Shown piece by piece: positions 1-64,000 of a stretch of 64,000 nucleotides of DNA (the stretch's first letter is position 1; the number at the start of each line of letters is the position of its first letter). The stretch is from Nitrosopumilus sp. b3 (lineage in GTDB: Archaea; Thermoproteota; Nitrososphaeria; Nitrososphaerales; Nitrosopumilaceae): the NCBI RefSeq assembly GCF_014078525.1, contig NZ_MU078698.1:1-64000 (forward strand), given 5' to 3'. The notes under the pieces were generated by a model that was given only the letters and a program-made list of their open reading frames with translations, had not been told where the DNA came from and ran no database searches. The translations under genes and the position numbers were made by a program.

Positions 1-2
1 GA

Positions 3-470
3 CAAAACAAACCACAAGATTCAGGAAATGATAGATACTCACGAGATGATAGAGGTTCAAGATCTTCCCCTAGACGGGAATCTGGTAGAGAAAATAATAG
101 AACTAGAAAACCAAGAAATGATAAATTTTTGAGAAAACAAGAGAGTTTCTTTTCAAATGGTTCTGAGAAATTTTATGAAACTATCAAAGAGAAATTATAT
201 GAAATTTTAGGTGGAAAAATCTGTTCTAATTGTGGTTTTAAGGATGAAAGAGCTTTAGGAATCAGTCCAATTTCTGAAAATGTAACTTCTGATAATTCCG
301 GTCGTGGTGGTGATGCTGCATCTTGGGGAAAATATATTTCAGCACCAGATCTTGCTAGAGAAGAATTAAAGGTCTTTTGTTTAAATTGTAATCAAATTCG
401 AGAACCTGTACCAAAACAAAAAGACAGAGCAAGACCAAAATCTAAAAAGAGTAAATACTTTCCTAGATAA
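3..470 (+). CDS. C-terminal part of an Arg/Ser-rich zinc-binding protein (5' end outside window)
   Basis: The reading frame is open from the first complete codon at base 3, so the gene begins before the window. The visible 155 residues start with a low-complexity tract rich in Arg, Ser, Asp and Asn (about residues 5-45), typical of a disordered nucleic-acid-binding tail. A compact domain follows with a CSNCG motif and, about 55 residues later, a second pair CLNC. This spacing of two CxxC knuckles resembles HNH-like or zinc-ribbon domains, but no clear catalytic HNH triad is seen. The C-terminus is again Lys/Arg-rich. Role unknown; RNA or DNA binding is an inference from composition. An internal TTG at 129 is not needed as a start. 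Confidence 0.75.
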   Translation, partial: QNKPQDSGNDRYSRDDRGSRSSPRRESGRENNRTRKPRNDKFLRKQESFFSNGSEKFYETIKEKLYEILGGKICSNCGFKDERALGISPISENVTSDNSGRGGDAASWGKYISAPDLAREELKVFCLNCNQIREPVPKQKDRARPKSKKSKYFPR

Positions 471-531
471 TCCTAGAATCATTTTTGAGAATTTATTAAC
501 ACTTTAATTATAATTATTTTAGAATAATATT

Positions 532-615
532 ATGGATGGAGATCAAAAGGCTTTGGGAATCGCTATGATCATAATGGTGGGAATAGCTGCTCTATATACT
601 GCATTTGGTTCCTAG
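532..615 (+). CDS. 27-residue hydrophobic microprotein
   Basis: ATG at 532 opens a 27-codon frame ending in TAG at 613-615. The first seven residues are polar (MDGDQKA) and the rest is one continuous hydrophobic segment containing GIAMIIMVGIAALYTAF, long enough for one membrane span. An AT-rich promoter-like stretch precedes it. It ends two bases before the convergent gene at 617-898. Tiny single-span proteins of this kind are common in ammonia-oxidising archaea, but I do not recognise this one; the call rests on codon structure and composition only. Confidence 0.45.
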   Translation: MDGDQKALGIAMIIMVGIAALYTAFGS

Positions 616-616
616 A

Positions 617-898
617 TTACCCCTTTACAATTTCTACATTGACATCATTAACTGAGGTAGAAATAATCTTATGTTCCTTGTCAAGTACTGATTGAATAAA
701 ATCTGCAAATTCTTCTACATGTCCTTCCTCTTTGAACATAATACTATGAGCTGATTTATCTTTCAACGAAATGACCAACTCATTTTTTATAATGTTGAGA
801 ATTGCTGTAATGTATGTCTCTTTTCCTTCTTTAATGAAAATTAAACTAGCAAATTTTTGAGCCTCATAATTATCATCAAATGTGATGCTGAACTTCAT
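617..898 (-). CDS. conserved-looking hypothetical protein, 93 aa
   Basis: Small alpha/beta protein with no signal peptide or membrane segment. Its ATG (896-898) overlaps the TGA of trpS in an ATGA arrangement, so it is probably translated by coupling at the end of a trpS transcript. The sequence alternates short beta-like stretches (MKFSITF, NELVISL) and amphipathic helices (EEFADFIQSVL). The size recalls the KEOPS subunit Pcc1, but I could not see that family's conserved residues, so no function is assigned. Confidence 0.75.
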   Translation of the reverse strand: MKFSITFDDNYEAQKFASLIFIKEGKETYITAILNIIKNELVISLKDKSAHSIMFKEEGHVEEFADFIQSVLDKEHKIISTSVNDVNVEIVKG

Positions 899-2007
899 TT
901 ATTCTCCAAAAGAAATCTGTGAATCTTATCTTTTGCTTTTTCTCTTTTTTCTTGATGAATTAAAAGAAAATTATTAATTTTTTCAATTAGTATTGCTTTT
1001 AATTCACCTGATAGTAATTTTCCAGATTTATAATCTTCATAAATTGTTTTTAATTTATTATCATCTGGCTCAAAAAATATTCTTAAATATTGAAATGAAA
1101 CATCAATGTCTGGATTCCCCCCAATCTTTCTATGCTCCTCAATATCTGGTTGACCTCCAGAAAATGCATGTTTGTTGATTTTCTTCTTTACGACATTTGG
1201 TGAATCAGTAGTGTAAATCGTTCCATTTTCATCTGATGCTGACATTTTTCCTCCAGGACCTTTTAATGCAGGAATCATGATGTTGTGAATCAATGCGGGT
1301 TTTGGTTTACCAATTTTTGGAGCTATATCTCTTGTTAATCTAAAATGAGGATCTTGATCTACACCTAATGGAATCAAAACCGGTTTATCTTCAATGAAAC
1401 ATGGGGCAGATTGTAATGATGTATAAAAAATCATTCCGATGTTTGTCTCATTTGTAAAACCAAATGTTGCTTTTGTATTAGAAAAATTAATTTTCTTTGC
1501 AACTTGAGCTGCAATAGGATAAAGTGTTTGAATATTTTTTGTATTAATAATAATTTTTGTCTTGTCTGGTTTGAAACCTAATGCAATAAAATCAAGAGCA
1601 TTTTCAAAAGCAAATTTGTTTGTCTCTTCTAAAGTAATATTAGGTTTTGAAAAAAATTTCTCATCATCTGTAAGCTGAAAATACATGTTAACATCAAATT
1701 TTTCTTGTAACCATTTTGCAAATACCCATGGAACCAAATGTCCAATATGAGTATGTCCAGATGGGCCCCTTCCAGTATATAGAAAGAATTTGTTCCCTTT
1801 TTCATATTCATCAAGAATTCTGCCCATTTCTCTATGAGAGAAGAAAATTCCTCTTCTAAGCATAAAATTGTCTTCTCCTGTAATTTTCTTGATTCTCTCC
1901 AAAAGATCTGATGAAATCTTTTCTGTACCAAATTGCTTGATTAATTTGTCATAATCGATATCGCCTTCAACATGCCAAGGAGTTACAATAAAGTCATCAG
2001 CTGACAT
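895..2007 (-). CDS. trpS: tryptophanyl-tRNA synthetase
   Basis: Class I aminoacyl-tRNA synthetase charging tRNA-Trp in the cytoplasm. The HIGH-type signature GPSGHTHIGH lies near residue 85 and the second ATP-binding motif appears as KMSAS near residue 255. The length (370 aa) and the N-terminal extension before the Rossmann fold match the archaeal/eukaryotic TrpRS type rather than the shorter bacterial one. The ATG at 2005-2007 faces pheS across a short divergent gap of about 45 bp, which must hold both promoters. The 93-aa gene at 617-898 overlaps its stop codon. The tRNA-Trp gene is at 9746-9822. Confidence 0.97.
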   Translation of the reverse strand: MSADDFIVTPWHVEGDIDYDKLIKQFGTEKISSDLLERIKKITGEDNFMLRRGIFFSHREMGRILDEYEKGNKFFLYTGRGPSGHTHIGHLVPWVFAKWLQEKFDVNMYFQLTDDEKFFSKPNITLEETNKFAFENALDFIALGFKPDKTKIIINTKNIQTLYPIAAQVAKKINFSNTKATFGFTNETNIGMIFYTSLQSAPCFIEDKPVLIPLGVDQDPHFRLTRDIAPKIGKPKPALIHNIMIPALKGPGGKMSASDENGTIYTTDSPNVVKKKINKHAFSGGQPDIEEHRKIGGNPDIDVSFQYLRIFFEPDDNKLKTIYEDYKSGKLLSGELKAILIEKINNFLLIHQEKREKAKDKIHRFLLENK

Positions 2008-2052
2008 TCATCTTGACTTAGGTTAAGGTTTAAAAAGTCTTTTTCAGATTCT

Positions 2053-3447
2053 TTGCTGTTGTCGCAAGTTTTTCATGAAATTGAAAAAAAAATTATCATG
2101 TCTCTTAGAGATAATCCAAAACAATCTCCTGAAACCCTTGAAAAATCTACACATCTTTCCCCTGATCAAATCCGACGAGGTATTGAATGGCTTCGATTAA
2201 AGGATCTAGCAATTGTCACTGAATCAAAATCAAGTATTCTTAGATTAGGAAAAAATGGAATTGAATCATTTCAAAAAGGATTACCTGAAAGAAGACTGTT
2301 AAATTTACTTAAGACAGGTCCTAAAAAATTATCTGATTTACAAAAAGAATTGGGATTTGTTTTTGGACCTTCCATGGGTTTAGCAAGAAAAAATAATTGG
2401 GTTGAAGCATCATCAGATCAAATCTCGATCAAAAATATTCCTTCAGAACTTCCAGGAGAAAAAACCATCAAACTTGTAGGAGAAAATAAAATATCTAAAG
2501 ATAAAGTTGACATTAATGATTTATCTGCTCTATTAAAAAGGCCTGATTTTATTATTGAGGATACTATAATTTCTAAAGAGATTAGTTTATCTGATTCTTC
2601 AAAATCCATCAAACTCACAGATTCTAGTGGCGAAATTGATGTTGAAGCAAAAGTTCCAGAAACTTTTGTTGCCAGAACTCACCCTCTAAAAGATACTATT
2701 GATGAAATTCGTGAAATTTTTGTAACATTAGGGTTTTCTGAAATTCTTGGAAATATGACTCAATCCAGCTTTTGGAATTTTGATGCCTTGTTTACTCCAC
2801 AAGATCATCCTGCAAGAGAATTACAAGATACATTTTATCTGGAAAAAATAAATGCTAAAAAAATTGGAACACCAGAACAAATTAGAAAAGTTTCTGAATC
2901 ACACAAAAAAAATTGGCGATATCAGTGGGATATTAATGAAGCAAGAAAAATGGTTCTGAGAACTCACACTACTTGTGTGACAATCAAGCATCTTGCTGAA
3001 AATAAACCTGATGAGGCACGTTTTTTCTCCTTAGGACGTGTATTCCGTAATGAAAAGGTAAGTTACAAACATCTTGTCGAATTTAATCAAATTGAAGGGG
3101 TTGTTGTTGGAAAAGATGCATCTTTAAGAAATTTAATGGGAATTCAACGAGAGTTTTACAAACGAATTGGTATTACTAAAATAAAATTTTGGCCAACCTT
3201 TTTTCCATACACTGAACCATCTCTTCAAACAATGGTATACAATGAAAAATTAGATAAATGGATTGAATTATTTGGAATGGGAATTTTTAGACCTGAAGTA
3301 ACAAAGCCATTAGGAATTACGAAACCTGTTTTAGCTTGGGGTGGTGGAATTGAAAGAATTGCTATGCTAAAATATGATTTAGATGATGTTAGAGAATTTT
3401 ACAATAATAATCTTGGTTGGTTAAGGAGTACAACAAAATGCCAGTAG
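2053..3447 (+). CDS. pheS: phenylalanyl-tRNA synthetase alpha subunit
   Basis: Catalytic alpha subunit of the (alpha-beta)2 PheRS. The N-terminal 120 residues are winged-helix-like and typical of archaeal PheS; the class II core follows with motif 2 around FFSLGRVFRNE and motif 3 near LAWGGGIERIAML at the C-terminus. The start is uncertain: TTG at 2053 or 2059 keeps the complete first helix, while the first ATG (2098) would remove it, so TTG is preferred. The 3' end overlaps pheT by 10 bp, indicating a two-gene operon with coupled translation. Confidence 0.96.
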   Translation: MLLSQVFHEIEKKIIMSLRDNPKQSPETLEKSTHLSPDQIRRGIEWLRLKDLAIVTESKSSILRLGKNGIESFQKGLPERRLLNLLKTGPKKLSDLQKELGFVFGPSMGLARKNNWVEASSDQISIKNIPSELPGEKTIKLVGENKISKDKVDINDLSALLKRPDFIIEDTIISKEISLSDSSKSIKLTDSSGEIDVEAKVPETFVARTHPLKDTIDEIREIFVTLGFSEILGNMTQSSFWNFDALFTPQDHPARELQDTFYLEKINAKKIGTPEQIRKVSESHKKNWRYQWDINEARKMVLRTHTTCVTIKHLAENKPDEARFFSLGRVFRNEKVSYKHLVEFNQIEGVVVGKDASLRNLMGIQREFYKRIGITKIKFWPTFFPYTEPSLQTMVYNEKLDKWIELFGMGIFRPEVTKPLGITKPVLAWGGGIERIAMLKYDLDDVREFYNNNLGWLRSTTKCQ

Positions 3448-5084
3448 TAGAATTATCTTATTCACGACTTCAAAAATTAGTTGGTAAAGTTTCAAAAAAA
3501 CAAATTGCTGATTCCTTACCTTTTCTTGGATTGGATATAGAATCTGAAAATAAAGATCTAGTTCGAATTGAATACAGTCCAAATAGACCTGATTATTCAA
3601 CGGATTTTGGAATTGCACTTGGACTGCAAGGATTACTCGGAATTAAAACCGGTATTGTGAAACTTAATGTGAAAAAATCTAGCAAATACCCAATTATTGT
3701 AAAATCTAGCGTATCTAAAATTAGACCGTTTGTAACTGGTATTGTTGCAAAAAATGGAAAAATTGATGATAAAACAATCAAACAATTAATGACTATGCAA
3801 GAAGATCTTCATTTTGGGATAGGGAGAAAAAGAAAAAAATCATCCATCGGCATTCATGATTTAGATAAAATTTTATTCCCTTTAGTTTACACCGCTACTA
3901 ACAGAGATCATAAATTCATTCCACTAAATTCTGAAAAGGAAATTACGATAACTGAAATTCTTTCTAACACAATTGTTGGGAAAGATTATGGTTCTTTACT
4001 GGGACAATCCTCTCAAGTACCTCTAATTTTAGATAATAATCAAAAAACTGTATCTTTTCCTCCGATTATTAATGCTGCAGTCACTACAGTTACTACAAAA
4101 ACAAAAAATCTCTTTGTTGAGGTAACTGGAATCAACAAGGAAGATGCAGAAGATATGCTTTCAGTAGTAGCAACTATTTTACAAACCGCAGGGTTTTCCT
4201 TGGAATCTGTAAAAATTTCTGGATCAAATAATTCTACTCCAAAACTAGAACAAAAGAAAATCAAAGTCAGTTCTTCACTGATTAATCAGATTCTTGGCTT
4301 GAATTTAACAACATCAAAAATTATTTCATCTTTGAAAAAGTCTAGATTGGATGCATTATCAAAAGGTCCAAACATTACTTGTACTGTTCCTGCATACCGC
4401 TTTGACATTTTTGGTCCTATGGATTTGGTAGAAGAAGTAGCTTTGGGATATGGAATTCAAAATCTTGAACCTGCAATCTCTCCATCTCAAACTATAGGAA
4501 AAATCAATCCAGTATCAATTCAATTAAAATCATTAGATCAAACTATGATTGGACTAGGATTTCTTGAAGCATTGAATTCTAGTTTGAGTAGTAAACGTGT
4601 ACTATATGATATGACAAATAGGGATTCTTCAAAAATTATTTCTGTGCTTGATTCAAAAAGTCAGGAGCATACAATACTTAGAGACTCTATACTGCCTGAA
4701 TTATTGGAAAATCTTTCAAGAAACATTCATGAAACATATCCTCAAAAAATATTTGAAACTGGAACTGTTTTTGGTCTTGATAATCCTATTTCTGAAAAAA
4801 TTAATTTTTCAGGAATTAGTGCTCATAAAGATGCAAACTTTACTGAAATTAAATCAATATTGCAATCTGCATTAAAAATTAGATTTGGAATAAATATTGA
4901 AACTAAGACTACTACAAACCCCACTTTTGAAAATGGCCATTGTGCATCAGTAGTTCTTGATAATTCTCAAATTGGAATTATAGGAAAAATTGATTCAAAA
5001 ATTATTGAAAATTATAAAATCCGTGTACCTGTTGTGGGATTTGAAATATCCTTATCTGAATCAATCCTAAAACATCGAACTTAA
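3438..5084 (+). CDS. pheT: phenylalanyl-tRNA synthetase beta subunit
   Basis: Beta subunit of PheRS, carrying tRNA-binding and editing (B3/B4) domains followed by the B5 domain and a class II-like pseudo-catalytic domain. The 548-aa length fits the archaeal form, which lacks the bacterial N-terminal EMAP-like and C-terminal anticodon-binding additions. The ATG at 3438 was chosen because a purine-rich ribosome-binding sequence (AAGGAG, 3423-3428) sits at correct spacing and because MPVVELSYSRL matches the usual family start; the upstream TTG at 3417 is less likely. Confidence 0.96.
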   Translation: MPVVELSYSRLQKLVGKVSKKQIADSLPFLGLDIESENKDLVRIEYSPNRPDYSTDFGIALGLQGLLGIKTGIVKLNVKKSSKYPIIVKSSVSKIRPFVTGIVAKNGKIDDKTIKQLMTMQEDLHFGIGRKRKKSSIGIHDLDKILFPLVYTATNRDHKFIPLNSEKEITITEILSNTIVGKDYGSLLGQSSQVPLILDNNQKTVSFPPIINAAVTTVTTKTKNLFVEVTGINKEDAEDMLSVVATILQTAGFSLESVKISGSNNSTPKLEQKKIKVSSSLINQILGLNLTTSKIISSLKKSRLDALSKGPNITCTVPAYRFDIFGPMDLVEEVALGYGIQNLEPAISPSQTIGKINPVSIQLKSLDQTMIGLGFLEALNSSLSSKRVLYDMTNRDSSKIISVLDSKSQEHTILRDSILPELLENLSRNIHETYPQKIFETGTVFGLDNPISEKINFSGISAHKDANFTEIKSILQSALKIRFGINIETKTTTNPTFENGHCASVVLDNSQIGIIGKIDSKIIENYKIRVPVVGFEISLSESILKHRT

Positions 5085-5133
5085 TTTATTAAAATTACTA
5101 TTGTTCATAAATAATTCCTCAATGGTTTTTAGT

Positions 5134-5325
5134 AGGAGTAGTCCTATAATTAATCGCCCAAGAGCAGGCATGCAGACGGATTAGGATGAGTCGATCGTAA
5201 TGATACCAGTGATTTCTAATTCACCCAGGTGTGCTACATTATGGGCAACCCCGGTTTCCGAACGCGAGGAGGCGTATGGCTATGTACCAATGATTTTGTG
5301 CGAGTCAGAACCGGGGAACATTATT
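5134..5325 (+). ncRNA. candidate structured RNA, class not assigned
   Basis: This stretch is clearly richer in G and C than its surroundings and has no credible ORF. Visible pairings are AGGA/TCCT at 5134-5145, GCCCA (5156-5160) with TGGGC (5242-5246), and a strong 8-bp stem CCCCGGTT (5249-5256) with AACCGGGG (5309-5316). Inside the last stem lies ACGC-GAGGAG-GCGT. A TATA-like TTCATAAATA (5104-5113) lies at the right distance for a start near 5134, and a run of T (5324-5329) could terminate it. The ACA at 5318-5320 right after the stem is reminiscent of archaeal H/ACA guide RNAs. Signature motifs of RNase P RNA and SRP RNA were looked for and not found. Confidence 0.55.
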
Positions 5326-5365
5326 TTTTAAAAAGATAAAACAACCATTGATTCAGAGAAATTGC

Positions 5366-5785
5366 ATGGTAAACTATTGGTTAGCAAAACAAGAACCCAG
5401 TGGTCCTAGAGGATATAACTTTGAACAATTAAAGAAAGAAAAAACTACTGTGTGGGATGGAGTTCATAACAATCTTGCATTAAAACATATGAGAGAAATG
5501 AGATCTGGTGATCTGGTTTTATTTTATCATACAGGTGATGAGAGGCAAGCTGTTGGAATTATGCAAATTACATCAAAGCCATACCCTAACCCAAAAGAGG
5601 ATAATGAACGTTTTATTGTAGTTGATGTAAAATATAAAAAAACATTGAAACGTCCTGTTACGCTTGATGAAATGAAAAAAGATAAAAAATTCAAAGACTG
5701 GGAATTAATTCGAATATCTAGATTGTCTGTAATGCCTGTTCCAAAGCCACTCTGGGATACTATCTTAAATATTTCTGAAAAGTAA
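5366..5785 (+). CDS. EVE-domain protein
   Basis: A 139-aa protein that is essentially one EVE domain, a PUA-like fold believed to bind modified nucleobases in DNA or RNA. It starts with the family hallmark NYWLAKQEPS, followed by VWDGVHNNLALKHMREM, GDLVLFYHTG and a C-terminal half containing VVDVKYKKTLKRPV. ATG at 5366 is preferred because MVNYWL is the normal family start; the upstream TTG at 5348 would add six residues. It stands alone between the structured RNA and an Lrp-like gene. The exact ligand cannot be read from sequence. Confidence 0.9.
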   Translation: MVNYWLAKQEPSGPRGYNFEQLKKEKTTVWDGVHNNLALKHMREMRSGDLVLFYHTGDERQAVGIMQITSKPYPNPKEDNERFIVVDVKYKKTLKRPVTLDEMKKDKKFKDWELIRISRLSVMPVPKPLWDTILNISEK

Positions 5786-5828
5786 CTGTAATCGGTTTAT
5801 TGATATAGTCGATTTGTTTAATGAAAAC

Positions 5829-6068
5829 ATGGCAACAGCTTATGTTTTAATAAACTGTGAACTAGGCTCTGAGGAAGCTATTATTCAGCAACTCAAAGGC
5901 TTAGAAGGTGTAAAAGAAGTTCATGGAACTTTTGGTGCATATGATATTTTGGCCAAAATTGAATCTGACACTGTAGAAAAACTAAGAGAAACAATTACTT
6001 GGAAGATCAGAAAAATTGAAAAAATTCGTTCAACTCTTACCCTAATGGGTATTGAAGGCCAAACATAA
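5829..6068 (+). CDS. stand-alone Lrp/AsnC ligand-binding (RAM) domain protein
   Basis: A 79-aa protein matching only the C-terminal effector-binding domain of Lrp/AsnC regulators. It shows the alternating pattern AYVLINCELGSEEAI, then VKEVHGTFGAYDILAKIE, with the GxYD turn that lines the ligand pocket. There is no helix-turn-helix, so it probably does not bind DNA by itself; such domains form dimers or octamers and may co-assemble with full-length Lrp proteins. ATG at 5829 gives the standard family start; the TTG at 5814 is less likely. Confidence 0.9.
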   Translation: MATAYVLINCELGSEEAIIQQLKGLEGVKEVHGTFGAYDILAKIESDTVEKLRETITWKIRKIEKIRSTLTLMGIEGQT

Positions 6069-6086
6069 ACACCCTTTTTTCTTATT

Positions 6087-6653
6087 ATGATTTTACATTT
6101 TATTTTTGTAATAAAAGAAGAAGATCGTGAAAAACGAAAATTCGAATTTGAATATATCAAAAAAATGGGCCAATTTTACAAATTATGGATTAAAGAAAAA
6201 TTTGGTATTAATTATGAAATTCAATGCGACGAATTAATTACAAAACCAACAAGTATTCTTCAAAGATTAGACACTCATACATTTGTTAGAGATCACAATC
6301 AAAGGGGAAAAGACATTTATCACTTTTACCTCACTCATTTCAAACCCTTGTGGACCGATTGCACATGTGACGGATACCATGCTGAAAATTTTGGATTGGT
6401 ATTTTGGCAACCTCCAAAACAAGCTGATGATACTTTGTTTCTCGCTGAAAAAAACTGTACAACTGTATCGCATATTTTACTGCATGAGTTTTTACGAAAA
6501 CTTGGACACAAAAAGTTCATTCAAGAGGTTCATGATATTTGGACAAAACATCTCTTTGAACAGTTAGAATTTGAACAATATGGAGATGATTTTCAAAAAA
6601 CAAATGAAAAGCCTATGTTTTTAACAATTGATACTTCTCAGGTAAATTTGTAA
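6087..6653 (+). CDS. hypothetical protein with HEFLRKLGH motif
   Basis: 188 residues, no signal peptide or true transmembrane segment. The second half contains a cluster of potential metal ligands: DCTCDGYH near residue 93 and SHILLHEFLRKLGHKKF near 130-146. The latter (H-E-x5-G-H) is similar to but not the same as zincin HExxH motifs, so a metal-dependent function is only an inference. It follows the RAM-domain gene by 18 bp in the same direction and may be co-transcribed. I do not recognise the family. Confidence 0.75.
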   Translation: MILHFIFVIKEEDREKRKFEFEYIKKMGQFYKLWIKEKFGINYEIQCDELITKPTSILQRLDTHTFVRDHNQRGKDIYHFYLTHFKPLWTDCTCDGYHAENFGLVFWQPPKQADDTLFLAEKNCTTVSHILLHEFLRKLGHKKFIQEVHDIWTKHLFEQLEFEQYGDDFQKTNEKPMFLTIDTSQVNL

Positions 6654-6656
6654 AAA

Positions 6657-7289
6657 TTAACACTTTGTAACTGAATAAATATTATTTTCAAAGTTTGCTG
6701 TTTTAAAATCTAATTTATTTTCGGGATCATTTGTTCTTGATTTACTCAAATTCTCAAGCTCAACTAATGCATCTCCTCTAAATCCTACTGAAGAACCATA
6801 AATTGCATCAGTTAACATTGTTCCATGATCACCTTTTTTAATATCATCTACCATTTCATAAAATCTAATTGTTTCTTTTTTATTAACTGGGTTTCCAGTT
6901 GCTTTGTTATATGCTACTGAAATATACATTCCGTTATTTTTTACTGCAACAGGAATTTTGTGATTCTTACCTGATTCACCTGGAATTGTCTCGTTAACTA
7001 AAACTTCACATTTGTGATACATACTTGATACATATGCATAGAATCTATACTGTGCATATTTTCCTGCATCATCTTCTTCGCAACCTACAAAGACTTTGTG
7101 TAGTAATTCTAATGCATCATCATTCATACTTTGTAATCTATCATCTATTCTGCCTCTTTCTAGAAGATCTGATTTACACTCTTTAGCAATTAAAACTAGA
7201 ATAAAATCTGGTAAATTATAATTCTTCAAAGCTGCAACAAAGGCTCCAGCTTGCGACATTCCAAATTTTGGGAAACCTTTATTGACCAT
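6657..7289 (-). CDS. hypothetical cytoplasmic protein, 210 aa
   Basis: Soluble alpha/beta protein without recognised motif. The N-terminal part (KFGMSQAGAFVAALKNY) is helical, and the middle holds two short beta-like segments around KIPVAVKNNGMYISVAYNKATG. Two Cys residues (KECKSDL and GCEED) are not arranged as a metal site. It is convergent with the HEFLRKLGH gene, separated by 3 bp. The upstream region on its own strand (7290-7444) is shared with aconitase and carries no other gene. Function unknown. Confidence 0.8.
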   Translation of the reverse strand: MVNKGFPKFGMSQAGAFVAALKNYNLPDFILVLIAKECKSDLLERGRIDDRLQSMNDDALELLHKVFVGCEEDDAGKYAQYRFYAYVSSMYHKCEVLVNETIPGESGKNHKIPVAVKNNGMYISVAYNKATGNPVNKKETIRFYEMVDDIKKGDHGTMLTDAIYGSSVGFRGDALVELENLSKSRTNDPENKLDFKTANFENNIYSVTKC

Positions 7290-7444
7290 TTTTGAAAATC
7301 ACCCCAAAAAACATACTACTCCCCAACAATGTAGTAAAACATGCCTTTGGCTTATAATTGTTAAGGATTTTGTATGCCTATATTACTATTTTTTCTAAAT
7401 TTTAAATTGTAAATAATAAATTCAGGAGAAATTCACTGCTTTCT

Positions 7445-9709
7445 ATGGAGATTGATTCCACCCCTGAATTAGTTTCAAATGTTTATTCAAAAATCAAAGA
7501 GAATATTGTAAAATATAGAAACGTAGTTGAAAGACCACTTACTCTTACTGAGAAAATTTTATCTGGTCATCTTTATGAGGTTCCTGATAAAACCCTTAAT
7601 GGCGGAAAAGATTATGTTTTTCTTAAACCTGACAGAGTTGCACTACAAGATGTAACCGGTCAAATGGTAATGCTTCAATTCATGCAAGCTGGATTAAAAC
7701 AATCTGCCTTACCAACAACTGTACATTGTGATCATCTGATTAGAGCTGAAGTTCAAGGTGATGTTGACATGAAAGTTTCTCTTAATGAAAATAGTGAGGT
7801 TTTCAAATTCTTGCAATCCGCATCTGCAAAACATGGATGTGGTTTTTGGAAACCTGGTGCTGGAATCATTCATCAAGTGGTTCTTGAAAATTATGCATTT
7901 CCAGGAGGTTTGATGATAGGTACTGATTCTCATACTCCAAATGCTGGTGGTTTGGGAATGATTGCAGTTGGTGTAGGTGGATTAGATGCTGCTGAAACTA
8001 TGGCTGGACTTCCTTGGGAATTGCTATATCCAAAAAAAATTGGTGTTAAATTAACTGGAGAACTTAATGGTTGGACTGCACCTAAAGATATTATTCTGAA
8101 AGTTGCAGAAGAACTAACGGTTTCTGGTGGAACTAATTCTATTGTTGAATACTTTGGACCTGGTACACAATCTATCAGTTGTACTGGTAAAGCAACTATT
8201 ACAAATATGGGTGCAGAAATTGGTGCAACTTGTTCAATATTCCCATATGATGAGAGAATGGAAACTTATCTAAAATATACAAACAGAGAAAAAATCGCTG
8301 AATTAGCAAATCAAAATAAAGAATTACTTGTAGCAGATCCTGAAATTGAATCAAATCCTGAAATCTTTTTTGATAAAGTAATTGAAATCAATTTATCTAC
8401 ATTAGAGCCACATATTGTTGGACCCCATACTCCTGATTTAGCTAGAACAATTTCTGAATTAGGTGAAGATGTAAAATCAAATGATTACATTGATCCAATA
8501 TCTGTTGCATTGATTGGAAGTTGTACAAATTCATCTTATGAAGACATGTCTAGAGTTGCAAGTATTGCTCTACAAGCAAAAGAAAAAGGAATAAAATCTA
8601 AAATCCCTTTGTTAATCACTCCTGGTTCTGAACAAATCCGTGGAACTATAGAAAGAGATGGTCAGATGGATTCTCTTAAAGAAATTGGTGCAACTGTTCT
8701 AGCAAATGCATGTGGACCTTGTATAGGACAATGGAACAGACCTGAATTACAAAATGAAGAGAAAAATACAATCGTTACCACATTTAACAGAAATTTCCCA
8801 GGAAGAAATGACGGTCATCGTTCTACTTTGAATTTTATTGGTAGTCCTGAGATGATTATAGCGCTAGCATTAGGAGGTCGTTTGTCCTTTAATCCATTAA
8901 AAGATGAACTTACTGCTTCAGACGGTACAAAATTTAAACTGCAACCACCTAAACCTGCACCGGAAGTTCCTGAGAGTGGGTTTATGATTCCTGAAGGAAT
9001 TTACATTGCACCTCCAGAAAACTCTGCAGATGTTGAAGTAATTATTGATCCTAACAGTAAAAGGCTACAACTCTTAGAACCATTTTCAAAATGGGATGGA
9101 AAAGACTTTGTTGATTTACCAATTCTGGTAAAAGCTAAAGGAAAATGTACTACTGATCATATCTCACCAGCTGGTGCTTGGTTGTCTCTTAGAGGTCATT
9201 TAGATAATTTGAGTGATAACATGCTTTTAGGAGCAGTTAATTCATTTAATGATGAAGTAGGTAAAGGAAAAAATATACTGAATAATCAACTTGAAGGATT
9301 TTCAAATATTGCAAGACAGTATAAAGAAAAACAGATGAGATGGGTTATCGTCGGTGATAATAATTACGGTGAAGGTAGCAGCAGAGAACACGCTGCAATG
9401 TCCCCTAGATATTTAGGATGTGCAGCGGTAATCACTAAAAGTCTTGCTAGAATTCATGAAACCAATTTGAAAAAACAAGGAATTTTGGCATTAACTTTTA
9501 GCAATCCCGATGATTATGAAAAAATTTTAGAAGATGATAAAATCAGTCTTTTAGAATTAAATGAGTTGGAACCCAATAAACAAGTAAAATGTGTTTTAAC
9601 TCATAAGGATGGAGGTAAAGATGACATTTTACTAAATCATTCTTACAATAAAGCTCAGATTGAGTGGTTTAAAGCTGGTTCGGCACTTAATGTTTTAAGA
9701 AATAGATAG
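7445..9709 (+). CDS. acn: aconitate hydratase
   Basis: Iron-sulfur enzyme interconverting citrate and isocitrate in the TCA cycle. The three cluster-binding cysteines are visible: Cys360 in GSCTNSSYED and Cys423/Cys426 in ANACGPCIGQW. The C-terminal swivel domain contains GDNNYGEGSSREHAA. At 754 aa and with this domain order it resembles the mitochondrial-type aconitase rather than the longer AcnA/IRP form. ATG at 7445 lies 16 bp after an AGGAG sequence (7424-7428). It is transcribed as a single gene, ending shortly before the convergent tRNA-Trp. Confidence 0.96.
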   Translation: MEIDSTPELVSNVYSKIKENIVKYRNVVERPLTLTEKILSGHLYEVPDKTLNGGKDYVFLKPDRVALQDVTGQMVMLQFMQAGLKQSALPTTVHCDHLIRAEVQGDVDMKVSLNENSEVFKFLQSASAKHGCGFWKPGAGIIHQVVLENYAFPGGLMIGTDSHTPNAGGLGMIAVGVGGLDAAETMAGLPWELLYPKKIGVKLTGELNGWTAPKDIILKVAEELTVSGGTNSIVEYFGPGTQSISCTGKATITNMGAEIGATCSIFPYDERMETYLKYTNREKIAELANQNKELLVADPEIESNPEIFFDKVIEINLSTLEPHIVGPHTPDLARTISELGEDVKSNDYIDPISVALIGSCTNSSYEDMSRVASIALQAKEKGIKSKIPLLITPGSEQIRGTIERDGQMDSLKEIGATVLANACGPCIGQWNRPELQNEEKNTIVTTFNRNFPGRNDGHRSTLNFIGSPEMIIALALGGRLSFNPLKDELTASDGTKFKLQPPKPAPEVPESGFMIPEGIYIAPPENSADVEVIIDPNSKRLQLLEPFSKWDGKDFVDLPILVKAKGKCTTDHISPAGAWLSLRGHLDNLSDNMLLGAVNSFNDEVGKGKNILNNQLEGFSNIARQYKEKQMRWVIVGDNNYGEGSSREHAAMSPRYLGCAAVITKSLARIHETNLKKQGILALTFSNPDDYEKILEDDKISLLELNELEPNKQVKCVLTHKDGGKDDILLNHSYNKAQIEWFKAGSALNVLRNR

Positions 9710-9745
9710 TCTCTTTTTACTTAGAACATCTACTATGATTAGAAA

Positions 9746-9822
9746 GTGGGCTCGGACGGATTTGAACCGACGACCGATGGTTTTGGAGACCATCGTCCTA
9801 CCTGGCTAGACTACGAACCCAC
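9746..9822 (-). tRNA. tRNA-Trp (CCA)
   Basis: Read on the minus strand this folds as a 77-nt cloverleaf. The acceptor stem pairs GTGGGTT-type 5' sequence with the 3' end GAGCCCAC, the anticodon arm is ATGGT-CTCCAAA-ACCAT with anticodon CCA, and the T arm contains GGTTCAAATCC. No intron and no encoded CCA tail are seen. It lies tail-to-tail with aconitase. Confidence 0.95.
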
Positions 9823-9841
9823 AAGAATCAAAATATTCTGC

Positions 9842-9851
9842 TTAAATTTTA
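9842..9851 (-). promoter_or_regulatory. TATA-like box of tRNA-Trp
   Basis: On the minus strand the sequence AAAATTTAAG lies 20-29 bases upstream of the tRNA 5' end, the usual distance for an archaeal TATA box. The call rests on position and composition alone. Confidence 0.4.
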
Positions 9852-9910
9852 AGTTACTTTTAATCAAGATTTATTTGAGAATGGTGAAAATTTGTATTTG
9901 TTCATAAATC

Positions 9911-10444
9911 ATGGTAAAACCAATCTACTTAGCAATTGGAGCAATTCCTGTAATTGTGGCACTTTTAATTTCTATTCCGCTACTTACTAAAAATGAAATT
10001 CCAATGTCTGCAGCAAATTCTGTTGATAAAATTGAAATTGAATATACAAAACATCAATTAAAGAAAATTTCTTATGGAATTACAGAAAGAACTGGATCAC
10101 AAAAAACTGAAATTCTTTTCATAAAAAATAATGGTGAACTTAAATATTCTGTCACTGAACAAGGATATCTTCAACCTGATATTCGCTCAAAACTAGATGA
10201 TAAAAAACTAGAAAAACTAAAGGCACTAATTAAAGAAACTGGTTTTATTGCTATTCCCTCAGAATCTTTTTCCATTCTAGAAAATGCAACTGATTATCAG
10301 AAATCAAATGTAAAAATTACTCTTAATGGTCGTGTAAATCAAATTCATTGGCCTGAACAAAATGCTACTTCGGATTTCATTCCTCCAATTATTACCATGG
10401 TTGAATCTGAACTTGATAAGATTATTTCTGAAATAGGTGAATAG
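9911..10444 (+). CDS. membrane-anchored or secreted hypothetical protein
   Basis: 177 aa beginning with an uncleaved signal anchor or signal peptide (YLAIGAIPVIVALLISIPLL, residues 5-24) followed by an extracytoplasmic domain rich in beta-type alternation. The region KIEIEYTKHQLKKISYGITE and the later KLKALIKETGFIAIPSE resemble small secreted domains seen repeatedly in ammonia-oxidising archaea, but no named family can be given. Directly followed (30 bp) by pdxS on the same strand, so it may share the transcript although no functional link is evident. Confidence 0.8.
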   Translation: MVKPIYLAIGAIPVIVALLISIPLLTKNEIPMSAANSVDKIEIEYTKHQLKKISYGITERTGSQKTEILFIKNNGELKYSVTEQGYLQPDIRSKLDDKKLEKLKALIKETGFIAIPSESFSILENATDYQKSNVKITLNGRVNQIHWPEQNATSDFIPPIITMVESELDKIISEIGE

Positions 10445-10474
10445 GTACAAATAGTCATTAGTGAAAATTAGAAT

Positions 10475-11443
10475 ATGCTTCCATTATCTGGTGAACGATT
10501 AGATGCTAAAGGAATAGTTTCTGATTCAATAAACTCTATTGATACTTTACGTGGTTCGTCTACTGTTAAACGAGGATTTGCTCATATGCTTAAAAATGGA
10601 GTTGTTATGGATGTAACAACTGTAGAACAAGCTCAAATTGCTGAAGAAGCGGGTGCAGTCTCTGTTATGGTTTTAGATAAACTACCATCTGAAGTGCGCA
10701 AAGCTGGTGGTGTTGCCCGTACTGCTAGTATTAGAATTATTGAAGATATTATGGATAATGTTACTATTCCTGTCATGGCTAAATGTAGAATTGGACATGT
10801 CAATGAAGCCCTAGTTCTTCAAGAAACTGATGTTGATATGATAGATGAATCTGAAGTTCTTACACCAGCTGATGAATTCCATCATATTTGGAAATGGGAT
10901 TTTACAACACCTGTTGTAAACGGATCTCGATCTCTTGCAGAAGCTTTGAGAAGAATTGAGGAAGGTGCATCAATGATCCGAACAAAAGGAGAACCCGGAA
11001 CTGGAAATGTTGCAGAAGCAGTAACTCATATTAAAAAACTAAATGATGAATTAAGAACGATAAAGGCAATTTATGATTCTGGTGATAATCAAGATTTAGT
11101 TAGAATTGCACGTGAATTCAAAGTATCTTATGATATTGTTCATCAAACTGCTAAACTTGGAAGACTTCCTGTTGTAAATTTTGCAGCTGGTGGAATTGCA
11201 ACACCAGCTGACGCTGCATATTTAATGTCTCTTGGATGTGATGGAATTTTTGTAGGTTCTGGAATTTTTAATGCAGATGATGCAAAAGAAAGAGCAAGAG
11301 CAATTGTTTTAGCTACAACTTTTTGGAATGAAACTGACAAAGTAAAAGAAGCACAAAAAATGATTGATGAAAGACAATCTATGATAGGTTTGGATGTTAA
11401 AACACTAGAATTGCGTATGCAAGATCGTGGTGGTTCATCATGA
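10475..11443 (+). CDS. pdxS: pyridoxal 5'-phosphate synthase, synthase subunit PdxS
   Basis: TIM-barrel synthase that builds PLP from ribose 5-phosphate, glyceraldehyde 3-phosphate and ammonia delivered by PdxT. Seen: [16 protein letters not shown] near the N-terminus, [21 protein letters not shown], the catalytic Lys in [16 protein letters not shown] and [13 protein letters not shown]. Length (322 aa) is slightly above the usual 290-300 because of a short N-terminal extension. Its stop overlaps the pdxT start by 4 bp (ATGA), so the two subunits are translationally coupled. Confidence 0.97.
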
Positions 11444-12057
11444 GCCTTAACGTTGGCGTTTTATCAATCCAAGGAGACGTTCAAGAAAATCTCCTATCTG
11501 CCAAAACTGCACTAGAAGAATTAGGTTTAGATGGTAAAGTTAGTGATGTTAAAACTCCCGAGGAAATATCTCATTTAGATGGTTTGATAATTCCTGGCGG
11601 TGAAAGTACTACCATAGGGCAACTTTCTTTGGTAAATGGTTCACTTAAAGTTCTAAAGGAAAGAATTGAAAATGGAATGCCCGTACTTGGAATATGTGCT
11701 GGGATGATTATGTTATCTAATACTGCTAATGATCGTGTTATGGGTAAAACTGATCAACCTCTTTTGAATATTCTTGATATTAAATTAGAGAGAAATTCAT
11801 TTGGAAGACAAAAAAAATCCTTCGAAGCTGATATCTCTTTAGATTCCATTGATATTCCAAAATTCAATGGAGTGTTTATCCGAGCACCCTCTGTATCTGA
11901 TGTAGGTTCAGATGTTGAAGTCTTATCAAAATTCAATAATCGTATTGTTGCAATAAAAAAGGGTAATGTGATTGGAACTGCATTTCATCCTGAACTTACT
12001 ACTGATACCTCAGTACACAAATATTTCATAAATCTAGTAAAATCTTTTAAAAATTAA
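11440..12057 (+). CDS. pdxT: pyridoxal 5'-phosphate synthase, glutaminase subunit PdxT
   Basis: Class I-type glutamine amidotransferase giving ammonia to PdxS. The glutaminase signatures are all present: [11 protein letters not shown], the nucleophile Cys in [10 protein letters not shown], and the His/Glu dyad in [11 protein letters not shown] near the C-terminus. The 205-aa length is normal. It is the second gene of the pdxS-pdxT operon, with a 4-bp start/stop overlap. The following secreted coiled-coil gene starts 58 bp later after an AT-rich spacer and is probably separate. Confidence 0.97.
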
Positions 12058-12115
12058 CTCAAAGTGATGATTCGTAAGCAATTCTTTTTAATCATTATCT
12101 AGCCGAGCTTATAAA

Positions 12116-13219
12116 ATGGACAAAAAATTTGTGTTATTTGGCATTTTGACCTCAATATTGTTAGGAGGTATTTTTGGACTATTTTCAATTAACGAATCAT
12201 TTGCTGATGATAATCTTTCTGTAAGTAGAGAAAATTCTGAAGCATATCAAAAACAAATAACATCTGAAGAAGAAAAACAAAAAGCTGAAGAACGACAACA
12301 AAAACTAGATGAAAAAGAACAAGAGAGAAAACAAAAAGCTGAAGAACGACAACAAAAACTAGATGAAAAAGAACAAGAGAGAAAACAAAAAGCTGAAGAA
12401 CGACAACAAAAACTAGATTCAGATAGAAAAAAACTTGAGGAAAGATTATCTAAGAAAATAAACAAATATGAAGAGAAATTAAAAGAGATTAAAGAAAAAT
12501 ATCAAAATAGAATTGAATCTGAATTTTCAGGAGATGCAGAAAATCTTTCAAATGATATTTCAAAATTACAAGATAAATTAACTAAAAAATCAGAAGATAT
12601 TCGTAAAAAACTAGAGGCAAAACAACAAACACTAGATTCTAGAACCCAGAAAATTCTTGAAAAAATTAACAATGGAAATTATTTAGGCGATAAAATTGGA
12701 ACTTCTAACATAATTGAAACATATAGTCTTGTTTTTGATTCCGTTCAGGCTATCGGAATTCACGATAAAACTCAATTATCTACTCTTGAGGGTATTATGA
12801 ATTTCAATACATTTGATAAGAGTAAATCTAATCTAAAATTGGAATTACAAGATTGTAAAATTTCTGTGGATGGCATTCCTTACAATTGTGGATTTGGAAA
12901 AGCTCGATCAACCTCTTCGGGAAATACTGAAGCAAAAGATTCGCTTGTGATTATTGCATTCCTTGAAGATGATGTTATTGAAGAGGTACACTCTACGCTT
13001 AAAATTTCATTAAATGCTGATTTTCCTATTGGTGATATCGATGGATCAAGCCAAGTTTCAATTTTGGGACCTCAAAGTAAAATTTCCGGTTTGTGGTTTT
13101 TAGATGGAACTGGAACTTTGACTAGAACCGTATCATTAACTGATGATTCAACAGTTGTTTCTAACGGTGATGAAATTACTGTTGAGTTGGATGAAGACAT
13201 TGGTGTAAGTGGTAATTAA
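12116..13219 (+). CDS. secreted coiled-coil protein with tandem 18-residue repeats
   Basis: 367 aa. Residues 1-30 form a signal peptide (VLFGILTSILLGGIFGLF followed by a probable cleavage near SFA). Residues 40-185 are a long charged coiled coil. Within it an 18-residue unit of the type KAEERQQKLDEKEQERKQ is repeated 2.7 times with almost no change. The C-terminal 170 residues are beta-rich (IGTSNIIETYSLVFDSVQ onward) and include two cysteines in DCKISVDGIPYNCGFGKA. The protein probably acts outside the cell, perhaps as an S-layer-associated or spacer protein; this is inference. It is followed by another secreted protein 8 bp downstream, so the two likely form an operon. Confidence 0.88.
   Translation: MDKKFVLFGILTSILLGGIFGLFSINESFADDNLSVSRENSEAYQKQITSEEEKQKAEERQQKLDEKEQERKQKAEERQQKLDEKEQERKQKAEERQQKLDSDRKKLEERLSKKINKYEEKLKEIKEKYQNRIESEFSGDAENLSNDISKLQDKLTKKSEDIRKKLEAKQQTLDSRTQKILEKINNGNYLGDKIGTSNIIETYSLVFDSVQAIGIHDKTQLSTLEGIMNFNTFDKSKSNLKLELQDCKISVDGIPYNCGFGKARSTSSGNTEAKDSLVIIAFLEDDVIEEVHSTLKISLNADFPIGDIDGSSQVSILGPQSKISGLWFLDGTGTLTRTVSLTDDSTVVSNGDEITVELDEDIGVSGN
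12275..12418 (+). repeat. 54-bp tandem repeat inside coding sequence, 2.7 copies
   Basis: Copies begin at 12275, 12329 and 12383 and are identical over the compared bases. The unit length is a multiple of three and encodes the 18-residue coiled-coil repeat. Such near-perfect identity at DNA level suggests recent expansion and possible length variation between strains. Confidence 0.9.
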
Positions 13220-13227
13220 TATTGCTA

Positions 13228-13908
13228 ATGAAAAATTTATTTTTCTTATTTGGCTTTGTTTTACCAATTTTTTTAATTTCTTCATCTCCGTCATCTTTTG
13301 GTGATGTAGGTTCTGTTTCTGTTGAATCATTTGATGTTGATTATAATATTGAAAATGGAGTTCTTGATTCGATTTTCTTAGATCCTGATTTTATTGAATT
13401 AATCATAATGATGGATACTACATCTGATGGAACTATTGAACTTACAATTCCCAGAAATTTGTTAGATGCAAAATTTGATACAACCGATGATGTTTTCTTT
13501 ATCTTAGTTGATGGTTTTGAAACCGATTATGCAGAAATTAATTCTGATTCTGATTCTAGAACACTTGTAATTCCTTTCTTTTCTGGAGATTCAGTAATTG
13601 ATATTATTGGAACTGATGCATTAACCACCTTTTCAACAGAATCTCAAATCCCATCATGGATTAAGAACAATGCAGGTTGGTGGGCTGATGGACAAATAGA
13701 TGATGTTGCATTCATTCAAGGAATACAATATTTGATTACTGAAAATATTATGTTTATTCCTGAAACAGAACCTGGAGAATCCTCTGCAAGTGGAATCCCA
13801 TCATGGATTAAGAACAATGCAGGTTGGTGGGCTGATGGACAAATAGATGATGTTGCTTTCATTCAAGGAATACAATATTTGATCACAAATGGAATTTTAG
13901 AGGTCTAA
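13228..13908 (+). CDS. secreted protein with two SWIKNNAGWWADGQI repeats
   Basis: 226 aa with an N-terminal signal peptide (FLFGFVLPIFLISSS) and a beta-rich domain to about residue 135. Two copies of a 30-residue module follow (residues 141-170 and 190-219), each starting PSWIKNNAGWWADGQI and ending in a GIQYLIT helix. This Trp-rich module is widespread in exported proteins of ammonia-oxidising archaea. Its role is unknown; cell-surface or carbohydrate attachment is plausible. ATG 13228 is preferred over TTG 13222. Probably co-transcribed with the coiled-coil protein upstream. Confidence 0.88.
   Translation: MKNLFFLFGFVLPIFLISSSPSSFGDVGSVSVESFDVDYNIENGVLDSIFLDPDFIELIIMMDTTSDGTIELTIPRNLLDAKFDTTDDVFFILVDGFETDYAEINSDSDSRTLVIPFFSGDSVIDIIGTDALTTFSTESQIPSWIKNNAGWWADGQIDDVAFIQGIQYLITENIMFIPETEPGESSASGIPSWIKNNAGWWADGQIDDVAFIQGIQYLITNGILEV
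13648..13736 (+). repeat. 89-bp direct repeat, copy 1
   Basis: Encodes the first SWIKNNAGWWADGQI module. It differs from copy 2 (13795-13883) at a single base (A versus T at a silent Ala codon), which points to a recent duplication or gene conversion. Confidence 0.9.
13795..13883 (+). repeat. 89-bp direct repeat, copy 2
   Basis: Second copy of the module-coding repeat, exactly 147 bp downstream of copy 1 and in the same reading frame. Confidence 0.9.
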
Positions 13909-13913
13909 TAGGC

Positions 13914-16232
13914 TCAATCTATCAGATTGTGCATTGATTTCAAATCTTTTTTGTATGGTTCTAACATAGAAGGAATTTCAATTTTTATTGAATCTTTTAA
14001 TGATAATCCTTGATCTTTTTTCTCATTCCAAACTTTAGAATTAAATTCAGTGATCTCTTTAGTGATGTTACTTTGTTCTTCAAGATTTTCGGAATCAACT
14101 TGTTTTTCTTTATGAATACTTTCTTCTGAATACAAAATCTTCCAAAGATGTTCAGTAATAAAAGGTGTAATTGGCGCTAAAAGTTTTAAAACTGTTGACA
14201 ATGTTTTATGAAGCGTAAATATTGCACCATCTCTTTCTTCATCAGTAAACTCAATTCCATATGCTCTAGCTTTTACCATCTCAATATAATGTGCTGCAAA
14301 CAAATTCCAAGTAAATTCTCTTATTGCAATAGCAGGAATGAAAAAGTTGTATTCATCATATCCTTTTTTACATTCTTTTACTAAATTATCTAATTCTGAT
14401 AAAATCCATTTATCTGATGCTGTAAGATCCCCTGATTTAATCACAGGGAAACTAGACAAAAATCTTGACACATTCCATAACTTACTAAGGAATTTTTTAC
14501 TTGACTCAATTTTTTGTTCATTACATCTAAAATCATATCCGTGATTAATTTCACTTGCACTCCAGAATCTAAAAGTGTCAGCTCCTAATTTCTCAATTAC
14601 TGGCAATGGATCTATTGCATTTCCTTTACTCTTACTCATCTTCATTCCTTTTTCGTCTAAACCATATCCCATTATCCATGCTTCAGACCATGGTTTTTCT
14701 CCCGTTAATTGCTCACATCTTAATAGAGTGTAGTATAACCATGTTCTAACAATATCTTTTGCTTGAGGTCTAATCGAAGCTGGATACACTTTTTTAAAAA
14801 ATTCCTCATCTCTGTTAAATTTGCTGATGAAAAGTGGGGATACACTTGAATCCATCCATGTATCAAATGTTCGTTCCTCACCAACAAATTCTGTTGAATT
14901 ACATTTGGAACAATTACTGATTGGACATTTTTCCTTCCATGGTCTATAGTACTTTCCAGGCTCAGGAACATGAGGTTCTGAGCAGTTTTTGCAGTACCAA
15001 ATTGGGATTTCAGTACCATAAAATCTTCTTCTTGAAATTGGCCAGTCGATATTGATAGATTCTAACCAATTCATCAAAATCTGTTTATGCATTGATGGGT
15101 GGAATGTAATTTCTTGCCCTAAATTTTTGATTTTTACAATTGCGTCTTTTTGTTTTAGATAATATTCTTCCATTGGAATAATTTCAATTGGAATCTTACT
15201 TCTCTCTGAAATCGGTGTTCTGTGATTAATTTCTTCAATTTTTTCTAAAAATCCATTTGTTTCTAAATCTTCAATGATTTTTGTTCTTGCTTGTTTTGGT
15301 TTTAATCCCACATATTCACCTGCAACCTCAGTCATTCTTCCATCTAATCCAATTGCAACAATCTCTTCTAGTTCTAATTCTCTAAATAATGCTACATCGT
15401 TTTGATCACCGTAACTACATACCATAACAGCTCCTGAACCAAATTCTTCTTTTGCAGAATGGTGTGTTTTTAATTCCACTTCCACATTTGTTATTGGAAC
15501 AATTATTTTTTTTCCAATGTATTTTGTATATCTCTCATCTTCAGGATTGACAATAATAGTTCTACATGCACAAAGTAATTCTGGTCTAGTACTTGCAATA
15601 ATTATTTCTTGATCCGTATCTTTGATTTTAAATTTCATGTAAACTAGTTTTGTGGGTAAGTCTTGGTATGTAATTTCTGCATCTGCAATAGTTGTACCTG
15701 AAACCCAATCATAGTTATTGGGTCGATTTGCTAGATAGACTTGTCCTTTTTTCCATAACTCTATGAATGTTGATTGTGTGAGACTCCTATATTCTTCTGA
15801 GTCTGTTCTGTAGTAATTTGCAAAATCCCCACTAATTCCCAAACTTTTCATTATCACAATCATCTCAGCCTCTAAATCATCTAGTGCTTCTCTGCAGAGA
15901 TTTAGAAATTCACCTCTTTCTGTTTCTCTCATTCTAATATTGTGTTTTTTCTCTGTGTACAGTTCAACTGGTAATCCGTTTCTATCTATTCCAATTGGAA
16001 AATACACATTTTTCCCACTCATTCTTGCAGTTCGTGCAATCATGTCTATTTGTGAATAATGAGCAGCTGCTCCAATATGCCATGGTCTTCCTGAAGGATA
16101 TGGAGGTGGAGTGTCTATTGTATAATTGTCATCTTGTGGTGTAAAATCATAAATCTTTTCATCTTCCCATTTTTTTAGAATTTCTTTCTCTAATTCTGGA
16201 TTCCATGCTTTTTCTGAAATTTTAGGTTCCAT
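13914..16232 (-). CDS. valS: valyl-tRNA synthetase
   Basis: Class I synthetase for tRNA-Val. The first ATP signature appears as PSGRPWHIG (a degenerate HIGH) near residue 47, the second as MKMSKSKGN near residue 533. The CP1 editing domain is present (STRPELLCACRTIIVNPED, then TTIAD and HHSAKEEFGSGAVMVCSYGD). A zinc-finger insertion with two CxxC pairs (YCKNCSEP and NCSKCNS) lies around residues 418-445. At 772 aa it has the compact archaeal form with a short C-terminal domain. It is convergent with the Trp-module gene, 5 bp apart. Confidence 0.93.
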   Translation of the reverse strand: MEPKISEKAWNPELEKEILKKWEDEKIYDFTPQDDNYTIDTPPPYPSGRPWHIGAAAHYSQIDMIARTARMSGKNVYFPIGIDRNGLPVELYTEKKHNIRMRETERGEFLNLCREALDDLEAEMIVIMKSLGISGDFANYYRTDSEEYRSLTQSTFIELWKKGQVYLANRPNNYDWVSGTTIADAEITYQDLPTKLVYMKFKIKDTDQEIIIASTRPELLCACRTIIVNPEDERYTKYIGKKIIVPITNVEVELKTHHSAKEEFGSGAVMVCSYGDQNDVALFRELELEEIVAIGLDGRMTEVAGEYVGLKPKQARTKIIEDLETNGFLEKIEEINHRTPISERSKIPIEIIPMEEYYLKQKDAIVKIKNLGQEITFHPSMHKQILMNWLESINIDWPISRRRFYGTEIPIWYCKNCSEPHVPEPGKYYRPWKEKCPISNCSKCNSTEFVGEERTFDTWMDSSVSPLFISKFNRDEEFFKKVYPASIRPQAKDIVRTWLYYTLLRCEQLTGEKPWSEAWIMGYGLDEKGMKMSKSKGNAIDPLPVIEKLGADTFRFWSASEINHGYDFRCNEQKIESSKKFLSKLWNVSRFLSSFPVIKSGDLTASDKWILSELDNLVKECKKGYDEYNFFIPAIAIREFTWNLFAAHYIEMVKARAYGIEFTDEERDGAIFTLHKTLSTVLKLLAPITPFITEHLWKILYSEESIHKEKQVDSENLEEQSNITKEITEFNSKVWNEKKDQGLSLKDSIKIEIPSMLEPYKKDLKSMHNLID

Positions 16233-16239
16233 TTCTTAA

Positions 16240-17055
16240 CTATCTTGAAATATTTGAAATAATATGTGAACCCTTGTTGTAGCCTTCATAGATGTATACA
16301 CCAACTGCTTCTACATTTGATGGCATTTTTGGTGCTAATAATTTTATAATTTCACTTGATAGATTTTCTACGGTAGCTTCTCCTTCTAAAAGATATGTTG
16401 TATTTTTGGGAACTTGTAATTCAAACATCCCTTTAGGACCTTCAAATTTAATTTGAAAATGTGAATCATCTTCTTGTTTGAGATATTTTCTATTGATGAA
16501 AAATTTATGATCAAATACGTTTACAACTTCTTTGATAATTTTTTTAGCTTCTCCAAAATCCAATAGCAAATTATCTTTCATTTGTCCTACAAGCTCTACC
16601 ATTACAGAAGATGTATGTCCATGTAATATTGAGCATTTTTCAACTAAAGGCAGTATGTGTGCATAATCAAATGAGAATGATGCATCTTCTAGAAATATTG
16701 AACCTGTTTGTGGTGTTTTATCATAAAATACAACATCTTGTAATTCTTTAATTTGTGCGACGTATTTTGCATGCCCTATTGCCATTACTTTATCTTGAGG
16801 AAAATCTTCTTTGATTTGTTTATATTTTTCAATATCTCCATCATTATCAATAACTTCGATTAACCCCTTCGCTGTTTTAAAATCAACACTTACTTCATTT
16901 CCATTTTTCAATGTGATCTTGTGATTGTATTGATATTCTTGTTCAAGAAATGTTAGCATTTGTGCTACTGTCAATTCTGTTCTGGTTTTGAGTAAATTTC
17001 CCTTTTTATCGATATATCTAAAATCTGAATCTAGAATTGTTGGACTTGTTGCCAT
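16240..17055 (-). CDS. fusion: nuclease-like N-terminal domain + 6-pyruvoyl-tetrahydropterin synthase/QueD-like domain
   Basis: 271 aa in two halves. Residues 125-271 are PTPS/QueD-like: His133, His145 and His147 form the zinc triad and Cys141 is the catalytic cysteine in KCSILHGH. The reaction is conversion of dihydroneopterin triphosphate to a pterin or 6-carboxy product; which one cannot be told. Residues 20-112 resemble a PD-(D/E)XK fold: Glu27 in a first helix, Asp58 in VSVDFKTA and Glu67 in GLIEVIDND, but the usual Lys after the second acid is missing, so nuclease activity is doubtful. It starts 8 bp after valS and ends upstream of the pterin dehydratase gene, giving a pterin-linked context. 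Confidence 0.82.
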   Translation of the reverse strand: MATSPTILDSDFRYIDKKGNLLKTRTELTVAQMLTFLEQEYQYNHKITLKNGNEVSVDFKTAKGLIEVIDNDGDIEKYKQIKEDFPQDKVMAIGHAKYVAQIKELQDVVFYDKTPQTGSIFLEDASFSFDYAHILPLVEKCSILHGHTSSVMVELVGQMKDNLLLDFGEAKKIIKEVVNVFDHKFFINRKYLKQEDDSHFQIKFEGPKGMFELQVPKNTTYLLEGEATVENLSSEIIKLLAPKMPSNVEAVGVYIYEGYNKGSHIISNISR

Positions 17056-17122
17056 TTGAAGTCATCTAACTTTGGATATAATATAAATTCTGTAATGAAT
17101 ATGCCTGATTTTTTATTTACAA

Positions 17123-17407
17123 TTATTCCAGAGAATTTAGAATTTTGGCAAGATTGACATCGTTTTTTGTAATGCCTCCAGCGTCGTGAGTTGTCAGCTC
17201 TACTGTGATTCTATTGTAAACATTAAACCACTCTGGGTGATGATTCATTTTTTCAATCTCCATAGCTGCTCTGGTCATAAAGCCAAAAGCTTGATTAAAG
17301 CTTTCAAATTGAAATTCTTTGTGTAGTTTTTGATTCATAACACTCCAACCTTCCAAGTTCTTTAACTCTTCATCAATATCTGCATCTGATAATTTCATCA
17401 TATTCAT
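17123..17407 (-). CDS. pterin-4a-carbinolamine dehydratase
   Basis: 94-aa PCD/DCoH family protein that dehydrates 4a-hydroxytetrahydropterin, a step in recycling pterin cofactors after hydroxylases. Signature seen: a helix [29 protein letters not shown] containing the catalytic His pair and HPEW, then [12 protein letters not shown]. The start may be M1 or M4. It is on the same strand as, and just upstream of, the PTPS-like fusion (67 bp gap), so the two may be co-expressed. No aromatic amino acid hydroxylase is in the window. Confidence 0.94.
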
Positions 17408-17474
17408 TAAGAAATAGTGTTAAATTAAAAGATTGATTCATTACATTTCTATGGGAATTATGTCGTGAATAATC

Positions 17475-18230
17475 ATGGATAAGGCAAATGAGAAACTGCT
17501 TGAAAATATTAAAAATTCTATTTTAGATACAATAAACGAAAAGAAAATTGGAATTGCTTTTTCTGGAGGAGTAGATAGTACATTAATTTCAAAAATATGC
17601 TCTGACATGAATTTCGATATTACTTTGTTGACAATTGGATTTCCAGATTCACATGATATTTTGTTTGCAAAACAAGTAAATGAATATCTAAAATACCCTC
17701 ATCATGTATTAGAGATTGACTCTGAGACTTTTCCTACAATTTCCTCAAAAATAAATGAGAAAATACAAACTGAAAATCTATCTTGGAATGAAAACTGTAT
17801 TGCATTTTATTATGTTTCTAAACTTGCTAGTAGCTTGGAACTTGATACAGTAATCACAGCTAATGGAATTGATGAATTATTTTGTGGTTATAATGCATAC
17901 AGAGAAGCATTTTCTGGAGGTGAATCTCAAATTATTGAAGTAATGAAATCTAAATTAGATAATGAATTGAAAATGATGAAGGCCGTTAATCTTATTGCAT
18001 CAGAATTTGAAGTAAAAATTCTACAACCTCTATTGTCTGAAAAATTTATTGAATATGCAAAAACTATTCCAATATCTGAAAAAATTCATGATTCTGAAGA
18101 TTTGTATCGTAAGCACATTATACGTAAATTAGCTAGTGACATTAACGTTCCAGAACTTTCATGTACAAAACGAAAGAAGGCGTTACAATATGGTTCTAAA
18201 ATTCACAAGGCTTTTCTGAAAACTAGATGA
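17475..18230 (+). CDS. asparagine synthetase-like PP-loop protein (no glutaminase domain)
   Basis: 251 aa corresponding to the ATP-pyrophosphatase half of AsnB-type enzymes. The P-loop motif IAFSGGVDSTLISK lies at residues 27-40 and the second signature TANGIDELFCGYNAY near 135. The N-terminal glutaminase domain, including Cys1, is absent. It could therefore be an ammonia-using amide ligase, an adenylating enzyme, or need a separate amidotransferase. The last 8 bp overlap the end of purB convergently. Confidence 0.85.
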   Translation: MDKANEKLLENIKNSILDTINEKKIGIAFSGGVDSTLISKICSDMNFDITLLTIGFPDSHDILFAKQVNEYLKYPHHVLEIDSETFPTISSKINEKIQTENLSWNENCIAFYYVSKLASSLELDTVITANGIDELFCGYNAYREAFSGGESQIIEVMKSKLDNELKMMKAVNLIASEFEVKILQPLLSEKFIEYAKTIPISEKIHDSEDLYRKHIIRKLASDINVPELSCTKRKKALQYGSKIHKAFLKTR

Positions 18231-19587
18231 ATTTTTTTATTGTATTTTGAACAGATTTTTGTACATTTTTAATTATTGCTGAAGATGCACCAAGATGTTT
18301 TTCTGGAGAAAATATTGCGCTGATTTCTATATCAGTCAAGTTTGAAGAGAATGCTTTATCATTTTTGATTGCATCGATGTATTGAATTCCTTTATCATTT
18401 GCCTCAAATGCAACTCGTTGAACATCTTTGTATGCTACGAATCTTGGGATGCCTTTTTTGATTAGAGCTTCTAAGACGAATTCTGCAAATATCTGTCCCT
18501 TTGTAATGTATAGATTCTCTACAATTCTTTTTTCATTTACCATCAAATTTGAAACAATTCTGGTCATGGTTTCAAGCATTTCATCAACTAAAATCGATAC
18601 TGTTGGGATTACGAATCTCTCGTTAGCTGAATTTGAAAGATCCCGTTCGTGCCATAATGGAATATTTTCAAAGGAAACTGCAACTTGACTTCTTACTAAT
18701 TTAGATAATGATGATACTCGCTCACTTTTGATTGGGTTTCTTTTAACAGGAACTGCACTACTACCCATTTGTCCTTTCTTAAATTGTTCAGCTACTTCCC
18801 CAATTTCAGTTCTTTGCAAGTTTCTAATCTCTATGGCAATCTTTTCTAAAGTAGAACCAATTAATGCCAATTCAAATACGTACTCTGCGTATCTTTCTCT
18901 TGGTACCACTTGAGTTGTCACTTCGGCAGGAAATAATTTTAATCGTTTTGATGCTCTTTTTTGCACTTCTAGTGATTTTGCACCCATTAGTGAACCAGTA
19001 CCTACAACACCTAATGTTTTACAAATTAAAATCCTCTTCTTAATTTCCTCTATTCTTTCTACATGCTTTGCCATTTCAGCTGCCCAATTAGCAAATTTTA
19101 ATCCAAATGATATGATGCTTGCATGTTGTCCATGAGTTCTACCAACAGCTGGAATCTTTTCATACTTTACAGCTTTTTTTGCAAGAATTGATGCCATCTT
19201 TGCAACTTTGGGTTCAATGATTTGTAATGCATCTCTCATTTGCATTGAGTTACTTGTATCTACTAAATCGTTACTTGTTAATCCATAATGAATCCATGGT
19301 CTGGCACTTTTACTACATTTCTCACTTAATGATTCTACAAGAGCTGCCGTATCGTGATCACTTTTAGCTTCTAATTGTTTTATTCTTTTAGCAGTAATTT
19401 TTCCAGACATTGCTGCTCTGAAGATTTCCTTTCCAACACTTTTTGAGATCATTCCTATCTCGCTTTGAGAAATTGCAGCAGCTCCTTCAATCTCTAATTG
19501 ATAATCTACTTTTCTCTGCTCACTAAAAATATCCATCATTTCTTTAGTTCCATAACGACCATTATCAATAGGTAAAATTGCCAACAT
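18223..19587 (-). CDS. purB: adenylosuccinate lyase
   Basis: Fumarase/aspartase superfamily enzyme acting twice in purine synthesis (SAICAR and adenylosuccinate cleavage). Seen: RPWIHYGLTSNDLVDT, TVGRTHGQHASI-type His motif, and the flexible signature loop GQMGSSAVPVKRNPIKSE with the catalytic Ser. The 454-aa length is standard. Synteny includes purA at 37 kb in the same window, but not adjacent. Start ATG 19585-19587, upstream small Cys-rich gene on the same strand. Confidence 0.96.
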   Translation of the reverse strand: MLAILPIDNGRYGTKEMMDIFSEQRKVDYQLEIEGAAAISQSEIGMISKSVGKEIFRAAMSGKITAKRIKQLEAKSDHDTAALVESLSEKCSKSARPWIHYGLTSNDLVDTSNSMQMRDALQIIEPKVAKMASILAKKAVKYEKIPAVGRTHGQHASIISFGLKFANWAAEMAKHVERIEEIKKRILICKTLGVVGTGSLMGAKSLEVQKRASKRLKLFPAEVTTQVVPRERYAEYVFELALIGSTLEKIAIEIRNLQRTEIGEVAEQFKKGQMGSSAVPVKRNPIKSERVSSLSKLVRSQVAVSFENIPLWHERDLSNSANERFVIPTVSILVDEMLETMTRIVSNLMVNEKRIVENLYITKGQIFAEFVLEALIKKGIPRFVAYKDVQRVAFEANDKGIQYIDAIKNDKAFSSNLTDIEISAIFSPEKHLGASSAIIKNVQKSVQNTIKKFI

Positions 19588-19629
19588 TCTCTCTCTTTTT
19601 ACACAGAAAATAAATCTACTTGTGAAATT

Positions 19630-19740
19630 TTAATTAATTCTGTCTCGTAACTCGTGACAATCACATAGACATCCCTTCTGACAATTCATTCTCTTACAGT
19701 CTGAGCACACTTTTTTGTTCCAATATGGAGCGGTATTCAT
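19630..19740 (-). CDS. 36-residue Cys-rich microprotein
   Basis: ATG at 19738-19740 opens a 36-codon frame ended by TAA (19630-19632). It has six cysteines in the pattern CSDC, then CQKGCLCDC, followed by His, consistent with one or two zinc sites. It lies between the two-span membrane gene and purB, all on the minus strand, with only 42 bp to purB, so co-transcription with purB is likely. Family not recognised; the Cys spacing is the main support. Confidence 0.6.
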   Translation of the reverse strand: MNTAPYWNKKVCSDCKRMNCQKGCLCDCHELRDRIN

Positions 19741-19741
19741 A

Positions 19742-19963
19742 CTAGTATCTCTGATTTACCTTGAATGTACCTTTCTTTACTTGAAGAAGAATTTTGATCA
19801 AATACAACGTCCAAATCCCTATCAAAATATAATACAAAAAACTAACATCTGGTTTATCTAGAATTTTTTCTGGTTCTTCTTCTACAGGTATGTCAAATGG
19901 TGGCATGTACACAATTCCAAGGAAAATTGGAATTCCAACTAGTAAAATAATTGGCATTACCAT
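19742..19963 (-). CDS. small membrane protein with two spans
   Basis: 73 aa. The first span (IILLVGIPIFLGIVYM) begins at once; an acidic, proline-containing loop (DIPVEEEPEKILDKPD) leads to a second span (FLYYILIGIWTLYLIKILL) and a basic tail. The start could be M1 or M3. It is 6 bp from the CBS-domain gene and 1 bp from the Cys-rich microprotein, forming a tight minus-strand cluster. Function unknown. Confidence 0.7.
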   Translation of the reverse strand: MVMPIILLVGIPIFLGIVYMPPFDIPVEEEPEKILDKPDVSFLYYILIGIWTLYLIKILLQVKKGTFKVNQRY

Positions 19964-19969
19964 GACTTT

Positions 19970-20431
19970 TTAATTATATGGACTATAATTAGAATAAATT
20001 TTTGCTACAGAATGAAAGTACATATCTCTAATGTCTTCTTCTACGCTAACTGCCAGTAAATTAACAATATCTGTTGCGGTAATCATTCCAACTACTTTAT
20101 CATCTTCTAGAACTGGAAGCTTCCTTACTCCACGTTCAAACATTAAATCAGCTGCATTTCTTACTGATTCATCTGAATTTATTGATAATAATGGAGATGA
20201 CATTATTTGTTTAATTGATGTTGAAATTTCATATGCATGTGCTGCTACTTTTACTGCAAAATCTCTATCTGTGACAATCCCTATTGGAAAATTTTTTTCC
20301 ATAATGATAACTGCTCCTACTTTAGCATCTTCCATCATTTTTGCAGTTTCATTAATTGTCATTGATGCATCTACAGAAATAACAGATTTTGTCATTACAT
20401 CTTTAATTGTGATGGTTTTAGCATTACTCAT
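19970..20431 (-). CDS. CBS-domain pair protein
   Basis: 153 aa with two consecutive CBS domains: ITIKDVMTKSVISVDASMT with VTDRDFAVKV, then IKQIMSSPLLSINSDESV with MFERGVRKLPVLEDDKVVGMITATDI. Such pairs bind adenosine nucleotides and act as energy sensors, usually on other proteins. ATG at 20429-20431 (MSNAKTITI) is preferred over the longer frame from 20494, whose added residues are not family-like. Divergent from the UspA gene at 20544, a frequent partner in archaea. Confidence 0.9.
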   Translation of the reverse strand: MSNAKTITIKDVMTKSVISVDASMTINETAKMMEDAKVGAVIIMEKNFPIGIVTDRDFAVKVAAHAYEISTSIKQIMSSPLLSINSDESVRNAADLMFERGVRKLPVLEDDKVVGMITATDIVNLLAVSVEEDIRDMYFHSVAKIYSNYSPYN

Positions 20432-20543
20432 TTTAATATTCAATGTTTTCTTAAATATTTTAGAGTCTTTTAGAATATCAAACTTGAAAATCATATTAGA
20501 TAATCTAAATCGGCTTTAAATTGAAATTTGATTGATTTTTAAC

Positions 20544-20969
20544 ATGACTTTCAAAATTAAGAAAATTCTTGTACCCCTAGATGGCTCACCTAATTCATTT
20601 CGAGGTTTTGATGTTGCAGTACAAATGGCAAGAGAGTCACATTCTACAATTACTGGTCTGTATGTTTTAGGAATTGTTAAACCAAGAGCTAGTGACCCAA
20701 TTACTCCTTTAGAGAAAATTTTATTGGAACATGCTCAAAAAATCATGAAAAAAGCAAAATTACTAGCAGCTAAAAAAGGAATTTTGTTTTTTGATAGAAT
20801 ATCTTATGGCGATGATGGAAAAAGAATTGTTGAAGTGGCAGAAAAACAAAATTTTGATCTAATTGTAATTGGTTCAAGGGGAATGGGTGCTGCAAAAGAG
20901 CTATTTCTTGGTAGTACTTCAAATTATGTACTTCATAAATCAAAGAAACCCGTACTGATTGTAAAATAA
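20544..20969 (+). CDS. universal stress protein (UspA family)
   Basis: 141-aa single Usp domain. Start KKILVPLDGSPNS and the nucleotide-binding loop VIGSRGMGAAKELFLGSTSNYVL near the C-terminus (G-x2-G-x9-G-S/T type) indicate an ATP-binding member. ATG 20544 is chosen over TTG 20532. It is divergent from the CBS protein; similar Usp genes occur at 52736 and 60839. Confidence 0.94.
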   Translation: MTFKIKKILVPLDGSPNSFRGFDVAVQMARESHSTITGLYVLGIVKPRASDPITPLEKILLEHAQKIMKKAKLLAAKKGILFFDRISYGDDGKRIVEVAEKQNFDLIVIGSRGMGAAKELFLGSTSNYVLHKSKKPVLIVK

Positions 20970-20996
20970 AGAAAAAACATAGAATTTCCTTGGATT

Positions 20997-21137
20997 CTAA
21001 ACATCTGTGCCTGTTGTTACCCATTCTAGCGCCCTGAGAACTCCTTGATAATACTTTATTGCATCCATTGATTTAGTTTCTGTAAGTCTTTTTTCAATCC
21101 CTTTTCTGTATTCTTCTATTTCTTTTTCAGTTTTCAT
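20997..21137 (-). CDS. 46-residue helical microprotein
   Basis: ATG at 21135-21137, stop TAG at 20997-20999. The product is highly charged and helical (KEIEEYRKGIEKRL, then MDAIKYYQGVLRALEWV), with no Cys and no membrane span. The regular heptad-like pattern and the clean start and stop support it as a real gene. It is convergent with the UspA gene. No family recognised. Confidence 0.55.
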   Translation of the reverse strand: MKTEKEIEEYRKGIEKRLTETKSMDAIKYYQGVLRALEWVTTGTDV

Positions 21138-21213
21138 GAATAACTAAACAAAATTTAGTAGATTCATTAATCTTTAGATGATGTAGTAGGAATCCATTAA
21201 ATATTGAATTTTT

Positions 21214-21414
21214 TTAACTTCTTGATCTTTTTCGTACAGTTGCAATCTTTTTTGATGATCTGGCTTCTTTTGTTTTTGCATTTGATTTTGCTACTTTACC
21301 TTCAGTTTTCATACTTTTTCCACTTCTTCTAGCAGCTCTAGATGCATCTGCTCTAATTTTCTGTTCTTCTTTTTGCTTTTCTATTTCTTTATCAGTTAAC
21401 TTTTTTCTTACCAT
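21214..21414 (-). CDS. small Lys/Arg-rich protein
   Basis: 66 aa, about 40 percent Lys plus Arg, with Ala and Ser as fillers (ADASRAARRSGKSMK, then ARSSKKIATVRKRSRS). It has no predicted fold and is likely disordered and nucleic-acid bound; a chromatin or ribosome role is only inference. ATG at 21412-21414. It stands alone between the 46-aa gene and the divergent rtcB. Confidence 0.7.
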   Translation of the reverse strand: MVRKKLTDKEIEKQKEEQKIRADASRAARRSGKSMKTEGKVAKSNAKTKEARSSKKIATVRKRSRS

Positions 21415-21536
21415 GTTTGATAAAACTATTTTATCCTAGATAAATTAGATGATAAATTTCTTGTTTGGTAATATTCTGCCAATTTCTTTTTCTATTCTTC
21501 TGATGATTTAAATTGGATTGAAGGGATTTTTTACTC

Positions 21537-22985
21537 ATGTCATCTTCTAACCCAAAAAAAATCGGAGAAAACCAATACCAAATTGATGCTGATTCTAGTC
21601 TTGGAATGAAGGTACCTGTGAAAATTTATGCTGATGAACCGTTATTACAAAAAATGCTATCTGATAGAACAATTATGCAAGCACGAAATGTTGCATCAAT
21701 TCCAGGAATAGTCAGTCATAGCGTTGTTTTGCCTGATGGGCATGAGGGTTATGGTTTTCCAGTAGGCGGTGTTGCAGCAATGGATGCTGAAGAAGGAATG
21801 ATTAGTCCAGGTGGTGTAGGATATGATATCAATTGTGGTGTGAGATTACTTCGTTCAAATTTAGATGAACAAACAGTTCGTTCCAAACTTAAAGAATTAG
21901 TCAATGATCTATTTAGCTCAATTCCTTCAGGGGTTGGTTCTAAGGGTGCAGTAAAACTTAGTCATTCAGAACTAGATGAAGTTTTAGTTGAAGGTGTAAA
22001 CTGGGCAATTGATCATGGATATGGCTCATCAAATGATTCAGATGTTTGTGAGGAAAATGGTCAAATTCAAAACGCTGATCCAAACAAAGTTTCTGATAAA
22101 GCAAGAAAGAGAGGTGCTCCTCAACTAGGAAGTTTGGGTTCTGGAAATCATTTTCTAGAAGTACAAAAGGTTGCAGAAATCCATGATGAAGAAGCAGCAA
22201 ACAGAATGGGAATTAAAGAAGGAACTATTACTGTTTTAATTCACTGTGGCTCCCGAGGTTTTGGTCATCAAGTATGTAGTGATTATCTTAGAGTTTCCGA
22301 ACAAGCAATGCAAAAATATGATATTGACTTGCCTGATAGAGAACTTGCATGTGTGCCAAACAATTCTGAAGAAGGTGAATCTTATAGAAAAGCAATGTTT
22401 GCTGCATTAAATTTTGCATGGAGTAATAGACAAATGCTAACGCATTGGACTAGGAATTCTTTTGAACGTGTTTTTAATCAATCGGAATCTGATCTTGATA
22501 TGAAATTAGTTTATGATGTTGCCCATAACATTGCCAAAGTAGAAAAACACAAAGTTGATGGTGCAGAAAGAAAATTAGTAGTTCATAGAAAAGGAGCTAC
22601 TAGAGCATTTCCTGCAAATCGTGATGAAATCCCATCTAAATACCGTGATTTAGGTCAACCTGTCTTGGTACCCGGTTCAATGGGTACTGCAAGCTGGATT
22701 TTACTTGGTAAACCCAACTCAATGAATTTGAGTTTTGGCTCTACTGCTCATGGTGCTGGAAGAACAATGTCTAGATCTAAAGCCAGAAGGAATTATTCTG
22801 AAAATGATGTAAAAAAATCTCTCAATGATCAAGGAATATTTATCAAAGCATTAACACGGGACGGTGTTGTCGAAGAAACCCCTCAAGCTTACAAAGATGT
22901 AGATGCTGTAGTAAATGTGTCTCATAATTTGGGAATAGCCACAAAAGTAGCAAAACTAGTGCCTATTGGTGTGATTAAAGGTTGA
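21537..22985 (+). CDS. rtcB: RNA-splicing ligase RtcB
   Basis: GTP- and Mn-dependent ligase joining tRNA exon halves after intron removal (2',3'-cyclic phosphate or 3'-phosphate with 5'-OH ends). The motifs are complete: LPDGHEGYGFPVGGVAA, GVGYDINCGVR with the metal Cys, GSLGSGNHFLEV, HCGSRGFGHQ, and the guanylylated His in FGSTAHGAGRTMSR. Length 482 aa is normal, with no intein. Its TGA overlaps the TTG start of the PDCD5-like gene by 4 bp. Confidence 0.97.
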   Translation: MSSSNPKKIGENQYQIDADSSLGMKVPVKIYADEPLLQKMLSDRTIMQARNVASIPGIVSHSVVLPDGHEGYGFPVGGVAAMDAEEGMISPGGVGYDINCGVRLLRSNLDEQTVRSKLKELVNDLFSSIPSGVGSKGAVKLSHSELDEVLVEGVNWAIDHGYGSSNDSDVCEENGQIQNADPNKVSDKARKRGAPQLGSLGSGNHFLEVQKVAEIHDEEAANRMGIKEGTITVLIHCGSRGFGHQVCSDYLRVSEQAMQKYDIDLPDRELACVPNNSEEGESYRKAMFAALNFAWSNRQMLTHWTRNSFERVFNQSESDLDMKLVYDVAHNIAKVEKHKVDGAERKLVVHRKGATRAFPANRDEIPSKYRDLGQPVLVPGSMGTASWILLGKPNSMNLSFGSTAHGAGRTMSRSKARRNYSENDVKKSLNDQGIFIKALTRDGVVEETPQAYKDVDAVVNVSHNLGIATKVAKLVPIGVIKG

Positions 22986-23401
22986 GCGAAGAAGATTCTG
23001 AACTTGAAAGATTAAAAGCAAAGCGACTAGCTGAAATGCAAAAAAATATTTCTACACGAGAAGAAATCAAAGAATCTACAAAATCTCAAAAAGAAAAAAT
23101 TCCTGAAAATCCTCGTGCTTCAGTTGTAAAGATTCTTGGATTTCGAGGATTAGAAGTTTTAGAAAATGCTGAATCACAATTTCCAAATGAAACTAAAATA
23201 ATTATAGACAAAATATTTGAATTAATTAAAACTGGTGAAATTAATGAAACTCTTGATGGGGGGAAGTTGCTGACTCTGTTTCGATCAGTTGGACTCAATG
23301 TTCGAATGGAAACTAAAATTAATGTTGAACAAGATGGAAAATTTGTATCCTTAAGTGATAAACTCAGTAAGGGCTCATCTGAAAATAGTGATGAAGAATG
23401 A
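22982..23401 (+). CDS. PDCD5-like DNA-binding protein
   Basis: 139 aa. The N-terminus EDSELERLKAKRLAEMQKN is the hallmark of the archaeal/eukaryal PDCD5 (TFAR19) family, which forms a helical bundle binding double-stranded DNA. After that the match weakens: residues 45-110 (VVKILGFRGLEVLENAE, FELIKTGEINETLDG) are helical with an additional domain-like region. The TTG start overlaps rtcB (TTGA), and the stop overlaps the next ATG (ATGA), so three genes are coupled. Confidence 0.72.
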   Translation: MSEEDSELERLKAKRLAEMQKNISTREEIKESTKSQKEKIPENPRASVVKILGFRGLEVLENAESQFPNETKIIIDKIFELIKTGEINETLDGGKLLTLFRSVGLNVRMETKINVEQDGKFVSLSDKLSKGSSENSDEE

Positions 23402-23709
23402 GTATTGTATTAGAAGTTGGGACAAAAAATTATGCTGATGATCTACTATCCATAAAAAAATCACTCTCACATATGGAAAGTCTTCTAGGATGTTATAGTG
23501 GATATACTGTTAGTGAACCTTCAACAAAATTTGGATGGACTTTTTTTAAATTATCCTTTAAGCCTGAATTACAGGCCGGAATTGAAGAAAAGTTTTCAGG
23601 CATGATAGAGAAATATCGATGGAGTGATCAAACACAAAAATTTGTTAAATTTATGACAGATTATTTCCTTTCTAGAGGTTGTGATGTTAAAATAAAATTG
23701 TCTGATTAG
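23398..23709 (+). CDS. hypothetical protein coupled to rtcB operon
   Basis: 103 aa soluble protein with no recognised motif. A helix ([20 protein letters not shown]) precedes a Trp/Phe-rich beta region ([14 protein letters not shown]) and a C-terminal helix ([13 protein letters not shown]). It begins by a 4-bp overlap with the PDCD5-like gene and ends 4 bp inside the convergent uS11 gene. Its constant coupling to rtcB suggests a role in RNA processing or nucleic acid binding, but that is inference. Confidence 0.78.
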
Positions 23710-24209
23710 ACTCTTCTTCCTCTTTTTCCACCTTTCTTTCTAGTGGTGTCATGAGGGATAGGTGTTACATCATCAATTCTTCCAATCTTGAATCCGCCTC
23801 TTGCCAAAGCTCTGATTGCAGCTTGTGCTCCTGGACCTGGAACTCTAGAGCCAACTCCTCCTACTGCACGAACTCTGATGTGAAATCCTGTGAATCCTTT
23901 TGTTCTTGCAGATTCTACAACTGCATTTGCAGCTTTCATTGCAGCAAATGGTGATGACTCATATCTGTCAGCATTAACGTGGATTCCACCTGAACTAATT
24001 GATACAGTCTCTGCACCAGTAAGATCAGTCATATGAATAATTGTATTATTGTAACTACTGTAAATGTGGGCAATTCCCCATTTGTCAGGTCCTTCTTTTT
24101 TTGCCTCTGGTTGAGCCTTGGATTCTACTTTAGCTTCAGTTTCTACTTCTTCAACTGGTGTTTCTACCACTTCTGGAACTTCCTTGATTTGGGCTTCAGT
24201 TTCTGACAA
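23706..24209 (-). CDS. rps11: 30S ribosomal protein uS11 with acidic N-terminal extension
   Basis: 167 aa; residues 41-167 are a complete uS11 of the small-subunit platform ([57 protein letters not shown]). Residues 1-40 form an extra tail dominated by Glu, Val, Pro and Ala ([19 protein letters not shown]), not present in ordinary uS11. The extension may be disordered. The gene stands apart from other ribosomal genes here. Confidence 0.96.
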
Positions 24210-24326
24210 TATCTACTCACACCTTAAAGGGTTTAAAAAACATTGATTTTCTAATTTTGCCTAAATTTGATCACTTGACTTTAAAATGCTGATTGTTCAT
24301 ATACTATTTTAAACTGAATTTCTTTA

Positions 24327-24647
24327 ATGACCTCCATTCTTTTCTTGGCAATTGGAATTGCAGTAGCTGTTGCTTTAGTGGGGTCTGTAGCATTTCAATC
24401 TCTATCCCCTACCAATGATGACGTTTTATCTCCACTAGAAAAAAAATGTCAAGAAATTGCTAATGAGGGATACAGAATTCATTCACTTTATCCGGATTCA
24501 AACCCTGAAGAACTTCTAGAAGATGATATGAATAGATTACTGTATCTTGATAATTTGTGGATCAAAGATTGTGTTTCTGTACTTCCTGCAGAATCAATTT
24601 TTAGTATTGTAAATAATGTAGAGCGTGATTTTTCTTATGGTGAATAA
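24327..24647 (+). CDS. membrane-anchored hypothetical protein
   Basis: 106 aa. An N-terminal signal anchor (ILFLAIGIAVAVALVGSVAF) is followed by a helical extracytoplasmic part with two cysteines (KKCQEIANEGYRIHSLYPD and IKDCVSVLP) that could form a disulfide. Convergent and directly adjacent to thiL. Family not recognised. Confidence 0.75.
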   Translation: MTSILFLAIGIAVAVALVGSVAFQSLSPTNDDVLSPLEKKCQEIANEGYRIHSLYPDSNPEELLEDDMNRLLYLDNLWIKDCVSVLPAESIFSIVNNVERDFSYGE

Positions 24648-25598
24648 TTATCTAAAATGTTTCCATCCCAAGTCTCTAATTTTATTATAATTTCTACCTT
24701 CTTTAAGAAATACTCCATTACCTGATTCTACCTGTCCTATTTCTATAATGGGTGTTTTAAGACGTCTAGCATTTTTTTTAATTATTTCTTTATATTTTGG
24801 ATGTACTGTAAAAACAAATTCATACTCCTCCCCTCCATGAAAAACCAAAGAAATCAAATCAAGCTTATGGATTTTTGCATATTTTTCTAAATCCCTTTTT
24901 ACAGGCATGTTGCTAATAATGAATTTCTTCTTACTTTGTTTTGACATTTCATTCAGTGTTGTTGATAATCCATCACTCGAATCCATTGATGATGAAAAAT
25001 ATTTTTTATTTTTTAACCCAAAACCAATCTTTGGTTTAGGATTGGTCATTGATTTAATTGATTTTTCAGCAAATTTTCCTTTTTCTTTTCGTTTACCGAG
25101 AAGTAAATCTAATCCTATTTTTGTATAGCCGAATGGACCTGTCACAAATATGATGTCCCCTATTTTGGAATCTTTTCTTGTTACTATTTTGTTTGAATTG
25201 CCAAAAATACTTACGTTAAAGACTATCTCTTTACCTGAATTAGTATCACCACCTAAAATTGCAATTCCGTACTCTTTAGCAGCTTTTTTGAATCCTTTTG
25301 CGATAGATGTGATTTTTGAGTGTGAAATATTATTTGGTAGATTTACTGATATGATACCAAATTCTGGTCTTATCCCTTTTGAAGCAAAATCACTTACACA
25401 TGCAACAATACTTTTTCTTGCAGCTTCTTCTAACCCCATTTTCTTTGGAATGTCTGTACTTTCTACAAGTGTATCTGTTTTAGCAACAATTTTGATTTTT
25501 CCTACATTGAATGTCTCTACATCTTCAGAAACAAATTTCTTATTTCCAAATTCCTTTTGAAAAATTTTGATTATAGTGAATTCATCTAACTTTGTCAT
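24648..25598 (-). CDS. thiL: thiamine-monophosphate kinase
   Basis: 316-aa PurM/ThiL superfamily kinase making thiamine diphosphate from thiamine monophosphate and ATP. Seen: KTDTLVESTDIP, the Gly-rich AILGGDTNSGKEIVFNV, and SSMDSSDGLSTTLNEM. Length is normal. Its start lies 17 bp inside the 3' end of the phosphohexomutase gene, so the two are co-transcribed on the minus strand. Confidence 0.94.
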   Translation of the reverse strand: MTKLDEFTIIKIFQKEFGNKKFVSEDVETFNVGKIKIVAKTDTLVESTDIPKKMGLEEAARKSIVACVSDFASKGIRPEFGIISVNLPNNISHSKITSIAKGFKKAAKEYGIAILGGDTNSGKEIVFNVSIFGNSNKIVTRKDSKIGDIIFVTGPFGYTKIGLDLLLGKRKEKGKFAEKSIKSMTNPKPKIGFGLKNKKYFSSSMDSSDGLSTTLNEMSKQSKKKFIISNMPVKRDLEKYAKIHKLDLISLVFHGGEEYEFVFTVHPKYKEIIKKNARRLKTPIIEIGQVESGNGVFLKEGRNYNKIRDLGWKHFR

Positions 25599-26880
25599 AA
25601 CTTTGTTTCACTACTTCTAAAGTGTCCTTTGTAATTTTTTTACATTTTTCTATGTCATTTGATTCTGCTGAAACTCTAATGATGTCTTCAGTGTTTGATT
25701 TCCTAATCAAAACCCAACTGTCATCGTCAATGATTCCTTTAATTCCATCTTGAGAATCGATCTCTGAATATTCTTTTGAAAATTTATTTTTTATCTCTTC
25801 TATTACTTTGTCATGAAAATTAGAATTAATTTTAGTTTTCTCTCTAATTTGGAAAAAACTTTTCATGTAATTTAGAATCTCATCAAATTTTGATGTACCT
25901 AACATGGATGCAATTAATCCACTGCTAAGAATACCTTCTCTACAATAATTAAACTCAGGTAAAATAAAACCACCACTACTTCCCTCTCCGCCTGCTTGAG
26001 CATTTGTCTGAAGCATGAGTTCTATTACATTTGCCTCACCCACCTTTGATCTTTTGATGGTCCCTCCCTTTTCTTTGATGTATTTTTCAATTGATATGCT
26101 TGTATCTGCACTCAGAACAAATTTTTTGTAACCTAATTCTAGAGATTTTGCAACTCCTAATCCCAATGTTACATCAGGAGTTTGTTTTTCACCTTTTCTT
26201 ACCACTACTAAGCGATCTCCATCTAAATCAAATGCAAATCCGATTTCCTTTTTGATTGATGCTGCTCTTAATTCAGATAATTCATCAGATGTAGGATCTG
26301 GACCTCTAGAACATTGCGAAAGTTCTTCATTTAATACTTCTACATTACATCCTGATTCTCTCAACAATTCTGGCGCAAATCCCTTTGCAGATCCACCACC
26401 AATATCTACTACTATATCTGGATTATTTTGAATATCTCCTATGATTTTTTTTGCATCTTCTATGTATGTTGATGTAATATTAGATTCAGAACCAATTTTT
26501 GATTTAATATTTTCTTGATGTTCAACAATTCTGGGTAATTCTTGCTCGTTAATTCCTCTTCCTTCAATTATGAATTTCATCCCATTCCACTCTATTGGAT
26601 TATGTGAAGAAGATATTACTAATCCTGCTCCATATTTTCTGGCCTCTCTAAAAACTACTGGAGTTGGTACCGTTCCTAAATTAAATACATCTATGCCATT
26701 TTTCATTAATTCTGCACTTGCAACATTTTTAATCATATCTCCTGATGGCCTAGTGTCTTTCCCAATTACACATTTTTGTGATTTGATTAAACTCGAAAAA
26801 TTATTACAAAACTCTAACACGTCTTTTAGGTTTAGATCTTCTCCAAATACTCCTCTAACTCCTGAAATAGTTTTCTTCAA
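25582..26880 (-). CDS. phosphohexomutase (phosphoglucosamine/phosphomannomutase family)
   Basis: 432 aa alpha-D-phosphohexomutase converting hexose 6- and 1-phosphates, used for UDP-GlcNAc or GDP-mannose supply to surface glycans. The phosphoserine loop VISSSHNPIEWNGMKF is near residue 90, the metal-binding loop FDLDGDRLVV near residue 215, the sugar-binding GEGSSGGFILPE near 300, and the phosphate-binding loop in the C-terminal domain (RVSAESND). Substrate (GlmM, ManB or Pgm) cannot be fixed from sequence. Divergent from tRNA-Thr. Confidence 0.92.
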   Translation of the reverse strand: MKKTISGVRGVFGEDLNLKDVLEFCNNFSSLIKSQKCVIGKDTRPSGDMIKNVASAELMKNGIDVFNLGTVPTPVVFREARKYGAGLVISSSHNPIEWNGMKFIIEGRGINEQELPRIVEHQENIKSKIGSESNITSTYIEDAKKIIGDIQNNPDIVVDIGGGSAKGFAPELLRESGCNVEVLNEELSQCSRGPDPTSDELSELRAASIKKEIGFAFDLDGDRLVVVRKGEKQTPDVTLGLGVAKSLELGYKKFVLSADTSISIEKYIKEKGGTIKRSKVGEANVIELMLQTNAQAGGEGSSGGFILPEFNYCREGILSSGLIASMLGTSKFDEILNYMKSFFQIREKTKINSNFHDKVIEEIKNKFSKEYSEIDSQDGIKGIIDDDSWVLIRKSNTEDIIRVSAESNDIEKCKKITKDTLEVVKQSYDKVR

Positions 26881-26901
26881 TTAATCCAACTCGGAAAGGC
26901 T

Positions 26902-26910
26902 TTTTATTAA
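26902..26910 (+). promoter_or_regulatory. TATA-like box of tRNA-Thr
   Basis: The sequence TTTTATTAA is centred about 28 bases upstream of the tRNA-Thr 5' end, with a purine-rich BRE-like GGAAAGGC just before it. It is supported by position and composition only. Confidence 0.45.
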
Positions 26911-26933
26911 CTCTGATGGATTTATCCAAAAGT

Positions 26934-27007
26934 GCCTTGGTAGCTCAGCCTGGTAGAGCGAACGCCTCGTAAGCGTTAGGTCGTGGGTTCGTACCCCATC
27001 CAGGGCT
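26934..27007 (+). tRNA. tRNA-Thr (CGT)
   Basis: Cloverleaf of 74 nt. The acceptor stem GCCTTGG pairs with CCAGGGC, the anticodon arm AACGC-CTCGTAA-GCGTT gives anticodon CGT, and the T arm is GTGGG-TTCGTAC-CCCAT. The discriminator base is T. No intron and no encoded CCA. Confidence 0.95.
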
Positions 27008-27042
27008 TTGATTTGTAAAAATTTTAAAATTATTTAGATTTT

Positions 27043-27120
27043 TTATTCATCGAAGGTTTCAATATCTATTTCTAATTCTTTTCCTAAACCTTGCCACCAT
27101 TCTTTTGTTTGATCTGTCAT
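27043..27120 (-). CDS. 25-residue acidic microprotein candidate
   Basis: ATG at 27118-27120 and TAA at 27043-27045 bound a 25-codon frame. The product begins TDQTKEWWQGLGKELEIDI and has a Trp pair and an acidic end. The start is preceded by GAGTATG-type sequence, not a strong ribosome-binding site. Kept because the composition is protein-like and the region is otherwise empty. Confidence 0.35.
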   Translation of the reverse strand: MTDQTKEWWQGLGKELEIDIETFDE

Positions 27121-27209
27121 ACTCCCCTCATAAATTACCTTGAATCGTCCTTTATAGATCTGTCGGTTCAATGATGATTGATCATTTCATAACAATTTCT
27201 AAAAAATCT

Positions 27210-27398
27210 TTATTCTTCTTTTTCTTCTTGCTTCCTTTTCATTTTTCGGTAAATAATTATCAATAATGTACCTCCTGCACAACCCCAAAATAATTCTGAT
27301 GTACCATTTCTAATTCCATATGGTTCAAGTAGACCTACAAATCCTAGAGTCATAATTGCTACAAGAACTAAACCTACCATCTCAAGTATTTTTGCCAT
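27210..27398 (-). CDS. small membrane protein with two spans
   Basis: 62 aa. Two hydrophobic segments (MVGLVLVAIMTLGFVGLL and FWGCAGGTLLIIIYR) are joined by a short loop containing GIRNGTSE, and the tail is strongly basic then acidic (KMKRKQEEKEE). It lies head-to-head with another two-span small protein at 27460; the similar architecture suggests related or paired functions. Family not recognised. Confidence 0.7.
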   Translation of the reverse strand: MAKILEMVGLVLVAIMTLGFVGLLEPYGIRNGTSELFWGCAGGTLLIIIYRKMKRKQEEKEE

Positions 27399-27459
27399 GA
27401 TTCTCTATTGCCATCATCTAATTTCAAAAAGATATATGGTTTTGTAAATTAGTTCATTT

Positions 27460-27672
27460 ATGGATAAATATCTTTTAATAATTTTGATTTTTATGGTCGT
27501 GACTATTCCTATAGCATTTGTTGAACCCTCATCAGGCGAATTTCGAGATCCTCCACTTATTCCACTATTTTATGCTGCAATTGCAGGAATAATCATCATT
27601 TTAGTTTACAGTTCATACAAAGAAAAGAAAGAACGACAGAAAGCAAATGCTAAAAGAAGATCTAGAAAATAG
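27460..27672 (+). CDS. small membrane protein with two spans
   Basis: 70 aa. First segment LLIILIFMVVTIPIAFV could be a span or signal peptide, then a Pro-rich loop (EPSSGEFRDPPLIP) and a second span (FYAAIAGIIIILVYSSY) with a Lys/Arg-rich tail. Convergent with the wHTH gene, 3 bp apart. Unknown function. Confidence 0.7.
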   Translation: MDKYLLIILIFMVVTIPIAFVEPSSGEFRDPPLIPLFYAAIAGIIIILVYSSYKEKKERQKANAKRRSRK

Positions 27673-27675
27673 ATT

Positions 27676-28002
27676 TTAAAGTTCTAATCCAAATGATTCT
27701 GCAATACTTGAAAAGTTTGCATAAGATTCCAAATACTGTCTTCCTTTTGGTGTAATTACAAAAGTATTCTTTCCATCAAATTCAATTTTGTTAATTAATC
27801 CTGCACCGGTTAAATTCTGCAAGAATTTTGATAGTCTTGAATGTGATAAATTAGCCTTTGTTAGAAGTGAAGTTGTTTTGATGCCTTCCTGTCCAGACTG
27901 TTCAGTAGCAGTAAGCAAGTCTGCAACTATTTGCATGCTAGTTCTATAGGAAACCATACGTATGATATTTTCAAACTCAGATATAAGGGTATTACCATTC
28001 AT
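27676..28002 (-). CDS. winged-helix transcriptional regulator
   Basis: 108 aa, one winged helix-turn-helix domain of the short type abundant in ammonia-oxidising archaea. Helix region TSLLTKANLSHSRLSKFLQNLTGAG includes the recognition helix, followed by the wing (DGKNTFVITPKGRQYLE). It is clearly similar in layout to the regulator at 34821-35108 (both have KANLSHSR or KANISHSR). No ligand domain. It is divergent from the 196-aa gene with about 40 bp between, so it may regulate that gene or itself. Confidence 0.85.
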   Translation of the reverse strand: MNGNTLISEFENIIRMVSYRTSMQIVADLLTATEQSGQEGIKTTSLLTKANLSHSRLSKFLQNLTGAGLINKIEFDGKNTFVITPKGRQYLESYANFSSIAESFGLEL

Positions 28003-28041
28003 TCAGATCAGATAAATATGCTCTAGGCTGATCTGTCTGCG

Positions 28042-28632
28042 TTGTCTTCTCAATCTTCAATTCCTTGGTTTGATGACTTCGTAGGTGTTGCCTACAGATA
28101 TTATGACCTTAGAATGAATGTGGTTCCTTTGTTTACTGAGCAAAAAGAATCGGCTTCTATTTGGCATGATACTATTCATTGGTGGGTAGATCCATCTATC
28201 AAAATCCGATTTGTAGAAATTGATGATAGTTATTGGTTCATCATGGGATCGGATTCCCAAAAACCTGATACCAACTTGTCATTTTTCAAAGTCTTGCCAA
28301 AGTCTGAAAATTATGAACGGTTTAAGAAAGGGCATGGTGGAGAAGCATATCTTAGATTAGGAGTGTATACAAAAAAATCACTTAATGATGTAAAAAAAGA
28401 TGCCTTATGTGATTGTACTCATGAAGCACAAGATCATGATGAAAACGATAATGATGAATGTCTTTTCAAAAGTTGTGATTGCAAACAATTTTCTAGTTTT
28501 CAAATAAATTTATTGAAAAGAAAAAAAACTACAACTGACATTAAATTTTTACAAGAAAAAGATGTAAAAGATGATCCGCTTGCATGGAATTGTCTTAATG
28601 CAAACAAGTATTCAAAATCAGAAAAACTCTAG
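28042..28632 (+). CDS. hypothetical protein with C-x-C-x-H/C-x-C metal motif
   Basis: 196 aa, starting at TTG 28042 close to a divergent regulator. Residues 1-120 form a mixed fold rich in Trp and Tyr (WHDTIHWWVDPSIKIRF). Residues 128-155 contain the spaced ligands CDCTHEAQDHDE and CLFKSCDCKQF, a pattern of short zinc-binding modules seen in many otherwise unrelated proteins. The C-terminus ends 4 bp inside the convergent zinc-ribbon gene. Function unknown. Confidence 0.72.
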   Translation: MSSQSSIPWFDDFVGVAYRYYDLRMNVVPLFTEQKESASIWHDTIHWWVDPSIKIRFVEIDDSYWFIMGSDSQKPDTNLSFFKVLPKSENYERFKKGHGGEAYLRLGVYTKKSLNDVKKDALCDCTHEAQDHDENDNDECLFKSCDCKQFSSFQINLLKRKKTTTDIKFLQEKDVKDDPLAWNCLNANKYSKSEKL

Positions 28633-28832
28633 TCTAAATGTTTGTTTACTCTTACGTGTTCTCCTGGATAATGTTCATTGATTTTTTTTGAATAACAATC
28701 TCCACAAATCGAACCTTTGATTCCCCATTCATCCATTGGATTGTAATGAAGTTTGATTTTTTCACTACAAATAACACATTTTTCTTTTGAAACCAAACTG
28801 CTTTTGGTCTTTTTAATCAATATAAAAAACAT
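28629..28832 (-). CDS. small zinc-ribbon protein
   Basis: 67 aa with two CxxC knuckles (EKCVICSEK and SICGDCYSK) 24 residues apart, a classical zinc ribbon. The first 18 residues (MFFILIKKTKSSLVSKEK) may be over-extended; the true start could be internal. Convergent overlap of 4 bp with the preceding gene. Function unknown; nucleic acid or protein binding is typical for such ribbons. Confidence 0.7.
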   Translation of the reverse strand: MFFILIKKTKSSLVSKEKCVICSEKIKLHYNPMDEWGIKGSICGDCYSKKINEHYPGEHVRVNKHLD

Positions 28833-28961
28833 TCTCGTAGAAAATCAAAATCATAATAATTATGTTAAATATCACTGGGTTTTACTAATTTTGGGTAAGA
28901 TAGTCTGACCAATGTAAACCTCCTGCAAGATTTTTACTTGGTTGGACTTCTGCCTTTAAAA

Positions 28962-30713
28962 TTAAAATAAACTATTTGCCAGTTTTTTTAAGGATACAAT
29001 TTCATCATCTTCCTGTCTAATTTTTTTATCAATTACACGCAGCATTGTATCATTCCAAACATGTTGAGAGAAGAAATTGTGCTTTGTGTTTGCCATCTCA
29101 ATTTCATCATCTACGACTGTATCTTCAAGGAATTTTGTCACAATAATGTCTGTTATCTTTAAAATTCTGGAATTTAATTTGAAACTACGAAAAATAGGCT
29201 CTAATTTTCTAATGTCTCCTTTGTAGTCTCCTTTTGATTCGAGAATTTTCTTATGTAATATTCTAAAGTATACTGCAACAAAAAATAATGTTGCATATCT
29301 TTTTGTTTTATGTCCTCCTTGTTTTCCATACTTTAATGATTTTTTGGCAAATTCTTTGACAAGATATGGATATAGTAAAAGTCTGTAATCATCTTTTAGA
29401 TTGTCGTTGAAAATGTCGTCGTATTTACTTCCTCTTGGAAGAAATTGAGCTGGTGAACTATATGCCTCTGTTGGTCTTTGTTCAATTCCTGCAACTAGTG
29501 ATTGAATTGCATCTTTGGCAACAATTACTTTTTTATGATTATCTGGGAGATAATTATTGTAAATTAAATCACCTTCATATTCACATTGTTTAGATTTTGA
29601 TTTACTGTCAAAAGAGCCTGCTTGAATTTCATAAAAATAACCACAATTTCTTAACTGTGATTTAATTGATTTGTGAAAATCCATTAAAGAAACAAGATCT
29701 TTTCCTCTAACTGAATTTTGAGAATTTCTATATTTAGTAATGTTATTTTGTTCTTGCTCATCATCAGCTTTGATAATAGTAACTGTCATGGAACCGTCCA
29801 TATTTTTTGTTCTCTTTGAGTGATCAAGAATTGAATTTGATGTTTGAGCACCATTAACTATTTGAGGTGCATGAAGTTCAATCAAATTCTCTCCCAATTC
29901 TGTAAAGTCACTAACTACAATTGTAATTCCATTATTATAAAAAAAGAATTTATTTGGATTACTTTGTAATGTTTCTCTTAATCCTTTGTTGACTGTAGTC
30001 TTAAACTGCATCCATTGCCTAATGTTTGATTCAAAAACATAATCTCTACTCTTACTTACAAATTCTGTTAATTCTCGTAGTTTTAAAATACCTAGAATGG
30101 TATTTTCATGCCTAAGCATTCTCTCTAGTTTGATTGACGATTTTTTTCCTGCAGCTGGTTTTTTGATTCTATCCCATAATTTTTGAATGATTTTTTCTTC
30201 ATCAATGATTTCAACCATTTCATCTTTGTAATCTACTTTCTGATCAGTTACATAGCAGCATTTTATCTTTAGATTTTTTTCTTTAATTTTTGTAACAAGC
30301 TGAGCCAATTCTGGCCTCATTTTTTTAACATCTTTTGCTAGTAATCTCTTTGCATCTTCTTTGAATTTTGCTATTGCTTCTAATGAGTGAGATGTTCCAT
30401 ATTTTGATTGAAATAATCTAATCGTGTTATCTGAAAAATCTACTGGTAAATATGCGTCAATTCCTAGATCGTTTGCACCATCCACAATTGCATCAGCTGC
30501 ATCGTCTTCAGTGGCCTCAAAAACTCTTGTTAAAACCCATTGAAGAAAATTATTTCCTTTTTCAACCTCACTTTTAGAATTTTCAGCATATTCATGAATA
30601 CTCCCTCTGATATTCTCAGCAAATCCTTCTAGTGGGGGACTAGAGTTTTTTTGTACTAAAAGTGTATGAGAGCCTGGAATGTACTCTAGCAACCCATTTT
30701 CATTTTGCGCCAA
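28962..30713 (-). CDS. AIPR-family protein with N-terminal nuclease-like domain
   Basis: 583 aa. The C-terminal two thirds carry features of the abortive-infection phage-resistance (AIPR) family: FFYNNGITIVVSDF, APQIVNGAQTSNSIL and YRNSQNSVRGKDLVSLMDF. The N-terminal part has NDLGIDAY (Asp86) and LFQSKYG (Gln102, Lys104), the D...QxK arrangement of Mrr-like PD-(D/E)XK nucleases. A nuclease role in anti-phage defence is known for relatives and inferred here. It is a single gene without restriction or methylase partners nearby; a short wHTH and zinc-ribbon genes lie downstream. Confidence 0.85.
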   Translation of the reverse strand: MAQNENGLLEYIPGSHTLLVQKNSSPPLEGFAENIRGSIHEYAENSKSEVEKGNNFLQWVLTRVFEATEDDAADAIVDGANDLGIDAYLPVDFSDNTIRLFQSKYGTSHSLEAIAKFKEDAKRLLAKDVKKMRPELAQLVTKIKEKNLKIKCCYVTDQKVDYKDEMVEIIDEEKIIQKLWDRIKKPAAGKKSSIKLERMLRHENTILGILKLRELTEFVSKSRDYVFESNIRQWMQFKTTVNKGLRETLQSNPNKFFFYNNGITIVVSDFTELGENLIELHAPQIVNGAQTSNSILDHSKRTKNMDGSMTVTIIKADDEQEQNNITKYRNSQNSVRGKDLVSLMDFHKSIKSQLRNCGYFYEIQAGSFDSKSKSKQCEYEGDLIYNNYLPDNHKKVIVAKDAIQSLVAGIEQRPTEAYSSPAQFLPRGSKYDDIFNDNLKDDYRLLLYPYLVKEFAKKSLKYGKQGGHKTKRYATLFFVAVYFRILHKKILESKGDYKGDIRKLEPIFRSFKLNSRILKITDIIVTKFLEDTVVDDEIEMANTKHNFFSQHVWNDTMLRVIDKKIRQEDDEIVSLKKLANSLF

Positions 30714-30788
30714 TCAAAATTTCTGGTATGTTATATATTTAGAGAATTTGGTAATTATGTAATAACTTTGTTGTGGATGTGATATGTT

Positions 30789-31199
30789 TTGATAAAAAAA
30801 ATTTCTATTTTAAGCGCAGTCGTAGTAACTGTTATTGTAATTTTGACATTCTCATTAACAAATACTTCTGAAAATAAAACAACAGAAAAAGATGATTTGA
30901 TTGTTGAAGGTGATGTCATAATGCCTACAAAAGTTTCCCGTCCCGGATGTGAGGTGCAAGATATTTGTTACATTCCATCTTCAATTGTTACGGAAAAAGG
31001 GAAACCAGTAACATGGGTAAACCACGATTCTGCATTTCATAGTGTAACTTCTGGCTTTTACGAAGAGCCTACGGATCTTTTTGATAGTGGTCATTTAGAT
31101 CCGTTTGAATCCTATTCTGTTAGGTTTGATGAATCCGGAACATATGATTATTTTTGCACTCTTCATCCTTGGATGAAGGGCCAAGTGATTGTAAAATAA
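30789..31199 (+). CDS. type-1 copper protein (plastocyanin-like), exported
   Basis: 136 aa with an N-terminal signal anchor (SAVVVTVIVILTFSL) and one cupredoxin domain. Copper ligands are His84 (SAFHSV), Cys123, His126 and Met129 (FCTLHPWM). Such small blue copper proteins replace cytochromes as electron carriers in ammonia-oxidising archaea. TTG 30789 is the only fitting start, since the nearby ATG at 30784 leads to an immediate stop. The stop codon abuts the convergent tRNA-Cys gene. Confidence 0.92.
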   Translation: MIKKISILSAVVVTVIVILTFSLTNTSENKTTEKDDLIVEGDVIMPTKVSRPGCEVQDICYIPSSIVTEKGKPVTWVNHDSAFHSVTSGFYEEPTDLFDSGHLDPFESYSVRFDESGTYDYFCTLHPWMKGQVIVK

Positions 31200-31270
31200 G
31201 GTACCCGAGGGAGTCGAACCCCCTTGTATAAGCTTTGCAGGCTCACGCATAACCGTTCTGCCAGAGTACC
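31199..31270 (-). tRNA. tRNA-Cys (GCA)
   Basis: On the minus strand, acceptor GGTACTC pairs with GGGTACC, the anticodon arm TGAGC-CTGCAAA-GCTTA reads GCA, and the T arm contains GGGGGTTCGACTCCCTC. The discriminator U is the complement of base 31199, which is also the last base of the cupredoxin stop codon on the other strand. Confidence 0.94.
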
Positions 31271-31291
31271 GTTTTAAAAAACACAAAATGA

Positions 31292-31300
31292 ACAATTAAA
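31292..31300 (-). promoter_or_regulatory. TATA-like box of tRNA-Cys
   Basis: On the minus strand TTTAATTGT lies 22-30 bases upstream of the tRNA 5' end. Position and AT composition fit an archaeal TATA box. No further evidence. Confidence 0.4.
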
Positions 31301-31309
31301 CTCTTTAGA

Positions 31310-31531
31310 TTAGAATTTGTTAAATGGTTTTGAAGCCAACTTTACATCTTCTCCTTTTACTGTTTTCCTACCTGCATGAGAAGCCATATCTACTGCACTT
31401 TTTGCAATACTGTCTGCAACCTCTTCAATTATTCTTCTTAATTCATCTGCTGATTCATCGCTGACTCTTTCAGCACCAGCTTTTTTCAAAATTCTATACA
31501 TTGCAGATAATCCAAGTTCTGATGATCTCAT
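31310..31531 (-). CDS. archaeal histone
   Basis: 73 aa single histone fold of the HMfA/HMfB type that dimerises and wraps DNA. Seen: ELGLSAMYRILKKAGAERVS (alpha1-loop1), ADELRRIIEEVADSIAKSAVDMASHAGRKTVKGEDV (alpha2, loop2 with RKTV) and a short alpha3 (KLASKPFNKF). Tails are absent, as is usual in archaea. It lies head-to-head with the TatD gene (33 bp gap), so promoters overlap. Confidence 0.96.
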   Translation of the reverse strand: MRSSELGLSAMYRILKKAGAERVSDESADELRRIIEEVADSIAKSAVDMASHAGRKTVKGEDVKLASKPFNKF

Positions 31532-31564
31532 GAAATCTATTTTAATTTTTTCCGAAAAAAGATA

Positions 31565-32383
31565 ATGAGTGAAAAAATATCACCAAGGAATCGATTTATA
31601 CAGACTATTTTAAGAATTGATAAAGAAATGACATGGTATTTTGATTCCCACATACATTTGTCTGATCCTGAATATATCTCTGATATGGAATTTATTTTAA
31701 AAGAAATGGAGTATTTGCAAATTAAAGCATGTTGCGTATCTATGGATGTACAAAATTCATTAGAAACTCTAAAGTTAGCAAAAGACAGTGATCTTGTTTT
31801 ACCATTTATTGGAATTCATCCAGAATGTGCCAATGACAATCTTGAAAATATGATTGCCTTGATAGAAGACAATCATACACATCTTTCAGGAATTGGAGAA
31901 ATTGGATTAGATCCAACATATGTGAATAATACTGATGATGCTAAAAGACAACGACATGTTTTTGAAACATTATTATCATATGGGGAAAAATTTAACAAAC
32001 CCGTTTCAATCCATTCAAGAAAAAGTCTTGATGATATTTTTGAAATAATGACATCCTATAGTACTAAACATGCATTGCTTCACTGGTTTGATGGAAGTAA
32101 AAAACAGCTACGAAAAGCAATGGATATGGGATTTTTTGTATCTTATGGACCTGTAATGGTTTATGCAAATGATAAACAAACTTTAGTCTCTGTTACAGAT
32201 GAATCAAAAATCCTTGTTGAAACCGATGGTCCTGTAAAATTTTCTAGATGCTTTGAAATGAAGTCTGGACAAATTACCTTTATCCCTAGTGTGATCTTCT
32301 GTGCCTCAAAAATTCTAGGAAAAACGTTTGATGAAATGGCTTTTTCGCTAGAAAAAAACACAAATTCGTTCCTTGGAATATAG
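31565..32383 (+). CDS. TatD-like metal-dependent hydrolase
   Basis: TIM-barrel metallohydrolase. Metal ligands are visible in FDSHIHLS, GIGEIGLD, SIHSRKSLDD, LLHWFDG and ETDGPVKF. Family members are 3'-5' exonucleases or deoxyribonucleases in DNA repair, or unknown hydrolases. The reading frame begins 21 codons before an internal ATG (31628, MTWYFDSHIHLS), which matches the standard family start and may be the real one. Length 252-272 aa is normal. Confidence 0.92.
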   Translation: MSEKISPRNRFIQTILRIDKEMTWYFDSHIHLSDPEYISDMEFILKEMEYLQIKACCVSMDVQNSLETLKLAKDSDLVLPFIGIHPECANDNLENMIALIEDNHTHLSGIGEIGLDPTYVNNTDDAKRQRHVFETLLSYGEKFNKPVSIHSRKSLDDIFEIMTSYSTKHALLHWFDGSKKQLRKAMDMGFFVSYGPVMVYANDKQTLVSVTDESKILVETDGPVKFSRCFEMKSGQITFIPSVIFCASKILGKTFDEMAFSLEKNTNSFLGI

Positions 32384-32414
32384 GTATAAAATACCCCCAT
32401 TCTTAAATTGAATA

Positions 32415-32738
32415 TTGGATAGAATCAAGCGTCTTTCATACGAGGTTTTAGTAGATCATAAATCTAAATTTGGTGAAGACTTTGCTAATAACAAAAAAGC
32501 CCTTGATCAAATTTCTATAATCCGTTCTAAAGGTTTGAAAAACGAAATAGCTGGATATATCACAAAATTCATTAAAAAAGAGATTCGAGAAGAAAAATTC
32601 AAGCAATCTAGAATTGAATCTTCACGAATTGAAGAACAAAGAAATGAAGAGAATCAAGTAACAACACCTGAAACTGTTACAGAAGCAACACCTGAAACTG
32701 TTACAGAAGCAACACCTGAAGAAGAGAAAGCAGAATAG
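32415..32738 (+). CDS. rps17e: 30S ribosomal protein eS17 with C-terminal extension
   Basis: 107 aa. Residues 1-60 match archaeal/eukaryal eS17: MDRIKRLSYEVL, FGEDFANNKKALDQ and LKNEIAGYITKFIKKE. The C-terminal 45 residues are extra: a charged helix then a Thr/Glu-rich tail with an 8-residue motif TPETVTEA in two exact copies (24-bp direct repeats at 32664-32687 and 32688-32711). The start is TTG 32415. Follows the TatD gene by 31 bp. Confidence 0.92.
   Translation: MDRIKRLSYEVLVDHKSKFGEDFANNKKALDQISIIRSKGLKNEIAGYITKFIKKEIREEKFKQSRIESSRIEEQRNEENQVTTPETVTEATPETVTEATPEEEKAE
32664..32711 (+). repeat. 24-bp perfect tandem duplication in rps17e
   Basis: Two identical copies, in frame, encoding TPETVTEA twice in the disordered tail of eS17; a third partial unit (ACACCTGAA) follows. 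Confidence 0.85.
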
Positions 32739-32778
32739 AAAATTAAATATTAATTTTATAATTTACAATTAGATTAGA

Positions 32779-33552
32779 ATGATTACTGTAAAACTAGTAG
32801 GTGGTGCTAAAAAATCTTTTTTGACTGAAAACTTACAAATTGACAAATCTGATATCCCTATAAAAGAACTATTGAAACTTTTGTTAGAACTAAAACCTGT
32901 TGACTCACCAAAATTGGATATTGAAAATATCTTAATTGCAATAAATGGTGTAGATTCGTCTGCAATGGATGGTAAATCTACGATAATAAAAAATAATGAT
33001 CTTGTAAGTATAATTCCTGTTATTCATGGAGGAGCATCGAAAAAAATTACTTTCAAAATATCCTCAAAACAAATCCAAGTAATTGAAATAAAAGGTCAGC
33101 CATCAATAGATGTAAAATTCATTGATAATTTAAGAAACAAATATCCGAAAATTCAGATTCAAGCTGTTTCCAGTAGTTTTATTATGAATTCATATCATTT
33201 GAAAAAAATCATATCATTGTCTTTTGAATCTAAAAAAAATAATATTCTGCTATCAAATAAGCTTGAAATAGATATTTTGATGCGTTTTGCATTGACAAAG
33301 CAAATATCTGATGCAATATTGACCGTTGGAATAAAACCTAAATCAAATTTTATTCTAATTACCATTGGAGATAAAAAATCCCTAAATTCATTGTATGAAG
33401 ATTTACTACCTTTATCTGTAAATTTATTTGTAAAGAAAAATGATTCTTTTCTTAAAAAATATTTTAAAATTTCTCAAAAACAATTAGATGTTGTTTATTC
33501 TAAAAACCCTTTAGAAGATATTTTGATAGAAAAAGCTGCAATTCTAGTCTGA
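32779..33552 (+). CDS. fusion of MoaD/ThiS-like beta-grasp domain and KEOPS subunit Cgi121
   Basis: 257 aa. Residues 1-86 are a ubiquitin-like beta-grasp domain of MoaD/ThiS type (start MITVKLVGGAKKSF; end DLVSIIPVIHGGA with a Gly84-Gly85 pair, which in free sulfur carriers is the C-terminus). Residues 88-257 match Cgi121 of the KEOPS complex: QIQAVSSSFIMNSYHLKKII, SNKLEIDILMRFALTKQISDAI, TVGIKPKSNFILITIG. Cgi121 binds Bud32 and the tRNA 3' end in t6A formation. Context supports this: Sua5 (t6A) and a THUMP protein are immediately convergent. The linear fusion makes classical thiocarboxylation of the GG impossible unless it is cleaved. Confidence 0.8.
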   Translation: MITVKLVGGAKKSFLTENLQIDKSDIPIKELLKLLLELKPVDSPKLDIENILIAINGVDSSAMDGKSTIIKNNDLVSIIPVIHGGASKKITFKISSKQIQVIEIKGQPSIDVKFIDNLRNKYPKIQIQAVSSSFIMNSYHLKKIISLSFESKKNNILLSNKLEIDILMRFALTKQISDAILTVGIKPKSNFILITIGDKKSLNSLYEDLLPLSVNLFVKKNDSFLKKYFKISQKQLDVVYSKNPLEDILIEKAAILV

Positions 33553-34065
33553 CATACTACGCTTAGTTTTTTCAACACTCAGTATATCTGATTTTTTTAA
33601 TATGGATACTCCAGTCTTATTTCCTAGTATCTCAATTAAAATAATTTTATCTGGAAATTCTAGTGACACTTTGTTTTTTATTTTATCTGCAATTTTTGCA
33701 ATTATTTCTTGACTAGATATGTCTGAATTTCTTTTTTCTATTGAAATTCTATATGTCTCATTATCCAAAATCTGATTGGAATTTTCAGCAATTATTTTCT
33801 CAATTTCTTCAATATTAGTTTCGACAATATTCTGAATTGGTATCACTCTTAAGCAGTATCTTATACTCCAAGGCTCATCGAGCAACATTTCTTTCATTTT
33901 AATTACTACATTGACAGGATCTAGTTTTGTTTTGGCAGTCAAAATCCCTGACATATTAGTAATTATGATATCTGCATCTGAATCTCCAAATTCTTCTAAA
34001 ATATCTCTTAATTCATCTTCAGTTTCTGGCTCAAGATGTCTAGCACATGTAATGATCAAATTCAT
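33544..34065 (-). CDS. THUMP-domain protein (Tan1-like)
   Basis: 173 aa with one THUMP domain (tRNA-binding) in the second half (LRVIPIQNIVETNIEEIEKII, then KIADKIKNKVSLEFPDKIILIEILGNKTGVSIL). The layout matches Tan1, the tRNA adaptor for N4-acetylcytidine formation at position 12 of some tRNAs; a separate acetyltransferase would be required and is not nearby. Its ATG overlaps the end of the Sua5 gene (ATGA), so both are co-translated. Convergent 9-bp overlap with the Cgi121 fusion. Confidence 0.85.
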   Translation of the reverse strand: MNLIITCARHLEPETEDELRDILEEFGDSDADIIITNMSGILTAKTKLDPVNVVIKMKEMLLDEPWSIRYCLRVIPIQNIVETNIEEIEKIIAENSNQILDNETYRISIEKRNSDISSQEIIAKIADKIKNKVSLEFPDKIILIEILGNKTGVSILKKSDILSVEKTKRSMSD

Positions 34066-34658
34066 CCTTCTAAAATCTCCTCTTTTGTCAAAGAACCTTC
34101 TCGAATAATGTTGATCTTTTCATTTTCTATTTCAATAATCGTTGATTCTGCTTTACTTGTTATTGTTCCTCCATCAACAAAAATATCATAATTTTCTAAA
34201 TTTCTAACACATTCATCCGGATTTGTAAATGATGGATGTCCTGAAATATTTGCACTTGTTCCCACTAGAAAGTTACAACCTTTCAAAATTTCTAAAGTAC
34301 ATTTATGATTTGGCACTCTTATAGCAATTTTCTCATTTAATAATAATGATTTTTTTAAATCATCATCGATTAACTTTAAAATTATTGTAAGTTGCCCTGG
34401 CCAAAACTTTGAAACAATTTTTTTTGTAAAATCATCAATATCCACAATTTTTTCTGCAATTTCTGTGGAGTAAGTCAAAACTGGTAATGGTTTGGAACTA
34501 TCTCTGGATTTTATATCATAAATTTTTTTTACTGCTTCATTATCGTATGGATTACAACCTATTCCATATACGGTATCAGTTGGATAAACTGCAATCCCCC
34601 CATGATTGATAACTCCTATAGCTTTTTCAATTCCTCTTTTATCACATTTTACTTTCAT
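34062..34658 (-). CDS. threonylcarbamoyl-AMP synthase (Sua5/YrdC)
   Basis: 198 aa YrdC-type domain, without the extra C-terminal Sua5 domain. It makes threonylcarbamoyl-adenylate from Thr, bicarbonate and ATP, the first step of tRNA t6A37. Seen: GGIAVYPTDTVYGIGCNPYD, KSRDSSKPLPVL, GQLTIILK, IAIRVPNHK and FLVGTSANISGHPS. Operon with the THUMP gene; the KEOPS-type Cgi121 fusion is on the opposite strand just beyond. Confidence 0.95.
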   Translation of the reverse strand: MKVKCDKRGIEKAIGVINHGGIAVYPTDTVYGIGCNPYDNEAVKKIYDIKSRDSSKPLPVLTYSTEIAEKIVDIDDFTKKIVSKFWPGQLTIILKLIDDDLKKSLLLNEKIAIRVPNHKCTLEILKGCNFLVGTSANISGHPSFTNPDECVRNLENYDIFVDGGTITSKAESTIIEIENEKINIIREGSLTKEEILEG

Positions 34659-34737
34659 AATTGATTCTGCATTTTTTGTTTAATTATCATTTACTTTTGA
34701 ATACATTTTTAATACTATGATGATTTTTTTGTGAGAT

Positions 34738-34824
34738 ATGTCCACTCCTTCTGATTATGAAGACACAGAATTCGAAGATGACTTTGATGATGAATTTGAT
34801 GATGAATTTGATGAAGAAGACTAG
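34738..34824 (+). CDS. 28-residue very acidic microprotein
   Basis: ATG 34738 to TAG 34822-34824. After TPSDYEDTEFE the sequence is nearly all Asp, Glu and Phe in a repeating DDEF pattern; about two thirds of residues are acidic, with no Lys or Arg. It overlaps by 4 bp with the convergent wHTH gene. A leader of typical AT-rich composition precedes it. The highly acidic nature could bind basic proteins or mimic DNA; this is speculation. Confidence 0.5.
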   Translation: MSTPSDYEDTEFEDDFDDEFDDEFDEED

Positions 34825-35108
34825 ATATTCAATCCAAAATTATCTGCAAAATTTGTAAATGTATTATATGCTTGAAGAAATTCTCTACCTGTTGGACTAA
34901 TTCTATATTTGTTTGAGCCTTGTGTATCTACTTGTTCTAAAAGTCCTTGCGATACTAAGGTTTTTAGAATTCTAGAAATTCTTGAATGTGAAATATTTGC
35001 TTTTCTAATGAGATATGTTACTGTTGCTCCATCTTCATCTTGTAGATCATCTCTAGTTGTTGATAAAATATCGCCAATTATTTTCATATGTGTTCTATAC
35101 TCTGCCAT
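34821..35108 (-). CDS. winged-helix transcriptional regulator
   Basis: 95 aa, a single wHTH domain: ATVTYLIRKANISHSRISRILKTLVSQGLLEQ (HTH with recognition helix), then wing DTQGSNKYRISPTGREFLQ. Paralogue of the regulator at 27676-28002. It lacks any sensing domain. ATG at 35106-35108, upstream of it only AT-rich spacer. Confidence 0.87.
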   Translation of the reverse strand: MAEYRTHMKIIGDILSTTRDDLQDEDGATVTYLIRKANISHSRISRILKTLVSQGLLEQVDTQGSNKYRISPTGREFLQAYNTFTNFADNFGLNI

Positions 35109-35227
35109 TTCCTCAATAGAATATCTTTCTAATTTCTATGAGAGTACGTTGATATTTTCCAATATACTAAAAAGACAAAAGAATTTGACACTTTTTTAAT
35201 TCACAAATTTTTGTGCCTATATCTAAA

Positions 35228-35869
35228 TTATTCAAAATCATCATCAAATTTTATCTTAGTTAATGGGACTTTGCTCACTGGAATGAATAGTGCTATCAAT
35301 CCTCCAATTTTGATTGTCATCGAAGCTGTGTATAGTACTGATTCTGGAAAAACAAAAGAATACCATCCTAAAAATTCACCCAATGCTAAAAGCCCTAGGC
35401 CCACCGCAACAGAAATAGCTCCTTTATTCTTATTTTCAAAATATGATAACATTGTTTCAATTGCACCATACGCTAACAAAATAAATGAAACAGATCTGAA
35501 AATATGTTCTAACTGAACTGACGAAACTAAGAATAATGGTAAAATTCCAACTGATCTAAAATAACTTGATTTTGGAAAAAATGATTTTATGCTATGAGAA
35601 AATGCAATGAAAAAATAACCTACTGTTTGAATTGCTATTCCTAATGTTTGCACCCATCTTTCTATACTTCCAGATTTTATTACAAAATCTTCTATTGTAT
35701 ATCCCATCCATATGACAAAAAATCCTAAACTGATTGATAAAAATGCAATTGATAATCTAAATAGAGTTGGACTGCCAGTATTTCTAAACCCTATGATTGA
35801 CATTACTCCAATTGCCAATCCTACTAAAAATCCTACAAGATTAAGTATATTTTCTAATAAAAATTCCAA
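35228..35869 (-). CDS. polytopic membrane protein, about seven spans
   Basis: 213 aa almost wholly hydrophobic. Spans can be seen around residues 10-27, 37-57, 72-92, 102-120, 125-140, 152-170 and 180-198. Loops are short; a Lys-rich cytoplasmic C-terminus with acidic end (KIKFDDDFE) follows. I do not recognise a transport or enzyme family. Transcribed alone; upstream gene is a small zinc-ribbon protein on the same strand. Confidence 0.8.
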   Translation of the reverse strand: MEFLLENILNLVGFLVGLAIGVMSIIGFRNTGSPTLFRLSIAFLSISLGFFVIWMGYTIEDFVIKSGSIERWVQTLGIAIQTVGYFFIAFSHSIKSFFPKSSYFRSVGILPLFLVSSVQLEHIFRSVSFILLAYGAIETMLSYFENKNKGAISVAVGLGLLALGEFLGWYSFVFPESVLYTASMTIKIGGLIALFIPVSKVPLTKIKFDDDFE

Positions 35870-35929
35870 TGATGTTTAGAAACTCTTTGAACTAATTATT
35901 TTAATCTGATGAATGATTTCACCATGTTG

Positions 35930-36139
35930 TTAATCCCATTCATCCAACGATCCTGAAGTGTGACCTTCAGTACTTCCTGTATAATCTCCAAGAATATCAG
36001 AATATTTTGATTCATTATGTGCTACAAATTTTACATATTCCCCATAACTCATATCAAAATCACATGAGCCACATTTTACCTCAGAAAAATCCATTGCCAA
36101 TTCTGCATCTTCTTTACACTTGGGGCATTTTATCTTCAT
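35930..36139 (-). CDS. small zinc-ribbon protein
   Basis: 69 aa with two CxxC motifs near the N-terminus (IKCPKCKED and VKCGSCDFD) 18 residues apart, forming a zinc ribbon, then an acidic Ser/Gly-rich tail. Head-to-head with the YggX-like gene. Function unknown. Confidence 0.8.
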   Translation of the reverse strand: MKIKCPKCKEDAELAMDFSEVKCGSCDFDMSYGEYVKFVAHNESKYSDILGDYTGSTEGHTSGSLDEWD

Positions 36140-36217
36140 AATGCCATAAAGTCTTTGTTAACTATTATTACTTTAGATTCGAAAAAAGATAAAAGGAGTT
36201 CAATATTGATATTTTCT

Positions 36218-36499
36218 ATGACTCGAACATGTACCAAATGTAAAAACTCTATTCCTGATACTGAACAACTTAGTGTTGTAGCTGAAAAATACCCTACATG
36301 TAACAAATGTTGGGCTGAATGGAAAGAATATCAAATTATGGTGATGAATGAAATGAAATTAGATATGTCAATGCTTGATCATAGGAAATTATTGAAAAAA
36401 CATGAGAAGATCTTTGTAGGTGTACTGTCTCCTGAAGGGGAAGTTATAGATTACACAAATGAAGATAATAGAAAACCTGATGAGCCTACAAGCGTCTAA
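36218..36499 (+). CDS. YggX-like iron-trafficking domain with zinc knuckle
   Basis: 93 aa from ATG 36218. The central region CNKCWAEWKEYQIMVMNEM followed by LDMSMLDHRKLLKKHEKIFVGV resembles the YggX (Fe(II)-trafficking) family, which protects iron-sulfur enzymes. Unlike YggX, the N-terminus carries a CTKC pair that with CNKC would form a zinc or iron site. The upstream in-frame TTA/ATG extension to 36155 is less family-like. Function is inferred from the helical core only. Confidence 0.78.
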   Translation: MTRTCTKCKNSIPDTEQLSVVAEKYPTCNKCWAEWKEYQIMVMNEMKLDMSMLDHRKLLKKHEKIFVGVLSPEGEVIDYTNEDNRKPDEPTSV

Positions 36500-36975
36500 A
36501 ATTTCAAGTGTTTTTTAGCATTATCTGGTATAATTAACAAAATCCTTCTTTTTGAATTTTCATCCAAATTGTGGATTATTTTTTTTATAGTATCAGCCAG
36601 TATTGTTTTTTCATTTTCGTCTAATGTCAAATATACTTCCAAAATTCCATCTAAATTAAATTCAATTAATTTTTGAGGTGACTTTGAGACTTCTATGATA
36701 TAAGCTGAGAATAATCCCGCCCTTTGTTCTTCTGAAAGTGTGGTTAAAATTTTTAGCCATGTTTTAAAAAGCTTGGAAAAATTAGGAAATGGAATAGTTG
36801 GCCCTGCTTCTAGTGCATTGTTTATTACTTCTTTTTGTTCTGGTTCAGATAACGTAAAAAATTCCATCATTCTTTTTTTAAGAATTGGATTTCTAAGAAA
36901 ATCTGGAAGATTAGCTAAATTAATTATGATATTTCCTGCAAAATTTTCTCCTACCATCGATCTAACCGAATCCAT
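36496..36975 (-). CDS. hypothetical helical protein, 159 aa
   Basis: All-helical, soluble, with repeating amphipathic helices of about 35 residues (FTLSEPEQKEVINNALEAG, LTTLSEEQRAGLFSAYIIE, LTLDENEKTILADTIKKII) that look like three to four copies of one motif with a TLxExE(Q/N)(K/R) cap. This suggests a repeat scaffold. Divergent from purA. No named family. Confidence 0.78.
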   Translation of the reverse strand: MDSVRSMVGENFAGNIIINLANLPDFLRNPILKKRMMEFFTLSEPEQKEVINNALEAGPTIPFPNFSKLFKTWLKILTTLSEEQRAGLFSAYIIEVSKSPQKLIEFNLDGILEVYLTLDENEKTILADTIKKIIHNLDENSKRRILLIIPDNAKKHLKF

Positions 36976-37037
36976 GTTGAATATAAAATCATGTGATAAT
37001 ACTTTAGCTTAAATAAACGAAATAGAAATTGCAATAC

Positions 37038-38039
37038 ATGACATCTACTGTAGTTGTTGGAGGATTTTTTGGTGATGAAGGTAAGGGTAAAATTATTTCA
37101 TATTTGGCAATAAAAGATAATCCTACAATAATAGTTAGAGGTGGAGCTGGTCCAAACGCTGGTCATACAATTAGAGATGGCGATAAAGTGTACAAAGTAA
37201 GAATGCTTCCAAGTGGTTTCTTGAATAAAAATTCCAAAGTGATGATTGGACCCGGTGTTGTAATTAATCCTGAAGTTCTTAAAAAAGAAATTAATGATTT
37301 TGAAGTTTCCGGACGCGCATTTATTGATAAGCATTGTGGAATTATTGAGGAGACTCATCTGTTAAGAGATTCTAAAGGAGAATTAAAAGAAAAAATTGGT
37401 AGCACTGGTTCTGGTACAGGACCTGCTAATGCTGATAGGGCAATGAGAGTTTTAAAACTTGCAAAAGATTTTGATTCACTATCCTCTCTTGTTATCGACG
37501 TACCTCTAGAAATTAACAAAGCATTATCTAAAAATGAACATGTTTTAGTAGAGGGTACACAGGGAACCTTCCTTTCTTTGTGGCATGGAACTTATCCTTT
37601 TGTTACCTCTAAGGATGTCACCGCTTCTGGAATTTGTGCTGATATTGGACTTGGACCTACAAAGGTGGATGAAGTAATTATTGTCTTCAAATCATATGTT
37701 ACGCGTGTAGGTACCGGGCCTCTTGAAAAAGAATTATCCATTGAAGAAGCAGAAAAAAAAGGTTGGTCTGAGTTTGGTACTGTCACAGGCCGTCAAAGAC
37801 GTGCTGCAGATTTTGATTTTGATTTAGCTAGGCGTGCAATCATGCTTAATGGAGCAACACAAATTTCCATTACAAAATTAGATGTTCTTTATTCAGATTG
37901 TGCAGGCAAAACTTCCTATGATGACTTGTCTGATGATGCAAAATCATTCATAAAAAATATTGAAACTGAATTGAACACGCCTGTTACAATAATTGGAACA
38001 GGTCCAGCTGTTAATGATGTTATTGATAGAAGAAACTAG
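37038..38039 (+). CDS. purA: adenylosuccinate synthetase
   Basis: GTP-dependent enzyme converting IMP and Asp to adenylosuccinate. Seen: GGFFGDEGKGKI (P-loop-like), GGAGPNAGHTI, GSTGSGTGPANADR, VEGTQGTFLSLWHGTYPFVTSKD, GTVTGRQRRAADFD. At 333 aa it is the short archaeal type, lacking about 100 residues of the bacterial enzyme. ATG 37038 (MTSTVVVGG) preferred over TTG 37029. Confidence 0.97.
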   Translation: MTSTVVVGGFFGDEGKGKIISYLAIKDNPTIIVRGGAGPNAGHTIRDGDKVYKVRMLPSGFLNKNSKVMIGPGVVINPEVLKKEINDFEVSGRAFIDKHCGIIEETHLLRDSKGELKEKIGSTGSGTGPANADRAMRVLKLAKDFDSLSSLVIDVPLEINKALSKNEHVLVEGTQGTFLSLWHGTYPFVTSKDVTASGICADIGLGPTKVDEVIIVFKSYVTRVGTGPLEKELSIEEAEKKGWSEFGTVTGRQRRAADFDFDLARRAIMLNGATQISITKLDVLYSDCAGKTSYDDLSDDAKSFIKNIETELNTPVTIIGTGPAVNDVIDRRN

Positions 38040-38088
38040 GCTCCAAAATTTAGGATAAGTTTAATTTGATAATCTACTACAAACATCT

Positions 38089-38775
38089 GTGGATAAATTA
38101 CAAGCAACTACAATTGACAAATTCCCACGTTATATTCAGGTACATTCAACTTTAGAATTCACTAGGCTCGTTTGTGCACTTGAGCGTGCACCGCGTGTAT
38201 CCTTCTTGCATGATCACTTTGGAAAAAAAATATTATCTGTACAAATGGATATTTTAAAAGATAAGCCAATTGTATATTATACTCCATTAGAGCATAATGG
38301 ACATTATCTTTGTTATGGACTAAAAGGTGGAAAGGAAGAATCTGCAATTGTAGATACTACTTCTGATGCAAGCAAACTTTATTCTCCAATTGTACGAATT
38401 AAATCTCTTCCAAAGTCTTTACAACCTGGAAATGGCACTCTAGATAGATATCAGCCCATTGAATTAGAAGACATGTCTAGTCTTGCAAAACTTACTTGGG
38501 GTTTTGAAGAAACACCGTTCCCCCTATTCTTATTCCCATGTAATAACAAATGGTTAATTGGAGTTTTTATGAATTTCAACGATGAAGGCACCTCTTATTT
38601 CTGTCATGTGGTATTGGATTCTGATCCCCAAAAACCATTTCTAAAATTTTCAACAAGTAATGGGATATTGCCTACCTTTGTAGAAGATCCTTCAGAACAC
38701 GGTTATTCATATATCAAAATTATAAAATTAAAAGACACACATCCTTTAGTAGATTATGGCCACCTTCAAAACTAG
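38089..38775 (+). CDS. hypothetical protein upstream of pyrF
   Basis: 228 aa, GTG start. Mixed alpha/beta sequence with no signal peptide. Motif-like stretches RLVCALERAPRVSFLHDHF and KIKDTHPLVDY-type C-terminus are not known to me. It overlaps pyrF by 20 bp, which indicates co-translation; a link to pyrimidine metabolism is possible but unproven. Confidence 0.78.
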   Translation: MDKLQATTIDKFPRYIQVHSTLEFTRLVCALERAPRVSFLHDHFGKKILSVQMDILKDKPIVYYTPLEHNGHYLCYGLKGGKEESAIVDTTSDASKLYSPIVRIKSLPKSLQPGNGTLDRYQPIELEDMSSLAKLTWGFEETPFPLFLFPCNNKWLIGVFMNFNDEGTSYFCHVVLDSDPQKPFLKFSTSNGILPTFVEDPSEHGYSYIKIIKLKDTHPLVDYGHLQN

Positions 38776-39496
38776 ACTTTCCAAGATCGCAAAAACCAAT
38801 GGAAAAGTAATTCTTGCAAATGATTATGATGGAACTATAAAGAATTTAGAATCTAAAACCATTCAAAATATTCAAAAATTACACCCATATTTATGCGGAA
38901 TCAAGTTAAATTTCCACTTACTTTTACCTCTTGGAGCTAAAGAGATTCTCAAAATCAATAAAACAGCTCATAGATATGGTTTACAAACAATTGCTGATAT
39001 CAAACTAAATGATATTGGAAATACAAATCGTGTTACAACTGAACATCTTTGGAATTTAGGATTTGACGCTGTAATTGCCAACCCAATAATGGGTCTTGAT
39101 AGTTTAAAAAATCTAGTTAAATCATCTCACAAAAATCAAAAGGGTGTTATCACTTTATGCCACATGAGTGCTCCTGAAGCAAAATTATCTTATGATATGG
39201 AGATCAAAATGGGAAAGAAACAACAACTTTACCAATTATTTTTGAATTGGGCTGTGACTTCAAAGGTTGATGGGATTGTGGTTGGAGCTACTTTTCCAAA
39301 AATTATACAATATTGCTCAAAAAAAGCTGGAAAAAAATTAGACATATTTTCTCCTGGAGTTGGTACTCAAGGCGGTAGTGCAAACCAAGTAATTTCATCT
39401 GGAACTGATTATTTGATTGTGGGTAGGACTATCCTAAACTCTAAAAACCCTGTAAGTGTTGCAAAAGAATTACAACTACAAAGTTTTGGAAAGTAG
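38756..39496 (+). CDS. pyrF: orotidine 5'-phosphate decarboxylase
   Basis: TIM-barrel enzyme making UMP from OMP. The catalytic Lys-Asp array appears as ADIKLNDIGNT (DxKxxDI), plus GIKLNFHLLLPLG, SPGVGTQGGSA and YLIVGRTILNSKNP for phosphate binding. Length 246 aa. Last 21 bp overlap convergently with the NUDIX gene. Confidence 0.95.
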   Translation: MATFKTRLSKIAKTNGKVILANDYDGTIKNLESKTIQNIQKLHPYLCGIKLNFHLLLPLGAKEILKINKTAHRYGLQTIADIKLNDIGNTNRVTTEHLWNLGFDAVIANPIMGLDSLKNLVKSSHKNQKGVITLCHMSAPEAKLSYDMEIKMGKKQQLYQLFLNWAVTSKVDGIVVGATFPKIIQYCSKKAGKKLDIFSPGVGTQGGSANQVISSGTDYLIVGRTILNSKNPVSVAKELQLQSFGK

Positions 39497-39895
39497 CATT
39501 TGGGCTTTTGTTAATACTGTTTTCGCGTTATCAAATGTTGTTTTTTCCATGGCTGTGTTATAATCCATCCATGCGAAGTTTTGATGCTCGTGAGAAATTT
39601 CCACATCTTTAGTTTTAGTTTCTGCCAAGAAAAATACAACTTTTTTATGAATTAATTCCCCCTGATATTGAAAATTATATTCAATCCATTCTTCAAAATT
39701 TTCTACAAATAAAATATCCGTTATTCCTGTTTCTTCTTTTGTTTCCCTTATTGCTGTTTGATGCGTTGTTTCGTCTTTCTCCATTTTCCCTTTTACAAAA
39801 TCCCAATGTCCAGATGGATAATGTAATAATAAAAATAATTTTTTTGAATCTTCTTTTCTAAATATTACAATTCCTGCTGATGTCTCTTCAATCAT
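39476..39895 (-). CDS. NUDIX hydrolase (Ap4A hydrolase-like)
   Basis: 139 aa. The NUDIX box is complete: GKMEKDETTHQTAIRETKEETGI. The N-terminus EETSAGIVIFRK and WDFVKGK match small diadenosine tetraphosphate hydrolases; the exact substrate is uncertain. Its ATG overlaps the end of uppS by 4 bp. Confidence 0.93.
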   Translation of the reverse strand: MIEETSAGIVIFRKEDSKKLFLLLHYPSGHWDFVKGKMEKDETTHQTAIRETKEETGITDILFVENFEEWIEYNFQYQGELIHKKVVFFLAETKTKDVEISHEHQNFAWMDYNTAMEKTTFDNAKTVLTKAQMLLSKTL

Positions 39896-40665
39896 TTTCC
39901 TAACCGCCTCTTCCTTTCTTGATATGTTCTGATGGCTCTCATCAAATCAATTTTTCTAAACTCTGGCCAAAAAATATCCATAAACACTAATTCGCTGTAT
40001 GCACTTTGCCACATAAGGAATCCACTCAATCTTTGTTCACCAGATGTTCTTAGTATCATATCTGGAGATGATTGTGGTAAATGTGATGTATATAGATTTG
40101 ATTCAATTTCTTTTTTGTTAATATCCTCCACCTTTATTGAACCATCTTTGATTTTTTCTCCTATTTTTTTAACTGCATCTAATAATTCGTATTGTCCACC
40201 ATATGCTAATGCAATGTTTAGAAAATGATTGTCATAATTTTTTGTAGCATCATCTAATTTTTGTAGAATATCTTTGATAGAATCTGGAAGCAGTTCAATT
40301 CTACCAATTCCCTTGACTCTCATTTTACATCGATGAATTCTAGGATCATTGTATAATTTTTCTAATCTCATACGAATTAATTCATAAAGATATTCTAGTT
40401 CATCGTCTTTTCTATTCAAATTCTCTGCTGATAATGCATATAGTGTTACAATCTTGATGTCAAATTCCTCACACCAGTCAAGAAGATTTTCAACTGCATC
40501 TGCTCCTTTCCAATGTCCTTTTTTTGGCATTGTTAGGTGCCTTTTAGCCCATCTTCTATTACCATCTAAAATTAAGGCAACATGATTTGGAATGTCTCCA
40601 TTCTGAATTTCTTTTTCTAATCTTTTACCGTATATTTTGTATAGTCCCGATAATTGAAAAACCAC
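39892..40665 (-). CDS. uppS: cis-prenyltransferase (undecaprenyl/polyprenyl diphosphate synthase)
   Basis: 257 aa Z-isoprenyl synthase extending farnesyl or geranylgeranyl diphosphate to the dolichol-type carrier of archaeal glycosylation. The signature HVALILDGNRRWAKRHL holds the catalytic Asp; later SAENLNRKDDELEYLYELI, RTSGEQRLSGFLMWQSAYSE and TYQERKRRLGK. Cell location: membrane face. It forms an operon with the NUDIX gene. Confidence 0.95.
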   Translation of the reverse strand: MVFQLSGLYKIYGKRLEKEIQNGDIPNHVALILDGNRRWAKRHLTMPKKGHWKGADAVENLLDWCEEFDIKIVTLYALSAENLNRKDDELEYLYELIRMRLEKLYNDPRIHRCKMRVKGIGRIELLPDSIKDILQKLDDATKNYDNHFLNIALAYGGQYELLDAVKKIGEKIKDGSIKVEDINKKEIESNLYTSHLPQSSPDMILRTSGEQRLSGFLMWQSAYSELVFMDIFWPEFRKIDLMRAIRTYQERKRRLGK

Positions 40666-40767
40666 TTCTTTTATTTTACTAATATTTGATCACCTTACCA
40701 TTTTCAAGCAATTGAAGATATCAGTGTTATTCAGAAATTTGACTTTAAAGATACTAAAAATAAGAAT

Positions 40768-41913
40768 TTAGTCTGAAATCATCTCTTGTTCTTTATGCTT
40801 TCTATATTTTTTAAAGAGAATTGTGGCTGATACCAAAGTTGCTGCCAACCCTCCCAACAAAGGTGGGATCAGAGTAAATGAACTCTCATCATAAATCATA
40901 ATGTTGGTAAATTGGGCTACTGTAGGATACAATGCAATTAGAACAATGATTCGCAAACTATCACTAATTTGCCTTGGAATTCCCCCAATCCAATTACTAA
41001 GCAAAGTTCCAGCAAAAATTGCTCCAAGACCAATCCATAAAATTGGAAGTGCTCCGGCAACAAATTGTCCAATGATCATCTTGTCTGTAATCTTTGAAAT
41101 AATTTGTGTATCTGCTTCAATTAACTCTAAATCAACAGCACTTATCCCTGCAGGAATTGATGAAAGCATCAATAGTATTCCAGCAACCATTGTAAACATT
41201 CTGATAAAACCCATCGGAGTTGGTTTAGACCAATTTGATAACGCTCTATCAATATCAAATGCTCTGATTAAAAACGCACCTCCCAAAATACTTACAAGAA
41301 CTGCAAAGATTTCTGCAGTATAGCCAAATGCAGTTGCAATTCCACCAATTAACAAAAGAATTCCTGGAACTCCTAAAAAGAATTTTGAATATTTTGAATC
41401 ATAAGCAAGCATTTTTAGATATTTTCCAAAAACTGCATAAGAATATTCTACACTTCTACTTACTTTCATAACCACACGTTGAACAGATACAACTGGTAGT
41501 ACATTTTGAATTACTGGAATTACACTCTCGTCATCTTCACCATCAGAAACAATTACTGCACCATTTGCAGCAAAATTTTCTAAAACTTTTCTTGTCTCAG
41601 AAAGGATTTTTTCATCTGCTTGAACTCCTCTATCTTTTACTCCTGCAACAGTTATTACTTCAACTTGATACCCTTTACTGATTAAATCTTCATATGTTTT
41701 GATAGCAGCAAAAATTGAATTTGAATCTGCATCTTCAGGATCTTCTAATGCTAATCTTTGAGCTGCTTCTATACATGCATCTCTACCTATGACTGGAGTA
41801 GAAATACCTGCTTTTTCTCCTACATCGTTATCTCTATCTATACAAATTACAAGTAATCTGTTGGCTGAAGATGCATTGACATCTTTTTCAACCTTATCTG
41901 ATTGCTGAGACAT
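40768..41913 (-). CDS. DUF373 family membrane protein
   Basis: 381 aa. Cytoplasmic N-terminal part starts RLLVICIDRDNDVGEKAG and contains GVIVSDG-like GAVIVSDGEDDESVIP; the C-terminal part has six to seven spans between residues about 180 and 365. This layout is that of the archaeal family DUF373, of unknown function. ATG at 41911-41913. Monocistronic. Confidence 0.88.
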   Translation of the reverse strand: MSQQSDKVEKDVNASSANRLLVICIDRDNDVGEKAGISTPVIGRDACIEAAQRLALEDPEDADSNSIFAAIKTYEDLISKGYQVEVITVAGVKDRGVQADEKILSETRKVLENFAANGAVIVSDGEDDESVIPVIQNVLPVVSVQRVVMKVSRSVEYSYAVFGKYLKMLAYDSKYSKFFLGVPGILLLIGGIATAFGYTAEIFAVLVSILGGAFLIRAFDIDRALSNWSKPTPMGFIRMFTMVAGILLMLSSIPAGISAVDLELIEADTQIISKITDKMIIGQFVAGALPILWIGLGAIFAGTLLSNWIGGIPRQISDSLRIIVLIALYPTVAQFTNIMIYDESSFTLIPPLLGGLAATLVSATILFKKYRKHKEQEMISD

Positions 41914-41983
41914 TCTTTTTCTATTACAGAATTACTTTTTAACGATTTCCAACAACTATGAATAGTAAAATTGGGTTTTGAGC

Positions 41984-42484
41984 CTAGTTGGGTCTTTGCT
42001 CTTCAGAATTTTTAGCATGTTCTAAAGATTCTTTTTTCATTAATTCAATTTTCTCTATAACTTCATTCAATTCTGTATCTGTGCTTCCTTTTTCAATCAA
42101 ATTTGCTAGAACTTTTGTTTCACCGATATACGAATTAAATTTCTTTAATGCCTCCATATAGCTAATGTAACTATCTTGCCATATTTCTGGAGGTTTTGAT
42201 GTAACAAATTCACTTATTTGAGAAGTAACCTGTGATGATGTTACATCAGCTATCACAATATAGTCTTGTGGAGAAATTTTACCGCTGCGGAGATTTTGAT
42301 ACTCTATCTCCATCGATTCCTGTAATACTTCATGGATGTTTTTTACTCCATCAAGATAATTTTCATAATCTGTCACTATGAAAGTTGCATCCTCTTCTTG
42401 TGGAACCAACCATAACAAAAAACTTGCACCTGTAATTACTGATAAAATTATGATAGTTGTAACAATTCCTTTTTTTGATGCCAT
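41984..42484 (-). CDS. membrane-anchored helical hypothetical protein
   Basis: 166 aa. One N-terminal span (GIVTTIIILSVITGASFLLWLV) is followed by a helical extracytoplasmic domain with many Glu and Lys (EVLQESMEIEYQNLRSG, VIEKIELMKKESLEHAK). No Cys. Probably a surface-anchored coiled-coil; no family known to me. A 250-bp AT-rich gap separates it from the divergent aIF2 block. Confidence 0.78.
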   Translation of the reverse strand: MASKKGIVTTIIILSVITGASFLLWLVPQEEDATFIVTDYENYLDGVKNIHEVLQESMEIEYQNLRSGKISPQDYIVIADVTSSQVTSQISEFVTSKPPEIWQDSYISYMEALKKFNSYIGETKVLANLIEKGSTDTELNEVIEKIELMKKESLEHAKNSEEQRPN

Positions 42485-42734
42485 TTTGTAATTTTATCTT
42501 CAAGGTGTTTATAATTGGTAATATCTTAAATAATTATGATTTTTATCCAAACGTTTGAAAAAAAATGTAATTACGATAAATTTGACATAATTTTTTTATT
42601 AATTTGTTACATTCGATGAATTTTTTAATAATTTTGTCTTTTTGATGCCTAAAAAAATTTACGCACATCTAGTCTATAGTTAAATAAATTTCACAGCCTC
42701 TTCCTAAATACCCGTAAGATTGACAAATTTTAGA

Positions 42735-42887
42735 ATGGTTCAAGCATATTGCGTAAAATGCAGAGCAAAAAGGGATATCAAAGATCCCAAAGAAACTAAA
42801 CTAAAGAATGGACGTCCTGCTGTAAAAGGTACATGTCCTACTTGTGGAACTAATGTATTCCGTATTGGTGCAATGCCAAAAGAATAA
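42735..42887 (+). CDS. 50-residue DUF5679-like zinc-ribbon protein
   Basis: ATG 42735, TAA 42885-42887. Two CxxC pairs (AYCVKCRAKR and GTCPTCGTN) 28 residues apart with a conserved-looking KNGRPAVKG between them. This layout is that of the short DUF5679-type zinc ribbons of archaea and some bacteria. It lies 71 bp before aIF2-beta and probably opens that transcript. Confidence 0.85.
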   Translation: MVQAYCVKCRAKRDIKDPKETKLKNGRPAVKGTCPTCGTNVFRIGAMPKE

Positions 42888-42957
42888 CTTCTAACAAAAG
42901 TCCACACGATTTCTCTTTTTCAAAACCCATATAGGGTCCAGCATTCATAATTTTTTA

Positions 42958-43380
42958 GTGACTAAAGCAGAATATGAGGGTCTACTGAAACGTATTCAAG
43001 ATAAACTTGGAGATAATGATGAAGACTCATCAACTAGATTTGAGCTTCCTGTTGTAGATGTAATGTGGGAAGGACAAAAAACTTTTCTACGTAATTTTTC
43101 AGAATTCCCAAAAGTTCTTCGTAGGGATCCTGATAAAGTCCTCCAGTATCTATCTAAAGAATTTGCAGTTCCTGCAGAAAGACTAGGTGATAAAGCAATG
43201 TTTGTAGGTAGAAGAGCTCCTGATGATTTCACAAGATTATTTCAAATTTATGTAAAAGATTACCTTGAATGTCCAACATGTAAAAGCCCTGATACTAAAA
43301 TCCTTAAAGAAAATCGTATCTCATTTTTAATTTGCGAAGCATGTGGTGCAAAATCTACTTTAAAGGGTAAATATGCGTAA
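42958..43380 (+). CDS. translation initiation factor aIF2 subunit beta
   Basis: 140 aa. The aIF2/eIF2 complex brings initiator tRNA to the small subunit; beta has a central alpha-beta domain (FARRYLSKEFAVPAERLG-type region: LQYLSKEFAVPAERLGDKA) and a C-terminal zinc ribbon (YLECPTCKSPDTKI, FLICEACGAKSTLKGKYA). GTG start at 42958. Stop TAA shares its last A with the ATG of the next gene, giving coupled translation. Confidence 0.96.
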   Translation: MTKAEYEGLLKRIQDKLGDNDEDSSTRFELPVVDVMWEGQKTFLRNFSEFPKVLRRDPDKVLQYLSKEFAVPAERLGDKAMFVGRRAPDDFTRLFQIYVKDYLECPTCKSPDTKILKENRISFLICEACGAKSTLKGKYA

Positions 43381-43676
43381 TGAAGTTTTCAGTACGTGTA
43401 ACTGAATATCAAAAAAATATGATGCTAAATATTTGTGATGCTGAATTATTAGGTAAAAAAATCACTCAAGATGAATTAAACATGCATATCAGTGAGAGCT
43501 ATTATGGTGAAAGATTTGTTGAGAAAGAAGAAGCACAAGATTTACTAAAACAGTCGTCAATCATTAATATGGTTGGGAAGGAAACCATTTCATTATCCAT
43601 TGAACTTGGAGTAGGGTCTGAAAATGGAATTAAAACAATTTCAGGTATTCCATTTCTAATTGTTTTTAATATGTAA
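43380..43676 (+). CDS. DUF424 family protein
   Basis: 98 aa small alpha/beta protein (MKFSVRVTEYQKNMMLNICDAELLGK, ISESYYGERFVE). The DUF424 family is archaeal and usually coupled to aIF2-beta; function unknown, presumably translation. Overlaps the aIF2-beta stop by 1 bp. The genomic partner aIF1A, often next to it in archaea, is not found here. Confidence 0.82.
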   Translation: MKFSVRVTEYQKNMMLNICDAELLGKKITQDELNMHISESYYGERFVEKEEAQDLLKQSSIINMVGKETISLSIELGVGSENGIKTISGIPFLIVFNM

Positions 43677-43771
43677 TATTTTGATTATCTTAATTTTTAA
43701 TTCTTTGATTGTTTTTGATAAAAGAAATCTCTTTTATCTAGTATCTTCAACAAAATCTATTGCGCAATGAT

Positions 43772-44584
43772 ATGAATTCTGATGATATTATGTCTGACGA
43801 TTTACTTTTTGATGATTTAAGTAGAAAGATAGAATCAAAAATTGATAAAAAATTAATTTTCAAATCAAAACGTGGAGGTTTGAAAGATGGATTCAAAAAA
43901 GGCAAAGTCATCAATGAAGTTTTGGATAAACCTACTGTCATGACTTTGTATAAAATGATAAAAGATCATATTATTTCATATGTTAATGGGGCAATTAGTG
44001 CTGGAAAAGAATCTGTACTTTTTTGGGGTGTTGATAACGACGATGTTGATGTGGCCCTTAAAATTTATCTAATTAGTACCTCTAATTTCAAAAAGAGGGA
44101 ACCCTATATCTTAGGTGATCCTAGATTCTCTCATATCAAAAAAGGTACAAAAAATTTAGTTCATCTATGGGCCAAAAAAGAATTTCGTAACCTAACTCAA
44201 TGTTATGAGGCTGGAATCCCTGTTCCCAGACCGCTTCATCTTACAAAAAATGTTCTTGTTATGGAGTTTATTGGTCAAGGCGGAGCTCCTTCAAAATCAT
44301 TACTAACATCAGAAGTAAACGAAGGTGATTATATTCAAGCAATTACTATCGTCAAGGATCTTTACAATAAAGCAAAATTGGTACATGGTGATTTTTCTGA
44401 ATATAATATTTTTAAAACAGATAATGGATTGATAGTTTTTGATTTAGGATCTGGAGTTGATCTGAGACATCCTAATGCTCAAGAATTTCTTAAAAGAGAT
44501 ATTAATAACATTACAAAATTCTTTCATAAAAGAGGAATTTCTGTTGAAGATCCAGATGAAATATTTGAGGAAATAGTAAAATGA
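43772..44584 (+). CDS. RIO1-type serine/threonine protein kinase
   Basis: Atypical kinase for small-subunit maturation. Visible motifs: flexible loop and ATP Lys region (DVDVALKIYLISTSNFKK), MEFIGQGGAPSKSL hinge, catalytic LVHGDFSEYNIFK with Asp and Asn, and metal Asp in IVFDLGSGVDLRHPNA. The latter replaces the more common IDVSQ of RIO1. Length 270 aa is normal. ATG 43772 is chosen; TTG 43760 and ATG 43790 are alternatives. Its TGA overlaps the KH gene ATG (ATGA). Confidence 0.94.
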   Translation: MNSDDIMSDDLLFDDLSRKIESKIDKKLIFKSKRGGLKDGFKKGKVINEVLDKPTVMTLYKMIKDHIISYVNGAISAGKESVLFWGVDNDDVDVALKIYLISTSNFKKREPYILGDPRFSHIKKGTKNLVHLWAKKEFRNLTQCYEAGIPVPRPLHLTKNVLVMEFIGQGGAPSKSLLTSEVNEGDYIQAITIVKDLYNKAKLVHGDFSEYNIFKTDNGLIVFDLGSGVDLRHPNAQEFLKRDINNITKFFHKRGISVEDPDEIFEEIVK

Positions 44585-45153
44585 GTTTTGAAAAACTAAT
44601 TCGTATTCCAAATGATAGAATAGCCGTTCTAATTGGAAAAGCAGGTAGTGTAAAAACAAAAATTGAAACTACTTGCAATGTATCTTTAGACATTGATGGT
44701 GAAACTGGAGAAGTTTTCATAAAAACTCAAGGTGATGTTGAAAAAATTCAACCATTCAAAGCAATGGAAATTGTTACAGCTATTGGTAGGGGTTTCTCAC
44801 CTGAAAATGCTTTGACTTTACTACAAGGTGAAAATGCATTACATGTAATTGATCTAAGAGAATTTACTGGAAAATCTAATGCAAATGTTGAAAGGATAAA
44901 AGGGAGGATCATTGGAGAAGGTGGTAGAGCTAGACGAAACATGGAAAATCTTAGTGGTACTCATATCTCAGTTTATGGAAAAACTGTTTCAATTATTGGT
45001 GATTCAAGTAAATTACGATTAGCAGTAGATGCCATATCTTCTATTTCAAGTGGAAGTATGCATGGAGCTGTATACACTAAGTTGGAAGCTGCCAACCGCA
45101 GAGATAAACAAGAAAAAATGAAATTATGGGAAGATCAAGATGTCTTTGATTAA
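44581..45153 (+). CDS. KH-domain protein (Dim2/Pno1-like)
   Basis: 190 aa with two KH RNA-binding folds: RIPNDRIAVLIGKAGSVKTKI (GKAG GxxG loop) and the second with VERIKGRIIGEGGRARRNME (GEGG). The family partner of RIO1 assists 3' end maturation of 16S rRNA. Start overlaps the RIO1 stop; its end overlaps top6B by 14 bp. Confidence 0.95.
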   Translation: MSFEKLIRIPNDRIAVLIGKAGSVKTKIETTCNVSLDIDGETGEVFIKTQGDVEKIQPFKAMEIVTAIGRGFSPENALTLLQGENALHVIDLREFTGKSNANVERIKGRIIGEGGRARRNMENLSGTHISVYGKTVSIIGDSSKLRLAVDAISSISSGSMHGAVYTKLEAANRRDKQEKMKLWEDQDVFD

Positions 45154-47014
45154 AGAAAAATTCAATCAAATATCGCCTAGTGAGTTCTTTTACAGCAATC
45201 GTGATTTGGCTGGATTTAGTAACCCTACACGCTCACTATATACTGCTGTTAGAGAATTTGTTGAAAATGCACTAGATGCCTGTGATCAAAAAGGAATTCT
45301 TCCAGATGTTCATTTAACAATAAAGGCAGTTGATCCTGATAAATCAGATCCTAAACCTTACATCTTAACTGTAAAAGATAATGGACCTGGAATAGACCCT
45401 GAACACATCCCTCTTGCATTTGGAACCGTATTGTATGGTTCAAAATTTGGATTAAAACAAGCTAGAGGAATGTTTGGATTGGGTGCAACCATGGCAATTT
45501 TATATGGACAAATTACAACTAACAAACCTGTTACTGTAAAGAGTTCTATCGATGGACAAACTCAAGATGAATTTGAATTGTTACTTGACATTCAAAAAAA
45601 TAAACCCGTAATTGTAAAGCATAATACGAAACAAGTATCTAAAAAAGGTCTTTCAGTAAGTATTTGTTTAGAAGGTGATTATTCAAAAGCAGGAAATAAA
45701 ATTAGAGATTATGTCTATGAGACTTCTTTGATTACTCCATATGCATCAATAACTTTTGATGATCCAAAAGGGGAAAAATTCTCACATCCGCGTTTTGTAA
45801 AAGATATTCCTCCACCTCCAACAATCATCCGACCTCATCCACATGGAATTGATGTGGAACGAATTCGAAGAATGATTGTTGAATCGCAATTTGAAATTCC
45901 TAACATTGATGACGCAATGATTGAAAAAGTTAGAAAAGATTTGGGTCTATCTGTAAAGAATCTAAGTTTTACCTCAATAATGGATAAAGCAAAGAAAAAA
46001 TGGAAAACACTTTCACGTCAAGTTAGAGTGGTGATTGCTTTGATGTCATTTTTAAAAATGGATTTTGAAAAACTAAACAAAATTAAAATTGAAGACATTG
46101 ATATGCCAAACAAAAAATTATTCTATTGGGATTTTGGAGATTCTCAATCAAAATCTGTAGAGATGGATCCTGAAAGTCAATATTTTAAACAATTAACCAA
46201 TACTGTTCAGGGTGAACCCCTTACAACATTTTTGACTAAACGATTTCAAAGAATAGGTCCAACTACTGCACTAAAATTTGCAGAATTTTCAGGATTTAAA
46301 CCTGAAAAACGAATGGGAACAATGACCAATCAAGAATTAGTTAATCTTAGTGATTCACTTCAAAAATTTGAAGATTTTCTTGCTCCTGATCCTAGTTGCC
46401 TTGCACCTTTAGGAGAAGGACCTTTGGAAAAAGGAATTCAAAAATTCTTTAATCCTGATTTTGCTGCTGTAGTTCAGCGTCCTGCATCTGCATATTCTGG
46501 ATTTCCTTTCATTATTGAGATGGGGATTGCATATGGTGGTGATATTAAGACTGGTGGACCACATGTGTATCGATATGCAAATAGAATTCCATTACTCTAT
46601 GATGAAGGAAGTGATGTTGTTCTCAAAGTTGTCAATGACACTGATTGGGGTAGATACAAGATTAAAGGTGATCCTCCATTCATCATTGTATCTCATATTT
46701 GTTCTACTAGAATTCCGTATAAAACCGCTGGAAAAGAAAATGTTGCAGATAGACCTGAAATAGAAAGAGAATTGAGATTGGGATTACAATACTTGTCTAG
46801 AAAATTAGCAGCATACATGTCCAAACGAGGTCAAGCTGACATGGCAAAAAAGAGAGCAAATCTTTATGCAAAATATATTCCATTGATTGCTGAGTTTTGT
46901 ACAGAGCTATCTGGTAAGAAAAAAGAACCTGATTATAAGAAAGTATTAGAAATTGAAAGTATAGATGAAACTAAAAAACCCGTAGAGGAGGAAAATAAAG
47001 TTGAAAACAAATAA
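45140..47014 (+). CDS. top6B: DNA topoisomerase VI subunit B
   Basis: 624 aa ATPase subunit. GHKL motifs: REFVENALDACDQ (N box), VKDNGPGIDPEH (G1) and ARGMFGLGATMAILYG (G2), followed by H2TH-like and transducer domains (SFLKMDFEKLNKI; transducer Lys near DKWIELFG-like regions). The enzyme relaxes and decatenates DNA as an A2B2 tetramer. The coding region overlaps the KH gene and top6A (14 bp), showing an operon. Confidence 0.97.
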   Translation: MSLIKEKFNQISPSEFFYSNRDLAGFSNPTRSLYTAVREFVENALDACDQKGILPDVHLTIKAVDPDKSDPKPYILTVKDNGPGIDPEHIPLAFGTVLYGSKFGLKQARGMFGLGATMAILYGQITTNKPVTVKSSIDGQTQDEFELLLDIQKNKPVIVKHNTKQVSKKGLSVSICLEGDYSKAGNKIRDYVYETSLITPYASITFDDPKGEKFSHPRFVKDIPPPPTIIRPHPHGIDVERIRRMIVESQFEIPNIDDAMIEKVRKDLGLSVKNLSFTSIMDKAKKKWKTLSRQVRVVIALMSFLKMDFEKLNKIKIEDIDMPNKKLFYWDFGDSQSKSVEMDPESQYFKQLTNTVQGEPLTTFLTKRFQRIGPTTALKFAEFSGFKPEKRMGTMTNQELVNLSDSLQKFEDFLAPDPSCLAPLGEGPLEKGIQKFFNPDFAAVVQRPASAYSGFPFIIEMGIAYGGDIKTGGPHVYRYANRIPLLYDEGSDVVLKVVNDTDWGRYKIKGDPPFIIVSHICSTRIPYKTAGKENVADRPEIERELRLGLQYLSRKLAAYMSKRGQADMAKKRANLYAKYIPLIAEFCTELSGKKKEPDYKKVLEIESIDETKKPVEEENKVENK

Positions 47015-48119
47015 AGAAAAAACTAAGATTAAAGAACGAAGCAAAAAAGCTGATGCAAAACAAAAGAACATTCTTGAGATGCTTAAAAGTCATGGTGCAA
47101 AAATATATGATGATTTAGATAATGGACAATTTCCAAAATTCTCTATTCCAAGTAGATCTGTGAGTAACATTGTTTATGATAAAAAATTAAGACAATACAT
47201 TCTAGGAAGTAATTCAGCTATTAGAAGTTCTAGGAACTCCTCTCAGTTACGATCTTTTACACAATTGATGTGGCTTGCATTCTTTGCAAATAGACTTACT
47301 AAAGAAAAAAAATCATCTACCTTAAGAGATGTCTATTACTCATCTCAAGCTTTCGCAATTGAATTTGAAGATCAGTCAGAATCTGATAACATTATTGTTG
47401 ATTTAGAAGCAGTAACTTCAAAACCACGAGAAGATTTTCACATCTTTCCAGAGGAAAGAAGCTCCATCTTTGGTGATTTGAATATTGAATATACTATTCC
47501 TGGATATGAAGGAAAAACTATGAACTTATCAAACCACCCTGATGGATATTCAATTGGTCCTAGTTTGACTACTGCAGAATTAGTGGATACTAGTGCTGAA
47601 ATTGTAATTGCAATTGAAAAAGGTGGTCTCTTTACTAGATTTGTTGAAGAACAAGTTGATAAAAAATTCAAATCCATTATAATTAACACTGGTGGTCAAG
47701 CTCCCCGTTCAACTAGAACTTTGCTAAAAAGACTTCATGAAGAAATGAACTTACCTGTAATTGTACTTACAGATGGTGATGTGTATGGGGAACATATTGC
47801 AATGGTCATTAAATCTGGTTCTGCAAATGCAGCACATCTAAGAGAGCTAACTGTTCCTGATGCTAAATGGGTTGGTGTTTGGGCTACTGATATTGAAAAA
47901 TACAAATTACCAACAATTCCTATGACTGAATCTGACATTAAACGATGTTATGATTTGCAAAAAGATCCTAGATATGAAGATGGAATTTGGAAAAAAGAAC
48001 TTGATGTCTTTTTAAGACTAAAACGAAAAGCAGAATTAGAAGCTTTCTCAAAATACGGTCTTACCAATATTACTGAAAAATATCTGCCACAAAAATTAGA
48101 ATTAGCAAAAAGTCTATAG
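47001..48119 (+). CDS. top6A: DNA topoisomerase VI subunit A (Spo11-like)
   Basis: 372 aa DNA-cleaving subunit. The catalytic Tyr lies in STLRDVYYSS (Tyr112/113), and the Toprim domain shows VLTDGDVYGEHIAM (Asp-x-Asp) with KWVGVWATDIEKYKLP. TTG 47001 is the start; a strong GAGGAGGAAAA sequence (46985-46995) lies just ahead. Last gene of the aIF2-beta to topoisomerase block on this strand. Confidence 0.97.
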   Translation: MKTNKEKTKIKERSKKADAKQKNILEMLKSHGAKIYDDLDNGQFPKFSIPSRSVSNIVYDKKLRQYILGSNSAIRSSRNSSQLRSFTQLMWLAFFANRLTKEKKSSTLRDVYYSSQAFAIEFEDQSESDNIIVDLEAVTSKPREDFHIFPEERSSIFGDLNIEYTIPGYEGKTMNLSNHPDGYSIGPSLTTAELVDTSAEIVIAIEKGGLFTRFVEEQVDKKFKSIIINTGGQAPRSTRTLLKRLHEEMNLPVIVLTDGDVYGEHIAMVIKSGSANAAHLRELTVPDAKWVGVWATDIEKYKLPTIPMTESDIKRCYDLQKDPRYEDGIWKKELDVFLRLKRKAELEAFSKYGLTNITEKYLPQKLELAKSL

Positions 48120-48602
48120 CTATTTTATTCGAAGTGTTAACACACCATTTCTATATTTGAAATCAAATATCTGCATGTCGTTTGCTCCTTCAATTGGAAC
48201 TTCTTTTGAGAATCCTGCAGTTCCGCGAATATATAGAATTCCATCTACTAATCTTACAGCAATTTTATCTTCTGGACCTGGTACTTCTGCAACAAAAACA
48301 AATTCTCCTTCTCCTTTTATCAAATCATATACCCAATTCTTTGTTTCTTGTTCTCTTGCTTGAGTGTAAAGTGGTTTTTGATCCTTTGTCATTCTCTTTA
48401 GTACTTTAACCCAATAAAACATTGTTAAAGCAGCAGCACCAATTAGGATGAAACTTACAAAACCTGAATCTGCTCTTTGTGTCATGATGTAGATAATTCC
48501 CAAAAATAAAATCACAATAATTGGAATAACAAAATTTAATGATTGTTCATTTGAATATGCTCCCTTATAGCTTGCCAAACAGTAAAAATTTGACTTTACC
48601 AA
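48120..48602 (-). CDS. membrane-anchored Hsp20-like protein
   Basis: 160 aa. Two N-terminal spans (LNFVIPIIVILFLGIIYIM and GFVSFILIGAAALTMFYWV) are followed by a cytoplasmic segment and a C-terminal alpha-crystallin-like beta sandwich (FVFVAEVPGPEDKIAVRLVDGILYIRG, then FDFKYRNGVLTLRIK). TTG 48602 is used because no ATG precedes the first span; the start is uncertain. Convergent, directly adjacent to top6A. Role: perhaps a membrane-tethered chaperone. Confidence 0.82.
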   Translation of the reverse strand: MVKSNFYCLASYKGAYSNEQSLNFVIPIIVILFLGIIYIMTQRADSGFVSFILIGAAALTMFYWVKVLKRMTKDQKPLYTQAREQETKNWVYDLIKGEGEFVFVAEVPGPEDKIAVRLVDGILYIRGTAGFSKEVPIEGANDMQIFDFKYRNGVLTLRIK

Positions 48603-48667
48603 ATATAAAGTATCTTTGGTATTGCGACAACCATGTCCTTTATCTGTACTTTAATTGTATATCATTC

Positions 48668-50029
48668 ATGGAAATACATCCTGATGAAATCACAAAATCA
48701 AAGAACAATCCATTGGAATTATTCTACTCTTCAATGAGGGCTGAGGCTACAAGAGTCGATTATGATAGAAAATTGCGCAAGGTTCTCTGTGAGTTCTTCA
48801 AACCCATCCTAAAAGGTGATCCAGAATTAGTCAAAAGAACAGAATCTGAATATCAAACCAAGAAAAGAGGTGTCAAACGAAAGTTTTCAGACGCTGATTT
48901 TGAAGTACGTGCTGCAGAGTTTGTCAAAAGAGCAAAAGAAGACACTGATTGGGCAGAAAATGTTTTGATGAAGCTTGGTGAAAAGTTCAAGGAACGTGCA
49001 AATTTACCAAAGACTGATCCTAATTACATTAATCCTGTATCTCTAAAGAACTACTTTGTCCCAGTCCAGAAATTACTTGAAATGAATCGTGTAAATCTTG
49101 CATGGAAGATGATTCGCTCAACATTTCCTGAAATAGATGGTAAGGATGACACCAGAGAATACACCTATGATGAGATCAGAAAGATGTTAAACCATTGCAA
49201 AGTTATGGATAAGGTTCTAGTATTACTTGCAGCATCATCTGGAATCAGAGCAGGTGCCTTTACATTCCAATGGAAACATGTCATTCCAATCTATCTTCAT
49301 AATGAGAGATATGTTTGGGAAGAACAAGATGTTACTGAATCCGTTACTCAAAATGCACCAATAGTTGCTGCAATGATTAGAATTTATGCTAATTCCAATT
49401 CTGAATACATTGCATTTACAACACCTGAATGCTGGAATGCCATACAAGGATATAGACAGCAATGGATTCAAGAAATAAGACATGAACCAAAGCCTGATGA
49501 TCCTTTCTTTAAGAAAAGCGGACCTTTTGTCAGAGTACTATCTGAGATGGGATTACGAAAAAGACTAGAGAGAATACTAAAGGAATCAGGTATTCGTCCA
49601 CCATTACCTACTGGAGTGAGACGACATAAGGTTCCTGCATTTAATGGATTTAGAAGGTTCTTCAACAAGGCAAACAAGAAATCACTATCAAACAATTCCC
49701 TTTTGGCATCTTTAATTTTCAAGGAAACTATGATGGGACATGGCGGATTAATCCAACTAGACAAGAACTATTTCAAATCCCATATCTACGAGTTAATTGA
49801 AGAATACGTTGATGCAGTACCCAACTTGACCATATCTACAGAATTAAGGCTACAAGCAGAAAACAACAAGCTTTCAGAGGAAAAATCAGAACTAGAAGAA
49901 AAACTTGAAGTAGATAACAAGCAATTACGAGAAGACAATGCTGACATTAGAGAGAAATTCCAAGAGTTCAAGAAAGAGACTAGTGTGATAATAGATTGGA
50001 TTCAAAAACAAAAGGACGACAAAGAATAA
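48668..50029 (+). CDS. tyrosine recombinase/integrase-like protein with coiled-coil tail
   Basis: 453 aa. The middle shows recombinase-type elements: LLAASSGIRAGAFTFQW (first Arg), VRRHKVPAFNGFRRFFNKA (second basic/Arg box), and MMGHGGLIQLDKNYFKSHIYE with GH and a nucleophile Tyr about 8 residues later. The region before (residues 1-150) is helical and DNA-binding-like. The last 70 residues (AENNKLSEEKSELEEKLEVDN) are a coiled coil. ATG 48668 (MEIHPDE) preferred; the longer frame to 48539 has no homologous look. It sits at the boundary to the accessory region and near short repeats. Confidence 0.8.
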   Translation: MEIHPDEITKSKNNPLELFYSSMRAEATRVDYDRKLRKVLCEFFKPILKGDPELVKRTESEYQTKKRGVKRKFSDADFEVRAAEFVKRAKEDTDWAENVLMKLGEKFKERANLPKTDPNYINPVSLKNYFVPVQKLLEMNRVNLAWKMIRSTFPEIDGKDDTREYTYDEIRKMLNHCKVMDKVLVLLAASSGIRAGAFTFQWKHVIPIYLHNERYVWEEQDVTESVTQNAPIVAAMIRIYANSNSEYIAFTTPECWNAIQGYRQQWIQEIRHEPKPDDPFFKKSGPFVRVLSEMGLRKRLERILKESGIRPPLPTGVRRHKVPAFNGFRRFFNKANKKSLSNNSLLASLIFKETMMGHGGLIQLDKNYFKSHIYELIEEYVDAVPNLTISTELRLQAENNKLSEEKSELEEKLEVDNKQLREDNADIREKFQEFKKETSVIIDWIQKQKDDKE

Positions 50030-50518
50030 CATCATCATAAAGAATAATCCTTTGAATCTAATTGTTTTAATGAAATTCCCTTATGGCCTTTCATGAACAT
50101 TACATGCATGTTCTGTACAATGAGATAAAGTAAACTCAAAAAATAGCCTTTTGATTTTTTATAATTTTTAGACTAGTTCCCAATCCTCATTTTCACAAGT
50201 GGCCAAATAATATAGGGTTTTGAGGAAAGTGACGATTTTGAGGATTAGTCGTAATTCGTGCCTAAAACCATCTCCTCAGTCCTCACAAATCGTCAAAATG
50301 AGGATTAAAGTGGTCAAAATGAGGACAAAATCGTCAAAACGAGGACCATTTTGAGGAATCAAATGACGACATAACGATTTTCCCTTTTGGCATTTTTATT
50401 CTGAAATTTTCCCTTATGCTTGATTAATTTTTTAAATTGTATAACGTTTGGACATTAGGGTTTTGAACTCATAAGGAAAATCTCTATGAGAGAATTGAAA
50501 AAATATACAGTTACGTAT
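50030..50518. other. 489-bp gap with repeat cluster (no gene)
   Basis: No ORF of note. The central part (50182-50357) contains repeated TGAGGA elements described separately. CCCTTATGGC (50080-50089) and CCCTTTTGGC (50382-50391) form another loosely repeated motif, and CCCTTATG occurs again near 50411. Confidence 0.7.
50182..50357. repeat. cluster of TGAGGA-type short repeats
   Basis: GTCAAAATGAGGA occurs at 50292-50304 and 50313-50325 and with one change at 50333-50345 (spacing 20-21 bp, about two helical turns). The shorter TTTTGAGGA occurs at about 50218, 50235 and 50349. AATCCTCATTTT at 50182-50193 is the exact inverse of AAAATGAGGATT. Regular spacing on the same DNA face suggests a protein-binding array. 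Confidence 0.75.
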
Positions 50519-51358
50519 CTATTTTGAAGATATAGGGGGATTTTGCTTTCTTTTTTGAACTTCATGTTTCAAACACATCTCTGCAAAAGCGTTTTCATCA
50601 AAATTAATATTTTTTAAAGAATTTCTCTTGTTGATTTCAGGATATTCACTATATTTTCGTCTGTTGATAGTTCTTCCGCCAGATTTAGGTCTAAAGCCTC
50701 CCCATTGTTTAAAAAATACTGGTACTTCTTGTTCCTTACATTGATCAATAATTTCTTCAATCCATTCTTTCTTTACTTCTCGGTAATGATGTCCACTTTC
50801 TCCTCCAATTATAGCCCAATCAATTCCTTTTAGATTCACTTTTCCAACTGAACCAATTAGTGGTTCAAAACTAATGAATCTTGTATGGCATTTGACTTTT
50901 CGTAAGTCTTTGATTCTTGATGCATATTGTTTATTTTCAATACTTGTGCCCATCCACATGAAATTTGGTATTTTATGACCAAAATACTCAAAAAATATCT
51001 CTGAAAACTCTGCCATTCTTTTTGGACGCTTAGTTAAGATTTGATAATCATGACGATCTGCTTGGATCATTGTTGCAAAGCATTTCCCTGTGAATTCAAA
51101 TATTGAATTTTCGTGGAATAAATCGGACATACTATTTACAAAAATTTTCTTAGGTTTTTTCCACGTTAATGGAAGATTGATGTCTGATGGGTGTTCTACA
51201 TATTGAAATCCTTTCTTGTATTTTTGCTGGCCCATAGCCTTCAATCTTTTTGTTAATGTCTCTGCATAGCAGTTTTTACATCCTGGAGAAATTTTAGTAC
51301 AACCACTAGTGGGATTCCACGTTGCTTCAGTCCATTCTATTTCCGATCCAATTGCCAT
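50519..51358 (-). CDS. DUF5131 (phage Gp37/Gp68 family) three-Cys-motif protein
   Basis: 279 aa. The signature of the family is complete: IEWTEATWNPTSGC, then PGCKNCYAE with Cys20, Cys27 and Cys30, which suggests a metal or FeS-like site similar to radical-SAM enzymes (spacing C-x6-C-x2-C differs). Later: SDLFHENS, ILTKRPKRMAEF, GTSIENKQYASRI and IIGGESGHHYREV. Its standard genomic partner TcmP is divergently transcribed 72 bp away. Activity is not established. Confidence 0.92.
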   Translation of the reverse strand: MAIGSEIEWTEATWNPTSGCTKISPGCKNCYAETLTKRLKAMGQQKYKKGFQYVEHPSDINLPLTWKKPKKIFVNSMSDLFHENSIFEFTGKCFATMIQADRHDYQILTKRPKRMAEFSEIFFEYFGHKIPNFMWMGTSIENKQYASRIKDLRKVKCHTRFISFEPLIGSVGKVNLKGIDWAIIGGESGHHYREVKKEWIEEIIDQCKEQEVPVFFKQWGGFRPKSGGRTINRRKYSEYPEINKRNSLKNINFDENAFAEMCLKHEVQKRKQNPPISSK

Positions 51359-51430
51359 GTTCTTAACCAGAATTTCATCCTTAAAATCTTTAAACCTCCC
51401 TTTTCATAAAGTATTAACAATTAGTATGCC

Positions 51431-52537
51431 ATGACTCATAAAAAATTACCCACAATATGGCCAATTGGCCCACACACCATAGCCAAACATCAAATCCTTG
51501 AAGAGTATCTTAAAGCATGGTTTCCAATTGTTGGGCGGTGGACTGGAAGAATTGTTTATTTGGATGGATTTGCAGGTCCTGGAAAATACAAAGATGGTGA
51601 AGATGGGTCTCCCATAATTGCTATGCGAACTGCAGTTGAACATACTATGATAAAACCCACAACAGAAATTGTGTTTGGTTTTATTGAAAATGACAAAAAA
51701 CGTTCTGAAGTTTTAAAACAAACTTTAGAAGAAAGATTTGAACAATTACCTCAAAATGTAAAGTACAATGTTATTGATTCTAATTTTGAAAAAAGCGTAT
51801 GTGATATGCTAGATTCCCTAGAAGAAAACGAACAAGTGCTTGCTCCAACTTTTGCATTTATAGATCCGTTTGGTTACTCTGATTTTTCTATGAATCTTGT
51901 TAAACGTTTATTGAATTATGATAAATCTGAAGTTCTGATTACGTTTATGACTGGATTCGTAAATAGGTTTTTAGATCCAGTTCATGAAGAAGCAGTTAGT
52001 AAATTATACGGTTCTAAAGATTTTCTTGAAGCTAAAGATATCCCAAACACAGAAGAAAGAATTAACTTTTTGTTAAAATTATATGAAAAAAAATTAAAAG
52101 AAAACAATGGAGCAAAATATGTTCGTTCGTTCGAAATGGTTGGACATGACAACAATGTTGTTTATCATTTAATTTTTGGTACCAAACATTGGAAAGGTTT
52201 GGAAGTTATCAAAAGAGCGATGTTGAAAGTTGATAGTCGTGGAATGTATTCTTTTTCAGATAGAATTGGGTTTGGTCAAACCTTTTTTGTGAATATAAAA
52301 GAGGGTGATGATTGGATGCCTGATGCTGCTGAATTAATCTTCAAACACTTTAGAGGCCAATCAATCGAGATTGACAAAATTCATCGCTTTGTAATTACTG
52401 ACACTCCTTATATGTTCAAGAAAAAAATTCTAACCTGTTTAGAAAAGAAAATACCTTCACAAATACTTCGTGTAACTAACAGAAAAACCAAGACATTGTC
52501 TTATCCTGATAGATGTGTTGTAACATTTTCTAAATGA
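51431..52537 (+). CDS. tcmP: three-Cys-motif partner protein TcmP
   Basis: 368 aa, start ATG 51431. Rossmann-type methyltransferase-like features: IVYLDGFAGPGKY (residues 42-53), GFIENDKKRSE (Glu86) and FAFIDPFGYSDFS (Asp145-Pro-Phe-Gly). The C-terminus carries a winged-helix-like region around KHFRGQSIEIDKIHRFVIT. The family is defined by its regular pairing with DUF5131 proteins, as here. Nucleic-acid modification is inferred from fold only. Placed next to the integrase, so it may be mobile. Confidence 0.9.
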   Translation: MTHKKLPTIWPIGPHTIAKHQILEEYLKAWFPIVGRWTGRIVYLDGFAGPGKYKDGEDGSPIIAMRTAVEHTMIKPTTEIVFGFIENDKKRSEVLKQTLEERFEQLPQNVKYNVIDSNFEKSVCDMLDSLEENEQVLAPTFAFIDPFGYSDFSMNLVKRLLNYDKSEVLITFMTGFVNRFLDPVHEEAVSKLYGSKDFLEAKDIPNTEERINFLLKLYEKKLKENNGAKYVRSFEMVGHDNNVVYHLIFGTKHWKGLEVIKRAMLKVDSRGMYSFSDRIGFGQTFFVNIKEGDDWMPDAAELIFKHFRGQSIEIDKIHRFVITDTPYMFKKKILTCLEKKIPSQILRVTNRKTKTLSYPDRCVVTFSK

Positions 52538-52547
52538 TTAATATCAA

Positions 52548-52563
52548 GAGAGTGTTTAACCAA
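52548..52563 (+). repeat. 16-bp sequence with inverted copy at 61475-61490
   Basis: GAGAGTGTTTAACCAA here is the exact reverse complement of TTGGTTAAACACTCTC at 61475-61490. One such match can arise by chance in 64 kb of AT-rich DNA, so this is weak. Confidence 0.4.
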
Positions 52564-52652
52564 ACAAAAAATTCCCCTTCAGAGATTTAGATATAATTTC
52601 AACCAAATTAAAGTACAAAATTGTGACATTCTATTATCAAGTATTAACAAAC

Positions 52653-52673
52653 TGCAAATATTTTATTAAAAAT
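52653..52673 (+). repeat. 21-bp dispersed repeat, copy 1
   Basis: TGCAAATATTTTATTAAAAAT is identical at 59929-59949, and about 30 bp upstream of it are also similar in both places. Both copies lie 60-80 bp beyond the stop codon of a minus-strand gene. Confidence 0.6.
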
Positions 52674-52735
52674 ATGGCTGGCCCGATAAGAAAACCAAAT
52701 ATTCTCCTACTGGTAAATTCCATGTTTTTTAATAC

Positions 52736-53164
52736 TTACTTTACCAACAAAATTGGTATCTTGGATTTATGGATTAAATAATTTGAAGTACTGCCAAGAA
52801 AAATCTCTTTAATGGAACTCATTCCTCTTGAACCAATAACAATTAGATCAAAGTTTTTGTCTTGTGCAAATTTCAGAATTTTTGGACCTTCGTCTCCATG
52901 AAGTATTTTCTTGTATAGCAAAACTCCTTTTTTTGCAGCATCTGTCTCTGCTTTTTTCAAAAAATTGTTTGCATTTTTTAAAAGATGATTTTTGATGTAT
53001 GCCATTTGTTCCTTTGACATTGGAGGGCTCAGTGGCGTAACATATACTGCAGTAATTATGGCTTGACAATTTCTTGCTATTGTGATAGCTTGATTTAACC
53101 CTCTAAATGAATTCCCTGATCCATCTAATGCCACAAGAATTTTCCTGATTTCTGTTTTTATCAT
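52736..53164 (-). CDS. universal stress protein (UspA family)
   Basis: 142 aa Usp domain: RKILVALDGSGNSFRGL at the N-terminus and VIGSRGMSSIKEIFLGSTSNYLI with the ATP-binding glycine pattern near the end. Close to the Usp at 20544 (same GSRGM and LGSTSNY). Alone on its strand. Confidence 0.94.
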   Translation of the reverse strand: MIKTEIRKILVALDGSGNSFRGLNQAITIARNCQAIITAVYVTPLSPPMSKEQMAYIKNHLLKNANNFLKKAETDAAKKGVLLYKKILHGDEGPKILKFAQDKNFDLIVIGSRGMSSIKEIFLGSTSNYLIHKSKIPILLVK

Positions 53165-53264
53165 AATACTCGATTTAGAATTTTAACCACTTATCATTAA
53201 AATAAGAATATCAAAATTGACAATTGAATCATGAAATTAAATACTATATTTTTGTGAATTACCC

Positions 53265-53483
53265 ATGGCTAATTTTCAAAGAATCAAAGAAGAATTGGAT
53301 AAAAGTGGTGAACTAATGTTAAAACTAGGTTCTGGTGAAAAACTAGAACTTCACAAACACAATGTTTCCTTTGATGAATCCACCCAAGAAATCAAAGTTG
53401 ATGCGTCCTCTGAGACATATTGGATTTCAGCAGATTCTATAGCATATTACTGGATTCATAGAGAAGGAGTTGAAAAAGAGTAG
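53265..53483 (+). CDS. hypothetical protein, 72 aa
   Basis: Small soluble protein, probably beta-rich (GELMLKLGSGEKLELHKHNVSFD, IKVDASSETYWISADSIAYYWIH), with no Cys. The pattern could be a small beta-barrel. ATG at 53265. The downstream 537 bp hold no gene. Function unknown. Confidence 0.7.
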   Translation: MANFQRIKEELDKSGELMLKLGSGEKLELHKHNVSFDESTQEIKVDASSETYWISADSIAYYWIHREGVEKE

Positions 53484-54020
53484 TTTATTTTGTGAATCAA
53501 AATAAAACCTTCCTGCCTATAATCCTGTCTTTGAATCATCTCATCTTTTTTGATTTTTTTACTTGTTATAATATATGGAAAAGTTATAGTAATTGAAAAT
53601 CATGAATAAAATTATGCAAATCGAAATTAAAGACAAGTAAATGATTTTCAAATTGACTTTTGTGAAGATAATACCAAAATCAAGAATCGTAATTTCATAT
53701 TTTATATCAAATTAACATATGTAGCCTCATGACAGCCAAAAAAATCACCAATGGGTGATCATCTGAAGAAATAATTTACAAAGATAATTAATTATGATAT
53801 TATTTCATGATGAAAAGGAATCTTGGGTATAATACTGCATATGTAATTTTTGAATAATATTTTGTATTTTTTGGATGTTGATTATTGTGGGTAATATAAT
53901 AACAAAATTACTGTGTTCGAGTTTTGTTTCTCTAACATAATTTCAATAGATCATATTCTTCTTTTTCATCTCTGATAATTTCACTTAATGTTAAATCCTT
54001 TGAAACATATTGTATGATAC
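53484..54020. other. 537-bp gene-poor gap
   Basis: Very AT-rich. No credible ORF; only a short perfect stem ATCACC-AATG-GGTGAT at 53744-53759 stands out. The distal end must hold the promoter of the cupredoxin gene. Confidence 0.6.
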
Positions 54021-54404
54021 TTGCAAAACTCAAATTTCTATACTATTGGTTTATTTTCGGTGTTTGTTGTATCTCTTCTAACAATTATGCAAGATGTGTC
54101 TGCAGAGACCTTCGATATAGTTATTCCTGTAGGGTCTGTTGATCCTAAAAGCCCATTTCATTTTATTCCTTCTGAATTAACAGTCTCAGTTGGGGATAAG
54201 ATAAGATGGATAAACTTTGATGATGTATCACACACCGCTACTTCTGGATCCTTTCAGGGTGGGCCTAATGGGATATTTAATAGCGGATTATTGGAAAATA
54301 GCGAGGTGTTCTCCTACCAAACCAAGTCATCAGATATTGGCACTTTGACATATTATTGTACATTGCATCCCTGGATGAACGGAATACTTTGTGTTGGATC
54401 CTGA
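54021..54404 (+). CDS. type-1 copper protein (plastocyanin-like), 3' end frameshifted
   Basis: 127 aa. TTG 54021 is the only start in frame; it gives a signal peptide (FVVSLLTIMQDVSA) and a cupredoxin domain with His71 (VSHTATSG), Cys113, His116, Met119 (YCTLHPWM). The frame ends in CVGS and TGA just after the copper loop, where the +1 frame continues as VLDPEGLPVGRIS. Thus the natural product was probably longer and the last four residues are artificial; see the next entry. Confidence 0.85.
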   Translation: MQNSNFYTIGLFSVFVVSLLTIMQDVSAETFDIVIPVGSVDPKSPFHFIPSELTVSVGDKIRWINFDDVSHTATSGSFQGGPNGIFNSGLLENSEVFSYQTKSSDIGTLTYYCTLHPWMNGILCVGS

Positions 54405-55005
54405 AGGGTTGCCTGTTGGAAGAATATCTGAATCAGGATCAATTAATGCAGCCCACAAATATGCTGAACAAGCAAAATCATCCAAACTGATTGCAGAAGA
54501 ATTTGTCATATCTTCCAAAAATATGGAATCAGGCGATAGTTTTTCTCTGTCTGCTCACTACTACCATCAGGCAGCAATAGAGTATTCCTTGTTATCCTCC
54601 CATGAAAAATCTGCTTTTTATCACCAGGAATCTGCAACTCAACATCACAATGCAGCAATTCAGTATGAAAAATCAGGAAACTTTGAAAAATCCATTACAG
54701 AACATTTTGCCGCAGGTGTTCAACATCATTTTGCCGCGCTTCAATACGAAGTCATAGATGATCCAAAAAACATGAGAAAACAACTTTCTGAATCTTTATT
54801 GCATAAAAGAATGGCAAAATTTGGCTCAGATTATGTTCTACCTCCAAAACATCAATCAAGATATCTTGATGTGTCTGATATTGTGTGCAAAGAAGGTTTT
54901 GAGCTTTTGTTAAAAAATACAACAAAAGAACCAACCTGTATCAAATCATCTCATGTTGCAGAGTTAATTGAACGTGGTTGGGCAAGCCGGATGTTAAATG
55001 ATTAG
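54391..55005 (+). CDS. His-rich helical domain protein, likely C-terminal part of the preceding cupredoxin
   Basis: 204 aa in the +1 frame relative to the cupredoxin, overlapping it by 14 bp; GTG at 54391 could act as start. The sequence first continues a cupredoxin end (VLDPEGLPVGRIS) and then forms helices with repeated AxxYxxA and His-rich parts (SATQHHNAAIQYEKSGNFEKS, AGVQHHFAALQYE). The C-terminal 45 residues (VCKEGFELLLKNTTKEPTC, then LIERGWASRM) are a small module common in exported proteins of these archaea. Alone it lacks a signal peptide, so fusion with the upstream part is likely ancestral. Confidence 0.75.
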   Translation: MLDPEGLPVGRISESGSINAAHKYAEQAKSSKLIAEEFVISSKNMESGDSFSLSAHYYHQAAIEYSLLSSHEKSAFYHQESATQHHNAAIQYEKSGNFEKSITEHFAAGVQHHFAALQYEVIDDPKNMRKQLSESLLHKRMAKFGSDYVLPPKHQSRYLDVSDIVCKEGFELLLKNTTKEPTCIKSSHVAELIERGWASRMLND

Positions 55006-55559
55006 TTGTTTCTTACTTTTTTAATTCTGTTTTTTATTTTTAGAATACTGAATAATATGAAATAAATTTGCTTTGACCCTCTATTCTAAGTTAAAACTTT
55101 AGAATGAGATAATAGATAACAGTCTTCCAGACATAGAATGATCCAAAGATCAAACGCTGATCCGATTGCTCAAATCATTTTCATTCTGGTTGGCTATTAT
55201 CCAAATTACACTACGTAAAAATGATATAAACATATGATCAAAATTATCATGTCTGATACTAGGATCAATGATTGAAAATTTTTCAATTATATTGGAATGT
55301 CTTAAAAATTATTACATAAATTAAATAATGAAATTTTATTTATTTTCATTAGTGATATTGTCCATAGTTTTATTAGATTAAATGATCATATTGTTTTGGA
55401 AGCTGGATAACATCTGAAACTAGATATTCACAATTGATTATTCCCTGACCAAGACATCCTACTCCAAGGAAGGATAATCAATCTGGCTTCCAAAAATAGA
55501 TAATGTTTTTCTATCTTCAATTCAGATATTTTATTTAATGTTTTTTTATTATGTCTAAA
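55006..55559. other. 554-bp gene-poor gap
   Basis: No ORF of note. It contains the inverted-repeat element 55394-55495 and otherwise AT-rich sequence with AGAATGA...TCATTCT (55135-55186) as a minor inverted pair. Confidence 0.6.
55394..55495. repeat. 102-bp imperfect inverted repeat (hairpin-forming element)
   Basis: Outer arms TTTTGGAAGC (55394-55403) and GCTTCCAAAA (55486-55495) are exact inverses. Inner arms ATTGATTATTCC (from 55433) and GGATAATCAAT (55472-55482) pair with one bulge. The whole could fold as a long RNA hairpin near the end of the minus-strand CBS gene, about 65 bp past its stop codon. Confidence 0.6.
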
Positions 55560-56438
55560 TCAAATATTTTTTCCACAATGAGGACATGTTTTTGACATTT
55601 CAAGTTTAGCTTCCGATGTCTGGATATCCTCTGATGACAAAGCCAAGCAAATGTCCCATGGACTAACAACAATATCTTTGTATATTACATAAGGATGTTC
55701 CATCCTGTCCATCACTGAGCAAAGTTTGTCAAATGAAATATCTTCTGTAAGAACTTTGATATGATCAAATGTAAACTTGTTAATTGGAACATCTAGTAAA
55801 TTATCTACATCTTTTTGAAATTTAGTGATTCTTGATAATCCTTCAAGAATTGTTCTGTCACTGATAAATTGATTTGATGTTCCCAGTAATAGTTTTCTTG
55901 TCTTGTTATCAAACATTAGATCAAGTATGTCCCTTAATGGTTCATCCCCTTGAAATGTAATGATCTTCTTTTTTGGCATTGAAGACACTGAGAGATCCGT
56001 TTTGTACTTTTTCCCTACTTCGAGCATTTTTCTTGCAGAAACTGGGGAATAACTTCCAGACTTGTTTTGTATAACTGCAAATGCCCTTCTGCTATTCTTC
56101 CAAGTGTCCATAAGATCTTTGAATTTTGTCTGACTACTAACTTGAGGAACGTCTTTGAACATTATCTCTTGAGTTGTATGCTGATATAGGGAATCCCTAG
56201 TGGGATTCTTTCGCAAGTGGTCTAAAATGTCATATCCTCCTATAATTCCAATGGATTTACCATTGTCTTGAACCACAAGTGCGTCTATTGTAGATTCTAG
56301 ATATTGAGCACACATCTCAGTAGCTAACCAAACTTCCCTGTCTTTATCCACAAAGACACAATTTGTATCAGTTAATGTCTCTGGGAATAGTTGCTCTAAA
56401 GTTAATTCCAAAATCCCTTCTTTACTTACAGATTCCAT
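55560..56438 (-). CDS. CBS-domain-like protein with C-terminal zinc knuckle
   Basis: 292 aa. Three to four CBS-like segments can be seen: VDKDREVWLATEMCAQYLES with GKSIGIIGGYDIL, QEIMFKDVPQVSSQTKFKD with RAFAVIQN, and FQGDEPLRDILDLMF with KLLLGTSNQ. It ends with CPHCGKNI, half of a zinc knuckle. It is a paralogue of the divergent gene 56621-57454. A nucleotide-sensing role is inferred. Confidence 0.82.
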   Translation of the reverse strand: MESVSKEGILELTLEQLFPETLTDTNCVFVDKDREVWLATEMCAQYLESTIDALVVQDNGKSIGIIGGYDILDHLRKNPTRDSLYQHTTQEIMFKDVPQVSSQTKFKDLMDTWKNSRRAFAVIQNKSGSYSPVSARKMLEVGKKYKTDLSVSSMPKKKIITFQGDEPLRDILDLMFDNKTRKLLLGTSNQFISDRTILEGLSRITKFQKDVDNLLDVPINKFTFDHIKVLTEDISFDKLCSVMDRMEHPYVIYKDIVVSPWDICLALSSEDIQTSEAKLEMSKTCPHCGKNI

Positions 56439-56620
56439 TTGTTCTCACTGTCTATGAATGAATTTACTATTTTAACAGATTCTTGATTATTAGATTAGAA
56501 AATCATAAAAATTTTAGGTTACTCATTTCATGTCAAATATTTTAGTAAATAATTGGATGCATCTTATCATTTTTGAGAATTGAATATGGTTGCTTTATGC
56601 AATATAATCAATAGTAGAAT

Positions 56621-57454
56621 ATGTCACAAGACACTCCGATAGCAGAGAGGACTCTGGGTGAACTATTTCCAGAAAGACTGACGTGGTCACTATGCATCCA
56701 TATTGACAAAGGAAAAGAAGTTTGGGTTGTCACTGGAATGCTAGTGCAATACTTGGAATCTGCAACTGATTCAGTCATGGTGAGAGATGAGAATCATAAC
56801 CCAATAGGCACAATCGGTGGCAAAGAAATCATGGAGAATCTGTTAAAGAATCCTACTTCGAGTTTGTTCTATGGAACTAAAGTAGAAGACATCATGGAGC
56901 CAAACCCTGTAAGAGTTTCCAAGAATACAAGGTACAAGGATCTGATGAATTTTTGGAAAGAGAAGGGTAGAGCATATGCCATAATCCCTAACGAGTGGGG
57001 ATTTTATTCTGCAATATCTGCACAAAAGATTCTAGAAATTGGCAAGGAATGTAAAACTGATCTTACAATCGAGGATTTGCCAAAAAAGAAACAGGTTACA
57101 TTCAGGAAAGGAGATACGTTTGGTGATTTGATTAATTCAATGTTCGATAACAAAGCTAGAAAGGTTTTGCTTGAAGGGACTAACAAATATCTTAGTGACA
57201 GATTAATTATTGAAGCAATATCAGAAAAAATGAAGCATCTAAAAGAAACAGATGATTTTCTAAATGAATCATCTAATATTGTAGAGTTGGAAGAGGCCAA
57301 AATTGTATCAGATAATTTGAAAATTAACGAAATATCATCTATGATGTATGATATGGCTCACCCATTTGTTATTTACAAGGATTGGCTTGTAACGCCTTGG
57401 GATATCTGTAATGTGTTGTTATCTAAAGATATTACAAAATATGCTGCAAAATGA
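56621..57454 (+). CDS. CBS-domain-like protein, paralogue of the divergent neighbour
   Basis: 277 aa with the same order: GELFPERLTW, IDKGKEVWVVTGMLVQYLES, NPIGTIGGKEIMENLLKNP, VEDIMEPNPVRVSKNTRYKD, then DLINSMFDNKARKVLLEG. It lacks the C-terminal CPHC of the partner. Divergent with a 182-bp shared upstream region; the pair likely arose by inverted duplication. Confidence 0.82.
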   Translation: MSQDTPIAERTLGELFPERLTWSLCIHIDKGKEVWVVTGMLVQYLESATDSVMVRDENHNPIGTIGGKEIMENLLKNPTSSLFYGTKVEDIMEPNPVRVSKNTRYKDLMNFWKEKGRAYAIIPNEWGFYSAISAQKILEIGKECKTDLTIEDLPKKKQVTFRKGDTFGDLINSMFDNKARKVLLEGTNKYLSDRLIIEAISEKMKHLKETDDFLNESSNIVELEEAKIVSDNLKINEISSMMYDMAHPFVIYKDWLVTPWDICNVLLSKDITKYAAK

Positions 57455-57635
57455 AACTTTTTTTATCTTGATTCAAAAAATAAACAAAACTTAGTAAATT
57501 GGATCTTAAGACCAAAACCGAATCAGGTACTTGGTGAAAGTTCCAATTGAAAAAATTATTCCATTTTAGTATTTAGGGAATACTGATCATTGTTATGGAC
57601 CATTTGTTCGTTAGTGTTTTAAGTAAATTTTGTAA

Positions 57636-57716
57636 ATGAAAATCATGTCAACTGATAAAACTGAACCATGGGAGCAAGTACTGGGATTGTCTTGGACAAT
57701 TCTTGATGAGGAATAA
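57636..57716 (+). CDS. 26-residue microprotein candidate
   Basis: ATG 57636, TAA 57714-57716. The product has the form TDKTEPWEQVLGLSWTILDE: acidic, two Trp. No ribosome-binding site is obvious. Kept as a candidate because the 300-bp gap is otherwise empty and similar tiny Trp/acidic ORFs occur elsewhere in this window (27043-27120). Confidence 0.3.
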   Translation: MKIMSTDKTEPWEQVLGLSWTILDEE

Positions 57717-57754
57717 TACCTTCATATAGTAAGTATAATTGCATTTTTCTAATT

Positions 57755-57961
57755 ATGGGACAAAATAACTGCAAAAATAAATGCAACACACACGAATCTA
57801 TCTCAAAGCACAGAGCCTATGAAGAAGGCGGATGCTTTTGCAAAAACTGTGACTATTATTTCAGGGAAAAATTCCTGAGATGTCCATGTTGTAACACTCG
57901 AGTTAGGTATTCTACGCGCTCAAATAAGCGGAAATTGGAATCTGAAATAGTGAGAATATGA
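57755..57961 (+). CDS. small Cys-rich zinc-finger-like protein
   Basis: 68 aa. Cysteines: NNCKNKCNTH, then GGCFCKNCDYYF and LRCPCCNTRV. At least two zinc sites are possible. The C-terminus is Arg/Lys-rich (RYSTRSNKRKLE), suggesting nucleic acid contact. Family not recognised. Confidence 0.72.
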   Translation: MGQNNCKNKCNTHESISKHRAYEEGGCFCKNCDYYFREKFLRCPCCNTRVRYSTRSNKRKLESEIVRI

Positions 57962-58019
57962 AAACTAGATTTCAAACCTGTTAGGATTTGCAATTCTTAT
58001 TTACCTTAAAACCCTGAAA

Positions 58020-58142
58020 TTACTTCCAAGGGTCTGTATCCTCTTTCCATGATTCTGCACCTTTATCTTCTATTGGCTCGCTTGCTTTGATGTCTGCTAA
58101 AAGACATTCATCTGAGCAGTGGCTTAATTCTGAATGTTTCAT
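58020..58142 (-). CDS. 40-residue microprotein candidate
   Basis: ATG 58140-58142 and TAA 58020-58022. Begins KHSELSHCSDECLLADIK and ends in a Trp- and acid-rich region. Two Cys and two His near the N-terminus (HxxxxHCxxxC) may bind metal. Divergent from the kinase gene at 58315. Confidence 0.45.
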   Translation of the reverse strand: MKHSELSHCSDECLLADIKASEPIEDKGAESWKEDTDPWK

Positions 58143-58314
58143 TATTTTACCGCATTTCTAAATAGATTATTTTGTTTTACCTTTCAATTAGAACACAGAA
58201 TTCGTTTGGGTACTAAATATTCCTGTAATATGCCAATTTATGAAGTTATTACAATACGTGTATGTGCAATTTGAACATTAAGCAATCTTTATTCAAGTAA
58301 TTTTAAATCTGAAC

Positions 58315-59406
58315 ATGCGTAAGTTTCTCGTAAGGAAGAATTTTGATGAGAATAATGATGATCCGCTAAATGCTCCAAACAGAACTGTATTTTATGAAAA
58401 AGAGAGAAACCCAAGTGAATCAATTCCGCATAATGATCCTTCAGATAATGATAAAAGCCAAAATGAGGCTGCCAAATTAAATAAAAAAGAAAAACCAATT
58501 TCAGATGAAAGCGGAGAAATTCTCAATGTACATGCAAAAAAGATATTCCATGAGTCACTTTCGGCAATAAACGAATATGATAAAAAAAGAATGGACAGCA
58601 TATACGAACAGCTTGAAAAAGAAAAAAACATCTCCAAAGAACTAAACAAAAAACTGCACTCTAATTTATCAAAAATTGCTAGTGCCGAAGTTGAGCTTGT
58701 AAAAAAGAAGAATAACTTAGAAGAGGAATTACATGAGAAAACAAAATAGCTTGTAAATTCTGAAAGAATGGCAGTGATTGGTGAACTGTCAGGGCGTCTT
58801 GCCCATGAATTGCGTACCCCGTTGACTGTCATCAAGGGAACAGTTGGAGTTTTACAACTTAGAAAAGGAATGGAGATTGACGATTATGTAATGGAGAGAC
58901 TGTCTTTGATGAATGAATCGGCAACTAGAATGGCTCAGCAAATTGAGAGGGTTTTGGCTTATGTGCAAAAAGCACCCATAAATAAAAAAGAAACATCACT
59001 AAATGAAATAATCCAAAATTCTGCATCAATGCTTGTGGAAAATCCAAACATTACAATTCATACTCCAAAAAATGATGTTCTCTGCAATTGTGATCCGATA
59101 AAAATGGAGGCAATGCTGGGAAATCTACTGCTAAATTCGGTTCAGGCAATAGAAGAGTCAGGACAGATAAGTATCAATGTTGATGAATCCTCAGATTCAA
59201 TTACAATCAAAATACAGGATTCTGGAAACGGGGTGCCTGAGAATTTGGAAGACAAGATATTTGATCCTCTTGTCTCATCAAAAATGGATGGGACTGGACT
59301 AGGACTATCCAGTGTAAAAAATATTGTTGAACAACATAATGGCACCATAAGCTTTCAAAACAATCCTACGACATTTACAATCGTTTTGCCAAAAACTTGC
59401 CAATAA
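58315..59406 (+). pseudogene. sensor histidine kinase interrupted by an in-frame TAG
   Basis: One reading frame runs from ATG 58315 to 59406 except for TAG at 58747-58749. Upstream: a charged N-terminal region and coiled coil ending LEEELHEKTK. Downstream without any frame change: LVNSERMAVIGELSGRLAHE, the normal continuation of a coiled coil into a HisKA domain. A CAG-to-TAG or similar change explains it. Either the gene is decayed, or the second half is re-initiated at ATG 58768, or there is readthrough. Confidence 0.8.
58768..59406 (+). CDS. histidine kinase catalytic half (HisKA + HATPase)
   Basis: 212 aa from ATG 58768. H box LAHELRTPLTVIKG carries the phospho-accepting His; N box LLLNSVQAIEES; G1 IQDSGNGVPENLEDKIFDPL; G2 GTGLGLSSVKNIVEQHNG. 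If translated from this ATG it would be a soluble catalytic unit without its sensor part. No response-regulator gene is nearby. The hairpin at 59465-59481 follows. Confidence 0.85.
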   Translation: MAVIGELSGRLAHELRTPLTVIKGTVGVLQLRKGMEIDDYVMERLSLMNESATRMAQQIERVLAYVQKAPINKKETSLNEIIQNSASMLVENPNITIHTPKNDVLCNCDPIKMEAMLGNLLLNSVQAIEESGQISINVDESSDSITIKIQDSGNGVPENLEDKIFDPLVSSKMDGTGLGLSSVKNIVEQHNGTISFQNNPTTFTIVLPKTCQ

Positions 59407-59464
59407 TCTAAAATTCATCTGAAGGGAAATTCTTATTCATCTGAACAAACATTTTCTAAAAAAA

Positions 59465-59481
59465 CCCTCTCAAAGAGAGGG
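59465..59481 (+). terminator. perfect hairpin CCCTCTC-AAA-GAGAGGG
   Basis: A 7-bp perfect stem with a 3-base loop lies 59 bp after the kinase stop. It is followed by an A-rich tract, not a T-run, so intrinsic termination is uncertain; it could protect the mRNA end or regulate it. Confidence 0.5.
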
Positions 59482-59694
59482 TCAAAAAAGGATTTGACAT
59501 CCATTTTGAGTCTCGATGGTAATAATACTGGAACAAAATAGTTAATTGAATGTTGTATGTGTGGGATAGTCAATCTGTTTGAATTATTCCATAGTTGACT
59601 CAGAGATGAAGATACTCATATTGTTTTCAAATACTTTACAAAAAGACAAATCATTCATGGAGGTTAAATACAAATTTGTCGTAACTAAGATAAT

Positions 59695-59811
59695 ATGAAA
59701 GCATGGAGATGTTATAGATGTGATTTGACATTTAAGGACGAATCCCATGTTCTCATGCACAAAGACATTTCAAGTCATTCTTCCAGCCAAATAGAAGTAA
59801 TTGCGGCATAG
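59695..59811 (+). CDS. 38-residue C2H2 zinc-finger microprotein
   Basis: ATG 59695, TAG 59809-59811. The sequence KAWRCYRCDLTFKDESHVLM then HKDISSH gives C-x2-C-x12-H-x5-H, a full classical C2H2 finger. The tail is Ser/Gln-rich. Single C2H2 proteins occur in archaea and are usually of unknown DNA- or RNA-binding role. No neighbour within 200 bp. Confidence 0.7.
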   Translation: MKAWRCYRCDLTFKDESHVLMHKDISSHSSSQIEVIAA

Positions 59812-59928
59812 TGTAATAATTATGCTCGAATCTGGAATTAATTATTCCATCTCATCGTGTGAATAATTTTATTAAAAATATGATTAAAATCTATACTTGC
59901 GACAATATTGTATTATGTATTAGCTAAT

Positions 59929-59949
59929 TGCAAATATTTTATTAAAAAT
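59929..59949 (+). repeat. 21-bp dispersed repeat, copy 2
   Basis: Same sequence as 52653-52673. It lies 80 bp beyond the stop of the Cys-rich gene at 60029-60154. A partial third version (TTTTATTAAAAATATG) occurs near 59867. Confidence 0.6.
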
Positions 59950-60028
59950 GAGGCATCAAACTAAAACTTCAATATCATTTCATAGGTTTTATTCTTCGTT
60001 GGTAAAATGAGGATTCTTCGTGGGTAAA

Positions 60029-60154
60029 TTAAGAATTAATTGTTTTCCAACAACAACATTCATCCCAAGTACAATTAGGACAATTTTTAGGAGATTTACT
60101 TGCTTTACATTCAGAAGGAAGACATCCACAATCAGCACATTTTACTTGAAACAT
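60029..60154 (-). CDS. 41-residue Cys-rich microprotein (last gene of three)
   Basis: ATG at 60152-60154 shares one base with the TGA of the membrane-protein gene (TGATG), so translation is coupled. TAA at 60029-60031. Nine cysteines in MFQVKCADCGCLPSEC, then NCPNCTWDECCCW; almost one residue in four is Cys. Comparable to metallothionein-like metal-binding peptides. No signal peptide. Family not recognised. Confidence 0.68.
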   Translation of the reverse strand: MFQVKCADCGCLPSECKASKSPKNCPNCTWDECCCWKTINS

Positions 60155-60669
60155 CAAGGATTTATCATACCGTCATTATTCAAATTTACTTTGCACCCTT
60201 TTGTTATTCCCTTAATCATGACAAAGTATGTGCCAGACAATATTGCTATGGCAAGTAATCTAATTGGAATCTCATATTCTGTTAGGAAGGATAGAGATGT
60301 AGCACCTGCAACTCCAAATGTGGAGATTATGGTAAATCCTATTTGTCCACAACTAGTACAGATTCCTGCCCCCACACCAATAACAGAACCAACTATTCCG
60401 GTCCCAGTTTTCTTAGAATTTGCTTTTATGGTTCTCATTTGAAAAACAGCTAAACTAGTTACTAATGCAACAAGTCCTGAAACTATTATGATTAAAACAA
60501 AACTTAGAATCCAATCTACTGGAAGCTGAAATGCAAAAAAGGGTTCAAAGAATAAAAAGTCTCTAGCAGATAACATGAATATGAAAAGAATTGAGAACAA
60601 AGAAGCAGAAATTATCCAAGAAGAAATATCTGAGTAAACTAGTTTGAGGGTTTGTTTATGCAAAATCAT
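60154..60669 (-). CDS. polytopic membrane protein with CTSCG motif
   Basis: About 171 aa with five to six spans (SWIISASLFSILFIFML, WILSFVLIIIVSGLVALV, GIVGSVIGVGAGICTSCG, FTIISTFGVAGATSLSFL, IRLLAIAILSGTYFVMI). The CTSCGQIG motif lies inside or next to a span, as in small membrane proteins thought to move metals or thiol compounds; this is inference. ATG 60669 is preferred; a GTG at 60672 is possible. It starts 6-8 bp after the upstream Cys-rich ORF and ends overlapping the downstream one. Confidence 0.8.
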   Translation of the reverse strand: MILHKQTLKLVYSDISSWIISASLFSILFIFMLSARDFLFFEPFFAFQLPVDWILSFVLIIIVSGLVALVTSLAVFQMRTIKANSKKTGTGIVGSVIGVGAGICTSCGQIGFTIISTFGVAGATSLSFLTEYEIPIRLLAIAILSGTYFVMIKGITKGCKVNLNNDGMINP

Positions 60670-60674
60670 CACAT

Positions 60675-60794
60675 CTAACAGCTACAGTTACTACTATTAC
60701 ACTTTTTAGGATTACAAATTTTACAATCTAAGAGACATTTGTATTCAGGACAACAATAGCAGAATTGCTTCTTTTTAGATATCAATATTTTCAA
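60675..60794 (-). CDS. 39-residue Cys-rich microprotein (first gene of three)
   Basis: TTG at 60792-60794 follows GGAGATG (ribosome-binding type sequence) by a few bases; TAG at 60675-60677. Cysteines: FCYCCPEYKCLLDCKIC, then KKCNSSNCSC: ten Cys in 39 residues and many Lys. The stop lies just before the start of the membrane-protein gene, so the three genes form one minus-strand transcript. No homologue known to me. Confidence 0.62.
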   Translation of the reverse strand: MKILISKKKQFCYCCPEYKCLLDCKICNPKKCNSSNCSC

Positions 60795-60838
60795 AACATC
60801 TCCAAATCAGAATAGGGTTTTTCTAGATTAGTCATTTC

Positions 60839-61336
60839 TTATTTTACTATGGTTACCGGAGCTTTTGCTGCATGTAAAACAAAATTTGATGTGCTTCCAA
60901 AAAACAATCCTTTAGGAAATCCCATTCCTCTAGCACCAATTACAATATGAACAATTTTGTTGGCATTGCTATTTGCAAATGTAACTAAATCATGACCAGC
61001 ATTATATCCTTTAAGCACAACCCCTTCAAAATCAATATCATTTTTTGTTACTAATTTTTTGGCATCTTTGATAATTTCTTTTGCATTTTTTGGCCATTTT
61101 TTTTCTGGAATTTTTGAAGGGTTTTCTTTAGCAAATGCTGTATATTTTGTTATGCTATGTATTCCAATAATACATGCATTCATTTTTGTTGCCATGGAAA
61201 TTGCTACTTTTAAGCCTTTGATGGAATTTTTTGAACCATCAAGACAAACCATGATTCTCTTACCCATACAAACTTGCATCCCATTTTTATCTTTTATAGG
61301 CATAAAACAATTCCTCTTTCTGAGAATCATGATCAT
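60839..61336 (-). CDS. universal stress protein (UspA family)
   Basis: About 154-165 aa Usp domain. RIMVCLDGSKNSIKGLKVAI starts the fold and HIVIGARGMGFPKGLFFGSTSNFVL gives the ATP-binding signature. The start is unclear: Met12 or Met23 of the open frame are both better placed than 61336. It precedes the three-gene Cys-rich cluster on the same strand by about 45 bp and may be co-transcribed with it. Confidence 0.92.
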   Translation of the reverse strand: MIMILRKRNCFMPIKDKNGMQVCMGKRIMVCLDGSKNSIKGLKVAISMATKMNACIIGIHSITKYTAFAKENPSKIPEKKWPKNAKEIIKDAKKLVTKNDIDFEGVVLKGYNAGHDLVTFANSNANKIVHIVIGARGMGFPKGLFFGSTSNFVLHAAKAPVTIVK

Positions 61337-61392
61337 TTTAATTCAAATTTGAGAAATTCTTTGTATGGCTTTTAAAAATATTCTAGTATCTT

Positions 61393-61482
61393 ATGATGCA
61401 ACAAATGCATGGTATAATGATGAATGATTCTCAACACATGAACCAAATGATGTATTCTATAGAGTTTTGTCATATTGGTTAA
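61393..61482 (+). CDS. 29-residue Met/His-rich micro-ORF
   Basis: ATG 61393, TAA 61480-61482. Contains eight Met and three His in clusters such as MMQQMHGIMMND and QHMNQMMY, a composition typical of copper-binding segments of copper-resistance proteins. It might be a small Cu chaperone-like peptide or the remnant of a larger protein. No clear ribosome-binding site; TTTAAAAATA lies about 15 bp upstream. Its 3' end overlaps one of the 16-bp inverted sequences. Confidence 0.4.
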   Translation: MMQQMHGIMMNDSQHMNQMMYSIEFCHIG

Positions 61483-61490
61483 ACACTCTC
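61475..61490 (-). repeat. 16-bp sequence with inverted copy at 52548-52563
   Basis: Reverse complement of GAGAGTGTTTAACCAA at 52548. It overlaps the end of the Met-rich ORF. Significance is doubtful. Confidence 0.4.
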
Positions 61491-61529
61491 CACTTTTGTT
61501 TATATAGAAAAATTAATTCTAAAAATAAA

Positions 61530-62441
61530 TTAGGTACATAAAACTAACTCTAAATTCTTAAAATTTTCTTCAAATCTTTCCAAGTATGTTTTTTCTTTAT
61601 CTTGAATCTCTAATGGTGAAAGAATCAATACTTTACCATTAATTTCATCTGCAATTATTTGAGACATTTTTGGATTAACATATTCTTCTGTAAAAATTAT
61701 TTTAATATCTAGATTTTTGGCCAAATTAATAACTTCTTCAATATCTTGAATGGTAGGTTCCATTATTGGATCAGATGATTTGAGCACGGTATATTGATTT
61801 AATTCATAATCCTTTGCAAAATAAGTAAAAGCATCATGAAAAGCAATGAAATCTCGTTTTGTGCATTCTTCTAACCTATCTTTAATTTTTGTATCAATAA
61901 CGTTAATTTTTTGTAAATAAGATTCAGAATTTTTTTTATAAAATTGTAAATTTTGAGGATCTCTTTTTATCAATTCAGCAGTAATGTTTTGAACCTGTTT
62001 TTTCATAGAATTTGGATTTAACCAAATATGGGGATCATAGGATATAGTTTGGGATTTAGATTCTGTTTTAATTATGGGTTTTATCCCAACGCTTGAATCG
62101 ACTATGGACAAATTTTTAAAATTACTTAAATCCCTTACCCATTCCTCGAATCCCAATCCGTTGATTACAACAAAATCTACTTGATTCATTTTTTGAATGT
62201 CTTTAATGGTAGGCTCCCAATCATGAGGTTCTATTCCAGGTGGGACCAGAACTTCCACATCAACTTTGTCTCCTCCTATCATTTTTGTAAATTCATACAA
62301 TGGATAAAATGATGTCAAAACTTGTAATTTTGTTTTTTCTGTTGGTACTGTAAAGTTTTCTTCTGAATCATTCATTACATAAAAAGAGATGAGAGGGATT
62401 ACAATTATTATTAGTATGGTGGCAACCTTTGTTTGTTTCAT
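61530..62441 (-). CDS. ZnuA-like metal ABC transporter substrate-binding protein
   Basis: 303 aa exported protein of the cluster A-I metal-binding family (ZnuA/TroA/PsaA). N-terminal signal anchor (VATILIIIVIPLISFYV). Metal ligands seen: His73 in GIEPHDWEP, His138 in DPHIWLNP, His202 in FHDAFTYFA. The fourth acidic ligand normally in a DPL motif near residue 276 is SPLE here. A His-rich loop typical of zinc importers is missing, so Mn or another metal is possible. No permease or ATPase gene is in the window. Confidence 0.88.
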   Translation of the reverse strand: MKQTKVATILIIIVIPLISFYVMNDSEENFTVPTEKTKLQVLTSFYPLYEFTKMIGGDKVDVEVLVPPGIEPHDWEPTIKDIQKMNQVDFVVINGLGFEEWVRDLSNFKNLSIVDSSVGIKPIIKTESKSQTISYDPHIWLNPNSMKKQVQNITAELIKRDPQNLQFYKKNSESYLQKINVIDTKIKDRLEECTKRDFIAFHDAFTYFAKDYELNQYTVLKSSDPIMEPTIQDIEEVINLAKNLDIKIIFTEEYVNPKMSQIIADEINGKVLILSPLEIQDKEKTYLERFEENFKNLELVLCT

Positions 62442-62554
62442 TTATCTATAATTAAATCATCTTCAAATCAACCTTTTGATTTACAATTGTAAAATATTTG
62501 AAATTTTTTAAGTAACAATAAATAAAAAATATTCATAATAACAAATGTATTCTA

Positions 62555-63085
62555 ATGTCAAAAAATAGATGGGTAATTGTTATTGCAAGTATTGTTTTAG
62601 GTACTTTACAAATTGAAATTATGTATGATTGCTCATTACAAGAAAGAAATTTTAATATTTTGAGTTGTACTGAAATTGTTGACATTCCGTCATACATTCA
62701 AGATATTGCAACATTATCAATAGACTCTGATAGCACTACAATAGTAATTGATGTGGAAATTGCAGACGATCTTCAAGAACAAATCATAGGATTGATGTTT
62801 AGATCTAGTTTAGATTGGAATGATGGTATGTTATTCGTATATGAGAGTGAAAAAAAACGTTCATTTTGGATGAAAAATACACTAATCCCTTTAGATTTGT
62901 TGTTTGTTGATACAAACTTTAGAATAATCGACATAAAAGAAAATGTACAACCTTGTTTATCTGATCCTTGTCCAAATTATGTATCTAATATTGCTGCAAA
63001 ATATGTCTTGGAAGTTAATGCGGGATTTACCAATATGAATAATATCAAAGTTGGAGATTTAGTAATGTGGAATCCTAAAACATAA
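62555..63085 (+). CDS. DUF192 family exported protein
   Basis: 176 aa: an N-terminal signal anchor (WVIVIASIVLGTLQIEIM) and a DUF192 domain with QIIGLMFRSSLDWNDGMLFVYE, FWMKNTLIPLDLLFVD and KYVLEVNAGF. The domain is a small beta-barrel of unknown function common in exported proteins. Two Cys in PCLSDPCPNY are extra. Divergent from ZnuA, 113 bp apart, convergent with the rhodanese gene. Confidence 0.9.
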   Translation: MSKNRWVIVIASIVLGTLQIEIMYDCSLQERNFNILSCTEIVDIPSYIQDIATLSIDSDSTTIVIDVEIADDLQEQIIGLMFRSSLDWNDGMLFVYESEKKRSFWMKNTLIPLDLLFVDTNFRIIDIKENVQPCLSDPCPNYVSNIAAKYVLEVNAGFTNMNNIKVGDLVMWNPKT

Positions 63086-63098
63086 AAAAATTGTTAGT

Positions 63099-63947
63099 TT
63101 ATTTTTCCACAGGATTTCCTATCATGTTGCCCCATTCAGTCCAAGAACCATCATAGTTTCGAACCTGGGGATATCCAAGTAGGTATTTTAGAACAAACCA
63201 GCTATGAGAAGATCTTTCTCCAATTCTACAATAACAAATCACATCTTTATCAGGAGTAACACCTTTTGGCTCATAGTTTTGTCTTAGCTCTTCAACTGCT
63301 TTGAAGGTTCCATCAGCATCATTGACTACAGTTGCCCATGGAATATTATTTGCTCCAGGAATATGCCCACCTCTTTGTGCATGTTCCATCGGATATTCTG
63401 GCGGAGCTGTAATTTGACCAGTAAATTCTGCAGGAGATCTAACATCAACCATTACAGTATCTTCTTTATCTAATGCACGACTTACATCAAATAGATAAGC
63501 TCTTAGTCCTTCATCTGGAGGTTGTGCAACATAGTTTGTTGGAGATAATTGTGGTTCATCAGTAGTGTAATCTTTATTTTCTAATTCCCATTTCTTTCTT
63601 CCACCATTCATGATTTTGAGATTCTCATGGCCATAAATTTTGAAAACCCAAAAAACAAATGCTGCAAACCAGTTGTTAAAATCACCATATAGAATTACTT
63701 CAGTATCTGCAGTTATTCCGTTTTTAGCCATTAAAGCCTCAAATTGTTTTTTATTGATTATATCTCTTGTAACAGGATCATTAATGTCACGTTTCCACCA
63801 AATCAGAGTTGCATCTTTAATGTGACCCTTTTGATATCCATTAACGGGATCATAGTCAACTTCTACTAATTTTCTATTTTCATTTGGGGGGTTTTGTGAT
63901 ACCCATTCAGTATCAACTAAAACTTCAGGATGGGCGTAATTAACCAT
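63099..63947 (-). CDS. thiosulfate/3-mercaptopyruvate sulfurtransferase (two rhodanese domains)
   Basis: About 282 aa. N-terminal inactive rhodanese domain (HPEVLVDTEWVSQNP, DATLIWWKRDIND) and C-terminal active domain with the loop CYCRIGERSS, where Cys243 (in the numbering from the first Met) lies in the CRxGxR form of thiosulfate sulfurtransferases. Also VMVDVRSPAEFTG and HIPGANNIPW. Met4 of the open frame (ATG 63945-63947, MVNYAHPE) is preferred. Last gene before the window end. Confidence 0.94.
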   Translation of the reverse strand: MVNYAHPEVLVDTEWVSQNPPNENRKLVEVDYDPVNGYQKGHIKDATLIWWKRDINDPVTRDIINKKQFEALMAKNGITADTEVILYGDFNNWFAAFVFWVFKIYGHENLKIMNGGRKKWELENKDYTTDEPQLSPTNYVAQPPDEGLRAYLFDVSRALDKEDTVMVDVRSPAEFTGQITAPPEYPMEHAQRGGHIPGANNIPWATVVNDADGTFKAVEELRQNYEPKGVTPDKDVICYCRIGERSSHSWFVLKYLLGYPQVRNYDGSWTEWGNMIGNPVEK

Positions 63948-64000
63948 AAAGAACATCAGATTTTATGATATTTAGTTTTTACACTTTACAATTACAAAAA

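Follow-up and report, generated by a model that had tools for sequence, protein, structure and literature searches.

The described systems closest to the locus reported here are the DsbA-DsbB and DsbA-VKOR pairs and the CcdA/DsbD proteins on the membrane side, and the metallothioneins and C(P)XCG micro-proteins on the peptide side. Passages of the work on mammalian metallothionein give the metal cluster of its beta-domain as Zn3Cys9 (PMC10243857). Haloarchaea encode dozens of C(P)XCG micro-proteins, many of which bind zinc (PMC11241148). For the ammonia-oxidizing archaea, a repeated gain of Trx/Dsb families and a heavy reliance on copper are described in passages of a further paper (PMC7554672).

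The locus lies in a stretch of 64,000 nucleotides of Nitrosopumilus sp. b3 (contig NZ_MU078698.1), hereafter the window, and consists of three ORFs on the minus strand. P1 (60675..60794) has a TTG start and encodes a 39-aa cysteine-rich microprotein. M (60154..60669) has an ATG start and encodes a 171-aa membrane protein with the motif CTSCG at residues 104-108 (C104-T-S-C107-G) and a further cysteine, C159. P2 (60029..60154), also with an ATG start, encodes a 41-aa microprotein. A gap of five bases separates P1 from M, and M overlaps P2 by one base in the sequence TGATG. This layout is as given in the preliminary description of the locus, which had counted ten Cys in P1, where there are nine, and had correctly counted nine in P2. 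The universal stress protein (Usp) gene said to precede the unit (60839..61306, minus strand; PF00582, E 4.6e-18) ends 44 bp upstream of the P1 start and is possibly co-transcribed with P1. The metal-binding transporter protein reported about 0.7 kb away proved to be of the ZnuA type (61530..62441, minus strand; PF01297, E 1.9e-75). Beyond it lie genes for a DUF192 protein (62555..63085, plus strand) and a rhodanese-type sulfurtransferase (63099..63956, minus strand), both of which also flank a paralogous locus on another contig, C1. Between the ZnuA and Usp genes, positions 61372-61482 can be read on opposite strands as putative His-rich and Met-rich peptides (MMQQMHGIMMNDSQHMNQMM). At 57755-57961 (plus strand), a 68-aa ORF carries cysteine-rich ribbon-like motifs (CFCKNCDYYF...RCPCC) and is probably a small zinc ribbon.

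The window contains two ORFs of at most 60 aa with at least eight Cys, namely P1 and P2, and 40 first-order Markov resamplings of the window yielded zero such ORFs; hence, the two are not chance occurrences. In an alignment with the paralogue on contig C1, the TTG of the window P1 falls on an ATG, and many members of the family begin with TTG or GTG. The preliminary description had made its proposal depend on a protein-like pattern of codon substitution, and such a pattern was found, with pooled pN below pS for P1 (0.146 vs 0.503) and P2 (0.228 vs 0.442), the sequence pairs in each pool not being independent. All three ORFs are real genes under purifying selection at the protein level. None of them has a sequence match in Pfam, NCBIfam or solved structures, and both peptides are unannotated, which agrees with the earlier suggestion that they are undescribed; no paper on them was found in the open-access literature. 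A viral origin was rejected, as a search of IMG/VR revealed no relatives of M, P1 or P2.

The P1 family mostly has seven to eight Cys and a QFCGYCPEDKCLLDCKICNPK core, in which the spacing C-x2-C-x4-C-x3-C is near invariant in 19 sequences. Five copies are present in this genome and about two dozen sampled congeners carry the family. Among 200 genomes of the phylum, convincing P1 genes were found in 10, all of them Nitrosopumilaceae, so that its range in this sample is confined to that family; an eleventh match was weak and contained a stop codon. P2 follows the pattern C-x2-C-x-C-x4-C-x8-C-x2-C-x4-CCCW, and its nine Cys are invariant in 12 sequences. It is present as a single copy in this genome and is spread across several families of Nitrososphaeria. 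A pattern scan of 84,980 species, for which the CCCW end was required, gave matches in Nitrososphaeria or archaeal MAGs, some labelled Bathyarchaeota, and none in bacteria; diverged forms (e.g., CCCIQYA) would be missed by this pattern, and a neighbouring family has a looser CCC form. Profile comparison showed no relation between P1 and P2, and their treatment as one family was therefore rejected.

The M family is undescribed. It is nearly universal in the genus and extends beyond it through the Nitrosopumilaceae and a few other families, with C104, C107 and C159 invariant in 70 sequences. The paralogue on contig C1 (C1:130555-131061) is 92% identical to the window copy. In longer relatives of about 280 aa, a loop contains APCC and the position of CTSC is taken by CPTC (hhalign probability 88), the APCC loop being predicted to be outer and CPTC to be deeper; another branch has GCPACT (hhalign probability 98). 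No recognized transporter or other known family was matched above threshold. The best structural model, built with 70 sequences, was of medium confidence (pLDDT 72, pTM 0.65) and showed four long helices, the cysteine segment being its weakest part; the first model, with 24 sequences, was weak (pLDDT 66). Foldseek searches of the PDB with both models returned nothing with E below 2. The mean charges (+0.9 at the N-terminus, -1.6, +4.0, and -0.9 in the first, second, and third loops, and +1.8 at the C-terminus) are more consistent with four spans, the cysteines then being buried or on the cytoplasmic side, than with the alternative of five spans and cysteines outside. In either topology, the three cysteines would probably lie on one side.

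The genomic neighbourhood of M is dominated by DsbA. Of the 85 short members of the family, 64 are immediately preceded, on the same strand, by a DsbA-like gene, and 68 have such a gene within a distance of three genes; at most Nitrosopumilaceae loci, no base intervenes between the TAG or TAA of DsbA and the ATG of M. One DsbA-M pair of this genome is located at C2:490147. The neighbouring DsbA genes match PF13462/PF01323 and encode secreted DsbA-like proteins. VKOR was detected neither in this genome nor in 36 sampled congeners, and DsbB was found in none of 61 genomes, in which the controls were positive. Since both are undetected in the genus, M is a candidate membrane partner of the DsbA proteins. 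By operon arrangement, the M family can be placed in a class of DsbA-partner membrane proteins; the window copy has no adjacent DsbA gene, which counts against a DsbA-linked function at this locus, as does the presence of CcdA/DsbD proteins, which could serve the DsbA proteins instead. On contig C1, the paralogous M is followed after 268 bp by a DsbA gene, and the contig of the window has another at a distance of about 27 kb. The island around the paralogous M contains ZnuA and ABC genes, CopC/CopD, CcdA, several DsbA genes and a TRASH regulator.

Several features of these loci were observed in addition. In many species (e.g., at the junctions L007, L017, L018, L022 and L003), the DsbA stop codon abuts the M start in frame, and read-through would yield a DsbA-M fusion. 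An apparent DsbA-M gene fusion at locus L204 is very likely due to an N-masked stop codon and was excluded from the evidence. In Nitrosopumilaceae, a thaumarchaeosortase gene (TIGR04297, 614 bits) lies directly downstream of DsbA-M (L233:339-1256 and most M loci), making a surface-protein sorting gene and the DsbA-M pair neighbours. The thiol and metal island occurs twice in this genome in rearranged form, at G000:C1:116000-135000 and at 60-88 kb of the window contig (L217, L218), the duplicated contents being CcdA, DsbA genes, an HtrA-like protease, a TRASH regulator, ZnuA, DUF192, rhodanese, M and P1. In genome G013, a frameshift disrupts the usual M copy, the one linked to DsbA (L040:3124-3604), and other M-like genes remain.

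Relatives with conserved cysteines next to the membrane gene, the check put forward in the preliminary description, were found. In 5 of 37 cases, P1 and M are no more than 300 bp apart, where 0.055 such cases would be expected (about 90-fold fewer). Three of the five have the order P1-M (both copies in this genome and the one in G013), G003 has DsbA-P1-M, and G039 has DsbA-M-P1. In a second genus (L236, G136), P1 overlaps M, and the pair is followed by a membrane protein devoid of a Pfam or NCBIfam match. P2 comes directly after M in the window and at two loci of the Nitrosotalea type. At L039, about 1 kb separates P2 from the M that precedes it; in G013, the order is DsbA-M-DUF7482-P2. On the M tree, which has several long branches and hence unsure deep joins, P1-M recurs on three branches and requires at least three changes; M with a nearby P2 likewise recurs on three branches and requires three changes. 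The exact P1-M-P2 trio was found in this genome only, and the paralogous M locus on contig C1 lacks P2. The coupling of the peptides to the membrane gene as previously proposed is thus retained for P1 with M and, separately, for M with a nearby P2, and not for the trio as such.

P1 and P2 also occupy the same positions elsewhere. In several genomes, P1 follows the gene for a DUF6789-like membrane protein at a spacing of 0 to -4 bp, and P2 is fused to the C-terminus of a DUF6789-like protein at L105, L106 and L109 (the DUF6789 match falling just below the Pfam cut-off); the fused tail is lysine-rich and predicted to be cytosolic. A BNR propeller gene is abutted at 0 bp by P1 (L084) and by P2 (L223, L225), an HxlR regulator is followed by P1 or P2 (L155, L226), and both peptides are found in DsbA-M operons of the CASCS branch (L089, L039). 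As two unrelated cysteine-rich peptides fill the same slots, we infer that their chemistry is equivalent. Both are mobile add-ons that occur in other operons too. P2 is accompanied by arsenite methyltransferase (above the NCBIfam cut-off), arsenate reductase and aquaporin at two loci (L115, L117), by ArsR-arsC-aquaporin at L147, and by a Cu-translocating P-ATPase and a TRASH regulator at L118. Further small cysteine-rich proteins were seen in these surroundings. One family (GEC.CLCCC..SKIGCP.C) occurs at L094:1280-1435 and L039:76-198, and a small cysteine-rich protein (ECPFCHEGEMREDSCGCFTC) is encoded upstream of the P2-fused membrane gene (L105:3641-3811, L106:171-341) and near P2 (L107:597-812).

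The proposed explanation, to which we give about an even chance, is that M is a thiol-redox membrane subunit linked to DsbA and that P1 and P2 are cytosolic metallothionein-like accessories for soft metals or thiols. In ammonia-oxidizing archaea, M would form the membrane part of a thiol-disulfide system linked to DsbA. Electrons would pass between an extracytoplasmic DsbA-like protein and the three invariant cysteines of M, namely the CxSC in or near the third membrane segment and the cysteine at the end of the last helix. P1 and P2 would bind soft metals such as Cu(I), Zn and As(III) or offer thiols, as interchangeable accessories on redox and metal operons. Translational coupling to M on both sides would let the metal or thiol load and the membrane redox activity rise together. 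Metal binding by P1 and P2 is suggested by their cysteine content and gene context; we further infer a redox function of M, the direction of electron flow and physical contact. A more far-reaching version, with M as the missing membrane oxidoreductase for DsbA in ammonia-oxidizing archaea that have neither DsbB nor VKOR, and thus a new class of transmembrane thiol conduit, and with P1 and P2 as dedicated cytosolic thiol peptides carrying electrons or soft metals to and from M, appears improbable.

Earlier, the unit had been viewed as a membrane-linked metal or thiol handling device, for example for copper or zinc. The regular association of M with DsbA-like genes is a strong indication of thiol handling, and this linkage is well supported; a fixed three-gene copper or zinc device was not borne out. 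A role in soft-metal handling is plausible from gene context, which comprises arsenic operons, the Cu P-ATPase, TRASH regulators, Met-rich neighbours, ZnuA and CopC/CopD. The same metal genes would also suit an alternative regarded as unlikely, namely that M acts as a small permease or exporter of soft metals, comparable in principle to MerT/MerF, by means of a metal site of three Cys, P1 and P2 being cytosolic metallochaperones and the DsbA neighbour keeping the metal-site cysteines of exported proteins reduced or oxidized. The three invariant Cys near the membrane, the flanking cysteine-rich peptides and weak, sub-threshold single matches to MerTP and a Cu/Zn exporter family are in line with it; however, the consistent partner of the family is DsbA and not a metal gene, and no transporter family above threshold and no PDB fold was matched.

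Little credence is given to the reading of P1 and P2 as small structural zinc proteins, i.e., C(P)XCG-like regulators or interaction modules, whose position beside M would be regulatory and not metabolic. Their size and CxxC content recall the zinc-binding haloarchaeal micro-proteins (PMC11241148), and HxlR regulators adjoin P1 or P2 in some genomes; yet nine Cys in about 30 residues and the CCC triplet of P2 exceed a one-zinc finger, the window peptides are without two C(P)XCG motifs, and the arsenic and copper contexts are left unexplained. That the trio is an accidental neighbourhood, in which mobile small genes of unrelated function have come to lie beside M, would account for its occurrence in this genome only, for the many contexts of P1 and P2 and for the lack of P2 at the paralogous locus. 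It is considered very improbable, as it is opposed by the excess of P1-M adjacency over chance, by its recurrence on three M branches and in a second genus, by the three branches with a nearby P2, and by starts and stops that overlap or nearly do so. Counting against the DsbA-linked explanation are the many P1 and P2 genes that have no thiol or metal neighbour (e.g., P2 by PheT and CTP synthase). The membrane gene makes most sense in the light of DsbA, not of metals, and the peptides in that of soft metals or thiols; the P1-M-P2 unit joins these two sides and points to an undescribed module for thiol handling and, probably, metal handling.

Nitrosopumilaceae are abundant nitrifiers of ocean and soil and are copper-dependent. 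They have several DsbA-like proteins, and with DsbB and VKOR undetected in the tested congeners, M offers a concrete candidate for the partner. P1 and P2 add two cysteine-rich families for which Pfam and NCBIfam hold no model, and the slots that they share suggest a common way in which a binder of soft metals or thiols is coupled to redox and metal genes, among them those of arsenic operons.

Compared with known systems, DsbA and M resemble the DsbA-DsbB and DsbA-VKOR pairs in that a secreted DsbA-like protein of the thioredoxin fold is combined with a small membrane protein of several spans and conserved cysteines, but M has one CxC or CxxC pair and one Cys, and not two pairs. M was rejected as a DsbB, PF02600 being unmatched by M or 24 relatives, and as a VKOR, since PF07884 was unmatched, hhalign gave a probability of 0.2 to a VKOR and only three Cys are invariant. 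With CcdA/DsbD, M shares few cysteines in or near membrane helices and thioredoxin-fold partners alongside, and the APCC and CPTC of its longer relatives add to the likeness; it was rejected as a member because PF02683 was unmatched and true CcdA proteins are separate in the same genome. A MerT/MerF-type mercury transporter was likewise rejected, a single member reaching E 0.039, below threshold. The Trx/Dsb expansions of ammonia-oxidizing archaea are described in passages that make no mention of M, P1 or P2 (PMC7554672).

P1 and P2 resemble metallothioneins in their length of about 40 aa and in being short with many conserved Cys in CxC/CxxC, and the nine Cys of P2 equal the number in the mammalian beta-domain cluster. 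The metallothionein models of Pfam and NCBIfam were unmatched, no significant PDB sequence match was obtained, and the Cys spacing and the CCCW motif of P2 differ. Like the C(P)XCG micro-proteins of haloarchaea, P1 and P2 are archaeal, below 70 aa and have CxxC motifs (PMC11241148). They were rejected as two-C(P)XCG-motif proteins, as P2 has one CxxCG (CADCG) and CPNCT and the window P1 has none. In contrast to the haloarchaeal proteins, P1 and P2 have more Cys, are thaumarchaeal and are tied to redox and soft-metal operons.
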